Source: Sarcocystis neurona (taxonomy: Eukaryota; Apicomplexa; Conoidasida; Eucoccidiorida; Sarcocystidae). Taken from it: a stretch of 64,000 bases of DNA. Both the position numbers and the translations under genes were made by a program. The notes under the pieces are model-generated. The model had not been told where the DNA came from, did no database searches, and saw only the letters and a program-made list of their open reading frames with translations. Positions 1 to 64,000 of the stretch are shown piece by piece (position 1 is the stretch's first letter; each line of letters opens with the position of its first letter). Location of the stretch: the NCBI GenBank assembly GCA_000727475.1, contig KL647320.1, forward strand, positions 979,072 to 1,043,071. The letters run 5' to 3'.

Positions 1-196
1 CAATGGAAGTGAATGACCGTAGCCGTCGCGTCCTCATTAACCTTCGTTTAAGTGAGCCCTTTTTAGTGACCTTAGTTTGCAAGGTGCACGTTGGTCGTTT
101 TGCGCAAGCTGATTGTTGGTGGTCGTCTGCAAATCTCACCGCGCAGGATATGACCCCGGGCATCTGTATCTTCGTTTCGCACGTACTGTTGTGCCT

Positions 197-2196
197 ATGT
201 CGGATGGAGACAGTTCTGCCGTTTTTTACCTTCCCTCAGACCTTTTCGGGGGAGACGATACCTTGCAGAGTGCCATCTCCTTCACTGGTGTGAATCGACG
301 GAACTCCAGCAGATCTCCAACTACCTCGGGGACGCTTTTGCGTGCTACCCGTGTTGTTTCACAAGACTGCAAAAATAAGATGCCCCGTCAGTGTGTCATT
401 CAAAAACTAAAGGGGACTGCTCTGGACGCGGACAAATTTGAAGCAATTGAGCATCAGTTCGAGCCTTCAACACTACTTCGGCAATCAAAAGAGCGGAAAA
501 GGTCGCCACAACAGTCTTCTCCAGCTTACAAGTCACACGATGGACAAAGCAGTCGAGTTAGATCAGGTCATTCTCATCAAACCCAAAAACCCCCACGTGG
601 ACCGGCCGATTCACGACATCTTACAAGCTGCAGGAATCTCGGCGAACTGAATACCGATCTGATAGCGATTCCCTGTGGCGGAGATGGCCGTGCATCTCTG
701 GGAAGCAAGAAGGCGCATTCCATATTTCGTCCACCTTCCCCGATGACCCCCGCTTATCTATCTGCCGGCCTATATACTCTTTCCTCTCGGATCAATGACA
801 ACTTTCTTTCCGTCGGTTACGCACCTGTCCGCGCTACCTCCGACGATGCAGAGATAACTTGCAGCGGTTATACGTCCGCAGCAATGGACTTACAGGTAGA
901 GCATGCCCCGCAACGGTATTCATATGCTACTTCTGCTGTCTCAAATACGGAAGGAGATGCTGAAAAGGAAGGTAAGCGTGACATGCCACTGATGAACGTA
1001 ACCTTAGAGGATGTCTGCGGAAGCTCTTCGGGGGGACTTAATGCACAGGGAGGAGCCACGCTGAGGCGGAATGACAACCTGCAAGTGAAAAATCATGCAG
1101 TGAAGGACCACAGTGATATCCTTTCGCCGGCGCAAACTGCAGGAGTAGAGTCAGAAGGAAGAGAAAATACGCGCGTTCACGGAAGACATCTGAACCACGA
1201 CGACACCCATTGCACGACACCTGGCATCAAGATCTTGCCCTTGAGCGTCTCGGCGCAGACGCAGAACACAGTAAGTTCGTCCCTCTGCGACCGTGAGGCT
1301 GGTGCTTAGAATTGAGAGTGCTGCTTGTTGTGACGGTGCAGGTCAAACAACAGGACTTTTCTGGCTCGGTGGCAGCGATCTTTCTTTGTTGTAGCAGTAC
1401 AAGTGGGGAAGTGCATAAGAAGGAAAGAAGTCGTTCAGCGCTAAGAAGAACGTGCCGTGTTCATGCTCTGTGACCGTTTTTGTGCCAGCTGCAGGATACA
1501 CATGCGAGACCCAGTCGGACCGCAGTGTCACTTCCTCTAGAATATCAGCTCTTCCTGAAAGAAACGCAGGAGCTGATCACGCGCGTGCAGCGAGGAGGGC
1601 TGGGATCTTCCTTGTTCCCTTTCTCCAAGGACGACAATGAAGACCCTGATATTTGCTCACTAACCCGCAGACGCGTGGTTATCCACGAAGAAAACTGGGG
1701 AACACGATGTGTGAATGACGTAATGCTCGCCTGCATTAACGATGCTTTGTCAACTGTAGAATTACCCCCACGTGTACGGCAAAGAACGACTGACGAGAAT
1801 TTTTCATGTTCACGAAATTTATCTGCACAGGGGTCCGGCTCCCCACGTGACGGAACAGGCTGTGGAAGGCAGAGGATGAATCCGTGGGCTGCCTTCTTGG
1901 ATGCTGCATCCCAGGAACACCTGCGAGAAGGATTGAGACCGTTGAGTTCCATCGAGTGGTCTGCTGCGGTGGCTATAGCCATGCATATCTACTCAAAGAA
2001 AATCCTAGAAGCGCCGCAGCCGCGTGTGCACATGCAGATGGAAGATGAAGCCGAAATTCGTAGAGGCGATCTTTTCTCCAATTCACGTCACAATGAATTT
2101 CAGCGGACTACGAGCAACCACGATCAGCGCCCTTGCGGTGCTGGGGCGGCTTTCAGTTCATCTTCTCCAATAATTCTATCAGAACTGACGAGGTAA
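197..2196 (+). CDS. Two-exon hypothetical protein, 5' end uncertain
   Basis: I do not recognise this protein. Exon A is open to 1270 and ends at a strong donor (ACA|GTAAGT at 1271). Exon B starts at 1495 after CTGCAG and ends at a TAA at 2194-2196. Both junctions are phase 0, so the frames join cleanly across a 224-bp intron. The possible start MSDGDSSAVFYLP is at 197, but the frame is open back to 113 and an acceptor-like GCGCAG lies at 141-146, so the gene may begin left of the window. The product would be about 590 residues, mixed in composition and free of long homopolymers, unlike its neighbours. The C-terminal half has helical stretches (LEYQLFLKETQELITRVQ; SSIEWSAAVAIAMHIYSKK). I see no signal peptide or membrane segment. 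That it is coding follows from the varied codon use and the matched splice phase. Its function is unknown. Confidence 0.5.
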
Positions 2197-2606
2197 AACT
2201 TTGTCAACTCCGGAACGCATGGGGACGCCATCGCTGACGGAAAATGCCAAGAAAACAATGCAGAGTTCATTCAAAGCAAGTGCAGATATTCGAAGATTCA
2301 TTGACAGTGATGTACCAAGTCTTCTTGTCAAGCAAGTGTAATCACTCGCTACTGTTACGAGTAGTAAAGTTGGAAGGTCCCTCGGCTTGAGCTACCGTTT
2401 GAGGAGGAAGATCTGGCCGCCTCTTCCGCCATTCTTTTGTTTGTTCGAGGGTGAACCCTCCGGAGAATGTAAGTCCTTTTTTATCGCAGGAGGAATCGGC
2501 CGCTGCCGTGCTTGTGATAGCGGTTTGCCAGTGCATATTTTTTTGAAATGAAGCCGTGAAGCCACAACTACCTGTGTACCCGTGAGAATCTTCCTCAGTA
2601 AAAAAA
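2197..2606. other. Spacer downstream of the left-edge gene
   Basis: No gene is supported here. A short open stretch after an ATG at 2219 runs about 40 codons. It could be a further exon of the upstream gene, since GAG|GTAAAA at the apparent stop resembles a donor, but I see no acceptor with the right phase at a sensible distance. Confidence 0.3.
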
Positions 2607-3314
2607 ACTGAAGAAGAAGCAGATTTTCGTGCAATTGTTCCCACCAGAAATACATAAATCTTACAAACCTCCATATGCGCAAGCAAGCCGTCCAGGAAGT
2701 CCGTTTCGTGCTTATGTGCCTGTCTGATCCACGTGGAACGGCAGAGGTATCAGCTCCACACCGCGTTGATACTACTTGAGAGAAAAGCGCCACGAGCTTC
2801 TTCTCTGTGCGACAGACAGAGGTTTTTCAGCACAGGCACAACGTCGCAATATTACTCTATGTTCGTATAGAAGTTCTTTCTCTTCTCTCTAAGAGATGGT
2901 TCAGATGTCCGAACTGCCTTCGGCAGTTGCGCAAGGGTAAAAAGGGGGCCAGCATGAGAATTGCAGAAGAAGCAAATTTTGGTGCAGCCGTTCCCACAAG
3001 AAATACTAAAAGTCTTATGAACCCCCACATGCGCAAGCAAGCCGTCCAGGAAATCCGTTTACGTCCGTATGTGCCTGTCTGATCCACGTGGGAAGGCACA
3101 GGTATCAGCTTGACACCGCGTTGATACTACTTGAGAGAAAAGCGCCACGAGCTTCCTCTCTGTGCGCGACAGAGGTTTTTCAGCCCAAGCACAATGCCGC
3201 AATATTGCTCTGCGTACGTACAGAAGTTCTTTCTCTTCTGTCTTAGAAATGGTTCAGATGGTCACGGTCACAACCACCCCTTCGGCAGTTAGGCAAGGCT
3301 AAAAAAGGGAGGAG
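2607..3314. repeat. 354-bp tandem duplication (two copies)
   Basis: Two diverged copies lie head to tail, about 2607-2960 and 2961-3314. The landmark ATGCGCAAGCAAGCCGTCC starts at 2675 and again at 3029, giving a 354-bp period. Shared blocks include the stretch with CCGCGTTGATACTACTTGAG and the one with CGGCAGTT. Copies differ by scattered substitutions and small indels, and neither holds a convincing open frame. The origin is unknown; it could be a decayed dispersed repeat. Confidence 0.8.
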
Positions 3315-6300
3315 CATATTTTCCGCCTGTTAAACGCTTTCATAAACGAGCCTAGAATCATACACATGTGTCCCTTACGTCTGCAAGGTGACAAGAAGCG
3401 AAGTTGTATTGGATGGATCCGTGCATCTGCCAGCTATCTAGACTGCATAGTGTAACTTGAAGGATGAATCGTCTTGATTATTGACGGCGGTTGTATTCCA
3501 AAATGAAGCAGTCAGAGTTGCGTTGTGTCCGCTGGCTACCACGGTGCCCTAGTTGCGGGATGTATGACACGCCGCACCGCAATGTTGACAGTCTCTACCT
3601 TCAACCTTTTTGTAATGTGGTGCAACTCCCTTGTAACTAGCAACCGAAACAGTGTTGAGGGCGGCATCGCAGGCTATCACGTTTGTTTGTAGGCGAATCC
3701 TGAGGAGCCACAAAGAAGACAGTGTAATCACGACACTAGACAAATGCAGAGGCTTGCCCGTACGTCGTGGTCTAGGTGTCGCGTGCGACAGTAAAGTAGC
3801 AGAACGGCCCCTTAAGTGTTAAGCTTTTTTCATGTAAAGCGACGCTAAATGTTATCAGAAAAACTACCTTGTCTCTCAACCTGTTTTCTTGTGCAGCACA
3901 AGTGCGTGGACCGCTTTGAGCTTCAGCGTGAATAATTTTTCGTCTCTTCGCATGCGTACTTGACAACAGCACATGCGTATGCTGGACACCAGAGTGGCGT
4001 GTGAACTTCCTGGCAAACTCCACCAGTGAACAGCGTAACTTACAAAGCGAAAACGAGCTGTGCACCAGCACGTTTATGCTGGCCTTTTTCCGGGAGCCTA
4101 ATCCGTATCTGCTTTGCTGCACAATTGAATCCCCTCTTGATATTCTGCCTCGACATGTCTGATTGTATGCAAAACCTACATGCACATAAATGTACATGTA
4201 CACTAATGTAGATATGTACAAAAATGTACACCCGATCATGCACGCCACAAAAATGTGTTGAACAGGCGCCTTCTGTAGAAGAGTTCACAGCGTTGCAAAG
4301 CGACGCGAGTCGCAACCACAGCATCAATCCGACTTCCTTCACAATCAATGCATCGAAGACTTAGAAATGGAGTTTTCTCAGTTTTTGTTTCGCGGTCACT
4401 TGGGCGGGTGTTGGGACACGTAGATACATAACAGAAGCGTTTCGCACTAACTTCCGTGTGGTCGTACACACGAGCTTCCACCTGCTCGTATCCGTGAGAG
4501 CCCTCCACACCCGCCGTAACAGCAAACACTTTGCAGACGTGAACAGCACGACTGTGTGGTGTGCAGACAATTCAAGACTGCGTACTTGAGCTAACCTTTT
4601 CTCTCTCTCACCAGCACCTGTATGAGTGAGGGTCCACATACACACATGTGTCAAAATTCGTGACGGAAGCGTGCGCCCTACTTCAAACGTCTGCGAACAC
4701 GGTAAACAGGACGGATTCTGCTCTGCGCGTATGCCCACCCTTCTTTCTATGCACACATTGCTATATAACGAGTTGCCAATTTTTTCTGCTGCACTCCACA
4801 TCCCGCCACACATAGAGACACATACACGTAAAAACATGCACACACACAAGTGTCCATGCGGAGACATCGACTGCTGTCCTGCACCGTTAGCGTCGAACGC
4901 CGCTGTTCCGATGTAAATGCTGTACACCTTCCCGCTGCCGGCTCTTTCTGCATCTGCAGCTGTGACAGTGATTTTATCGGCTCGCATTGAACCTCCGCAC
5001 AAAACAGGTAGCGTTATTACAACCATTCCATCGGCTCTCTCTTCCCGTCTGCAGCAGCGATAATAATGTTCAACCTCTACAAAAAAAGTCCTCCCACGCA
5101 CTGGTAATTGCTTCGAAGACGTTTTCGCCGACTGACAACTCCCTAGACGTATCCGCTCACGTGTTTGTGTGTTTTAATCCCGAAGAGGTAGGACGCGCAC
5201 GGGCACTGCGTGCCTTCTGCGCCGTTGAACAATTTCTTCATCTGCCTACCCACTCCGACTGAAGGTGGATATGGTGCCCGCCCATTTCTGCTAGCACGGG
5301 AGCCACTGCCGCAGACAGTCACGCAGCCCTCTTTCCTTCTTCAGTTCCACTAGCAGCACGACAACGCTAGGATAGAAGGCAGCTTTTCAACGAGTATTTT
5401 TACCAGGAGCAGCACCGTGGCAACCCTGAGTCACTCGACGCAGTGCACGACTCCCATACGCCGACGCTTCGTAGCTCGTCCCACAGAAAAATACAGGAAA
5501 GAGGGTGCTATGGCAATATCGGAAATATATCTTCACAAATAGTGGACATACATATATATATACATATATGTATACGCGCAACGGCAGTACTACAGTGTGC
5601 AGCAACGGGACGTGGTACGGACGTCCCTGCCACACTTTCGGGCCGACGAACACACCCACACGTAAAGCAGCAGCTGTAGAATTTCACACTCCCAATCTAT
5701 GTCTGTTAGCCGGATACGAATATAAATTTCACGCAGAGTCCTACAACAATAGTCAGAAAAAATGAATAGCGTGTAGAAAAGAATGATCGTGGTTTGCAAC
5801 AGCAGCAACAGCACGACCTGTCACCAGGCGGCCGCCACACACGCGTGGTTTACACAGGACACACGCACGCGTGCAAAAAACGAGGCAGAGAGTTATTTAT
5901 CATTGAAGCACACGCGTCCCCTCTTCCCCGCCTTTTACATCATATGAGACAGATAGGAAACCGCCCTCCGGTAGGTGTTTACGGCTGAATTACGCATGGA
6001 CGAATAGGACACAGCGCGGCAGGGATGTCCTCACGCCGAAACACTCCGTTAGCTGCCCGTACACCTGAAGCGCAGTGAGGTGGCCGTACACCGTGGACCG
6101 ACCCACGGCAACGCTGTGTGCACCTGGGAATTCCGCGAAGTGCCGCACGTGTGCAGTACCCTACGAAGGGGAAAACACTTCGAATAAAAAAAAGTTCGTG
6201 AGCCGTGAAAAGCAGCACGCGCAAAATGGTGAAGCGAGGACGGTAGAGACGCAGGACTCCTCAAGAATGACGTCATACTTCATCTACACGACTATGCATA

Positions 6301-6420
6301 TACAGATACTCACACAGACAACGCATACCTATATGTATATTCTAATCCCAAATGCAGATGTGGGCATACATATACGTCTGTATCCTGTTTGTACATGTAT
6401 GTGTGGTTGTGTGTGATTAT
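3315..6420. other. Intergenic stretch, no recognisable gene
   Basis: Only short open frames occur, on both strands, with no recognisable domain or paired splice sites. Short TATA/CA microsatellites appear around 4190-4230, 5550-5580 and 6290-6380. I see nothing else that can be supported. Confidence 0.4.
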
Positions 6421-7219
6421 GAAAAAAGCCGTGACGACAGTAAAACAGAAAACAGTTGTCGAGGAAGCAGACGGGGATTCACAGGGGAAAAAATATATGT
6501 CTTCTCATGAAAGACGAAAGGTGGCTGTCGTGTGTTCGTGACGGGACGCGGATATACTCCTCCTCCTCCTCCTCCCACTTCTACGCAGTCATCAACGGGC
6601 AACCCCGTGCGTTCATTTGGTGTCACGCAGGGGCGTGGACACAGACGTCTGCCAGAATTTCGGTCACGTGAAGCTTTTTTAAAAAATGTTGAAAAGGCGC
6701 GCGGAGCGCACTTTTTCCTGCCGTGTTTTCTCCGGCAGAGACACGCGCAGACGTCCCCGGTCCGACGGCACAGACCGAGAGAAGAAGATCGACTGCCGAG
6801 AAAAACAGAGAAGAAACGAGGCACAGGCACCAGGAAGAGAAGTCGGAGGACGAAGAAGAAAACACGAGGGAAAAAGTAAAGTCCACGAAAGAGAGGAAGC
6901 GGAGGCGAAGACAACGGCGTTGGGATGCGACGGGTCAAGGAAACTGCGACGCCGACGCAAGAGCGCTGCAGCGCGGAAGTAAGTATCCATGGTGATGAAA
7001 AGGAAACGCAAGCAAAAACAGTACTTCTTCAGGAAAGAAGAAGCGTGGCGAGACAAGCGGAGAGACAGAAGCGAAGAAACGAGACAAAGAAAGGGAAGCG
7101 AGCTGCAGCGCAGAAGAAGACATAGGAGAGAGAAGAAAACAGCAAGCAAAAGCAGCACTCTCTTGGGCAAAAAAGAAGTGGCGGGGGACCAGCTGAGACA
7201 GACACAAGGACTAAAAGAT
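6421..7219. other. AG-rich tract downstream of TBL1
   Basis: The + strand is strongly purine-rich, so translated frames are dominated by Arg, Lys and Glu. The tract lies just past the TBL1 stop codon and would be pyrimidine-rich in the sense of that gene. It is probably 3' UTR and spacer. The same asymmetry continues in the last TBL1 intron, so the open frames here are compositional. Confidence 0.45.
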
Positions 7220-7334
7220 TTAAAAGAGGAAATTGTCTTTGTCGTCGTCCGTCGCTGTTGAGAATTTCAAGATAATCGTTCGCTCCATGTTGAAGACGTT
7301 GTACGCCACGGCGTCGTGAGTGCTTCTCCACGAG
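7220..7334 (-). CDS. TBL1: TBL1 exon 8 (C-terminus)
   Basis: The acceptor CTGCGCAG|C completes an Ile codon. The exon encodes SWRSTHDAVAYNVFNMERTI followed by an acidic tail and ends at TAA (7222-7220). This corresponds to the last blade strand of the family ([20 protein letters not shown] in human), so the gene ends here. Confidence 0.82.
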
Positions 7335-10300
7335 CTGCGCAGCCCCAGCAGCAGAAGTCGAAGCGAACCAACCACCCGGCAGGAGAGAAGTGTGTCGCCA
7401 CGAACAAGCAAAACAAGGAAAACGGAAGGAAAGCCGTCAAAAGACAGAGGCGGTCAAAGCAGACGTGCAGAATGGAGAAAGCCATGGAGCAGCACGCTAC
7501 AAGACCGACGCCAACAACCGAGAGAGGCGCCAGAAGGAGTCCAGTAAAAAGCAGCAGCAGGAGCAGCAGCAGGAGCGAAAAAGAAGCTACGCGAGAGGAA
7601 GTCGCACAGGACAACAAGAACGACCGGAGAAAAACAGGAGACCACCTTCAACTGAAGTGCAGCGAAGTCAAAAAAGAAGAACGGAGGTCACCAGCAAAGT
7701 GGACCACACAAGTTCCCTCTTCCACCGACAACGTTGCCCACTGCAGGTTCCCCCCTTCTGCTGCCCCTCCTCCCACGACTACCATCACACGAACCAACTT
7801 TTCGGCCGCCAGACGAACAGCAGCTCGCACTCCGACTACTACGGGGACCCTGTCGCCATCTAGAAATAAACAGAGAAAGTGAGATCTTTTGTCCACCGTC
7901 TGTCCTTCTTCTCCTCCGTGCTCTTCTTTTCGACCACCGCTGCTGCTGACACTGTCGGCTGAGAGGAAATTTCTGCGATCCACTTCCGGTCTCTCTCCTG
8001 CTCCTTCTTCGTGACGTTGGGTCGGTATGGACAGAAGAAGCAAATGTGGTTTCCTACTTTTTGTGGTTTCCTACTTTTTGTGGTTTCCTCCTTTTCGTGC
8101 TGTCCACCTTCTCCTCCCCTCTCTTCTCCTACTACTTCTGTGACGCTGTCGAAAGTTTCTGCGGCGCACTTTCGCACTTCTTCGCTCCGCACTTCTGCTC
8201 CGCACTTCCCTCACGTCTACACAGACGTACTCTGCCGCGGGTATCTCTGTCTCGCTATCAAATCGTTTGAGGGGAAAACGTCCCGTAAAACAGACTTGTG
8301 ACAATACGCTGAGCAGAAAAACGTCCCTTCACAGACTCCCGCCGAATTCACCGCACCAGACCACACACAAGAATATACGCACACATGTATTCATACATCC
8401 TTATACAACACACCCAAGCATACATACACATATATATGTATAGGTGAATACATAAGTATATAGACACATCTGCTAGAACATCTCTCGTGATATAGAGGCA
8501 TTGAAACAGACACACCAATACAGACTCTGGGCGCTGCCGACGCCTGCAGCGGATCGCATCTACGCATATACATATATATATGTATAGAGGGAAATGTCTA
8601 CAAGTGTAGAGAGATCCACATACGGAAATTCATGTACGTACAGGAAGAAGAAAGATTGATCGATTTTTGTACGGTGAAAGGATCGTTTCGCCGCTCCCTT
8701 CCCTTCTCCGTCCTCCTCCTTTGCTCTCTTCTGTGTGTTCCCCCCTTCTTGTCTCCGGGACTTACATGTGCGGAATAACCATGTGAGTGTCCATCACCGA
8801 CGCGATTTCCGTTAATGCTGGGAGCGCGTAGATATGGAGAATGCTGTCGTAAGTGCCAATCGCCAATTTGCTTCCGTCTCTGCTGATGCGCAGGGAAGTT
8901 GGCGGGCAGCTGCGACATACACCCGGCAGCAGCAGCAACAGCAGCACACGACCCGGGAGGCACACCTTTTACCCAAGCAGACACAGAGAAATGTCTGCGT
9001 CCGGCTTCTTCACCATCACACAACAAAAATCCGCCACCTATTATCCCACACCATTTCTGCGGTATACACACATATATACGCATACACGTATATACCTATA
9101 TACATATACAGGCATACAGACGCACACACTAAAACAGACTCTGGACGCATGCACATACGCATATATATATATATATACACATCCACACCGACATGCACAC
9201 ACACACACACACTTGTATCCAAGATGGTCAGACATGAACGTATACGTATGTGCACCCACCCCACACCCTTGGTCCAAGATATATATGCACACACATACAC
9301 ATATACAAACATAATTTTCCTTCTCTCACTCTCTCTCTATACATATGTATTCAAACCTGGTAAATTCAGTATATATCACTGAATCCTCACGTGTGTATAT
9401 ATATATGTATACGTTATACGTGGAGACCACGTGCTGAGATGAGTGGTCGGCCAGGGCAGCAGGACAGACAGAGAGACGTCTACGTATGCTAAGGCAGTAG
9501 AAAACAGCAACGTACAGACATCTGTATACATATACACACACATACATATTATATATATGAGGAGTACAGACGCACAGCGACAGCACACAGCCTTTAATGA
9601 AGACAGAAACACATAAAAAGTATGGAGAACACACTATTCACACATATACACGTGAAGAGAAAATCTCATAATATGCGGTACACACACATGTATATAGAGC
9701 CATGTACGTAGCTCTTATTCACTGCGTATACTTCTACATACATACGTGTGGACAGCACGTGGGCATCCCGTCACATACACGGGATCCACATACATACATA
9801 TATACATGTATATATACACATATATACAGATATACGAACATATATATGCATACATATATATATATATGCATATACACGAATATTCTCTTTTTCCTGTCTC
9901 TATCTCCGGTTGTTCACGTATGACAGTAAACACGGTGTATATATATATATATATACATTTGGTGTCTGGCCGCGTATTATAGTTTTACCTAGAAGTACAC
10001 ATCTCTCTCTATATATATACACATATATATATACGTGTATATTGTGTGTGTGTGTGTGTGTATATGTATATACACATATATATGTAAAGAGATAATCTTA
10101 GTATGCGTTTTTGTGTGCCATTTATACACATATATATACCTTGTTCGCTGGCATATGTAGATAGAAAGAGAATGTTAGACAAGTTCACACATGTATACAT
10201 ATATATGCAGATACACGGGCATATGGATACACGTATCTGTAGCCGAAGAGACGCATCTATACACCTCCACACACGTATATATGGATATGTTTATATATAT

Positions 10301-13300
10301 ATGTATGTGCACGTGATATGATGAAGGCGAGGGGAGAAGCCGTCAAGATCGCGCAGAAAATGTGTCTATAAACAGGCAGCACCCACGCCCACAGCTGACA
10401 TACGCACAGACATCTACTCCTAATACGCATCAATAGATACACACATATATGAGGGCGCATTTATAGAGGGAGAGGGCTCCCACGCATGCACACAGCGTAG
10501 GTACCGGACAGCGGAGAGGACGAGTAGGGAGAGGATGGGCAGCACGGAGATTACAGAGACGGCGCGAAAATGAGACGGGCTGTCAAAACAGAGACGGAGA
10601 CGGAGACACTTCGGGAAACGGACTTACTTATATAAGAGACGCTTCACTGGCTTCGTGCAAGATTCTTCCACATCCCACAGCAGCAGCTGTCGGTCCATCG
10701 CCACCCTACAAACAGCAGCAGCAGCAGCACCCTGTCCACAGAACGAGAATTATACACCTCCGCATGCAAAATCGCACACATGTAAAACATGCATACACAC
10801 GCATAGGGGCACTTCTGTACCCATATATATGTACATACACACACATATACATATATGTATATACGCACATATACATACACGTCTAGTTGTATTCCTCTGT
10901 ATATATTTATCTGTGCATCTGTATGTATATATATATGTGTACATAGGGACATGCACATCCAAGTGTAGATGCGGAAATTTGAATAGGAGTTCGTGCACCT
11001 CTCAGGACGGTGTTCCCCTGCTGGTGACACTCCAGAAGTACGCGGTGTATGTACACCGCAACTGTGACCCGGGTGACACTTACGCACACAAACACGAACA
11101 AAACGGTGGGGGTCACTCACACACGTGCGAGAACATTTGTGTCTCGATCTTCGCTGTTTACTCTCCCGACGCACCCCGCAGTGTACGTACACCACAAACA
11201 CAAATAGTGTCCTCCTACATTCTCCCCAACCACTCTATCCACGTAAATAATGTATATGCATCTATACGAGCACAAGTCTACTCACGTGTATATACACATA
11301 ATACTACCACAAGCATATACCGACGAATGTACACGTCTGCACATATATATATGTGTGTGTAGCAGAATTCCACGCATTCTCACGTGCATATACATACATA
11401 TGCATACGTACGTATACACACTACCACAAGCATTCTCACTAATATATATATGTGTGAAGCACCACGAGCATAGTCACATATTTATCTGTTTATATATGAA
11501 TTTTTGTGTGGCGGCCCGTTTCTCAGTCGCTTTCGCCTCCCTTACGTGATGAGAAATTGATGAGAGTCATGGGGTCCTCCATCGCGCCACTCCGCTTTTA
11601 CGACCGGCTCCGTGTGGACGGCGAGCTCGAGCAGCGGAGCGAGCGGCTCATTTACTCGCCAGAGCTGCAGCGCCACAGCAGCAGCACGCCACACCAACAC
11701 ACCATCGGTGGACAGCAAACTTCTACATACACATATATATATGTATACGTGTATATATACACATGCATATACGTGAATATACACACAGAGAGACGGACAC
11801 AAACACAGAAAGCGGGAAAGACAATTCTCCACATACGTGTCTATATATATACAAATTTGTGTACGTATACGTATTCATCTATCTACGCGCATATATATGT
11901 ATATATGTGGATTATCCCCTGCATACAGATATGTGTATATATACGTACATAATAGAGAGATACAAAGAGAGAGATGCAGATGTGTGTATAAATCCTTCCC
12001 GTGTCCACTCATGACGGTATACATATCCGTCATACATATACATATATACCTGTAACCACCTAATATACAAACATATTCACATACACATACGTATATCAAT
12101 GAGAGCAGCCATATACATGTACGCTCTTCCTTATATAGACACCAACACACAACCATCCATAGAGATACCTTGACTCATATATATATATATGTGTGTCCAG
12201 AGTGGGGGGCTTTTGTGTGAATAGATGAAGCGGGTGAGACACACTTTTCGTTTGCATCCGCGTGACGTGTGGCCGCGGCGACGGCGACGAGACAGCGACA
12301 CACAAATGAACACACATACGTATATATACACAGAAATACGCACACGAACATAGAGACAGTGACAGCGACCCTCCTGAAAAATGGAGAGCGGAACCCAGAA
12401 GAAGAAACCGCGAACACGTGTATATGTGAAAGCGAGAACACGTGTGGATACGTGTCTTCCTTTTTCTCTCTGTGTACAGACACGTCCACCTGCGGCCGGT
12501 CGCGTGTGTGGGGCAGTTGCTGAGAAGCAGCAGCAGGACAGCAAAGACGGCAGGAGACACGGACAGCCGGGAACGTGCGGAGACGGGCGAGACGCCACGG
12601 CGACCGGCGCAGAAGCGGAAGCAGACGGAGACGGAGACGGAGACACACACACGGACAGAACGCGACGGTGAGGAAGAACTTCACCGTCTTGTACGATCCG
12701 CGAAGCAGCACGAAGAGACGCGGCCCACACACAGACGGACAGATGGTGGACAGCAGTTTACTTTGATGATGGGCGTCGAGTCAACAATGGCGAGATATTT
12801 GCCGTTGGCACTCCACCGAAGGGAGGCCACCTCCGCCTCTCCGCCGACGTGCGGCGGCACTTGGGCCGCCGTCTCCTCATCGCCGGACTTCTCTTCGAGA
12901 GGATACACCGGGAGAATCCACGTCTCCTTTTCTGAGCGGCAGTGGAGGCCCTTCTTCTTTTTCTTCTTCTGCTCCTTGGCTTCCTCCCCGTTCAGTTTCG
13001 TCTTCTCTTCCGCTTCGTTCTTGTCGTCTTCGCATGCATCCGTCTTCCTCTTCCTCGTCCGCGCTTGCTGCTCCTCGTCCTTCTCGTCCGCGTCCTTCTC
13101 TTCCGGCTTTTTCTCTTCGTCCTCCTCCTCCTCCGCTGCTGCTCCGTTCTTCTCCTTCTTCTCCCTCTTCTTCACTGCTGCTGCGGCAGGGGTCGTCGTC
13201 GGCGCTGTCGCGTCCGCCGCTGCTGCTGGCGCCGGGGGAGGGGAGGGCGCCGTCGGCGCTGCAGCTGCTGTTGCTGCTGCTCGGGCTGCTGCAGCGGCTG

Positions 13301-14202
13301 CTCGGGCTGCTGCTGCCGCTGGCTTCCCACCGACCGCAGCAGCGGCAGCCGCAGCGGCGACTTTGCGTCGCGCCGCTGCAGCGACGAAGTTGCGGGCCGC
13401 AGCAGCAGACGGAGGAACAGCTAGCGGCTGGGTGACAGGGTGCCGCACGAACCTGCTCGCGCTGCTGCTCGTGCAGCCGTTCACAGCCGCAAGAACCGCG
13501 AGTCTGCTGCCGCAGCAGGCAGCAGCAGAAGAAGTCGCAGCAGCCGCCCCCGCAGCCCCGCGTGACGCAGGGAAGCCCTCCGAAGAATCTGCAGCAGCTG
13601 CGGCTCTCCCCGCTGCTGCTGCCGCCCCTGCCCCTGTTGCTCCTGTCTGGCCTCCCTCTCCGCCTCCTCCACCTCCTGCTGCAGCTGCTGAGTCTTTGTT
13701 GCCCGCAGCAGCAGCAACTTTCGCAGCAGCAGCAGCCTTCTCCGCCGCACTGGCGCGCGCAGCAGCAGCAGCCCGCGCAGCAGCAGCAGCTCGCGCAGCA
13801 GCAGCAACCCGAGCAGCAGCAGCGGCAGACGCTGCACTGCTGCAGCCGTTGAGAGGAATCACGTGGCACGTCTCGCGGTCGAAGTCAGAGATGACGATGC
13901 AGCCATCAATCGAGCCGCTGGCGATCATGCCGTCGCCGCACCAGTCAAGATCAATCACTCCTCCTACACAGCAGCAAAACATTTGCACACGTTCCTCTTC
14001 TTTCACGTCGACAGCTAGCAGAACAACAACGACACATTTAAAAAACGTTTGTCTCTCTTTTTCTCTCTGTCTCTATACGTATATATACACACACGAACGG
14101 GTAGTACATCCTTCCCTCTCTACGTATACACATTATACACATACATATATATATATATATATACACACGAACGAGTACATCTCTTTCTACGTATGCACAC
14201 AG

Positions 14203-14236
<34 letters not shown>

Positions 14237-17200
14237 TATATACGTTGTTTCCTCTCCTCTCTGCAGAAGCGTTCGTCTCTCCTTTTCCTTCCTCTCTTTA
14301 TAGAGATACATTGATGCATGCAGACAACATGCAGATCGACAGAGAAACGTTTGTCTCCCTATTAAAATACGACGTACAGAAGTGATTTCCTCTCTTTTCC
14401 CCGCCCCATATATACACACATACGACCCCGTTCGTCTATTCAGCGAACGACACATGCGGACATACATACATGCAGCTGCACGTGCTGTAGACGAGAAGAA
14501 AAATTGTTGCACTGCCTGCTGCTGGTCTGCTGCATCTGCTGCGACTCCTCTTTCCCTGTGTTCCTTCTGCTGCTGCTACTCTCCCTGCCACAGTCCCCCT
14601 GCTGCTCGTGCTCCTGCGCTGCTGCTGCTCTTGCAGATGCAGTCCTCGTGCGGCTGCGCTGCAGCGGAGTTGTTCCTGCTGCTCTCGCTGCGACCCCCCT
14701 CCTGCTGCTGCTCTTCCTGCGGTGCTGCTGCAGCAGCTCTCCTGCTGCTGGTTTGCCTGTGTTGCTGCTGCTCTCGCTGCTGCACGTCAAGCTGCTGCTG
14801 CTGCTTGGTGGGCGGACCGCCCGCGCTAAGGACTTCTTACCGCGGTGTCTGTACGCCAGAACCATATCGTAGTCAGAGCCTTCCCCGGCTGCTGTCTCTT
14901 CTTCTTCATCGTCCTGCTGCTGTTCACGCTTCTCCTCCTCCTCATCCTTCTTCTCTGTGTCCTTTTGCTTCTCCTTCTCCTCCTTCACCTCCTCCTCTTC
15001 ACCGGACGCGGCAGCAGCAGCTGACCGCTCCTGGCGCGTCCTGCTGCTGCTGCTTCTTCCTTCTTCGCTTTGCTGCTGCGGCGGACTCTCTCTGCCGCGG
15101 CTGCTGCTATCAACGTCGCTGCTTGTGCTGCTCGCTGCTGCTGTTTCGTCTCCTTCTCCTTCTTTTTTGCTGCTAGTGTTGCCGTTCCCGCCTTCAGAAC
15201 TGCTGCCGCCGCTATCCACACTCTTTTCGAAACTGCTGCTGCTGTTGCTGCTGCCGTCGCCCGCAACTTCAGTGTTCTTTCCCCGCTCCTCTTCGTCCCG
15301 TTTCTCTTCTTCTCCCTCTGTCTTCTGCTTCTTCTTCGCGTTGCTGCTGCTCTCCAGCTGCTGCCCCTCCTGCAACGGCGACGCGACTCTGCTGCCGTTG
15401 CTTCCGTCAGTCTCGCCTTCCCCCCCCACCTCTTCTTCCATGCTCTTGCTGCTCGACTCGCCGCTCTGGCTTCCATTCCCACTGGTACTGCTAATGCTGC
15501 TCCCCTCCTTCCCAGCCTCTCCCTCCTCGCTGCCGCTGCTGCTGCCACCTCCTGACGACCCCGCCGCCATCCTCGGGCTCGTCCCGCTGCTGTCGCTGCT
15601 GCTCTCGCTGCTGTCCTTGCTGCTGCCGTTGCCGGCGCAGCAGCTGCTGCTGCTGTCACTGCTTCCGCCATCTGCGCTTTTCTTCTTCTGCTGCTCCTCT
15701 CCGTCCTCCTTCTTCCTCTTCTCTTCCTCCCCCTGCTGCGGCTCCTCCATCTCCTGCTGCTGTTGCTGCTGCGTCTCCTGGCCCGTGCAGCTGCCGCCGA
15801 GCTTCTTCCTCCCCCCGCGCTCGCTTCTGCCGCTGCTTTTGCTGTTCCTTGATCTCCACACAACGACCGTGCCGTCCGCGCAGGCAGCAGCCAAATATTT
15901 GCCCGTCCCCGAGAAGGCAGTACAAATGACTGACGTGCTGCTTGCCGTCAAAAATTCCCGTCGCTCGCCATCACACGTCCACACCCCTACATCCCCAGAC
16001 TCGTACCCCGTGGCCAGCAGCCTGCCGTCACTCTGCAAACCAGCGAAACGGTTAAACGGAAGGAAACGTGGAGGGGACGAAGGAAAGGAAAGCAGCAGAC
16101 GTCCAAAGAAGGAGAAGCCACCCGGTCACTTCGAAAAAGCAACAGACGAAGGACGAAGGTGACGACACCACCACCACCAAAAAGAAGTTGACAAGAAGAC
16201 CGGGCGGACGACGAGCAGAAAAAAGGAAGTCGAACGCGGGAAGACAACATGGACTGCGGGGAAGACGACGAAGAAGTCAACGTGCAGAGGAGAAGCAAAA
16301 GAAAGGATGCTGCAGCGAGACGAAGGAGGAGACGAGGAGGAGAACAGAGATATACAACAAAAAAAGAGCAAACCAAAACGAGAAGTTGGGAGGGGCGGGA
16401 TATAAAAGGAAGAGAGGCGAAAACAGGAGGAAATACTGGCAGAGAAAGGACAAGAGCCGATACGACGAGCGTCCCATGGATGGTGGGAAGGCAACAAATG
16501 AAACTGAGAGATATGTGGCAGCAGAAAAAGAAGACGAGCAGCACAAGGAAGGGACAGAAGAGCGGAAGGGGAGGAAAACGAGAAAACGAGAAAGTGGGAG
16601 AAGCAGACGAGAAGGCAGTGGAGGAGGAACACGAAGAACACATGCGAGACGAAAGGGAGAAAAAATGGAGACGGGAGACACGTACAGGAAGGGGGGGACA
16701 GAAGAAATGGTCGCGAAGAGATACGAGAAGAAAAGGAAGATGGTGAGGAAAACGAAGAAAAAGAAGAAGAACGCGGTAGATAATAAAGGAGGGGACGGAA
16801 TCGATGAAAAGGGGGACCTTCGGAGAGAAAAGTGGGTGAGAGCCGAGCTGCGGCAGTTCACAAGACGACGGGGACGACCGGGAAAAGAAGAAAGTTCGGA
16901 AGACAGCCGGCGGAATCGCCAGCAACCGGGGCTGCGTCTGGAGACGCCGGAAAACGGCCGAGGGAAATATGAAGACGGAACGGAAGACGACGACAGCAGA
17001 CACACGAATGACGGGGAGATCGAAGGCGCCAACCGTGAGGAAGCGGGATGAAGAGAAGGGCAGCGGACGACGTCGCGGGGTACGGGAAGAAAACAAGACG
17101 TACATACACAGAAGAGACAGAACGAAAAGGAGAAGAAGAAGAACCTACGGGTGGCAGGGCCCTTAATGTAATACTGCGAGCCCACGTATCACACGAGCAG

Positions 17201-20200
17201 CAGCCGCAGCAGCAGCAGCCGCAGCAGCAGCAGCCGCAGCAGCCGCAGCAGCAGCAGCAGCAACAGCGACACACGCAAGACAGAGCAGGCAGCCGCAGCA
17301 GCAGCGACACACGCAAGACAGAGCAGGCAGCAGCAGCAGCAGTACGACGCTTACTCTCCAGTGCGCTGAAGAGCCCGGGTTGAAGAGAGTGCCAGGAAGA
17401 AAAGACTGCGGTCCCGCAAGCTCCTTCAGCGGCGGCAGCAGACGCCCTCCCTCGAGACAAGAGGATGGCAGTTTGTACAGCCACGGGCTTCCTCCCGCGA
17501 AGCTGCCACCACAGAAAAGTTCGACAGCCGAAAAAGAACGTGAGAGACGAGAAAGCAGCATGAACACAACGCTGTACGGCAACCACGAGCCGCGCAAGAA
17601 AAAAATACACATATATACGCATGCATGGGAAGAGAGGGAGAGAGTCAAATATACAAATGATAAGAGAGAGTCATACATATATATATGGGAGGACAGAGGG
17701 GAAGGATGATAAATTTTGAGAATCCCGAAGTCCTGCACGTCTGCGAAGACCAGAACAGAACACAGACCCACGCATTCACACAGATACGCAGAAGACAGAG
17801 AACAACGCGAGAAGACGAGAAACGCGAAGAGAAAACGAGGAACCGGTAGAGAAAACGACGAATCCGAAGAGAAAACGACAGATAATGTGAGAGAAAGGAA
17901 GACTGACGGCGCGAGACACCTTCCCTCGACCCCCCGTCCGAGCGACGGTACAACGGTTTTCTCGAAATTTACCCAGCGCTGGTTGCAGAAAAACTCTGAA
18001 TCGCTTCCCCGCAGAAATGACGAGTTTCTTCATTTAAAAGACTCCTACAGAGATACGAATGTCAACCCACGTGTTCGTACAGAGGTGTCTATATGTAGAC
18101 ACACGTGTACCACACACGTCTATGTACAGACACCCTCAGCAGTAAAACAGACGCGCGAGCTTGTTGACAACGACATGGGTCCTGCGTGTGGCGACACAGA
18201 GGAAAACACTGCACGTCGGCTGTACGAACGCCGAAGTGCGTCTCATTCCCGGGTGTACGTACACCAGAAAACGCCTCACTGGCCGGTGTACGTACACCAC
18301 AAAACGTCTCACTGGCGGGTGTATGTACACCAAAAAGCTTCTCACTCGGGGGTGTATGTACACCAGAAGGCGTCTCACTGGGGGTGTACGTGCACCAGAA
18401 AACGTCTCACTGGAGGGTACGTACACCTGTCAGTGGGGGGGCACGTACACAAGTAAACGTCTCACTGCGGGGTGTACGTACACCAGAACGCGTCTCACTG
18501 GCGGGTGTATGTACACGAGAAAGCGTCTCACTGGGGCGGGTAGGCACACCAGAAAGCATCTCGTTGAGTAGGCCTGGTGTGTCTGGGGCGATCGCTTCGA
18601 GAACGCGGCGGGGTGTAGCGACACAAGAAAGTTGCTTACTTCGTAACAATCAAGTGCGGGTCAGTCGGGCTCCACTCCGACAGGGCGCCAGAATCTTTGA
18701 CGCCTTCCTCTGCCATCAATCGGCAATACGACGTCACCTTCACTTCTTCGTGAAATGCATGCAAAGGTGGTCCGACGTACAGACCGTCGTCTCCCCCGGG
18801 TGAGAATGCAGATGCAGCAGCAGCAGCACCAGCGCCATCAGCGGCAGCACTCCCAGTATCCGCTGTAGCAACAGCAGCACCGGCCGCACCAGCAGCATCA
18901 GCGGCAGCACCAGCAGCATCAGCGGCAGCACCAGCAGCATCAGCGGCAGCACCAGCTGCATCCGCGGCAGCACCAGCTGCATCTGCGGCAGCACCAGCTG
19001 CTGCATCAGCAGCAGCACCAGCTGCAGCATCAGCAGCAGCATCAGCTGCGGCACCAGCAGCAGCATCAGCTGCAGCATCAGCGGCAGCACCAGCAGCATC
19101 GGCAGCAGCATCAGCAGCGCCAGCAGCATCAGCAGCAGCAGCAGCACCAGCAGCAGCATCAGCAGCAGCAGCACCAGCGCCGGATGCAGCATCAGATGCT
19201 GCATCAGCTGCAGCATCAGCTGCAGCATCACCAGCAGCACCAGCTGCAGCATCAGCAGCAGCATCAGCTACAGCACCAGCAGCATCAGCAGCGCCAGCAG
19301 CATCCATGACAGCATCAGCAGCAGCACCACCAGCATCAGCAGCAGCACCAGCAGCGGCACCAGCGGCATCTGCTGGAGCACCGGTGGCATTGGCTGAAGC
19401 ACCAGCAGCATCAGCAGCAGCACCAGCTGCCGCACGAGCAGCAGCATCCGGTGCATCGGCAGTAGCACCAGCAGCAGCAATAGCAGAACCAGCAGCAGCA
19501 ATAGCAGCATCAGCAGCAGCAATAGCAGCCCTGCCGGCCGCGTCATCTTGCGCTACTGCTGCTGCGCTGCCTTCTCCTCCTGTTCCGCCTGCTGCTGTGA
19601 TTCCTGCTCCTTCTTCTTTCTTCTCTGTCACGCCCTCGGCGCGTGTTGCTGCTGCTGCCGCTAGTCCTTCAGCCTCGCTTGCAGGGGCTGCGGCAGCGCC
19701 ACATCAGCAGACGCAGCAGCAACGGCAACACCAGCAGTGCAGTGCACAAGAAAGCAAGCACACACACGAGGAAAGTAGCAACAACAGATTTGCAGCGGCC
19801 GCACGAGTGCAAGCCCGTGCAGCAGGAGGCGAGCCACATGACGTCAAACACGAGGCGGGTGGAGAAGGAAGCGTCGAGCAGGAGGCGCAGATGTAGCAGC
19901 AGCCCCAGGAGAAATGCGAAAGGGAGAACCCGCCAAAACCGCGGCAAGGATACGTCTGCAGCAGCGTGACGAGTAAGACAGACAGCGGCAGCAGCGGCGG
20001 AGACGCGCGAAGGCAGCAAAACGCGAAAACATGAGTGAGTAGCCCGCCTGCGCTGTGTGCTGCTGCTGTGTGCAACTCCCAGCGGCAACATCGCAGCAGA
20101 CCCGCCGCCTTCGACGGACGCAGCAGCAGCGTCAGCACGTGTAGCGGCAGAAGAAGCACAGGCAGCAGCTGCAGATATGTCACCTCCAGAAGCAACACGC

Positions 20201-22979
20201 ACAGCAGCAGCAGCAGCAACAGCGAGGAAGAATAGCAAAGTCGTGGACACGTCCCTGTGCAGCCTGCAGGACGACAGGTCCCAGTTGCAGCTGCAGCACG
20301 GCCATACGGGTGCCGACTGCAGCAGAAGCAACCTCTACGCAGCAGCCGCAGCAACAGCAGCGCGTGACGCAGCCGCCGCAGTGTTTGAAGCAGCAGTGTC
20401 AGCAGCACGCGAAGAAAGTCACAGCACCAGCAGCAGCTGGTGTCGCAGCGTCAACAGCAGTTGTGAAGGCCGGGACACCAGCTGCGGCTTCTCAAGTACC
20501 AATAGCAGCAAATAACACAACGACACGAGCTCATCCCGCTGCACCACGTCCTCCACAAATGTGGAAGACTCTTCATATATATATACGTATATATACAGTT
20601 ACTCCATCCATACTAATATGTACGTAAACGGCACATACATATATATATATATGTATGAAACATGTACCTCTCAAACTCCTCTAGACACCCACACAGGGAC
20701 ACTCCCGAGAAACCCTAACATACACAGAGAGAGAAGAAAAAAAGAAGTGGTGACATATAATATAGAGAAATCCACATATACAGAGAGAATCACACATAGA
20801 CACACTACCACATATATATATGGAGAAAAAGAGAGAGTGAGATAGATCGGGCGACAGAAAACTACAGTATAAATAGGTGGATACAAAATAGAGAGGTACA
20901 CACGTACGTAGAGAGATATCGAGAGAGATACATACGTAGATCTAAGATAGATGTAGTTACCGATAGACACAGAGATAGCTAGGTACGGATATGGATAGAC
21001 ATCGATTGATACGCATATATTACATATATATATATACATACGGAGAGCGAGGCAGATAAACTTATGGAGAGATGAACATGGTACAGACAGACGAATACAA
21101 AACTGGTAGACACAGATACAGATAGACGAAGATGTAGATACAGATAGCTATACCGAGAGAAATATAGAGATATACAGACAGATAGATACAGGTGAACAGA
21201 TATACATATACACAACACGTACATGTACATGTGCAACGACGGAGAGACAGAGAGAATTCCATGCATGCGCGTAGACAGAGCGCAGGTCAGAACGAAGCAC
21301 GGGAGCAATATACATGCAGGAGAAACGCAGTATTAGCGTGGTCGTACCTGCGGCAGGAGCGACCGCAGTCTCCAGATTCTCGATGCAGCAGCCCAGCGCT
21401 GCACCGCCGCCTTCTGCTGCTCCGCTGCTGCCGCTACCGATGTTCGCCGCTCCTGCCGCTGCGGCTGCTGCTGCTGTTCTCCGAGATGTCAGGCGCTGCG
21501 CAACAGTCGCAGCAGTAGGACTTCACATGCTCACACCGTCAGAGCCACAGCCGCCGACACATACACATCTACAAGCTTACCCGCACGCATGCAGCAGTGG
21601 TCATCCTATACACATATATACAGGCACACACACATACGTAAATACACATTCACGCAGACAGACTGTGTGTGTGCAAGCCTACAACAACAGTTCAAGTCCA
21701 TGTACACACAAAGGAGCACACGTGTGTACATACAGATGTGTGTTTCAACAAAAAGAAGTAGCTGCGGAGGACGACTATATCAGGTCATGCGCGTTGGCGA
21801 TCGGAGAGCCTCACCCAAAACAAACACCTACGGATGCTGTCTCCCTATCGCTCTTCATTCCTACATACGTACCTACACACGAGCGTATTCACACGTGTAG
21901 GCACACACCCACATACACACACAGAGGCGTACTCGTCTTTCCCGGTATATATACAGAGATATAGAATCACGAGTAACGCATGTACGCAGCTAATCTCCCC
22001 TGTTTTGGTTTGCTTCGTCTACACGTCTGCCCGTCTGCGTTGCGTGAAGATACACAGATAGACACAGACAGACAGGTACGTGTTAAAGGCAGGTAAATTC
22101 GCGTGGGTTGACAGCTATCCATGACGCGCGTCTCACCGTCCTCTTCTTTCCTCTGTGAGTTGTTGTGCGGCAAGGAGCTGAGCCGCCGCTGGATGCTGCT
22201 GCTGTCGCCATCGCCGCAGCCGCGCGCTTCAAAGGCAGCGATCCAGCACCAGCCGAAAACTCTCCTGTTCCCGCCGTTCCTGCTCCTCCTCCCGTCTGCT
22301 GCTGCTGCTGCGACGCCCCCGCAAGGGCGGCGGCACCTCCGGTAGCGTTCCCGCCTCCTGCTGCTGCTCCACCTACGCTGGGCCCGCTGCCGCCGTCGGC
22401 TGCTGCCCCTGCTCCTCCTCCTGCCCCTGCTGCCGCGCTGCCGCTGGCGCCGACTCCCTCGTGGCTGGTTCTGCGAGCTGCCGCAGCGCCGCCTGCCCCG
22501 CCGTCAGTGGGATGGGGAGAATGCGACGAAGAAGAGGACGATGCAGCAAAAGCTGCGTTCGCAGCAGCTGCAGCAGACGCGGCGTGAGCCGCCACCGCTG
22601 CTGAAAGACATTTTGGGGTAGCTCCGCTCGTGTTGCTGCAGTCGAAGGATGCCGATGATTCGTCAGTGAACAGGCTGTTGCCTCCTTCTTTGCGGCACCA
22701 GCATTCGTGTCGCTTGAAGAAGCTGAAGGTTTCTTCGCACGGGATCCCGCGTCCCGTATCATCTTCTGTGTGATACTCGATATAAATAAAAAGGAGAGCT
22801 TTCTGCAGCAGCGTGATTAGTGCGTTCGGTGGAAGCTTTTCTGCGTGAGAGAGGTGGTACGGGTTCTTCTGAATCGCTGCTTCAGCAGAAAACGAAAAAG
22901 CAGAATGCAGAAATCCATTCTCTAGTAGGTACCGATGGATGAGGAGGTTCACCTCATCCGAGGACATGTGAATCCTCAT
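7220..22979 (-). CDS. TBL1: TBL1/TBL1XR1-like LisH and WD40 repeat protein, eight or more exons
   Basis: This is a homologue of transducin beta-like 1, the WD40 subunit of NCoR/SMRT-HDAC3 corepressor complexes, and is expected to be nuclear. Exon 1 opens with MRIHMSSDEVNLLIHRYLL, close to the LisH start of human TBL1XR1 (SSDEVNFLVYRYLQ), and continues through HSAFSF and PPNALITLLQKAL. WD40 blades follow in order: ALSEWSPTDPHLIVT; SAHWRSDGRLLATGYESGDV; STSVICTAFSGTGKYLAAAC; GGVIDLDWCGDGMIASGS; EVASLRWSANGKYLAI; EPVVKAEW; TSLRISRDGSKLAIGTYDS; ISWRSTHDAVAYNVF. Exons, 5' to 3': 22979-22137; about 19715-18640 (acceptor unresolved); 17502-17355; 16032-14841; 13963-12762; 11664-11546; 8909-8766; 7334-7220. 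Every junction from exon 2 to exon 8 keeps phase with GT-AG borders, and each rejoins the blade order of the human protein. Ala-, Ser/Glu- and Gln-rich inserts make the product far longer than the roughly 510-residue family norm. Identity is firm; the exon 1 to 2 junction is not. Confidence 0.9.
8043..8096. repeat. Triple 18-bp repeat in the last TBL1 intron
   Basis: Three near-identical copies of TGTGGTTTCCTACTTTTT follow one another. They lie in the intron between exons 7 and 8 and have no coding role. Confidence 0.75.
8766..8909 (-). CDS. TBL1: TBL1 exon 7
   Basis: The acceptor GTCGCAG|C completes the codon from exon 6, and the strong donor CAT|GTAAGT leaves phase 2. It encodes CPPTSLRISRDGSKLAIGTY and DSILHIYALP, the counterpart of human [20 protein letters not shown]. 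Confidence 0.87.
11546..11664 (-). CDS. TBL1: TBL1 exon 6
   Basis: The acceptor GCTGCAG|CTC is phase 0 and the donor CAC|GTAAGG leaves phase 2. It encodes LWRVNEPLAPLLELAVHTEP and VVKAEWRDGG, matching the human segment around [20 protein letters not shown]. The exon is short and free of homopolymers. Confidence 0.85.
12762..13963 (-). CDS. TBL1: TBL1 exon 5 (two blades split by an Ala-rich insert)
   Basis: The acceptor TGTGTAG|GA completes a Gly codon. GGVIDLDWCGDGMIASGSID and the strand DFDRETCHVIPLNG come first, then about 330 Ala-, Lys- and Glu-rich residues, then GGEAEVASLRWSANGKYLAI and DSTPIIK before the donor AAA|GTAAAC (phase 0). Confidence 0.88.
14841..16032 (-). CDS. TBL1: TBL1 exon 4 (two blades split by a Ser/Glu/Gln insert)
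   Basis: The exon opens after TTTGCAG with SDGRLLATGYESGDVGVWTC, then STSVICTAFSGTGKYLAAAC and DGTVVVWRSR. About 310 residues rich in Ser, Glu, Gln, Lys and Gly follow, before DYDMVLAYRHRG and the donor G|GTAAGA. The insert therefore interrupts a propeller where the human protein has only a short loop. Confidence 0.88.
16062..17160. other. TBL1: Strongly strand-asymmetric TBL1 intron 3
   Basis: The + strand is almost entirely purine (AAG, GAG, GGA), so the sense of the gene is pyrimidine-rich. Long Lys/Arg/Glu frames on + and Leu/Ser/Phe frames on - are artefacts of this. The exon borders at 17355 and 16032 flank it. A (CAG)n/(GCAGCC)n run follows at 17195-17350. Confidence 0.65.
17355..17502 (-). 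CDS. TBL1: TBL1 exon 3
   Basis: The acceptor GTGGCAG|C completes the phase-2 codon left by exon 2, and the donor AGA|GTAAGC leaves phase 0. The encoded FAGGSPWLYKLP through SSAHWR closes one blade and starts the next. HWR joined to SDGRLLATG in exon 4 mirrors human DWNSEGTLLATG. Confidence 0.85.
18235..18570. repeat. 33-bp minisatellite with palindromic core, TBL1 intron 2
   Basis: About ten degenerate copies of a 33-bp unit contain CGTCTCACTGG and the palindrome GTGTACGTACAC. Cores start at 18253, 18286, 18319 and 18352, and further diverged copies follow. It lies between TBL1 exons 2 and 3. Confidence 0.85.
18640..19715 (-). CDS. TBL1: TBL1 exon 2 (Ala-rich linker and first WD40 blade)
   Basis: The end is secure: a donor at ACGAA|GTAAGC leaves phase 2. 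The start lies somewhere below about 19715, where an in-frame TGA closes the frame. Most of the exon is a degenerate 7-residue Ala-rich repeat (GAAADAA type, sense GCT GGT GCT GCC GCT GAT GCT). The unique C-terminal stretch from HAFHEEVKVTSYCRLMAEEG to WSPTDPHLIVT matches the first blade of TBL1. Confidence 0.7.
20560..21250. repeat. AT-rich and GATA-like microsatellite stretch
   Basis: Simple TATATA tracts and degenerate (GATA/GACA)n-like sequence lie in the presumed intron between TBL1 exons 1 and 2. No coding segment is visible. Confidence 0.6.
22137..22979 (-). CDS. TBL1: TBL1 exon 1 (LisH domain)
   Basis: This exon holds 281 codons from ATG at 22979-22977 to a donor at ACG|GTGAGA. The LisH motif is within the first 40 residues and the TBL1-specific helices reach about residue 75. 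The C-terminal two thirds is an Ala/Gly/Ser-rich insert ending in the basic stretch HRGKKRT. The frame is open upstream, but the family begins at about this Met. MSSDEVN, four codons downstream, is an alternative start. Confidence 0.85.
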
Positions 22980-24620
22980 CGTGACAAAACCCGGCGAAAA
23001 AGGCACTAGACTACGCGGGGAGGCCAAGAAAAGTGAGTGCAGCGTTGCACATGAGAAACGGGTTATGTGCGAAAGAACGCCGGAGATGGTCAACTACAAC
23101 GAATGAAAGGGCGTCCGCAAAAAAGTACCGATCGGGGTTCGAGCGAGAAGACGTCCCTGCGAAGAGGGGACACGAGAGAAGAACGTGATGATAAGAGGAA
23201 CGAGCGCAGCAGGAAATGAGGATAGGCGAAACGGGAGGGAAAGTCCTGGGAAAGAGTCTCAGCAGGAAGGGATGGAAAGGAGAGGCGAGTCAGAAACGAC
23301 ACTAGCGTCAAGCCAGTACGGTAACATGCGGGACCACGTGGGCGGAATGACAACTCGTGCACGGTTTCACAAAAAGGGGAAGCGAGTGAAAAACGAGAAG
23401 GGAAGAGAAGGCGACATGATGTCGAGGAGTGCCGCTGCCTCCACTTAAGGAGGCGGGAAAATTGACATCGAAGGGGACGAAAAAGGCGAATAAGATCTGC
23501 TCTTAAAGCCGAATAGCAATTTCAACGTGATTGACGCATCCAAGGATACGCTTCCCGCTGTGCGGGCACCGCCATGTCGGACCCAGAGATGTCGATCCAC
23601 ATGCCTGAAAGACGGACCTGGAGTGAAAATCCAGAAACTTAGTAGAAACAGGTTTGCATTTACGCACAGACTCCAGAACTGATTCGTCTTCAATGAACAG
23701 AACGTCGTTTCTCTTCGCGCGCGTGGCCGTCTCTCTCATGCCCTGCTCAGCTTCGCCAGCAAACACGCATTCCCGAGGGTGACGGGTGAAACAAGTCAGC
23801 CCCGAAAGCCGACATAACCGCGGATAACGCGCTACAGCAGTGGAAGGTGGGTACATCTGAAGTCTTCCTCCCCGTAGAAGAGAGTAAAAGTCAGTGACGT
23901 GCTGCGCCTAGTCGTCGCCCGGCAGCGGGAATGGCAGCCCCGAGACATGCGCGCTACAGTCGAAAGTCTGGCATGTTGACGTCAGTGTTCACCCCTCTGA
24001 AAGGCGGAACGGTGGACAAACAGCGACAAATGCGAAGAAAACGTCACAGGCAAGCGAGCCAATCAAAAGCGGACCCGCGCCGCGGTGGAGAAGAATCACG
24101 CACGGATACGATATGCCGCGGCTAGACAACCCCAGTAACGCCGTGGAAACCGGGAGAACATATATGCGGACGCAAGATTTTTTACCTCACAGAAAGCTGA
24201 AAAAGCTATCGCTTCACTACTGGGTGAGCTGTTTTCCACAAGGAAAAAGATTAACAGCGGATGCTTGTTCATTGAGAGTGAAAGGGTATGTATGCATGAC
24301 GCGCCGGAAAGCCTCACCACGCGATCGGGTCGTCGCGGTTCCGTCTGCGCCTACCCCTTTGCGGCTGCCAGATACAAGACGGAACCACCGTTCTCTTTCT
24401 TCACCCTGCTTCGCTGTATCAGGATAAATTTTCCACAGGTTTTAGTGTTTTACGCCTAAACTGCGTTATAGTTCCTTCGTTGGAAAGGTAGCCGCATCAG
24501 CGTGGGAACATATACGGCTGTTTGCAATCTGCGTTAGTCAGACTGTCAGACACGCATGCGTATACGGGGAGAAATTTGCCGCAGTCTTCAGTACCGGGGT
24601 ACTCAGGTAAGGAGGCTTTT
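22980..24620. other. TBL1 upstream region, repeat-poor
   Basis: This holds the expected promoter and 5' UTR of TBL1; I cannot place a specific element. A 117-codon ATG frame on the - strand at 23856-23503 has mixed composition, but it has no recognisable domain and no paired splice site. It may be a small gene or chance. Confidence 0.3.
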
Positions 24621-24623
24621 TTG

Positions 24624-24853
24624 ACGGCCGAAAAAGGGAGCAGAGAAAGTGGAATAGATGGGAGATATCGTGGTTCACTACTGAGGTAACGTCCAGGGAC
24701 TGGAAGTACACCTCCGTATAAAGAGGGCCTTCAGTATGACAGCGACACAGGGAGCAGAGAACGTGAAGTAGATGGAAGATACCTTGTTTCATTACTCAAG
24801 TAACGTCCAGAGACGGTAAGCGTACACGTCCGTATGAAGAGGGCCTTGAGTAT
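24624..24853. repeat. 114-bp tandem duplication
   Basis: Two copies, about 24624-24738 and 24739-24853, share GGGAGCAGAGAA (24636 and 24750), TAACGTCCAG (24687 and 24801) and AAGAGGGCCTT. The period is 114 bp. No coding role is apparent. Confidence 0.75.
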
Positions 24854-27800
24854 GGCAGCACCCGCGTGTTCACATCCCTAACGACGCCGTGTGGAACACC
24901 TCAGGGAGAACAATGACGGCACAAACGCTACTCCGAACGAGACGCGTTCCACGTAGCTGAAGAAACACCTTTCGCCAAATATGTCGCCAGTAGACGACCA
25001 CGTGTAAGCGTTTTCTGATGGAAAGGCGACTGCACAAGGAAAGAGTGTGGAAAACGCTAATGCGTTCACAGCACGCGTCACAAGGAAGGCACATACATTT
25101 CTTCAAGTCGCTAACAACAAGAAATGGGCGTGTACTTACTTCCATCGAAGGGAAGAATCTGAGGTTCCCTGGAGAGAGCTCTCACAGTCGTCGTAGCCGG
25201 CGAAAACACGTGTCAGCGACTCGCGTAGCTTAACAACACAGCAGCGGCTGCATTCTTCGCTGCATATACAAAGATATATATATATATAAAAGATATATAT
25301 ATATATATATATATGTGCGTACTGTGGTGTATATACACCACTTCAACGTTTGTGACGTACACATGTTATCCATGCGTGTTACGCCGCGCTTCACCAACCT
25401 GAGTGGCCTGGCAGGTGCAACATTTTTGCAGAGTCATCTTTGGGAATGTTAAACTTTGCTGTGCAACATTTCCATGCTGAAGTACACATATGTAGAGCTG
25501 TAGACGTTTCCAAGTGTGTCAAGGTACGAACGTCCGCACAGACGTGCACGCATGAAAGGCTGTAAACCCTCTCTCTGCGTTTCTGTAGCACAGGCACCCA
25601 CACCTCTGTACATATTTTGATGGCGGGCGTACGCGGCATAATGATTATTGAGCGGCATTCCACATCTCGTAGAAAGACAATGAACCGTCACAGCCGCAAC
25701 TGAGCACGTGGCGTGGTTAACAATAATATCCAAGCGTATGAGCATCACAATAAGACGAGATATCTGATTCGTGGAGATCGTGTACCTAGCTCTTCAGCCT
25801 CTGCCTCGACTTTCCAAAGGCAGCCGGGAAGCTTGCGTCTTGTTTTTCACTTGTCCCCCACTTTTTCGCACCGCGTACCAAGGAGAGGGGGGATTGATCG
25901 CGAGGAGAAGAGATCTTTTTTGTTAGCGAACGCGTCATTTTCTTCTTAGATGGAAAATCAACGAGGTGCTGATAAAGATAAGTCGGTCGCACAAATGAAA
26001 AAAGAAAATCTGTCACACGTGCTTTCCTGCAAACACCTGCGATAATGTTTCCTTATCGTTCCAGCCGGTTCAACTGACAGGATGCACGTGGAAAACAGTG
26101 TGGACCACCGTCGCAGTAAAACCGAAGCGACTTGTGAATGCTGTTTTCACGGGTGGATCCCAGTACAGAAAACTAGTGCTATGAAGATATATCACTTCTG
26201 TAATATTAAATGTGAAAGAAGGGGTCGATCCGAGATTTGTGCGTTAGAAGGTGAACTTACAGTTCTCTATTCTGGGAAACTGCGCGACAAGTTGGACTGT
26301 CCCCACGTGGTATCAGTGTAGAGATTGAATGAATCCTAGGTTGCAGGAAGTCGTATGTGAGTGAGAATCGAGAAAGCGAGAGGGTTCGTGTGTCACTCTT
26401 GTGAGAACACCAACCGTAGAAATAGCGTATTGCCTGTAAGCTGTACATCTGTATATGTGTCAAATGTTTACAAGGGGTATAATATGCTGACTTTCACACC
26501 CGCAGCTTTTGATGCTATGGGGAACGCCACTCTGAAGTAGGTGTAATCTGTACGTTTTAGGAGTTGTGGCACGTATGTCTAGTTTAAGTACACACATGGA
26601 TGTTTTCCTCTTTATTCAGCGTATAGGAACAGGATGTGTTTGTCAGTGTACTTCACTGAATTTTGTAACACTAGAAGATGTGCCCTCTCGTGTCCCTCTG
26701 TCCCATGCACACAGCAGCGGTGTACATATATTCGGAAGTAGAGTTAAGAAACGCTTGTGAGTGGAGAACAGATGGACGCGGATCTAGTCCCCAGTGTCTC
26801 ATTTGATACGTACGTACAAATTTTTGTACAAAGCTGGACGACAGCAGTGGACTCGTACCCCGTACTCCGAGATACGCCGCAGGAAGAACATTTCAGTCCG
26901 TAGTGGAGAAACTGCAAGCCGGGAGCAGACGCTGCTTTTTGAGAAAAGTCATTAATACGAGGTTTGGAGCACACAAATCAAACAATATGAGGTTTGGAGC
27001 ACATAAATCAAACAAACATCCGTGAAGCACGCCGGAGCGGAGCCGGCTTCTGCACACGCCCTTCGAATGCCCTTGCTTCAACACGTGCAGGTGATTTATG
27101 TTTGCTGTTCCAGATAAGAATTCACTATGCGAGTCAGGAGTTGCTAAAATGTTTTTATGTGTCGGAATAGCAGCAAATAAGTGGAGCAATTGACGTACGA
27201 TGTAGTCTGCGTCTGCGCAGGGTCACACAGAAACCAAGCTTAGCAAATATCAGTGTACCCACAAGTGCGTAACGACGTATGGATGCATATGTATATGTAT
27301 ATATATGTATGCACACATCCATACACACACACCTACGTGAACCTGTTTCACTCGTGCATACATCTGCCCCCCTCTCTGCATGAGTATCTGAACACAGACA
27401 CAAAAGTGTACAAACACATACACACAGATGCATAAGTTGAACAAGGTAATCTACATGTATATGTAGGTACACGAGCGTATGCGTGGACACACGGTCATCC
27501 GCGTCCACATGTGCACACGTCAGATCTACGGAATTATACACACACGTTCGCTGATACAAGTGGCTGTATTCAAAAAGGAGCAGTTCTACAAGCCGACGAA
27601 ATTTACCTACCCACGTACAGATTTGTGTATAGAGAGACTGAAAAATTAGAAGCGGCTAGATAAGCGCATACACGTAGAAACGGGCACTTACACAGATTTT
27701 CGTTTGTCATTTCTAGTGCATATATGTAAAGAGTTGGACCGACAGGTGTAAGCACAGGTAGGAAGACACATACATGCGGAAAGAAAGAGGGCTGCTTTGG

Positions 27801-29200
27801 GCACACGCGTAGAGGCTTTTTGAAAAATTGATGCCACGACCGCTGCTGTAGAGGATGTAGCGCTCGCTCCCTCCGCTCCAGGGTCAAAGAATCGTGCCAC
27901 GACAGCTATCGCACAGGAAGCACGGTTCTGCTCCTGATCCGCTAAATGTCTGCATTCGCCGCCTTCGGCGACACTTCGAGAGTCGCCACTACCAAAATTT
28001 CACTACTCCATTTTTCATCGGAGCAGCAACCCTCGCCCCCCTTCGACGGCTATCGGTGTATCGAATTTCAATATTTCTGGACAGGTCTCACGTACATGAC
28101 GAAAGTCGCCCTAACGCGCTTGGACGTGAACCGCTCGCAAGGACTTGCGATCACAAGAGAAGAGCCAACCAACAGGTTTGACCAGCCATTATTAACGTTA
28201 CTTTCATATGTGATGCAGCAGCCCACTCACTCGCTTGACCTTGGTGAGCGAGGCTGCTTGCTTTGTATTGGTCCATCCGCAAAACGGAAGGCGCTTAATA
28301 GTTTCACGTGCCCACCCTACAGTTTTTGAGAGGGCAGGTGGGATCTGTTCTGGGAGATGCGCATGGTGCTCTGCAAAAACAGGCCCCCCCACTATTTCCG
28401 ATGATTCGCCACGACAGGATTTCCGAAAGCAAATGTATACCAGTTCTTGAGGTAGTACACGAGTCACACCCTTACGTCCATTCACCTGTTCCTCTACATC
28501 ACACCCTTAATGCAATGAATGCAAGTGGTGAGGGACACCTGTAGTAGTCCTATTTTTCTAAGTGGCAGATCTGCTATTGCAAATTTCCACACGTGAGAGG
28601 ACAGAAGGCAGATGGTACGCACCATAGGTAACGATTCGTTTCCTAATTCGCCCATTTGTGAACGTGGACTTCCACCAGTGACGTACATACGCGGTTCCTC
28701 TGACAGAGCTCGCCCGCAAATGAGTAGGGCGGATGTGCAAGCGTCAGTGCGTGTGTTGGCATCTTTCAATTTTAGTCAATCCATTAGAAGTAAGCAGACA
28801 CGGAATTTTACGCGTATGCGGATCCACCGGATCCACGTGTGTGAACGTGCGTATTCACGGGAGCAGATGTACCCGTATACATAGGCACGTGGAGATGCAG
28901 AAACTACACCTACAGCTTCTAACGAACCTGGGAACCGTCTGGGTCTCCCAACGGTTTAATGCCCATTTGTGCTGGGTGATCTACGTCAGAAAGGAGCGGT
29001 TCCAGGTCGCGGCATTCCGGGATTCCTTACACAACACGTACGACACGTACGGCAGTCGGCTGCTACTCCAAGAGGCGCGCACCCGTACTTGCTATTCATT
29101 AGGGGTGGTTCCGTCCCGCCTCCGACTCCCTGTTTCTCTCATAGGTACCTAGATTTCTCCTGGATACTACACTATGACGCGGCATTGTAGACACCTGTAC
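24854..29200. other. Repeat-poor block without recognisable genes
   Basis: CAG tracts are absent and codon-like composition is even. Short ATG frames exist, for example 26082-26321 and 27946-28329 on the + strand, but none shows a domain, a splice partner or a neighbour that supports it. A TATA tract lies at 25270-25310. Confidence 0.4.
26954..27015. repeat. Two-copy 31-bp tandem repeat
   Basis: Two adjacent copies share GAGGTTTGGAGCACA followed by AAATCAAACA, differing at two positions. No function is apparent. Confidence 0.75.
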
Positions 29201-31990
29201 CTGTATTTCTTGTGGATAGTAACATATATATATATACATACATACTACTAGTTTTTCGTACATTTGTGGATCTGTATAATTAAGTCGCTATATGCAGGTA
29301 CGTATGTATATATGTGTATATGTACATACATATATATATACACATACATACATATGCGCCCCCATTGTCGCAATGCCTCCCTCGGTACGTAGTAGTGGTG
29401 CTGGAGGTGCGCCAACAACGCCGCAGCAGCACGGGCTCGGCGCAGTGGAATGGGGAGCCATGTAGATGCTCGGGAAGAATTCGAGTGCCGGGCAAGTGTG
29501 AACTACTCACACGTCAAATTTTGTTGGGGGCGTACATCGAATTTCCGACGTTCATACGCAGGTCCACAGAAGCTTACCATGACTACGATTGGCCCAGCGA
29601 TACCTGCAGGACCACAAGCGGCATGAGCAGCGCCACCAGTAACAGCAGCAGCAGCCGCAGCAGCAGCTGCAACAGCAACAGCAGCAACAGCAACAGCAGC
29701 TCCAGTAATAGTGGCAGCAGCAACAGCAGCGGCAACAGCAGCGACACAGAGCGATCACAGCAGTCGCGCCGGCAACAGTAGCACGCTGTCGTCGGTCCCA
29801 GCAGCAGCAGCAGTCGCAGGGACAGGCAGTAGTAGCGTGACGCTCGCACGAGCAAGAGAGGAGTAAAGCACTGCTGCCATGGATCGAAAATCATATTGAT
29901 CAGCACGGCGTTGATAGTACACGTTGCGTGTGGCTACAGCATCGATTGTGAAAAGCGCATGCACCGGTGCTCTGGTATGTTGTGGGGTACCGCCGTTCTG
30001 CCATTGGGTTGTAGTACCAGCGGCTGTAGCAACAACTGCGAGAGAGAGGAGGTTGCTGCCACGTCCTTCCTATTGGGCTTCTCGCTGTGTATGTGCTGCT
30101 GCTCCCTTCGCATGAAATATACGTGCAATAGTTGCGACGGCTCTTGCTGCTGGTGCTCTTGCTCTCGCCGCTGTTGCCAGATCTCTGCTCCGCTTCGTGA
30201 TGCTCGTGTCGCTGCTGCTGCTGCCGCGGCTGCGGCTGCCGCCAGCCTTCAGCCTCTTCTCCTCGTACATGCTGCGGCCATACCAGTGGTGCTGGTAGCC
30301 GCGGCTGCCATTCCTGCTGCAGGAACAGTGCGGCTGCTGCTGCTGCTCCTGCTGCGACAGGGAGGGACGTGCCCACATGTGAGATGCGGTGTGACGGCAA
30401 GGGGCAGGTGCGCAGGAACAGCAGCAGGAGGGTCGGCAGAGTAGCAGCAACGGCAGCAACAGAGAAGGCCGCAGCAGTTGCGCCAGCAGGAGGAGAAAAT
30501 TATATTTCTTTGCTTGCAGCAGGCCGGGTGGAAGATCTGATCCAGAGGTGGTAAGTTGTCTGTTTCCGTTCGCTTTTGATTCCCTTCGTGCACAGGCCCA
30601 CAGTTGGCGGTGGCGTAGTGTACTGCCCTTCCCTCCCCTCCGCAGAAAGAAGCAATAGCAGCAGCAGTGGCGCAGCACAGATAGATATAGATAGACGAAA
30701 AAAGAAAATCGCAGACTTGCGTCGGAGGGGAGAGATCTTTCACCGCCGTGTTCCGTGGATGAGAGATCTACTTTTTTCCCCTCATACGCCCTGCTTCCAC
30801 GCGTTGTCGCTCTTCCCTCTCGGGGTGTCCTCGCCTGCTCTGTTCCGGCCATCTCAGTTCCAGATCCCCGCTGGGTGCAGTGTTCCGTTGCTCGGCTTCT
30901 GCCGCTGTTGTTGCTACCTTTCGCTTTTCGCGTCGCCCCTTCTGCGGCTCTCTGTCACTTTTCCGTCGCGGCTGACTCTGCTGCAGCTGCCGCGGATCCG
31001 TCACCTGTTGGTGCCCTTCTGTCAAACGCGCCGTTGTTGGGGAGGGGTGGCACTCTTGTGGCCTTTGATGCATCATCTACTTGGGGTGCCGCCTACGTCG
31101 CTGTGGCTTCTCTTCGCCGCTGCTGCTGTTTTAGGTGTTTCTGCCGCCTCTGCCGGTGCTGTTTCTGTTGCCTTGGCTGCTGCTACCCCGGAGACTGCCG
31201 CTTCCGGTGCCGCTGCGGTGCGGGCGCGGTTCTTTTCTGTGTGGTTTTGTGCGCCTGCTAGTCTTTGTTGCCTTGCTCTTGTGTGACTTCCGCGAACGTT
31301 CTGCCGCTGTCGAGGGAAAGGTGGGCGGGAGAAAGCGACATCTTGTTGGTAATCTGCGGCGTCCCACCAAGCGTTGTTTACAGTAGGAACGTTAGAACGC
31401 AGCGTGTCGCGGCGGTGCCCCTGCTGCAGGCACGGGAGAAAGAAAGCGGTGTTGCTGTGGGGAGCACGTCATTTGTGTGTCTCTGTGGTTATAGCAGCGT
31501 TGGTCCACGGCTATACGTTGGATAGCTTGCCTCTTACATATATAGTCACGTATGTAACTCACTGTATCTACACGCAGCTGTCGGTGCACAACAGCAGCGG
31601 GGGTATCTTTCTTTCGTCCTTACATATGTATATATATGTGTGGCGATGTCTTTCGTTCTTCCTCTGTCATGCATATGTCTGTGTGTGCGTCTCTCTGTCG
31701 TGGCCTGTGCCTCTCTGTATATAGACGGAGTAGTAGCGACTGGGGCAGCGTGTTTTTGCACGCTTCCACTTATAGATCAGCAGGGGGGGGGAACTCGCAT
31801 TTCTCTGTTCTTTCTTCTCACTTCCTAAGTGGGTGTAGGCGGACGTGCTTTCTCCTATTATATAGTGTAGTAAGGAGACGCGGCGACGGCGGGGATCCCC
31901 CGCAGATTTCCCTTTGCGGCGTTTCTCTTCGGCGCTCGTAGTCGCTGGGCAATGTCATCACTTATTCGCTCGCTCGTGACTAGACGAATG
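29201..31990. other. Repeat-rich spacer with CAG tracts and a pyrimidine-rich stretch
   Basis: AT microsatellite lies at 29220-29350 and CAG-rich sequence at 29630-29820 and 30140-30480. Sequence at 30750-31330 is pyrimidine-biased. Open frames exist on both strands, including a + frame from ATG 31068 that starts like a signal peptide (MHHLLGVPPTSLWLLFAAAA) and ends at 31286. Without a domain or splice partner I do not call a gene. Confidence 0.3.
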
Positions 31991-32006
31991 TTTTTAGTCT
32001 GTAGGC

Positions 32007-32139
32007 GTGTAATCACTTTGTGGACGTGTAAGCACTTTGTGGACGTGTAAGCACATTGTGGACGTGTAAGCACTTTGTGGACGTGTAAGCACTTTGTGGA
32101 CGTGTAAGCACTTTGTGGACGTGTAAGCACTTTGTGGAC
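32007..32139. repeat. 19-bp minisatellite, seven copies
   Basis: The unit GTGTAAGCACTTTGTGGAC repeats at 32007, 32026, 32045, 32064, 32083, 32102 and 32121. The first copy has AATC for AAGC and the third has ACATT for ACTTT. It lies in spacer about 1.8 kb upstream of uL4. Confidence 0.92.
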
Positions 32140-32639
32140 GTGTAGACACACTTGTAGACATTTTAGCCGGGTATTTTTTTGGCTGCCAGGAGGAGTGGAT
32201 AGACACCGACGAAGGATGTGTCGCTCGAGTGAATTTTGGTGATGACGTGCCACATGTACGCACAGCAGAGCAGTATCCGGGTGTAGCTGCAGCGGTGCTG
32301 CTGCACCTACCCGGGTGAGAGCAAAGGAGCGGCGCTTCCCCCGGTTTTTTTTCTACGCGCGAGTCAGAGCGACAGAGAGACAGAGGCACAGACAGACAGG
32401 CAGACGCAGAGATGCAGATGAAACACTGGCACACACACAAGAGAACTTGCGGCGCCTTGTGCGAGAAAAGCCAGCGGGAGAACTCTTCTGCAGTTGAAAA
32501 ACCTACACATTTGCATTCGGTTGTATGTTCCTGGGGATCGCCCGACATACACGCATCGCGTGGCTGAGGTGATGTGCCGGGAGAGTTACGTCCGAACGAC
32601 TCAGTGAGAAGTTCTTTCGTTTGTGCGTGTGGGTCCATA

Positions 32640-33560
32640 TATACATACGTATCGCGATGACGAGAAGTATACTCGTGCACGGGTGTCTCACATATGCGTA
32701 TGCGTACGTGTGTAAGACTGTACCATATATATCCATGTGTTGAACTTGCTCTGTAGATATGTCTACATATATTTGTAGACTACGTGTATATATCTGTGTG
32801 TGTGTGTGTATGTGTGCATACAGAGGTGGAGTTATCCTTGTCTACTGACGCTCCGAGAGAAGGCTATACGCTGTGTATATATATATGTGTATGTATATAC
32901 GCGCATGCATAAAGCGCGAAGTGTGTACAGGAGAAAAGAACGAATACGGCAAGTATAGGACTGACTTTTTTGCGGGGAAGGAGGGGGGAAGGGGGGGAGA
33001 AGGAGTAAGTTTCTACACGCCGAGGCAAAGTTGCGTCCCGGTGGGTTTGTGTAGGTACAGCTGTTTGACGTGTCGTCGGCTAGCAGATGCAGCTAGAAAG
33101 AAGAGAACCTTCCAGGGATGAAAAGCAGATGAAGACGGATTAATAGTGATAGCGAGGAGGGTGTGCCGGGGCAAGGAGTCGAGATGACGCGCAGAAGCGG
33201 GGGGAAAGGAAGTCGGTGCGTCATTCCTGCGGCGTCTGCACGCCACGTCTTTCCACACTTACCCGGGTTTCTATTCTCTATATATATAGTCTGTAGCTGC
33301 GGAAGGGTGGGAGCACCCCCACCTTATCAGACAGTAAATAAATGTATATATCTATTACGGGGGGCACCTCTATTATACAGGCAGTAATAATGAATATATA
33401 TGTATATATATATATATGTATAGATGGGGGACAGCCAGATTCTACACGTACATATATATATATATATATATGTATATGCGTGTAGCAACGAATGTGTGAA
33501 GACATAATATGTTCAAACGCATATAGGTCTATATGTAGGTATCTGTATGGGCATATAAGC
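32640..33560. repeat. AT/CA microsatellite spacer upstream of uL4
   Basis: Tracts of TATATA, GTGTGT and related simple sequence occur at 32750-32890 and 33380-33550. No gene is seen. Confidence 0.6.
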
Positions 33561-33689
33561 GGACGTGTATGTACACTCGCGTTGATCTAGGCACGCATGT
33601 GTGAGTCTGTATATATATGTGTGTGCGTGTGTATGTGTGTGTTTTGAGGTGTCTGAACGGTGTTGCATGCGGTGTCGACTCTGCGATGT

Positions 33690-33969
33690 ATCCTACGTTT
33701 CGTGAGAGGCAGGCGAATAACTTTCCGTTCATCCGTTTTTCGGGTTTTTCCGGGTTCTTCCGTTGCTTCTTTTCTGCAGACGCTGCTCGTGTTCCGGCTC
33801 GCCAGCAGAGACTCACTGCCGCGTGGTAGTACTTTCTTCTCGCTTCACCGCGGCGTCTGTTCCTGCATCCTTGCGCACCGTCTATCGCGCCGACAGCCCG
33901 TTTCGTCCCGTGCGGCGCTGCTCCGTCTCGCTTCTCTCTCGCCTTCCCGCCGCGTTTTTCTCGGAAAAG
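33690..33969 (+). promoter_or_regulatory. Pyrimidine-rich leader of uL4 (putative 5' UTR/promoter)
   Basis: The 280 bases before the uL4 ATG are rich in C and T with runs such as CGGGTTTTTCCGGGTTCTTC, and end GGAAAAGATGG at the start codon. Pyrimidine-rich leaders are common on ribosomal protein genes. An intron in the leader cannot be excluded (TTTTCTGCAG ends at 33780). The transcription start is not determined. Confidence 0.35.
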
Positions 33970-35322
33970 ATGGCGACGTGCCGCCCAGTTGTGTCTGTGT
34001 ACTCCCCCGAGAACGGGGCGCCAGTCTCGTCGGCGCTGCTGCCGGCAGTGTTCTGCGCGCCGCTGCGACCGGATCTGGTGCGCTACGTTCATGCGAACGT
34101 GGGGAAGAACCGAAGACAGGCGTACGGCGTCTCGCCGTCGGCGGGCTACCAGACCAGCGCCGAGTCCTGGGGCACGGGACGCGCGGTCGCGAGAATTCCT
34201 CGCGTCCCAGGCGGCGGGACGCACCGCGCCGGACAGGCAGCCTTCGGAAATATGTGCAGAGGTGGGGGCATGTTCGCGCCGAACAAGACGTGGCGCCGGT
34301 GGCATCGCCACGTAAACCTGAACGAGCGGCGCCACGCGGCCGCGGCGGCGATTGCGGCGACAGGCCTGCCGGCGCTGGTCATGGCCCGGGGTCACCGTGT
34401 GGGGAATGTCAGCGAGTTGCCGCTGGTGGTGTCCGACGACCTGCAGCAGGTCACCAAAACCTCTAAGGCGCTACAAGTGCTGCACACGCTCGGTTGCGAG
34501 CCTGAGCTCGAGAGGGTGAAGGCCAGCAGCAAGCAGCTGCGCGCCGGCAAAGGCAAGATGCGCGGTCGCAGATACAACTTGCGTCGCGGACCGCTGATTA
34601 TCTACGCCGAGGACAAGGGGATCACGCGCGCCTTCCGTAATCTTCCTGGGGTTGACTGCTGCCACGTCGACCGTCTCAGCGTGCTGCAGCTGGCGCCAGG
34701 TGGCGCGCTCGGGCGCTTCTGCATCTGGACGGCAGCCGCTTTCGAGCGACTGCAGCTGCTCTACGGCAACAGCAGACCTGCAGGCACCAGGACCGGAACA
34801 GCAAGCGTGAGCAGTAGTGCAGCGGCTGCGGCAACGGACGGCGGCGCAATACCAAGTGCTGCTGCTGCGGCTGCTGCAGCAGCGAGCGGAGAAGCGGCTC
34901 TGAAAAAGGGGTACCGCCTGCCGCGGGGTCTCATGACCAACGCCGATCTCGGGAGAATTATCAACTCGGACGAAGTACAGGCAGCAGTGCGGCCGGCGAA
35001 GAAGTGCGCGGAGAAGCGGCGCGTGCAGCACAAGAACCTGCTAACCAACCACGCGATGCTGTGCAGGGTAAACCCGGCGGCGGCCCACTTGAAGCGACTC
35101 GCGCGCCTCGCACAGAAGGCCGGCAGCAGGCAGTACGCCGTCGTGCAAAAGAAGAAGAAGAACACGCTGCAGCAGCACAAGGAAAATCGCAAAGCTGCCA
35201 AGTCTTTCGCCCAGGAAATCGCCACCGCGTTCTCCGACAAAATGGCCCAGGAACTTGAAAAGCAGGCGCGCCAAAAAGCCGAGATGGCGGGCGCCATTGC
35301 CGAAGCCAGCAGCAGCGAGTGA
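33970..35322 (+). CDS. RPL4: 60S ribosomal protein L4 (uL4)
   Basis: This cytosolic large-subunit protein is a single exon of 450 codons. The start MATCRPVVSVYS matches the eukaryotic N-terminus. The conserved core follows: PLRPDLVRYVHANVGKNRRQ, VARIPRVPGGGTHRAGQAAF, GNMCRGGGMFAPNKTWRRWH and RHAAAAAIAATGLPALVMARG form the internal loop that lines the exit tunnel, then GKGKMRGRRYNLRRGPLIIY and FRNLPGVD. About 45 Ala/Ser/Thr/Gly-rich residues (roughly 268-312) are inserted between LQLLYGN and YRLPRGLMTNADLGRIINSD, where other eukaryotes have a short link. The C-terminus is the usual Lys/Gln/Ala-rich tail. The insert is small beside those of the neighbours, as expected for a protein packed in the ribosome. 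Confidence 0.97.
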   Translation: MATCRPVVSVYSPENGAPVSSALLPAVFCAPLRPDLVRYVHANVGKNRRQAYGVSPSAGYQTSAESWGTGRAVARIPRVPGGGTHRAGQAAFGNMCRGGGMFAPNKTWRRWHRHVNLNERRHAAAAAIAATGLPALVMARGHRVGNVSELPLVVSDDLQQVTKTSKALQVLHTLGCEPELERVKASSKQLRAGKGKMRGRRYNLRRGPLIIYAEDKGITRAFRNLPGVDCCHVDRLSVLQLAPGGALGRFCIWTAAAFERLQLLYGNSRPAGTRTGTASVSSSAAAAATDGGAIPSAAAAAAAAASGEAALKKGYRLPRGLMTNADLGRIINSDEVQAAVRPAKKCAEKRRVQHKNLLTNHAMLCRVNPAAAHLKRLARLAQKAGSRQYAVVQKKKKNTLQQHKENRKAAKSFAQEIATAFSDKMAQELEKQARQKAEMAGAIAEASSSE

Positions 35323-38300
35323 GCGCCGGAAGCGAGACGGCGCGTGCGACACGCCTTAGAGAGACGCCTGCGCAGGAGACGCGCTCGCGACGAAGGCGCG
35401 GAACACGTTTGAATTGTACACTGCGCGTCACAAGAGAGACACGAGCATCAAATCAATGGAACACCGGTATACCACAACGATCGAGGAGAACACGCATGTA
35501 TGTGTATATATATACATAGCGGAGAACGGACATGCATGTTTGTATATGTATATGTGTGTATGTATGTAGGTTTGTGTAGGTTGTGTGGGTACATTTGGAG
35601 GAGATGTGGGTGGTGTGACGACTTGAAAATTTTTTGTTCGTCAAAGGAGAGTGTAAGGAAACACAGGAATTTGTGCAGTGCGTTGGAAACGATACCCCTG
35701 TGCGCCGGGCAAAACTGGAACTGCTAAAACACGACGTCGAGCTGAGCCACGCATGCTGGGACAGCTGGAGCCACACACGTTAAAGCAGGAGTTGGGGGTC
35801 AGAAGTTCCCAAATATTCGTCACGACAAACACGATAGAACAGGGAATGCAGATTTCGCTAGGAACGTCTACACGCCGAAGACTAGGTTATAGCCCACCGC
35901 CATTGCTGCTGCAGTTGGTGCTGCGGTCGGGGGGATGTTGCTTCTACAACTGCAGCCGCCTCTCTGCTGCCGCGGTTGGTGTTGGTGCTGCTGCTGTGCT
36001 TGGGCTGATGCCGCTGCTGCAACGGGTGCTGTTGCTGCTGCGAGTGATGTTGCGGCTGCAATTGGCAGTGCGGCCGCAGCAGCTGATGCTGCGGCTGGCG
36101 CTCTTGGTGGTACGGCGGCGTGTCCTGCTCCTCCTTACGCGATGCTCTGATTGCAGTCGGATACTGCTGCACGTGGGCGTCTAGGCGAGAGCGAGAAGAA
36201 GCCTTGCGACACCGGAGACCGTGCGCACACGTGTACTATGCAGCACGATGCTTGCTGTGGACTTCTAACAAATATATTTTGTAACAAGAGCAGCTAACGA
36301 ACTTGCTGCGCGTGACACTACGTAAACGTCTCGTGTCAGAATGCAGAAGTATTTCTCCCGTCTGTATGCATGTGGAAGCAGTAGCAGCATGCGATGTGAC
36401 GGTGTAAATGACAGATGTAGTCCTATGTGCGAGTAACAGGTGAGGTGGCTGGACATTGATAACAGGTGACGTTTCGTCACTGTTACTGTCGTAGCTAACG
36501 TACGTTACGATCGAATATGTATGGAGCAGCCGAACTCTCTGCCAGTCCACATGTGTAGGCGTGCATAGATATCTGTACACAGAGGAATTAAAAACTTCCC
36601 ATGTCCACGTGTTTGCGTGTGTCTACACGTGATCGTAGGAGTCGCAGACTGTCCTCTTCTCCATAGATTAATTCTATGCGGATATTTATGTTTCTCTCTC
36701 TCTCTCTATATATATATATATACATTTGTGTACAGCAGTGCCAAGAGTCCAGATAGCGCCTTGCCTAATGAGTGCGTAAATGAACAACGCTGTAATGGAA
36801 GTCTTAACGCAGAGTCCTCGTTAGAATCAACTCTATGAAGATTAAGTTACTCGGTAGAGCATACGAGAAAAGCGAAAGGTGGACGTGTGTCTGCACTTCA
36901 TCTGCAGAACACGTCAACAGCAAGTGCAGGAGCACCACGTGCACCAGTAGGACCCGAGCAGCAGCAGCAGCAGGAGGGGTATCAACAACAGCGGGGCCTA
37001 CAGCAGCAATTGTCCCTCGATCGGCAACAGGAGCGCTCCCCTACAGTGTCTGCTGTGTGTCGAAAACATTGCTATGAAGATGATGTAATAGTAGTGGCCG
37101 TTGTAGCGAGCAGCAGGCGTCCCCACAGAAATAGCAACTGCAGCAGTGCATCGTGCGACAGCTCTGGCAGCCGCAGCAACTTCACCAGCGGCGCCTGTTG
37201 CAGCAGCAGCCTCAGCGAAAGGATACGCAGTAGCCGCTACAGCAAGAACATGTCAGCGCCAACACCGACGACAGCAAGAGCAGCACCCTCGTCACCAGCA
37301 GCAGCACGTACGCCGCTGTATCAGCAGCTGTCTCCTCAGGGGCCTCAAGAAGAGTTCAACGCCGCGCGCGTCTGCGGACGCGTATTTCTCGCGTGCATGC
37401 AGCATTTCACTCATGCAATCTGCAGCGGAGCTTACTAGTATATAAGCGTACACGAGTACACGCATACGTATACTTACGATAGGAACATTCATTCGCCTAC
37501 ACGTATTTCTATTCGTAGGCGTGTGCCTCAGGCACGCTTCAAGCGTGTGCTGCAGTGTGCGTCCGTAAGAGCAGACGTGTGTGCACAGGTTTGTTCTCTC
37601 TCGTCTGCAGCGGCATCTTCGGTATACGCATGAAGCTGCTTGACAGCAGCACCTACCGTTTCTCTCGGCCACTACCAGGATCCCTGCTATTACTTTACAT
37701 TCTTACGACTCTTTTACTAAGGAAAATAACGCAAAGATTTCGGTCCTTATTCGTTCGGGATTACGCCTCGTACTCATCCGATGTTACTGCTGGACCTACG
37801 CATATGGCTAGTGCCGCTACCACTGCTGTAGCTGCTGCCACTCCCCACTGCTGCTACCAGTCCCACACTGCCTCTCCTACTGCTGCAGCATTCGTGATGC
37901 GCTCCTTTGCGTGACGGACAACGCAGCAGCAGTTTCTCATCGTAGTGAGCAGATAGCAAGGCAACTTCGGCTTCTGGTCACGGCGCTCTACGCCACCTTG
38001 ACACCAAGGACCGCTGCCTCACCGTATTTTATCCACGTGCAAAGCCTGCCCATAACCCTGCACATATATATATATATATATATATTTATCTTAACACGTC
38101 CACGCATGTAGAGGTGCACGTACGTTTATACGTAAAATACGCAGGTGTCTGAGTTGGAGAACCCCCACGTAGATGCCGTGTTCGCACACGCATGAAATTA
38201 ATACACACGTGCGAATGATTCACGCAGGGCCGCATGCAGCTGATGAGAGCCAAATGAATTTCACTTTAAAAATCTGCGTGTGTATGTGTCAAGCAGGCAC

Positions 38301-39542
38301 ATACACTACATACATATGTATACGCAAACCTGCAGATAAAGATACGTATTTATATATACGTTAGTGGACATTTGTATAGACGACTTAATTTGTGTAGCCT
38401 TCCAATTCTCTACATACATATATGCAGTATTACCCTGCGCGTACGTCTACCCGCGAAAGACCTGGTGGTTCTCATTCGACTTGTGGGACACCGGGCCTTC
38501 CCACGCATACCTACACGCATGTTTTTTTGCTTTTGTGTCGCTTTGCTGCTGCTGCATCTGTCACAGCAACACAGTGATGCCACACACGTGCAAATGCATG
38601 GGTGCAGTGCGTCACAGCTGCCACTAGCTAGCCGCCTGTCCCTGCGACACACGCATCTTCGTGTGTCTCCGTCTCAATTCGCGTTTTATATGTATATCTG
38701 TGTTTGTGTGTATGTGCGTGTGTGGGGGAGATGTTAAGGTCTGCTGCTCCACACGTCTTCCGTGAGGCGTATCGTCAAGGAGCGTCTCGTCCTTCCGCCG
38801 TTTGCTGCGTTAGCTGGCTCCTTTTCTCCGGTCGCTGCTGTTGCGTCTCGGTAGATACGCAGCACGTCTCCACCATGAGGACGAGTACGTATATGTATCT
38901 GAGAGCTTCCAAAGTGCCCAAAGATACATACACACGTATACACATACACGTACACTCTACCGGACCTCTTTTTATTAGGAGCTGCTCCAGCTGGCTACCT
39001 GTCATTCTCTTGTGGGGTATGTGTGTGTGTGTGTGTTGACGGTACCTTCGAGAGCATTTGTAACGCTACCTGACGTGGCGGGCATTCTTCACCCATGCCC
39101 TTTTTTGTTTGCGATTTAGTAGAATCTAGCGATGGGATACTGCTATAGCTAGCTTATTTTTTCACGTTTGCAGAGGTTGCGGCAGGTAGCCGGCGTCAAG
39201 GGCACGTGCGCCATTTGAGCTGGAGACAGCCGAGTGGGGACGTGTGTGCTGCTGTGGCTTGCTTGCCTTCGCCTTTATATGTGCTGCTGCAGCTTGGGAA
39301 CGTGGACGGCGTGTGCGCGGCTTGAACTAGTCAGCGTCGGGTGTATGTACACTGCTTTTTCGGCAGCTTGCTTTTATATTCACGTGCGTGCTGCTCTTTC
39401 TTGCGTCCCTGTCGCCACGCGTCCGCGTGCTGCTTTTGCTAGCGAGAACTGGGCCGAGGCAGCTGCTTCGGCGTGCTCGCGTCCTGCTGTGGCTGCTGCA
39501 GCGCGTCTGCAATTCACGCGACCTGCTGGGCACAAACTGCCT
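35323..39542. other. Repeat-rich spacer between uL4 and MnmA
   Basis: Contents are AT/GT microsatellite at 35490-35590, 36690-36730 and 38060-38090, and CTG/CAG-rich stretches at 35890-36110 and 36900-37330. Open frames in the triplet stretches are uninformative. One + frame at 36887-37438 mixes Gln and Ser runs with normal sequence and could be an exon, but I cannot anchor it. Confidence 0.35.
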
Positions 39543-40759
39543 TCAGCCGGACAGCTGCAGCACCGCCTCTAAGACAGTTTCAGGATATTGGCTGCTGATG
39601 CGTCCTGCGCCGACGCATTCGAGTCCCCGATATATTGCAGCTACTTGTCCGGGGGCGAGTCCTGCGTCAATCGTCGGTAGTTCTACCCAAAGCGCGCAGG
39701 CGTTGCTGCCTGCAGCAACAGCAGCAGCAGTCCCTCCCATGTGCTTTTGCACAAGACGGGAGCGCACACTGCTTTCTATCGTCCTGCCGCTGCTGCTCCT
39801 GCTGCTGTCGCTGCTGCTCCTGCTGCTGTCGCTGCTGCTACTGCTGCTGTCGTTGCTGCAACTGCTGTTGCTCCTGCTGCTGCTGCTGTTGGAGGGACTT
39901 TTGCTGCTGTGGGTCGCCTCGCGCAGCAGCAACAGCGGCAGCGAGGAGGCGCCGAGAAGACGCAGCGCACGCGGCGGCTGCTGCTGCAGCTGCTGCCACA
40001 GATACACTCGCGCGCCGCGATGTATGGCGACGCATGCAGTGCCCCCTCCGTGTCTCACCTGGACGTCGAAAAGACCACTGCTGCTGCTGCTGCTGTCGCC
40101 TCCGCTGCCCTCCACCAAGACCAGACTGCTTCTGTTGCTGTTGCTGCTGCTCTGGCGGCTCTGCAAGAGGGGGCGCTTCGCTACTGCAACGGGAGGAGGA
40201 GCACCCCTGCAGTTGTCCACCGTGTCTACTCTTTGGTGCTGCTGCAACAGCGGCGGCTTTCGAGCTGCTGCGGCAGCACCTTCAGAAACATCAGCAGCTA
40301 CCCCGGCAGCCGCAGCAGAAGGACAAGGAGCAGCCTTAGGAGCGAGAGCAGGAGCAGGACTCGCAGAAGCAAGGACAGCAGCAGACGCAGGATGGGAAGC
40401 AGCAGCAACAGCACCACGTGCCAAAGACGCATGACGCGGAGCAGCACCACTGTGACCAGCAGGAACAGCAGCAGCAGCAGCTACAGGGAATGCAGAAGAA
40501 GGGTAAGAAGAAGGCGAGGACAGTTCTGGAGGAGGGCTGCCTGCTATCCAGTGTACTTTTTCAACAAGTAGAAAGCGCCGCTGCAGCACGAGCAGCAAAC
40601 CGAGTGCTGCTGCAGCGTCACCCGCAGCGCTGGCTGCAGCAAGTGCTTCACAATTGTAGCCGACAGATGCAGCTGCTGCCGTTGCGGCAAGCTGCTCTGC
40701 TTCGCTGACGACAAAGAGAGAATTCGACGGCGGATGTTTCCCTACTACCACCCACCGAC
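39543..40759 (-). CDS. mnmA: MnmA last exon (C-terminal domain)
   Basis: The acceptor CTCGCAG|GT starts RWVVVGKHPPSNSLFVVSEA. VEKVHWIAGSPP, VQVRHGGGTACVAI and ALWVELPTIDAGLAPGQVAA through CVGAGRIS follow, up to the stop at 39545-39543. These are the C-terminal strands of TRMU/MnmA (human [29 protein letters not shown]). Three Ala- or Ser-rich inserts separate them. Confidence 0.9.
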
Positions 40760-43700
40760 CTGCGAGAAGTGCTGCTGCTGCGCCGTTGCGAGACAGTCTC
40801 TCGCTCCGGTGCAGCCCTGCTGCTGCTACTGCTGCCCGAACGACCACGTCGGCAGCAGCGTCTCCTCTGCAGGCAGCAGGTACGGCAGGGCAATTAGAAA
40901 CAGACCTTTCAGCACCAGCCGCAGGGGCAGCAGCACCAGCAGAAGCAGCGGCAGCAGAAGATGAAGCGACGGCCACAGCAGCAGAAGCAGCAGTGAGTTC
41001 AGGGAGGATAGCAGCAGCAGCCGAAGCAGCAGCAGTCAAAGCAGCAGCAGTCGACACAGCAGGAGCCGGAGCAGAAGCAGCGGAACGAGAGGCAGCACCG
41101 GAAGCGGCAGTCCCAGCAGGGGGAACCGCTGCAGCAGGACCAGCAGCAGCAGCAATCGAAGCAGTCGTACAAAGAGAACAAGAGGACGAGGAAAATGAAG
41201 AGGAAGAGTTGCTGCTGTTGCGGTCTAGGCGGTAGCAGGGAGATGTTTGCTGCTGCAGGACGGGACCACCCCACAACTGACGATCCTGCCCATTTGCAAG
41301 GATACATGAGCGCTGCTGCTGCTGCTTCTCTTGTAGCTGCAGAGGAACCGCCTCCCCTTCAAGCCGCTGCTCTCTGCCCTGGTGACATTTTCGGTCCTGC
41401 TGCTGTTGCAGGTGTACTTTCGACGACTGCCGCTGGCTGCTTTGATTCGATTCCTTCTCTTCTTCTTCGTCTTTTGACTGGTGCTCTTGTTGCTGCGGCA
41501 CAAACCAGGGCTGCTCCGGCGGTGTCCTTCCCCGCTCCTGCTGCTCTGCTTCCTGCTGCTGTGTTGCCTGCTGCTGCAGCTGCTGCTCTACTGCTTGCTG
41601 CGGCTGCTGACCTTGTGTCTGCAGCGAAGAGGACGGAGATTCTTGCTGCCGCTGCTGAGGGACCTCCTGTTGCGGCCACTGGCCCTCCTCCTGCTGCCGC
41701 TGCTTCTGTGCTTGTTGTGAAGAAGCCGGCTCCTGCTGCTGCTGCAGCGTCCTTCTCTGAACGGGATACTGCTGCTGCTGTGGCGCCTGCTGGGAGATAG
41801 AAGCCCAAGAATTTTCTGTAGCAGCTCTCTCAATCGCCGAGCCTCCAGCAGCAACAAGCATATCCACAGGCCCTGCAGCAACCGCAGGCGCAGCAAAATT
41901 GTTCCGTTTAATAGTTCACTGTGAACAGCAGCAAAGCCAGCAGCAGCGAAGCACCGGACCTAGTAGCACCAAAGGAGATCCAGCAGCAGCAAGGCAGCGG
42001 GCCAAGCAGCAGTAAAGCAGGAGATCCAGCGGCAGCACAGCAGCGAAACCGCCAGCAGCAACGCAGCGAAACCAGCAGCAGGACGGCAACGGACTCAACA
42101 GCAGCAAAGCTCAGACGTTGGTATATCTGTTCTGCAAAGAAGAGCAACCCGACAGCAGCAGCCACAGCAGCAGACAGCTGTTTCTTTATTTTACCTGCAG
42201 CACACCGGCGTGTGTACTGCAGCACGAACGACAGAAACAAGCAACACGGCAGCAGCAACAGCAGCAGCAGCAATAGCCGCACGGACCGCAATACCAGCAG
42301 GGACGGCAGCACCAGGTGAAACGGCAGCAGCCGCTGGAACAGCAGCAGCAAGCAGTCACATCAGAAGCAGCAGAAGCGGCAGGGAACTAGCAGTGGCACC
42401 AGCAGCACCAAACGTGGGGTAGCTGCGCTGCAGCAAGAGAAATGAAGAAGAGTCGCAAAGCAGTGACCGTCCCACCAGAACGAGGTGCAGCGGCAGCAAG
42501 CACACATGCGACACGTGGCGCTAGTTCTTCCAGTACCCTCGCGCGAACAGCAAAAGCTGCAGTATTTGCAGCAGCAGCTCCCAGCAGCGCAGCAGCAGGA
42601 GCAGCAGCAGCAGTCGACAGGCTAGCAGCAGTAGCAGGAAGTTCTACGAACTAGCAGCAGCAGTGGTAGCAAGCGAAGTGGAAGGAGTAGAAATAGCTAG
42701 CTTTGAAGCGGCAGGGACCGCAGAAGCAGGTCTTAGGCTACAATACATGTACAACGCATGCAGCAGCAAGAGCGTTGAGCTCGGGCGGCAGCACACCAAC
42801 GCGTCTTCATTACGGCAGCAGGAGGAGACGTATTGCTGCGGGAGGAAAAGACGTTTGAGAGAGGCGCAGCAATACCAAGAGCAACAGGAATAGCAAGAGA
42901 GGCGGCGCTTTGTAGCAGGAGTCGCAGGAAGAGGGCCAGCTGCAGCAGCAGAAACAGCAGTAGACCAAGAGCAGTGAAGCAGGAGCCACAGTAGCAGTAA
43001 TGGCAGGAGCAACAGCAGCACCAATAGCATGAGCAAGAGCGGCAACGATAGCGGCAGCAATAGCAGCGGCGATAGCAGCAGCTGCAGTAGTGGCGACGGA
43101 TTTAGTTTCAGCCCCACAGCAGCTGTCGAGTTTCCAGCAGCAGCGGCAGCACTGCAGAGGGGGCATGAACCAGTAGGAGCAGCAGCAGCTATGACGGCAG
43201 TGATCTGTCATGCGTGCTGCTGCAGCAGCAACAGTAGTGCGAAGTCCTTTTAGTGAGTCGCGCGCAGGAGTACCGGTAGATGTCCCAGCCTGCTGGAGCC
43301 CGGGAGAAGGAGAAGCATTAGCAGCAGCAAGAGGACGGGAAGAGGAACGGTGTGTTTCTCTGCGTTGTTGCTGGCGCTGCATACGTCGTAGTAGCAGCGG
43401 ATCGAGACAGGGATTGACCGCCTTGCGCTGGCCTGCAGTAAAGCGCCAGAGGCCCGCATGCGTGCCCACGCGCATGCAAGAGGGAAAGTGATAGATCGGC
43501 CCCGGGCAGGCAGGAAGGAAAAAGTCAAAGAAAGACGAGAGAGACAGCTGCGGCTGCAGAAAACACAAGCCCTGGCTATCCGGTCGAAGCGCCGTGGGCA
43601 GGGAGAAATGCCGTGGTGAAGCCAGCGCGCGGACCTGGGAAGCAGCAGCACAGCAGCAGAGAAACGTTGCAGCAGCAGCAGCGGCGCCAAGCAGCAAGGA

Positions 43701-46700
43701 ACAGAAGCAGGAGTGGGAGACGCAGAAGCAGCAGCAGCAGCAACAGGGCGCTTCAGCAGCAACGAGGAGGCTGAGACACGCGCAGAGAGAGGACGGCAGC
43801 CTGAAGCAACAGTTGCAGAAGCGGAAACAGCAGGCGTGGCCGGACGCGGGCAGCAGCAGCAACAGCAGCAGGCGCGGAGAAGAGGAAGAAGATGAAGGAG
43901 TAGCTGCAACAGCACAGAAAGGAAGCAGAGAGAGAAGCAGCAGCAGCTGACCAGCCACGCGGCAGCAGCAGCGGGAGCCGAAGCGGAGGATAGGATTGGT
44001 GCGATAAATGCAGCGGCAGCAATAACAGCAGATGCGGAGCAGCAGCGGCAGCTGGTGAAGGCAGCAGCAACATTATACAAATGCATAGCAGCAGCAGGGT
44101 CGGTAATTTGCAGCTGCAGCGGCAGCAGTACCACGTCAACAACTGCTGCAGCAGAGACAACAAAAGAGAGACCCGCAGGCTGGGCAGCCACACGTGCGAA
44201 GTCCAGACACAGACACTGGCACGAGAGCAACAAGTGCAGCAGCAGCACTCCGCAGCAGAGCAGCAGCTACGGCCAAGAAGAACAAAAATAAGGAGAAGGG
44301 AAGGAAGGGGCGCAGCTGGACGTAGAGCAGCAGCTCGGGCACCAGGGAGAAGTGCTGCTAGCAGAAACTTTATATAGGACGGAAAGTCGCGTACCAGAGA
44401 GAGATGTACCATCCCTGCATGCGCACAGCGGCTTTCTTCTCTTTAACGACGCTGTCTCACGGCTCTTCTGCTGCGCTGCTGCTGCTGCTGCTTCCTGCGG
44501 TGGCTGCTTCCTGCAGCTGTGGCTGCCCGCTTACCTCGGATTTGAGCAAACTTCCAACAGGAGTGATGAGCCGCTGCAGCTGATGTTGTCGCAACCCGCT
44601 TAAAAAGTAGGACTGATCCTTCAGCGCATCTGCTGCTCTATACAGCTGTGACGGCCTTCCTGTTGTCTCCCCTCCTCCTCCCGGTGCTGCGTCCTCTTCC
44701 CCACTTGACCGCTCTGCAGAAGCTGCACCGCCACACGCATGCGCGACGCGCGCGTAGTGGCCCGAAGCTACCCACGTACGCGAGGTGCTACTGCTGCTGT
44801 TGCTGCTGCTGTCGAGAAGGTTGAGGAAGCCTCCGAATTTGACGCGTTGGTTGCACCACCAGTCGGGATTCGGCGTGTAGCCCGCCCTGGGTGCACAGCA
44901 GCAGCAGCAGCAGAGACGGCAGCAGCAGCCAGAGCAGCAGGAGATCAATAGCAGCAGCAGCCACAGCAGCAGCAGCAGCAGGAGCAGCCACGGCAGCAGC
45001 AGCAGCAGGAGCAGCCACGGCAGCAGCAGAAAAGCGACAGGAGGAGTAGCAGCAGCAACGCAGCAGCAGCAAGGCATTTGCTGCGATGACAGCGGAGCAG
45101 GCTTGAGAACAGCAGAACGTATGGGAGAGTCGCACCAGCAGAGAGGCGCTGCAGGAGCAAGGCACCACTGCAGCAGAGGGGCAATCCTCGCAGCATCCCT
45201 CTACGTGCGGCAGCGGCCGTATAAAGCAGCTGCAGCACCAGCAACAGCGGTTCGTAAAAAACGGAAGAGCGAAGAACCCACACGACAGAAGAGCAGCACC
45301 ACCAGCAAGAGAAGGGAAGCAGCAAGGCGTCGGGAACATGCAGCAGCAGTAGCAGAACTAAAAGGGAGACAGAGCAGCAGCAGAGGCATCTGCGCGGCAA
45401 TGGGTAACAATACAACAAGGCAGCTGCAGCAGCCGCAGCAGAAACGGCAGCACCCGCAGCAACCCCGGCGGCAAGAACAGCTGCAACCGCCTGTCAACGC
45501 AGCAGTAGCAGTAGCCAGATAAGCAGCAGCAGCAGCAGCGGCAGCAGCAGCATTAGCGGCAGCAGCAGCACCAGCGGCAGCAGCAGCATCAGCGGCAGGA
45601 GCAGCATCAGCGACAGGAGCAGCATCAGCGGCAGGAGCACCATCAGTGGCAGCAGCAGCATCAGCGGTAGCGGCAGCATCAGCGGTAGCACCAGTTTAGT
45701 AGTCAGCGTGTTGCTGTTGCTGTTCACCTTGCCTCGTCGAGCATTTGTTGAACCACTCCTTCCCAGTACGCCTGTTGCAGCGGCAGAACTTCGAGAGGAA
45801 CTCGGGCCTGGCGACAGACAGCGTCAGCATACCGCACGTCCTCCTCCCAGCCGCAGCTGCTGCTGCTGCTCCGTAACCAGTCGCTGCTGCCGCGTTTCTG
45901 TTCCTGTGACTGCAGCAGCAGCAGCTCTGGCAGCCAAACTTTGATGTAGAAAGCGCGTAGATTTCTGTGGCCCTGCTGCTGCAGCAGCCGCAGCGCCACA
46001 GACGAATCCACGCCTCCGCTCAGCAGCACAGCAACTTCTTCTTCCGCTCCTATTCCTGCTCTCACAGCTGCTGCCGCTGCTGCTGCTTCTTCTCCGCGTG
46101 TCGCTGTTGTTGCTGTCTCTGAGGGGGCTTGGTGCGCTCCCTGTGCTGCACTGCTGCCTTGCTCTCCCTCTCTTCCTCCTGCTGCTGCTGCTGTACTGTC
46201 TTCTGCTGCTGCTGCTGTCCTGGCTTCCAACACCACCGCTTCACCTGCTCCTGCTGCTCCTTCGCGAATTCGCCGTGGCCCTGTCGCAGAAGATGCTGCT
46301 GCTGCTGGCGCTTTTCCGTCCTCTGCTGCTGTTTTTACCGCTGCTAGAGTTTTTCCGTCTCGTGAGACTGTTGCGCCGTCTGCTGCTGCTGCTGTTCCAT
46401 TTCTTCTTGCTGCTGGCAGATCGGCTTCCGCTGCTGCTGTCGCTGCACTGTGGCCTGCTCCTAAGCCTGCCTCCCCTTCTCTTTCACCTTCAGCTCCTAC
46501 GCCTGCTGCTGCTGCAACTGCTGCAGGTGAGGCTGACATGGACGCTGCTGCTTCTGCGTCACGCGCAGCTGCCGTGAACGCTGCTGCGTCTGCGTCACGC
46601 GCAGCTGCCGTGGCTGCTGCAGCCGCTGCTGCTGCGGCAGGACGAGTTGCTGCTGTTGGTGCTGCAGCGAGCGCAGCAGCAGCTGCTGCGACAGGTCCAG

Positions 46701-49700
46701 TTCTTGCTGCTCCCGTGGACAATTCCTTCCCTGCTGCTGTCGTTAGTTCGTGGGTTGTAGACGACCCTTCTGCTGGACGCGCTGCTCCTTTGTGACTTCC
46801 TATTTTTCTCTCTCTGTTCCCGACAAGACTCGCGAAAAATCTTGCGCTGCGGAAGTTCTCACCAGGCTGCTGCGCAGAGTGCTGCTGCTGTTGTTGCTGC
46901 TGCGCCTGCTGCGCCTGCCGCTGTCGCTGCTGTCCCTGCTGCTTCTGCTGCTGTTGCGGCTGCGCCCGCTCCTCCTGCTGCCCGTACTGCTGGTGTGTTT
47001 GCTGCTGTTGCTGCTGCTGTTCCTGCGCGCGCTGCTGGGGGTCCTGCTGCTGGAGCTGCCTCAAGTGCTGCAGGAGATTGCAGCTCTGCTGCTGCTCTCC
47101 GTCTTTCGGTTGACGGTCGCGTCCGGCCTGGTGCAGCAGCAGCTGCTGCTGTTGCTGTGGCTCCCCGTTTCTCAGCAGACATCGAGCCTGTTGCTCGTGC
47201 TGCTGCAGCTGCTGCCGCACCTGCTGCTGGACGGTCTTGAGTATATGGTCGAATCCCAGAGCGTGTTGGAGGGGCAGCAGCAACGATCGGGACGGCGCCT
47301 TTGGCTGCTGCTGCTGCTTTTGTTGTTTCTGCCACCACCCCTGCTGCTGCTGTGTCTGCAGCTCTAGCTGTTGCTTCTGTGTTTGCTGCTGCTGCGACCG
47401 GACAAAGAGGAGTCCTGCGGCATGCAGAAATTCTTGAGTCTGCAGCAGCAGCAGCGCCTCTGGGGCAGCACCTTGGAATCCTCGCAGTAGCAAAAACAGA
47501 AGCCCGCGCACCAGTCCTGCATCTGCCGTCCCTTCTAAATGCAAGCGCTGCTCAGATGCCGCATATGTTAGCTGCTGTTCACCAGCCGTTTGCTCTGTTG
47601 CCGCGCTCGTCTGCTGCTGCTGCTGCTGGCTCGGCTGCTGTTGCTCGCGCCGCTGCTGTTGCTGCGGCTCTTGCTGCTGCTGTTGCTGCCGCTGCTGCTT
47701 CCGCGGGTAACGCTGACGCTGTTGCTGCTGCTCCAGCGGGTGACGCTGCTGCTGCTTCAGCGGGTGATGCTGCTGCTGTTGCTGCTTCTCCAGCGGGTGA
47801 CGCTGCTGCTGTTGCTGCTGCTGTTGTTGCTGCTCCTGCAGCGGGCGCTGCTGTTGCTGCTGTTGCTGGTGCTGCTGCAGCGGGCGCTGCTGCTGCTGCT
47901 GTTCCTGAGCTGGTTCTAGTTGGTGCCTGGCAACAGCAGCTGCAGCAGCTGCCGGCCGCGCAACTGCGACAGGCTCTGTCGGTCCAGGGCAAGAGGCAGC
48001 GACGCGTTTTTCTGCCGCCGCAGCAGCAGCTCTGCCTTTTGCGCCAAGGGCGGGGGACCATCCCACGGCAGCAGCCGACGCGTCGCCAGCAAACCCGGAC
48101 CCCCCCCGGACACGACAGCAGCAGCAGCAGCAACCGGCCGCTCCGCGCCAGCAGCTACTGTGTTTTCCTGTGAAGGAGCAGCAGCAGCAGATTTCCCGTC
48201 CCACGCTGCAGCGGGTTTCTCGTCTGCAGCAACAACAGCCTCTGTTTCATCCGCAGCAGGAGCAGGAGCAGCGTCGCTTTTCTTCAGAGCGGCAGCGGTC
48301 GCAGGTGTGTCTGCTGCAGCAGCAGCGGCAGCAGGCGGACCAGCAGCAGCAGCAGGCGGAGGCGCAGCAACAGCAGTAGGTGCACTTTCCTGGTGGCAAT
48401 GGGAAGGGAGGGCCCCGGCAGCAGCAGGCAACACCCAGGCCGCAACATACACCACTGCAGTGCATCCCGGAACGCGCTGCCACACGAGGTGTTGCCGAGA
48501 TATCCGCGACGTGGGCTGGGCCCGCGAAACTATCGTTGCTGCTTCCTTCTTCGAAGCAGCCGCCCCGGCCCTCTGCTTATCTCTTGAGAGCGTCTTGCTT
48601 CCTGCGACGCTGTGGAGACTGTCTTGCTCTGTTCCGCTTCGGGCACTTTGACATCCCTCCGCTGCTGCTGCTGCTGGTGCCGGCGCTGCTGGCGACGCTG
48701 TTGCTGCTGGCACTCCTGTTGCTGGTGCTGCCGCTACTGGTGCTGCTGCTGTTGTAGGTGCTGGTGCCGCTGCCGATGCTGCTGCTGATGCTGCAGCTGA
48801 CGCTGCTGCTGTTGGTGGTTTGGAGACTGTTGCTGCTGGCGTTGCTCGTGGGGGACAAACAGCAGCGCGAGACGTCGGGGTCTCAGCAAGAGCAGCTGCA
48901 GTATGGTCGGCAGCAGCAGTCGCATTCTCGGTAGCAGTAGCGTCACCAGCAGCAGAACTACAAGCAGCGGTAGGGTGGAGTGCGGTAGCAGTCTGAGAGG
49001 AGAGAGGAGAGAAGGGAGCAGCAGGCGCAGCAGCAGCAGCAGGAATAGATAGAGGAGGCGGAAGAAGGCACCCAAGGCGATGAAGATAAAGAAGTTTCTC
49101 CCGTGGATGAGAAAGCGAGCGCAAGGGCAGCAAGAGCCGCTGCAATGCTGGAGGGAAGAAAAAGGGAAACTCGCTACTTTGCTTCTGCTGCTGCTGCTGT
49201 TGCTGCACCTGCCTTCGCAAGTGCTGCACCTCTATGTGTTCCTCCCTATCAGTCGAGCACGGCGAGGCAGCATTTCTCTCTACTGCTGCTGCTGCTGCCG
49301 ACGCCGTCGCTGCTGCTGCGGAAATTGCTGGTGCTGCTGCAGGTGGTACAGCTTCTGTTTCTGCAGCCGCTGCTTCTTCCCACAGCGCGCCTCCAGCACC
49401 ACCACTACCTGCTGCTGCTGCAGCCCTAGGTATTCGGTCGGCTGCTGTCGCTGCTGTGGCGCGAGGAGCAGTAGCGCGGACTGCTGTGGCAGGAAGGCCA
49501 CCACCAGCACCAGTAGCAGCAGCTACAGCAGCAGCAGCGACAGCAGCAACTACGCCAGCAGGGTGCGGATGAGCTGCCCTAGCAGTTCTTCTTCCTGCTG
49601 CTGCGGAAGTGTCGCAAGGATCCTGCAGCTGCTGCTGCTGGTCAGGACCATCCTGCTGCAGCAGCCAGCGCCACTCTTCTGCGTCAAGCGTCTTTCCCTT

Positions 49701-49830
49701 CGCAGCAGCAAGAGCAGCAGCACGCGCTGCAGCAGCAGACGCACCAGAGAAAATATTGGCAGCTGCAGCAGCAGGTCCGGCAGGGCTGCGACGCAGGACA
49801 GCAGCCCAGCGGTGAGACGCCACGTCCGTA
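39543..49830 (-). CDS. mnmA: SufE-MnmA fusion: sulfur acceptor plus tRNA 2-thiouridylase, 5' end unresolved
   Basis: MnmA/TRMU adenylates U34 of tRNA and inserts sulfur from a bound persulfide; SufE carries persulfide from SufS. The SufE first half (PREKLLYLHRLG; RVPGCTAVVYV, acceptor Cys codon 48464-48462) is in one - frame. Its second half (RLHLEGTADAGLVRGLLFLL, then EFLHAAGLLF) is at 47547-47400 in a second frame that stays open to the MnmA P-loop SGGVDSSVALRLL (about 46020) and YADAVCRQARVPLEVL. MnmA exons join in phase: to 45728; 44886-44535 (AGYTPNPDWWCNQRVKFGGF, ASGHYAR, DALKDQSYFL); 43634-43385 (DSQGLCFL, FTAGQRKA); 40759-39543 (RWVVVGKHPP, VHWIAG, PGQVAAIYRGLECVGAGRIS). Both catalytic Cys are present (44855-44853 and 43565-43563). 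The enzyme is complete apart from Gln/Ala/Ser inserts. By analogy with other apicomplexans it probably acts in the apicoplast, but no leader can be placed. Two adjacent genes remain possible. Confidence 0.85.
40770..43384. repeat. CAG/CTG-rich MnmA intron
   Basis: The long intron between the two last MnmA exons is packed with interrupted CAG/CTG triplets, especially 40900-41160, 41300-41780 and 42230-42660. All frames on both strands stay open for long stretches but show no domain. Confidence 0.65.
43385..43634 (-). CDS. mnmA: MnmA exon with second catalytic Cys
   Basis: The acceptor TTCCCAG|GTC is phase 0. It encodes VRALASPRHFSLPTALRPDS, QGLCFL (the Cys199 equivalent), FFDFFLPACPGPIYHF, GTHAGLWRFTAGQRKAVNP. 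The chosen donor, CGAC|GTATGC, gives the phase 1 needed by the next exon; a weaker GT upstream (CCCT|GTCTCG) would also fit. Confidence 0.87.
44535..44886 (-). CDS. mnmA: MnmA exon with first catalytic Cys
   Basis: The acceptor GCACCCAG|G completes an Arg codon and the donor GAG|GTAAGC leaves phase 0. It encodes AGYTPNPDWWCNQRVKFGGF, then a Ser run, VASGHYARVA, an Ala/Gly/Glu insert, and LYRAADALKDQSYFLSGL to LLKSE. These match E. coli MnmA around Cys102, TGHY and KDQSYFL. Confidence 0.92.
44887..45727. repeat. CAG/CTG-rich MnmA intron with a roughly 20-bp unit
   Basis: This intron contains interrupted triplet repeats. At 45520-45700 a degenerate unit of the type AGCAGCGGCAGGAGCAGCAT is repeated about eight times. 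Exon borders on both sides are supported. Confidence 0.6.
45728..47560 (-). CDS. mnmA: SufE C-terminal half, Gln/Ala linker and MnmA P-loop (exon)
   Basis: One frame carries RLHLEGTADAGLVRGLLFLL (second half of SufE), about 460 residues of Gln then Ala-rich linker, then EEVAVLLSGGVDSSVALRLL, FYIKVWLPEL, the insert QEQKRGSSDWLRSSSSS, YADAVCRQARVPLEVL and YWEGVVQQMLDEA. The donor GCAAG|GTGAAC leaves phase 2. The 5' border is unresolved; many CAG acceptors are possible between 47560 and 48200. A non-repetitive stretch near 46850-46750 (NFRSARFFASLVGNRERKI) stays open in this frame. Confidence 0.85.
48400..49830 (-). CDS. SufE N-terminal half (upstream exon, borders uncertain)
   Basis: The non-repetitive blocks in this frame are LDAEEWRWLLQQDGPDQ (about 49700-49650), PALQRLLLPLRSLSHPREKL and LLYLHRLGCLLPP (about 49140-49060), and QHLVWQRVPGCTAVVYVAAW (about 48485-48425). 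The last two match the SufE pattern of an opening helix, then VxGC, with a roughly 200-residue Ala-rich insert between. The frame is open up to 53096, but triplet repeats and a pyrimidine-rich stretch (50180-50930) make the true start unclear. The donor should lie just after 48425. Confidence 0.7.
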
Positions 49831-52800
49831 GCGCACGCGCTCGCTACAGCAGGAGCAGCAGCAGCGGCAGCGACCCTGTGCAGAGACGGGACGCGCGTCG
49901 AGACAACAGCAGCGGGTGCAGCAGCAGTAGGCGTGTCGCGGAGGTATGGCCGCTGGGGCGCCGGCTGTGTGGGGTGGTGGGGTGTACGTAGCACACCGGA
50001 AAAAGCTTCGAAGCGGCAAGTTGGAGCCGCACGTCTTTCCCCAGGATCCGCCCCAGAAAACAGCAGGAAGGCCGAGCAGCAGCTGCTGACGGCTGCTGCG
50101 AGTGTGTTGTCTGTTGGCCGGCAGCAGCAGCAGGAGCCAGCAGGCGCGAGGAACGGAGACGCTCTGGGGCGGCGGAGTGCCGCTGGCGCTGCTGCAGCAG
50201 CAGCAGCAGACGGGCTCCCCTTCGACGAAGACGATAAGACAGACGGAGAAGCACAGCGACAAAGACGACAGAAAAGAGACGCCCCCACGAGGGAACGTGG
50301 CCGCAACGTAGGACGCAGAGGAGGAGAAATATGTGGAGAAGCAGCACAAGAAAACGAAGGAGATGCAGAAGAAGAAGAAGAAGGAGCAGCAGCACGTGTC
50401 GGAAGACAAGAAGCAGGAACAGAAGACGGAAGACGAAGATATTCCACAAAGAAAAAAGCGGAGGCCAGATGATGGTAAGGGCGAGGAAAAGACGGAAGCG
50501 CAGAGAGAAGAGAAGGACGGGGAATAATACGGGAAGAAGCGGCGGCGAGATGACGGGGAGGGGAGACGTCTCTCGACGAAGAAAGGGAAGGGGCGCCAGG
50601 AGGACGGGGACGCACAGCAGCAGCGATTCGCCGAGGCGCTGGGCCGCCGAAGAACGCGACGAGCGGCTGCTCGGCCGGAGACGGAGACGCCGCAGGCGGG
50701 GAAGGGGGGCGGCTGGGAGACGAGACGGCGGCGCATCGGCGGAGAGGACGACGAAGAGGACGTGCAGCAGATGCGACGGGCTCCCGAGGACGGGACAGAA
50801 AAGACGAGAAATATGCTGCCGGAACGGGACGCGTTTCGACCGGAAGAGACAGGAGAACTGCAGCAGCAGCAGCACCAAGTGGACGACGACTCCAAGGCGA
50901 GACGGGTGCGAGACGGGCCCTTCTGCGCGCGCCCCAGCGCAAGGCGTCTCCTTCTGAAGAATTACCCGCAGTATGCGAAGAAGAACACGCCGACGCGACA
51001 CTTCTTTCCACGCAGCAGAACCTCTGTGTACACGACGCCGCTGCGGCTGCTGTTGCCGCTGCTGCTGTTGCCGCTGCTGCTGCTTCCGCGTGCCGCACCC
51101 GTCGCGGGGGACGCGTGGCAGCAGAAGCAGCAGCAGGACAGCGCAACGACGTGGGGTTCCCTGCTTCTTGACAAATGGGCTTCACAGTTCTCGGGGTCAG
51201 GGCCGGCGGTCCAAGAAGAGAGTAAGGCCTGCGAGACAAAATGTCGCTGCTGCTGACTTTGTTGCTGGCTGGGGCTCGGAGCCGGTGGTGCTGCTGCGGC
51301 ACGGGAACGGCCGCGGAAACGCGATCCCACACGAAGGAGCTGCAGAAGAGCAGTTGCTCGCATGAGCAGGAACAGCAGCAAGCAGCAGACTGTCCACCTG
51401 CTGCAGCACCCCCCGTTGCTCCAGTTGCTGTGGTCGAAGAGAAGCCACTGCTGCCCTCTCTTCCTTTGGGCGGCACGCACCAGCCGTTGCGGTGTACGTA
51501 CACGTCATGCGGCCAACGAAGAAGCATACAGTCGTGCCGCCCCGGCTGTACGTCTCCTTGTAGCTTTTCTACAATTTCGTCCTGCTGCAGCACCAAATCC
51601 TCCCGCTTTTGGTGTCTCTGTCGCTCCTCTGCGATCTGCTGCGTCTCCGGCCTTTGCTGTTCCTCCGCCTGCTGTGCCTGGCATTCTTGCTGCTGCTCCT
51701 GCTGTTGCGGCCCCTGTCGTCCTCGGCGTTGCTGCTGCGGCCGCTCCTCCTGCTGCTGCTGCCGCCTCGGCGGCAGATGCTGCTCCTGCTTCCCTGGCTG
51801 TAGGAAGCTCCTGCGCAGCAGCACCCACTTCTCTCCACGTTGCTGCTGTGGCCACCGCGGCGCAGTCTCTCTGCGCTGCTGCCCTCGCCCCCGCTGCTGC
51901 CGCTGCTTCTCGTGCTGCTGCCGCTGTCCCTGCGGCCCCGACGTGTCCTGGTGCTGCGACTGCAGGCTCCAATGCCGCTGCGAACGACGCAACACAGTGC
52001 GCAGCCCCTGCTGGCGGACAGTAGCAGCAGGCGGATGCCGCCGTTGCGGCCAAGCCGAACACAAAGGAGAGGAGAGACGGCAGGGCAGAGAGGAAGACGA
52101 AGGAAAACGAGAAGCGTCTAGAGCCAGGGGTAGGACCTGAAGCAACAGCAGCAGGAACAGCTGCAGCAGAAGCAGCTGCGGCAGCAGGAGAGACGGCAGC
52201 AGCAGAGGCAGCAGCACGTGACGCCCACGTCTGCTCCTCCACGGCTGCTGCAGCACTTCCACCCGACGCCGTGACCCGTTTCTACGTCTGCTGCTGCCGC
52301 CGCTGCTGCCACTGTCAACGCAGGGCCGTCCGCGGTGACTGCAGCTGCAGCTGCTGCTCCTCGCTACGCAACCCCTAGTGCTGCTGCAGACGCCGCTGCG
52401 CCAGCTACGGCAGCTGCAGTTGCTGCTGCAGCGGCTGCTGCTGCTCCTCCTCCTCCGTCCCTGCGTTGTCGCCTTGCTGCCGGGACACTTCTCTCCCTTC
52501 GCTACTGCAGCATCACAGCAGCTGCCATCCCGGCCTGCGCACGTGAAACGCCTCCTGCTGCTGCTGCTGTTGCAACGGGTGGATCGGCTGCTGCAGCTCC
52601 CTGGGCGGACCAGCGCACAGAGTACTGCACTACTGCTGCGGTAGCTGCTGCGGCGGTAGCTGCTGCGGTGGGGGCTGCTGCTGCGGAAGGCTGCTGTGCT
52701 GCTGCTACGCATGCCGGCCCAGGCTCCTCCGCTGCTGCTGCGCCTGACGGCCCACGCTCCTCCATTGCTGCTGCGCCCATCGGCCCACGCTCCTCCGCTG

Positions 52801-53100
52801 CTGCTGCGCCTGATGGCCAACGCCCCTCCGCTGCTGCTGCGCCTGACGGCCCACGCTCCTCTGCTGCGGCTGCAGCAGCCGCACGCCCCAACACTCCCAG
52901 CGAGACGCAGGACACTACCGGCATTGTTCAGACTGCTGCCTCTGCTGCAGCTATCTCTGCTGCTGTGCCTGCCGCTGCTGCTGCTGCCGTTGCTGCTCCC
53001 CGTGTTGCTGCTGCTCCTGCTGTTGCTGCTCCCCGTGTTGCTGCTGCTGCTTCTCGCGTTTCTGTGACAACTAAACATAGATGTGGGAAACTCCACATAC
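49831..53100 (-). other. Possible 5' part of the SufE-MnmA gene, or spacer
   Basis: The SufE frame stays open here. At about 51640-51450 it carries non-repetitive, Gln-rich coiled-coil-like sequence (REDLVLQQDEIVEKLQ, then DCMLLRWPHDVYVHRNGW) that may be a true upstream exon. The stretch 50180-50930 is purine-rich on + and looks like intron. A competing + frame starts at ATG 51241 (MSLLLTLLLAGARS, good start context AGACAAAATG), so a small overlapping gene cannot be excluded. Confidence 0.3.
52723..52865. repeat. 33-bp in-frame repeat, four copies
   Basis: The unit GCTCCTCCGCTGCTGCTGCG plus 13 bases repeats at 52723, 52756 and onward. Read on the - strand it gives an 11-residue repeat (ERGPSGAAAAE). 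Whether it is translated is unknown. Confidence 0.75.
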
Positions 53101-54090
53101 GTCGATCCTCAGAAACATATGTAGACATGTAGACACATGTATACGTGTATAGATATATATATGTATTTCTCGATACTCAGTAAAATTTGTAGACATATAT
53201 ATATGTGGAAACGTGCACAGATTTGGACGAGGAAGCCGACAGATCCAGCAGCACACTTATAGTTGCGATATGTTTGGATGTGAGTCAGCAGCAGGCCGGG
53301 AACCGCAAGGGACAGAGAGAGTTTGCTGTTGCTGATGTTGTCCGGAGCAAAAACGTGAACTGGTGCTGGTGCAGATATAGAACGCGTCACCGCTGCGTCA
53401 CGCCTTGCATGCTGCTGCAGCTCCTTAGGCTGCTGCTGCCTTAGCTTCGCCTGTTTATCCTCCTTCTACTGCTGCAGCTGTGGTTGCTGCTGCTACTGAT
53501 GGGCACGCTGCTGTTGCTCCCAGGGATGCTGATGCTGCAGGTGCTCCTGCTGCCGCTATTTTAGCTGCCCCTGCTGCCGCTGCTTGAGCTGCGCTTGCCC
53601 GTTCTCCTTCTGCTGCTCGTGCTGTGGCTGGTGGTGCTGCTGGAAATGCCCTTGCTGCTGTTCCTGTAGCTACTGCTGCTGCTGCTTGACCTGCTGCTGC
53701 TGCTCGACGTGCTGCTGTGGCTCCTCCTGCTGCGGCTACCACTTTCGACGGTGCTGTCTTTGCTGCTGCTGACGCTGCTGCTGTTGCTGCAGCAGGCGAG
53801 ACACCTGCTGCTTTTGTTGTGCGCTTCTGCTTCAACGCCTACGTGCTCCGGCTGGTGCACCTGCCCTGCATCAGTCTATACAAAATTTTCTATATATGTA
53901 TATATATACTTCAACCGGTCCGTACACATATATACATATATATGTATAGAAGTGCATGCGCCTACCCACATATATATATTTATATATATGTATGTATATC
54001 TATACAGCCCCGTGTGCTGCTGGAGCGGTTGGTGTGCTGCCTTTGCGTTTGTATTATATGGACGCTGTGGCCGTGTTGCTGGGGTGGGTG
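53101..54090. other. Spacer with AT microsatellite and CTG tracts
   Basis: TATATA runs lie at 53130-53210 and 53890-54000 with CTG-rich sequence at 53400-53800 between. Frames in the CTG part are open on both strands. No gene can be supported. Confidence 0.4.
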
Positions 54091-54093
54091 CAG

Positions 54094-55220
54094 GGAGCCG
54101 GAGCGGCAGAAAGAAGTCGCCTCTGTGCTGCAGCAGACCTCTGCTGAGGGGCAGCAGCAAAGGTGGAAGGACAGGGGAGCCGCAGCAGCAGCAGAGTTTG
54201 CACGCAGCAGTCAGGTCTACAGAGAGGCGCAGCTGCGGCGTCAGAAGACAAAGAGACGCCTGTGGGAGACGCCGTCGCCCAGTCCCCTCGGCGGTGCTGC
54301 TGCTGCTGCAGTTGCTGTTGCTCTGAAGTAGTTGCTGCTGCTGCCGTTGCAGGTGTCGGTACTGCCCTGCTGCGGGAGCTCCTCCTGGCGCTGCCGCAGC
54401 GCGTAGCGTTTGCTGCTGCCGTTGCTGCTGCAGTCCTTGACGACCTCTGCGGGTTCTCCTGCTGCCGCAGCGTCCCTGTTGCTGCGCGCGCGACGTCTGC
54501 TGCTGCTCCTGCTGCACTGGTGCTGCTCAAGCGCATGGGTGATGAAGTGTCGGTGTGGGCTGCCGATGCGTTCTCCCCTCCCGATGGCCTGCAGCGCCAT
54601 GCGGCGTCGTTGTCTCCCCTAGTGAGGTGTACGTACACCTCAGCTGGCGGGGCAGCAACGACGTCTGGCGACGCAGGCGTTGTGGGGTACGTGTGTCCTG
54701 CGTCCGAGGTGAGTTGCTGCTGTCCTGCGATCGCTGCAAACGACACGGAGACACATGCAGCAGAGGGAGACGCCCGGTGGTGAGCGACCCCGCACACGAG
54801 AAACCCCCCACGGGATGGAGACACCCCACGGGATGGAGACACCCCACGGGATGGAGACACCCCACACGGGAGAGACGGGGAGAAGTCGGGCGATTTGTGG
54901 GAAGGAGACGGAGACGGACGCAGAGCGGCAGGAAACACCACGTCACCAGCAGGAGACGGAGACGGGAACACCACTGCGCAGGCTTCTTCACCGATAGAAT
55001 GTGACTGACGCATGCGCGCGCGACAATAAATAGGGCGCAGCTGATGCTGCTGCTGCTAGAGAAGGTGGTCGTCGAAATTGCGGTGCGGCGCGTGCGGAGG
55101 TGTCGGAGGGATGACGCAGCGAGGCAGTTCGTGCTGCAGCTGTCGGAGACTGCTGCAGCAGCAGCGCAAATTATGAGACTGCTGCTGCTGCGACTGCGTC
55201 GGCCAAGTTGCTGCTGCTGA
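54094..55220 (+). CDS. Unidentified spliced gene, three candidate exons
   Basis: I do not recognise the protein. Candidate exon 1 (from about 54094 after GGTGCAG) reads EPERQKEVASVLQQTSAEGQ and FARSSQVYREAQLRRQKTKR to PSPLG. A donor G|GTGCTG at 54294 and acceptor GTTGCAG|GT at 54352 would remove a 59-bp intron in matching phase. Exon 2 (54353-54621) reads GVGTALLRELLLALPQRVAF, AVLDDLCGF and MGDEVSVWAADAFSPPDGLQ and ends at CTA|GTGAGG. Exon 3 opens at 55041 after GGGCGCAG, phase 0, with LMLLLLEKVVVEIAVRRVRR and FVLQLSETAAAAAQIM. It is closed by a TGA at 55218, so another donor or the end lies before it. The segments look helical. A later + stretch (ECEALLGGRVFSRMPAVRCG, about 55570-55630) may belong to it. 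A - strand alternative over 54600-54241 is weaker. Confidence 0.4.
54806..54865. repeat. 18-bp repeat in the candidate intron
   Basis: CCCCACGGGATGGAGACA is repeated perfectly at 54806, 54824 and 54842, then breaks down. It lies in the candidate intron between exons 2 and 3 of the + strand gene. Confidence 0.85.
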
Positions 55221-55363
55221 GTCCTTGCTGCTACTGCTGGCGGGGTCACGCCTTCTGCGACAAACGAGAGTCTGCTGCTGCAGCTGGAAAACAAGTGAGG
55301 GCCGGTGTGTGGGTGGGGAGCAGCAGTGCAAGTTATCCTTCTAGAATCAAGACGGCTCCTGCT

Positions 55364-55525
55364 GCTGCTCCCCAGCAGAGTGTCCTGCCGCTGCTCCCCA
55401 GGGGGTGGGCGCTGCCGCTGCTCCCCAGCGGGTGGGCGCTGCTGCTGCTCCCCAGCAGGTGGGTGCTGCTGCTGCTCCCCAGCAGGTGGGTGCTGCTGCT
55501 GCTCCCCAGCAGGTGGGTGCTGCTG
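55364..55525. repeat. 27-bp repeat, about six copies
   Basis: The unit GCTGCTCCCCAGCAGGTGGG plus TGCTGCT recurs with increasing fidelity toward the right; the last three copies are identical. On the - strand it reads as a 9-residue Ala/Pro/Thr/Cys/Trp/Gly repeat. Translation is not supported. Confidence 0.8.
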
Positions 55526-55529
55526 CTGT

Positions 55530-56430
55530 CCGGTGTCGTCTGTCGCTGTCAGCAGCGCGATGCGGTGGAATGAGTGCGAAGCTCTGCTGGGCGGGAGGGT
55601 CTTTTCTAGGATGCCGGCGGTGCGCTGCGGCGGTCACTGCGCGAAGGAGTTGCCACTCCCCCTGCAGGAGCAGCAGCAGCTGCTGGCACACTTCCTCTGC
55701 GCAGGCTGTTGCTGCTGCAGTTGCTGGTGGCACTCGTGCGACTTCCTGCTGCGGCAGTGCAACTGCCGCTGCGGCGGGCTCTGTGCTGCTGCCGTTCGCG
55801 TGTCCGCTGCTGCTGTTGTGGCGACGGGTATACGAGCCTACGACGTGTTGAGCTGCTGCGGATGTTGCTGCTGCTGCGGATGTTGCTGCTGCTGCGGATG
55901 CTGCTGCTGCTGCTCTCCACCCTCGTGTGCTGCTCTCTTCAGCGTGTGCTGCTGCTGCAGCTACTTTCACTGCTGCTTCTCACCGCTGACGCTGGTGGAC
56001 ACACACATATCGTAGGCAGCAGGTGGAACCGCCTCCTTGCACCCCACATGCAGCAATAAATATATATATGTGTATAAGTATATGCATGCGTCCACAGACA
56101 CGTATATGCACGCAGATGGAGGTGGACGATTGAACGCGTCTGGAGAGGCACACGTCGACATACACGCATGTTCGTAGAAACAGGCTTGCATATATATATA
56201 GGTATATATGCAGGCGTGAGCTGGTGAACATGCATATAAGGGGAGAGCGAGACGAGCATAGAGGGCGGAAGAAAGGGAGGGGGACAGAAAGGAAGACCAG
56301 CAGCAGATTTATGTGGGTGTGTCTTCACGAGCACCGCAGATCCGCGGGGGGTACATACGGATGTGTGTACCTTCATGTGTGTGGATGTGCATATGTCCGT
56401 GTGTATATACGCGGATGAAGAAGATGAAAG
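55530..56430. other. CTG-rich stretch and AT microsatellite
   Basis: A non-repetitive + frame at 55560-55700 (ECEALLGGRVFSRMPAVRCG, CAKELPLPLQEQQQLLAHFL) may be an exon of the gene to the left. CTG tracts (55860-55910) and TATATA sequence (56050-56210) follow, with no gene seen. Confidence 0.3.
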
Positions 56431-56434
56431 AAAG

Positions 56435-56538
56435 GACGATTAGAGGGGCATTTACAGCAGGGCGATTAGGGGGGCAGTTACAGCAGGGCGATTAGAGGGG
56501 CAGTTACAGCAGGACGATAGGAGGGGCAGTGACAGCAG
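56435..56538. repeat. 26-bp minisatellite, four copies
   Basis: Four contiguous 26-bp units of the type GGCGATTAGAGGGGCAGTTA followed by CAGCAG fill the interval exactly. Units differ at one to four positions. Confidence 0.88.
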
Positions 56539-56559
56539 CAGACGTATCGTGCGCAGCAG

Positions 56560-56690
56560 CGACGTGTGGGTGCTTCGCCTACCGTGGTGTCTCCTCTCGT
56601 TTTCGTCCCTCCGCGGCACACTTCCTTGCGCAGGAGAGAAGACACGAAGCGGCAAGAAGAAGAATCGACGAATCCCTTGCTGCGGGTGTG
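56560..56690 (+). other. Possible exon, unidentified
   Basis: A + frame reads GVSSRFRPSAAHFLAQERRH followed by EAARRRIDESLAAG before GCGG|GTGTGT. It is non-repetitive and charged, unlike its flanks, but no splice partner is established. Confidence 0.25.
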
Positions 56691-56869
56691 TGTAGATTGT
56701 GCACGTCTCTATGTGTGTATGTGTGTTGTTGGACGGTCTATGCTATTGGGAAGGCGTTGCTGCTCCCCGTGCTCTCACTGCTATTTTGCCGGCTGGCGCA
56801 CATACACGCTTCTCTGCATGTTCGTATTGATATATATAGGGGACCCATAGTGCCAGTTGACACCCTGCC

Positions 56870-56873
56870 GTTG

Positions 56874-56904
<31 letters not shown>

Positions 56905-56918
56905 TTGCTGCTGCTGCC

Positions 56919-56949
<31 letters not shown>

Positions 56950-57030
56950 TTGCTGCTGCTGTTGCTGCTGCTGCTGTTGCTGCTGCTGCCGCCGTTGCTG
57001 GTGCTGCCGCCGTTGCTGGTGCTACTTCTG
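56870..57030. repeat. Interrupted CTG/TTG tract
   Basis: About 140 bases of CTG triplets interrupted by TTG and CCG. No coding role can be inferred. Confidence 0.85.
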
Positions 57031-57071
57031 CAATGGTGTTCGTGGTGGTGGCTGGGCACGAGCTGCTCTAC

Positions 57072-58085
57072 CACGACGCCTAAACCCTTCTCCGGTCCGA
57101 GATAGAATCTCGGGGACTGAGGCGCGGAGGAAGTGTTTGCTGCTCCCTGTGGCTGGGTCCGTTACATGTATGAATTCTGTGTGGGTGCTGCCCGTGCTGT
57201 GGCTCTTCCTGTTGCTGCTACAGGGCTGCCATACAGTCACGGCTGCTCACGCAAGCGCAGCGCCCTGCACGTGCTTGCTGCCGCCCCGCTACTGCTGCTG
57301 CTGCTGCTGCCACTGCTGCCTGTGCGCGGCTGCTGCAGTGCGTGCCGTGCTGCTGCTGCCACGGCTCAGCACGCCGCACCACTGCCGGTGCTGCTCCTGC
57401 GGCTACTGCTCCAGGTGCGCATCGGCCTCACATTTGCCCTGCGCCCGTTGCAAACACCGGCAGCTGCTGTGTTCCTCGTGGCTGCTGCAGTACGTTGTTT
57501 GTACTGCAGCTGCTGTACGTGCCTGTATCTGCCCGCACACAATACTGGCCACTGCTGTAGTAGTGGGGGCACTGCCGGTGCTGGTACGCAGTTGTTGGGG
57601 CTCGTACACCACACTACTGGCTACTGCTGTTGTTGGCACAGCTCTTCGTGGTGTTGGTACGGGACTACTCGTGTCGCTGCCGTTGCTGCAGCACGTGCCA
57701 CACACTATTGCCGCCGCTGCTGCAGCACGTGCCACACACTATTGCCGGCGCTGCTCCCGTTGCTGCCACTGCTGTTGCTGCTGCTGTCGCAAGGGGCACT
57801 CTGCTGTTGCCGTGTTCCAGGGGCACACTTTCTAGAGGACACCCCACAACACAAAGGACCTCCCCTGCAGGGGCAGCAGTAGAACCCAGGCCGAGTATTC
57901 AGCAGCAAAGAATTCATCATGCGACGCACGGGCTCCACTGATGTAGCCGTTACATTTCCGTGTATACGTGTGTATTCGTAGAGCAAGACACTGACCCACG
58001 ACGCCACATTTCTCCGTATATTACACGGACCTCCGTACTTCTCTGCATTCCGCACGCACGAGTCTATAAGTTGTGGATATGCTTG
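57072..58085 (-). CDS. Unidentified spliced gene fragment, two exons
   Basis: I do not recognise the protein. The first exon (about 58085-57886) is non-repetitive: YPQLIDSCVRNAEKYGGPCN, IRRNVASWVSVLLYEYTRIH and SVEPVRRMMNSLLLNTRPG, ending at GG|GTTC in phase 2. The second (57187-57072) starts after GGGCAG with a single base that completes the codon. It reads THTEFIHVTDPATGSSKHFL and RASVPEILSRTGEGFRRRG, ending at the good donor CGTG|GTAGAG. The two read as one continuous, folded-looking sequence. The gap between them is filled with CTG/CAG triplets. The 5' and 3' continuations are not found. The - strand segments at 59.3-60.6 kb could be earlier exons, but the phases I tested did not connect. 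Confidence 0.42.
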
Positions 58086-58489
58086 CACACCTCAACCTAT
58101 ATGCGTACCGAAAGAGTCGGAGACAGTTAGCTCGGCAAAGTATACATATATTGCCGTAGATAGACGTCTGTACGTATACAGAGACAGAGAGCTGGACCGT
58201 ATATGGCCGTAGATTTACTATGTATGATTACGTAGAAAGATATCTGCACATCCGTTCTTGGACAGACACGTGGTAACAGAAGCCTATGCAGACATTTCTA
58301 CCGCAGCAGCCACCGCTACCGTGTGTCCCGCTGCCGCTGGTAGTAGAACTGCCGTTCCGCTCGCGCTGCGGCACCCCACCACCTGGCGATATCACTCCGG
58401 CACTACAACACACAGGCTGTGTGGCCACAGCCTGTGTTCCCGCGCTGCTCCACGACGCGAGGCGCGCGGATCCGTGCAACAGCTGCAGC

Positions 58490-58650
58490 GGCAGCAGCAG
58501 CAGCATGAGCAGCAGCATCGGCAGCAGCATCAGCAGCAGCATCAGCAGCAGCACCAGCAGCAGCATCAGCAGCAGCATCAACAGCAGCAGCATCAGCAGC
58601 AGCAGCATCAGCAGCAGCAGCAGCAAGAGCAGCAGCATCGGCAGCAGGGA
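58490..58650. repeat. Interrupted CAG tract
   Basis: AGCAGCATCAGCAGCAGC-type repeats run for about 150 bases. Frames through it are Gln/His, Ser/Ile or Ala rich. Nothing indicates translation. Confidence 0.8.
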
Positions 58651-59257
58651 CGCCAGCAGCGGCTGTAGAGCGGCTGCGACGACGCTCCGTCCGGTATTAG
58701 GGAGACAGCAGCGGAGGCCGCAGGCAGCCGTGTACATGTGTGTGTGTGTGTGCGTCAGTCTTTCAGTCCATCATCTTTCGACGGCAGCGACCTTCGCGCA
58801 GCGGCGCAGAAGCTTTTCTTCTTGTTTCTTGGAGCCCGATACCTAAGTCATACATGTATGTGTCCGTGTGCGTATCACCCTCGTAGGGTAGGGGGTTTTA
58901 TCCTCGGAGGATCTGCATGCCTTGCCCTACATGCGTGAAGAGAATCTAGTTGCTGCTGCCATGATGCCTGCTGCTCCACCATTGCTGCTGCCTCTCCCTT
59001 TGAACAGCAGTATCTGCTGACGGTAAACCCGGGCGTTGGTGGGCAGCGGTGACTGCACGAGCGAGCGCGGCGGTGGCTGCAGCGGCCGCACTGGCGCGCA
59101 GCTACAAGGGCAGCACCAGCAGCAGCAGCGGCCAAGTACAGGAGGGGACGGAGAGAGCACCAACAGCAGCAACAGCCGTATAGCGGCAACAGCAGGGTGA
59201 CGATCCTAGTTTCAACCGCAGCAAGCTCGCAGGCTGTAGTATGCCAGAAGAGAATTA

Positions 59258-59480
59258 AAGAGACTTTTCCTGCACCGTAGCTTCAAGAAATGAGCGTGGG
59301 GTGGCATGAAGAATAGACGAGAAGCCGTGGCTGTTCTTCTGATCTGTCTCCCGCTGCAGCAGCAGCTGCCGCTCGTTAGAGATACACGGGGAGGCTGTCT
59401 CCTCTGTGCCCCCCTCACTCGGGAGAGCGGGAGGAACGTCTGCTGCCTGTTGCTGCTGCTGTTGCTGCACACACCGCTCT
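59258..59480 (-). CDS. Possible exon, unidentified
   Basis: After a short Gln run the - frame reads AADVPPALPSEGGTEETASP, CISNERQLLLQRETDQKNSH and GFSSILHATPRSFLEAT. GTGCAG follows as a possible phase-0 donor, and the frame closes with TAA at 59257-59255. Composition is ordinary, unlike the flanks. It could be a last exon or an internal one. Confidence 0.3.
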
Positions 59481-59754
59481 GGAGTGAGCGAACACCCAGC
59501 GGGAGACAGTCACGCACCTATGAACAGCAGCAGCGCAACGGACTGTCCCATCGACGACGCGACCTGCGGTGCTGCTGCGGCTGCTTCTGCTGGGGCGGCC
59601 GTTCCTGTTGACTGCCAATACTGCTGCGTCTCCGTGTTGCTGCTGCTGCCGCATCTCCTCGCTTTTGCTGCTGGACGTGGTGGTGTCTTCTCGTCAGTTT
59701 TCGCTTCTCCGCTGTTAGCGGAGCAGGCAGCGAACGCTGCACTTCACTCGGTTT

Positions 59755-60634
59755 TTATTGTTGGTGCTGCCCCTGCTTCTGCTGTTGGACGATCCTGTTA
59801 CGCGGCCACGACCCTCTCCTGCCTGCCATGCTGCCCTGCCTGTTGTGGCTGCTGCTTCTCGTCACGGCCTTGCTGCCTTCGTGGGGACTCTCTAGGGACT
59901 CTGTAGCAATGCTGCTGCTGCGCTGTCGGCAGCGGCTGCACCGTGCGGCTTCCAGCAGTGCCAAGTGCGCTTCTAGGCAACAGGACCGAGCAGCAACTAC
60001 TTGCTTCATCAGTGCTCGGTCTCTCTGCGATGTAGTGTATGCACACCCTCCCTGCACGTCTTTGTGTCGTCCTGTGGCTCCTTGCTGTCTCACGTTAGTG
60101 AAGTACTATTTTCCTGTCGTCTGCAGGCGACTTGTGTGGCTCTGCAGCAGGGTGCGTATCTCTCTGCCGTTCGTTGCGCCGGGCTCTCACGCTTGATTGC
60201 CGTTGTTCATTGCAGTCGAGAGGCACCTTGTCGAGCTCCGCAGAGGGAAGGGCCTTACTTCTCCTCTGCGCATGGAGCTCTTGCACCCCTCCTGCTGACA
60301 CTGCTGCGCTGCTGCGCAAGAAAGACGTCTTTCGTGCTCTACGCTGCCCTCCCAGCTCCGCTTGTGCTGCTGTTTCTCTTTACGGCCGCTGCCTGCCTCT
60401 GCTGCGCTGCTGTTCCTGCGGTTCTAGCGTTGCACCTCCTGTTGCAGCTCCGCCTTCTGTGCTGCCGATCCCTTCTGTGCTCCGCCGCTGCGCTTGCTGA
60501 GAATACCTTGGGTGAAGTCGCGTTGCTTCGCACCCTCCCGCCGCTTCCTTGGGGGTCGACTCTCGTCGACAACTTGCTCGCAGAAGTTCGCTCGTTCGAC
60601 GCTTATCCTGGAGAAGCAGTTTTACCAATGCCAT
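59755..60634 (-). CDS. Possible 5' end of an unidentified gene
   Basis: ATG at 60634-60632 follows an in-frame TAA. The frame reads MALVKLLLQDKRRTSELLRA and SCRRESTPKEAAGG to the donor CAAG|GTATTC (exon end 60507, phase 2). An acceptor CGCAGAG|A at 60022 restores phase and continues DRALMKQVVAARSCCLEAHL, ALLEAARCSRC and ESLESPHEGSKAVTRSSSHN, open to 59755. The join is a hypothesis, and no family is recognised. A competing + frame from ATG 59828 starts like a signal peptide (MLPCLLWLLLLVTALLPSWG), so strand is not certain. Confidence 0.28.
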
Positions 60635-60639
60635 GCACG

Positions 60640-62392
60640 CTTTTTAACGCGGCTGACGGCACTCCTGCTGCCGACACCGACCCCTGCCCCCGCTGCTGAG
60701 GGCCGTTTTGCAAGTTTAGCACGAGGCAGCAGCTCGACTCCGTAGCAGCAGACAATCGACCGCAGCCGCTGCTGGGGGAAACTGTTGTCGTTGGGGCTCA
60801 CGCTGCTGATCGTTAGCTAAGCTATCTTCTCTACGCTTTTCGTGTTGCTCGTACGACGCGTTGCGGGTAGCTGCTCTCGCACCTGTCTTTCATACGCTGG
60901 CGCGACTCGTCAATCTTCGGCTGCCCCTTCAAGGCGAATGTTGTAGGCGGAAAAATTTCCTACACGTAGGCATACAAATATAAAAGGATCATGTGTCTCA
61001 CCTTGTGAGGAAACACACATATGTCCGTATATGTGGACGCAGACGCACGAACATGTGTGTATACCTACGACACCCGTTGTGCACCTATTTGCAGAAGGGG
61101 TCGTTATCCTTATCTTCATTCGTGCTCAGCTGTCTACCTACTTGTGTCAGCCTACGGGCAGCAATGTGAACTTACCTACGGATATCCACCTCTAAGCTTT
61201 CTTCCGTATGAAGGAATCCGACGTTGTAGACACTGACACGCCGTTAGAGTCGGCTCGCGGTCCAACACGAGATGCTCTCTCTCTCATATACATTTACACA
61301 CAGGCAAATGTATATATGCACATATTATATCTAAACAGTTACGAATATGATCTATACGTGATCCTCAAGCATGTAAAGACCGTAGTACTTCACCACCCAG
61401 GGGGACGTATACATACGTGTGTGGATTATTTGAAATTTGCCGTTCCACGTGCACGTGCGTGTTCACATTGCGTAAATGCACACACACGTACACAGAGGGT
61501 ACCAAAAATACATGTGTACTGGACAAGAGAGCGAGTGAGAGGAAAAGAGATATGAATAGATTGATGCGCTTGACATCAGCTGCTCAGCACACACAGGCAT
61601 ATACATGGCTGGCAGTAGGTCTACACCTGCGAGGGTATATTAGCGGTGTTTTAGCACGTGTCTCTACGTGTGACAGCAGAGTTGTAGCGTATTTCCTTGA
61701 CTGTCGCAGGGGGGCGGCTATGTGCTGTTGCGCGGCAACGGTACCTCCCAAGCCAAGGAAAAGAAAGGGACGCAGCCGTAGTTGCTGCTGTGTATCAAGC
61801 GCCAACAAAAATGAAGCCGTAACAGCAGCTGCAGCACAGCGAACGCCCTTTCCACACGGTAACCGCAGCAGCAGCGGCGGCAGCACGCAGTTATCCACCA
61901 ACAATTGGGAGAGCGGGTTCTGCTTATCGGCGGCAACAGCAACTTCTTCGCCCGAGCAGCAACGAGATCGAGTTGCTGACAATGCGAGCAGCACAAGTGG
62001 CAGCCGCTGCAGCGGCGAGTGGGTGTCTCTCCGAAAGTGATGAACGCATTTTTACGAATCGAAGAGATATACATAGCGATGTACATATGCGTGTGTGTAT
62101 GTACGTCTGCATATATTCATTCACCTAGGTTCACACATGGCTAGTTCTATCCGGCCAGTAGGTATCCATGAATCTACGTGGGTTCGTGTCTGGACAGTCT
62201 TTTCCTCTGGCTTAGAAGTACATATACGCGTGTCTATCTGTGTGTATGTATGTGTGTATTTGTACCCCGTCACACGTACACGGGGAAATAGATACCCTCG
62301 CCGTGTTGCAGGTATTTGTGGTTCTTTGCATAGAAGCAGACATATGGTCACTGCCACGTGTGTGACATTTGTCAGCTTTGGCAGAGGTAAGA
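60640..62392. other. Spacer upstream of PEX3
   Basis: Sequence has low repeat content except short AT/CA tracts at 61300-61360 and 62060-62120. No recognisable gene. The PEX3 promoter should lie at its right end; GTAAGA directly before the ATG (62387-62392) could be a leader intron donor. Confidence 0.35.
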
Positions 62393-64000
62393 ATGATGTT
62401 GCAGAAGGCGTGGGAGGCGGTGAAGCGGCACCGGTGGAGGTTGCTGCTGGCAGCAGGGGGCACAGCAGCAAGTGCCGCGTATGTGGGGCATCGGGTGTAC
62501 GTACAGTACAAGCAGCTAGAGGAGGAACTGCTGCGACAAATGGAAGATTTCGATAGAGAGCTCGCGCGGGAAGTCGGCCTGAGGGGGCTCCGAGCTACGG
62601 AGGAAGCAGACGACGAACCAACAAGCGACTTCACGCCAACTGCTGTTGCCGCTCCTGCTGCTGCTGCTATTTTTTCTCCGGATGAGGGTCGCACCCCTGC
62701 GTGTCCTTCCCTCCATGTTTTGTTGCCTTCCGCTGCTCGTTGCTCTAGGGCTGGTGTCGCTGGCGCGTCTGCTTCCTCGGCAGGGCAGTCTCTCTCTGCA
62801 GACGTCGCACTCGCCGAAGCCGAGCCGAAGCATCCGCTACAACAGCAGCAGCAGGGTCATCATCGGCAGCTTTGCCTTCAGCAGCAGCAAAAGTGTCTGC
62901 AGCCGGGGACCGCGCAACAAGAGGCGACCCCTGTCGGCGATGTAGCAGAGAAAGCAGGCAAGTTTATCGCTGACTGGGAGGTAGCTCTGCATTTCCTTCG
63001 GCAGCAAGAACTGATCGACACTACCGTCTGGCAACAAGTGAAAGACAACGGGCTGCGAGAGAAGCTTAACAGGTTTTTTTCTGTAAAACGCTACATAGAG
63101 CTGCTGCAGGATCCTATGGCTGCGCGTCTGCTGTCACCTACTGAGAAGCGTAGTTGTTTCTTTCTGCTGGAAATCGAAACGTTCGCTAAAACTCTTACAA
63201 CGTTATATGTCGTCGTCCTGCTGCATCTGCTGCACCGAGTACATCTCAACATTCTGGCTCGCCAGCTCATCGAGCCGCCTCGTTCAGTTTCTTGTCGTCC
63301 TAGTGTTCCTGCGTCCGCTGCTGCTGCTCCTGCGCCGGCATTTTTTGCTGCGGCCCCAGATGTTGCTGCTGCTTCAAGTGGCACACGTAGGACCCATGGC
63401 GACCGGTTGACCAAAACGCGGCGATGCATCAGCGATGTGCAGCAAGGGATCCATACAGCAGAGCGAAGCTATGGGCGGTTGGCTTCATACCAGCTTGGAG
63501 ACTACCAAATCAAATTTGCCTTCCTGACAAGCGTCCGCTTCTTTGTCAACTCTACGCAGATATTGTCGCGTATAGCGTCTCACTTTAGGAATGCTGCAGC
63601 TCAAGTGCTGCAACCTGTTTCTCCGGAGCATGTTGTCTCATCACAGCAACTGCTTGTTCTGCTGCTGCAGACCGTTTTTAAGGCCCACTTTGCTATCATC
63701 GCTGAGGCTGCTGCAGGTGGTGCTACAGCGGCTGGGACTCGTGCACCGCCACATACTCTCCGTAGCGTTGCCAGCATCTGCCGCAGTCGTACCCGCAACA
63801 GTTGCACCAGCGGAAGCAGCCCGCTGAGCAGGAGCAGCACTTGCCGTACTGGTTGTCCGGCACACTTCAGATATAGGGGCGCCAACGAAGGCCAACACGC
63901 ATCCAGCTGTAGCAGCAACACTGGCAGACAGAAGAATACAAAACGCTCCTGGAGCCAGACCAGCCCAAGCCCGAGCAGCAGATGCCCCAGGAGCCGAAGC
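62393..64000 (+). CDS. PEX3: PEX3-like peroxisomal biogenesis factor, cut by the window end
   Basis: PEX3 sits in the peroxisomal (or ER) membrane and docks PEX19 to insert peroxisomal membrane proteins. The frame is open for 536 codons from ATGATG at 62393 to the window edge. The N-terminus, LQKAWEAVKRHRWRLLLAAG then GTAASAAYVGHRVY, matches the family pattern of a basic patch (human NFLKRHKKK), one membrane helix and a basic/amphipathic stretch (QYKQLEEELLRQMEDF). After an Ala/Gln-rich insert (about residues 80-185) come ADWEVALHFLRQQELIDTTV, IELLQDPMAARLLSPTEKRS, and the hallmark FAKTLTTLYVVVLLHLLHRV plus HLNILARQLI (human [32 protein letters not shown]). Farther on, YQIKFAFLTSVRFFVNSTQI fits the helical domain. 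The last hundred codons are Ser/Arg/Thr-rich and may be intron (GCA|GGTGGT near 63717). Either Met of the ATGATG pair could start it. Confidence 0.85.
   Translation, partial: MMLQKAWEAVKRHRWRLLLAAGGTAASAAYVGHRVYVQYKQLEEELLRQMEDFDRELAREVGLRGLRATEEADDEPTSDFTPTAVAAPAAAAIFSPDEGRTPACPSLHVLLPSAARCSRAGVAGASASSAGQSLSADVALAEAEPKHPLQQQQQGHHRQLCLQQQQKCLQPGTAQQEATPVGDVAEKAGKFIADWEVALHFLRQQELIDTTVWQQVKDNGLREKLNRFFSVKRYIELLQDPMAARLLSPTEKRSCFFLLEIETFAKTLTTLYVVVLLHLLHRVHLNILARQLIEPPRSVSCRPSVPASAAAAPAPAFFAAAPDVAAASSGTRRTHGDRLTKTRRCISDVQQGIHTAERSYGRLASYQLGDYQIKFAFLTSVRFFVNSTQILSRIASHFRNAAAQVLQPVSPEHVVSSQQLLVLLLQTVFKAHFAIIAEAAAGGATAAGTRAPPHTLRSVASICRSRTRNSCTSGSSPLSRSSTCRTGCPAHFRYRGANEGQHASSCSSNTGRQKNTKRSWSQTSPSPSSRCPRSRS

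Follow-up and report, generated by a model that had tools for sequence, protein, structure and literature searches.

The locus described here is likely, in our judgement, to be a nuclear gene for a plastid-type MnmA (tRNA thiolase) with a built-in SufE domain, which would form the middle step of a sulfur relay from SufS through SufE to MnmA. At the level of sequence, we could demonstrate the order of the domains in one likely coding unit, the presence of all catalytic residues, their conservation among relatives, and descent shared with the MnmA of Toxoplasma.

The earlier note on this DNA had left it undecided whether such an arrangement was described before. In fact, it is already in print, both for Toxoplasma (PMC9420914) and for Plasmodium (PMC10219651). 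Yang (2022) described Toxoplasma MnmA (TGGT1_309110) as one SufE domain followed by three MnmA stretches (PMC9420914), and Swift (2023) reported a SufE-like domain in P. falciparum MnmA (PF3D7_1019800), offered a relay from SufS as a possibility, and compared the SufE-like regions of the MnmA proteins of P. falciparum, B. microti, T. annulata, T. gondii and E. tenella (PMC10219651). As in these proteins, a SufE or SufE-like domain precedes MnmA at our locus and the catalytic motifs are the same; unlike in them, both the SufE domain and the linker contain Gln/Ala-rich runs. The P. falciparum domain was recognized by structural comparison (PMC10219651), whereas the spliced domain reported here exceeds the Pfam cut-off. 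Apicoplast localisation was shown for the published Toxoplasma and P. falciparum proteins, whereas ours is known from its sequence. What we add is that, as far as the sequences indicate, the fusion extends to Chromera as well as to diatoms and to red and brown algae.

Domains and exons of the locus

The window, i.e. the whole 64-kb stretch of DNA that was analysed (G000:C33:979072-1043071), is a part of a 123 Mb genome assembled in 74 contigs. The following features of the putative gene were located in it.

49059-49157, minus strand: probable N-terminal SufE helices, PPALQRLLLPLRSLSHPREKLLYLHRLGCLLP (collinear profile match, 1.9 bits, weak alone; in the frame of the Cys motif)
48444-48482, minus strand: SufE acceptor motif WQRVPGCTAVVYV, containing QRVPGC (motif profile; Cys codon 48464-48462)
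47383-47571, minus strand: SufE second half, RLHLEGTADAGLVRGLLFLLLRGFQG... (PF02657, 30.7 bits, and profile of fused homologues)
47206-47259, minus strand: conserved helix between SufE and MnmA, LGFDHILKTVQQQVRQQL (second collinear profile domain, 12.0 bits)
46039-47205, minus strand: Gln/Ala-rich low-complexity linker, stop-free, in the frame of the SufE second half
45728-46038, minus strand: first part of MnmA, exon ending at donor GTGAAC (PF03054, 58.8 bits)
46020-46000, minus strand: PP-loop SGGVDSS, within the first part of MnmA
44535-44886, minus strand: MnmA exon with NPDWWCN (PF03054, 76.8 bits; acceptor CACCCAG, donor GTAAGC)
44855-44853, minus strand: codon of the first catalytic Cys of MnmA (NPDWWCN)
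43385-43634, minus strand: MnmA exon with DSQGLCF and GQRKA (PF20259 on the spliced product)
43565-43563, minus strand: codon of the second catalytic Cys of MnmA (DSQGLCF)
39543-40759, minus strand: last MnmA exon, WVVVGKHPPSNSLFVVS ... LAPGQVAAIYRGLECVGAG, C-terminal barrel (PF20258, 24.9 bits)
39545-39543, minus strand: stop codon of the MnmA reading

It was claimed earlier that the second half of SufE and the MnmA PP-loop lie in one uninterrupted minus-strand frame, and this was borne out: the frame 48246-45727 runs for 840 codons without a stop and contains the SufE second half, the linker helix and the PP-loop. The first half of SufE, with its acceptor cysteine, was also found just upstream, as the note had it, the motif at 48482-48444 being in another frame. 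Since the Cys motif and the SufE second half occupy different frames, an intron between them is required. For this intron, the phase would be kept by either of two candidate junctions, 48451/47926 or 48435/47571; however, the similarity to Neospora and Besnoitia continues, by eye, slightly past both candidate donors, and therefore the true donor may be located later than either of them. Upstream of the Cys half of SufE and through it, at 47916-53108 of the minus strand, one frame runs for 1730 codons without a stop and encodes much Ala, Ser and Pro; a leader may be placed inside it. The remaining MnmA exons could be joined in phase to the C-terminus through three GT-AG junctions downstream of the PP-loop exon. 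It is uncertain where the last exon begins, as Neospora and Besnoitia show LAG ahead of RWVV, and the true edge may be upstream of 40759.

When the spliced product (junction 48435/47571) was searched with HMMs, as the earlier note had advised, it reached 39.1 bits with PF02657, exceeding the cut-off of 27 bits, which the stretch 47571-47383 also passed by itself. The same product gave 178 bits with PF03054, 32.3 bits with PF20259 and 27.1 bits with PF20258, all above the respective cut-offs. The residues expected of both families are in place, namely the acceptor cysteine of SufE in a GC motif (QRVPGC), the SGGxDS signature of the MnmA PP-loop, and the two catalytic cysteines of MnmA.

Elsewhere in the window, a gene for ribosomal protein L4 was recognized at 33721-35322 on the plus strand (PF00573, 109.6 bits; PF14374, 82.5 bits), and a stretch of WD40 repeats, one of which is above the Pfam cut-off, at 14440-16125 on the minus strand.

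A proposed route of sulfur to MnmA

In the proposed mechanism, SufS, a class II cysteine desulfurase, would load a persulfide onto the cysteine of the SufE domain (codon 48464), and this domain, held on the flexible linker as on a tether, would pass the persulfide to the MnmA domain. The MnmA PP-loop would activate U34 of tRNA-Lys, tRNA-Glu and tRNA-Gln, and the two MnmA cysteines would then form 2-thiouridine. We consider this path from SufS to SufE to MnmA the most economical reading of the locus.

Delivery of persulfide sulfur to MnmA is common to the TusABCDE-MnmA system of E. coli and the YrvO-MnmA system of B. subtilis (PMC10219651); the former employs separate proteins and the latter is direct, with no carrier, whereas in the window the carrier appears to be fused to MnmA itself. 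The earlier proposal that the fusion is a one-chain stand-in for the TusABCDE relay was upheld in part. The fusion itself stands, and the three Tus-type families looked for, TusA, DsrC (TusE) and DsrE (TusC/D), were not found in a six-frame search of the genome, the control searches having given matches in 11, 1 and 8 of 14 genomes, respectively. On the other hand, transfer of sulfur within the chain, like the transcript, import into the apicoplast and loading by SufS, is what we infer from these findings. For the cysteine desulfurase family (PF00266, aminotransferase class V), 9 matches were obtained in the genome; they lie on contigs C14, C7 and C12, the match on C12 being weak.

MnmA matches in the genome were confined to this locus, and SufE matches to this locus and one site on contig C3, where the following two stretches were noted.

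4646400-4646260 of contig C3, minus strand: second SufE stretch, second half (30.3 bits, above the Pfam cut-off)
about 4652016 of contig C3, minus strand: likely Cys half of the same SufE, QGCQSVVHVRAEY... (profile 4.4 bits; joined by eye)

The likely Cys half on this contig reads QGCQSVVHVRAEYRVFPNGAVRLYFRGSA. An intron of about 5.5 kb may separate the two halves of this SufE, and judging from these matches the genome probably encodes a standalone SufE besides the fused one.

The relay fits what was reported for P. falciparum, in which loss of SufS or of MnmA disrupts the apicoplast and loss of the standalone SufE does not, SufS but not the standalone SufE being needed for apicoplast maintenance (PMC10219651). 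Such dispensability of the standalone protein would be expected if MnmA carries its own SufE. The connection between Fe-S assembly and tRNA modification was shown genetically in the same species, at SufS (PMC10219651).

One could also imagine that the fused SufE serves to activate SufS, or to supply Fe-S assembly, and is merely parked on MnmA, and that MnmA obtains its sulfur directly from SufS in the manner of B. subtilis. SufE is known to raise the activity of SufS, and Swift (2023) ranked the direct transfer from desulfurase to MnmA, as in B. subtilis, as the most similar mechanism, and put forward the SufE-like domain as no more than a possibility (PMC10219651). Moreover, B. subtilis MnmA introduced without its own desulfurase made up for the loss of MnmA in P. 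falciparum once in four attempts, and the rescued line had no significant growth defect relative to a line with YrvO (PMC10219651); thus, the SufE domain is not strictly required. However, if SufE were only parked on MnmA, its acceptor cysteine would not have to be nearly invariant, as it is among the relatives (see below), since a docking role alone would not need that. A standalone SufE is probably available in this genome as well. Finally, the MnmA of Babesia ovata retains the fused SufE (38.8 bits with PF02657) together with its cysteine, and two other piroplasms, Theileria parva and Babesia bovis (neither of them B. ovata), were reported to be devoid of SufA-E, SufB, SufC and SufD included, and to possess SufS (PMC4010437). 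With these observations in view, we regard the parked domain as an unlikely, though not negligible, explanation, and the relay as the preferred one.

A likely single coding unit and its relatives

From their sequences, SufE and MnmA appear to make up one chain in this coccidian. If they were instead two neighbouring genes, their apparent junction would be due to stop-poor, CAG-rich DNA. Long open frames are indeed common here: 355 of the 17,896 frames of the linker's length (2.0%) sampled within the window, which overlap one another, are stop-free, and 153 stop-to-stop ORFs of at least 60 aa overlap the region 39-53.5 kb. As CAG-rich DNA is so often free of stops, the open frame constitutes weak evidence, and we rejected it as sole proof of the fusion; the two other minus-strand frames of the linker contain 6 and 11 stops.

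Stronger evidence comes from the conserved helix and from profile searches. A fusion profile, seeded with 82 fused homologues among which Toxoplasma, Neospora, Hammondia and Besnoitia were not included, matched one frame of the 64-kb window at three collinear sites, the SufE half, the helix and the PP-loop, with a total of 65.2 bits, the runner-up frame reaching 6.4 bits. Among all six frames of the window, the acceptor motif was the best match of the motif profile (E value of 5.4e-5 versus 0.03 for the next one). The helix, which lies between the two domains and in the same frame, resembles QGLxxMLRSIQRQVR of Toxoplasma and Neospora. Toxoplasma, Neospora, Hammondia and Besnoitia all have this helix, placed after the Cys motif and before the PP-loop. 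The comparison with other apicomplexans, also suggested previously, revealed SufE ahead of MnmA within a single predicted protein in Toxoplasma and Babesia, and the same was seen in Chromera; in Neospora, Hammondia and Besnoitia, the Cys motif and the helix precede the PP-loop. Four transcript-assembly (mmetsp) entries, P0018, P0022, P0035 and P0037, contain both domains in a single chain. With another SufE site present elsewhere in the genome, the two-gene arrangement seems to us very unlikely, and the fusion claimed at the outset is supported by the conservation of the domain order and of the linker helix, and by the many relatives in which both domains share a chain.

The relatives were drawn from three protein searches (62, 4230 and 257 matches), which yielded 267 different proteins among the matches listed, and 206 of these contain the SufE second half. 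Among the matches listed, the fused proteins of coccidia are those of Toxoplasma, Neospora, Hammondia, Besnoitia, Cyclospora and most Eimeria entries, together with a partial model from Cystoisospora, and other alveolates are represented by Babesia ovata and Chromera velia. Fused proteins in the same set also come from red algae (Pyropia, Gracilaria, Agarophyton, Gracilariopsis, Porphyridium, Rhodosorus, Purpureofilum, Galdieria and Cyanidium), brown algae (Ectocarpus and Discosporangium) and diatoms (Attheya, Chaetoceros, Seminavis and others). Among the matches listed, no named green plant or alga shows the SufE second half; these green species include Chlamydomonas, Chlorella, Closterium, Nymphaea, Lactuca and Sphagnum, as well as Mesostigma and Mesotaenium, whose names were read from source codes. 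The 61 listed proteins without this half comprise, besides green ones, bacteria, the E. brunetti model, in which a part of SufE seems to be missing, and an Ectocarpus siliculosus model starting at the PP-loop. Many unnamed environmental proteins belong to either group. In some environmental fusions (P0013, P0020, P0024, P0029, P0033 and P0192) an extra SET domain (PF00856) was noticed within the predicted chain.

Like the protein of the window, the algal fusions (Pyropia P0045, Porphyridium P0094, Galdieria P0122, Ectocarpus P0008, and those of diatoms) have SufE before MnmA and possess the acceptor cysteine; they differ in coming mostly from photosynthetic groups, and those of Pyropia, Porphyridium, Galdieria and Ectocarpus are shorter, with 603-877 aa. 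Separate parts of the Galdieria protein matched solved SufE structures (3g0m, 35.5 bits; 1mzg, 34.3 bits) and solved MnmA (2der, 253 bits). The linker helix is present in Discosporangium, Porphyridium and Galdieria, and was not found in Seminavis by the pattern used.

The acceptor cysteine is retained in 195 of the 196 alignable proteins among the matches listed, the remaining one having Met; in this count, members were defined by the SufE second half and the Cys column was located by the seed-derived motif profile. A count of 82 out of 82 seeds with the cysteine was not used, being circular, as the seeds were chosen by a pattern that requires this residue. Ten fused proteins lack an alignable motif: seven begin at or near the domain, two come from rabbit Eimeria, in which RC replaces GC and the cysteine is kept by eye, and one is the partial Cystoisospora model, in which the acceptor cysteine was not found in the 120 residues searched. 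In the PF02657 search, Babesia ovata and Chromera (47.7 bits) are above the cut-off, Toxoplasma (23.6 bits), Cyclospora (20.8), E. stiedai (18.9) and E. tenella (18.5) are below it, and the E. brunetti model gave no match at all. That the fused SufE is a decayed remnant with no role in sulfur transfer, as might be suspected from these low coccidian scores, from the Ala/Gln-rich stretches interrupting the domain in the window and from the motif RC instead of GC in the pair of rabbit Eimeria, is scarcely credible in the face of a cysteine so consistently kept, also in the latter two.

No SufE second half was detected, with a profile made from plastid proteins, within flanks of up to 2 kb of the best 80 bacterial and archaeal MnmA loci among the matches listed in a scan with two peptide patterns. 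These relatives belong to Ignavibacteria, Spirochaetes, candidate phyla and others, and no cyanobacterium is named in their titles; this may be a hint, and only a hint, that plastid MnmA is not of cyanobacterial origin.

Descent of the fusion and its meaning

Trees were built from the MnmA core, with the SufE columns excluded. In both of them, descent shared with Toxoplasma MnmA was recovered, the window being sister to the Toxoplasma-Neospora-Besnoitia group (99/96 in the first tree, 99/93 in the second). Because of this placement, an Eimeria identity of the genome, which the CAG repeats had at first suggested, was rejected. In the first tree, which contained Babesia and from which five rows (Chara and four bacteria) were dropped as the PP-loop pattern missed them, the fused rows did not come together behind a single branch, nor was their base resolved; the group 'redline' took 3 changes and the group 'api' 2, and the Babesia branch was very long (2.53). 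The second tree was built without Babesia, Hammondia, E. brunetti, E. intestinalis, Nitzschia, Agarophyton, Gracilariopsis and Spirochaeta, and also without 6 of the 16 green rows of the first one. It held 10 green and 12 bacterial rows, the latter being 12 of the 35 cores which the pattern gave from the 80 loci. Here, in the absence of Babesia, the 24 fused rows, those of the window and the algae among them, made up one side of a branch (99/95; 200 of 200 bootstrap trees), and a single TM6 bacterium adjoined the fused set (81/89). No single branch set the bacterial rows apart from the others, and the root is weak.

Since the fused rows and those of the red plastid line are the same, the tree agrees with a single fusion that was then inherited along with the plastid; by itself, it also allows loss of SufE in green plants. 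Together with the distribution among relatives, this suggests that the fusion is an old feature common to red algae, diatoms and brown algae; its probable history is a single origin in the red-algal plastid line and arrival with the red-derived plastid. No report on algal SufE-MnmA fusions was found in the open-licence literature, and work elsewhere is possible. SufE-BolA and SufE-NadA forms are included in a survey of algal Fe-S factors, and the terms MnmA, thiouridyl and tRNA are absent from the main text of that survey (PMC8003979). Plant SUFE3 (SufE-NadA) and SUFE1 (SufE-BolA) resemble the protein of the window in that a plastid SufE is joined to a partner domain, and differ in the partner. 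SUFE3, which was described for the green lineage and for a few heterokonts, has a SufE domain of its own that can serve the cluster of its partner (PMC8003979, PMC6006212).

We are somewhat inclined to a still broader view, in which SufE-MnmA would be a general sulfur relay for tRNA thiolation in plastids of the red lineage, made once in a red-algal ancestor and carried by secondary endosymbiosis into diatoms, brown algae, chromerids and apicomplexans. It would have been kept in Babesia despite the loss of the Fe-S scaffold and of the standalone SufE reported for piroplasms, and green MnmA, devoid of SufE, would be fed in another way. The short fusions of red algae make such a relay testable both in vitro and in harmless organisms. 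Moreover, as named red-line proteins, and no named green ones, bore it among the matches listed, the fusion is a candidate marker of red plastid ancestry. If the proposed relay is true, MnmA of red-line plastids, the apicoplast included, would have a ready source of sulfur without Tus proteins.
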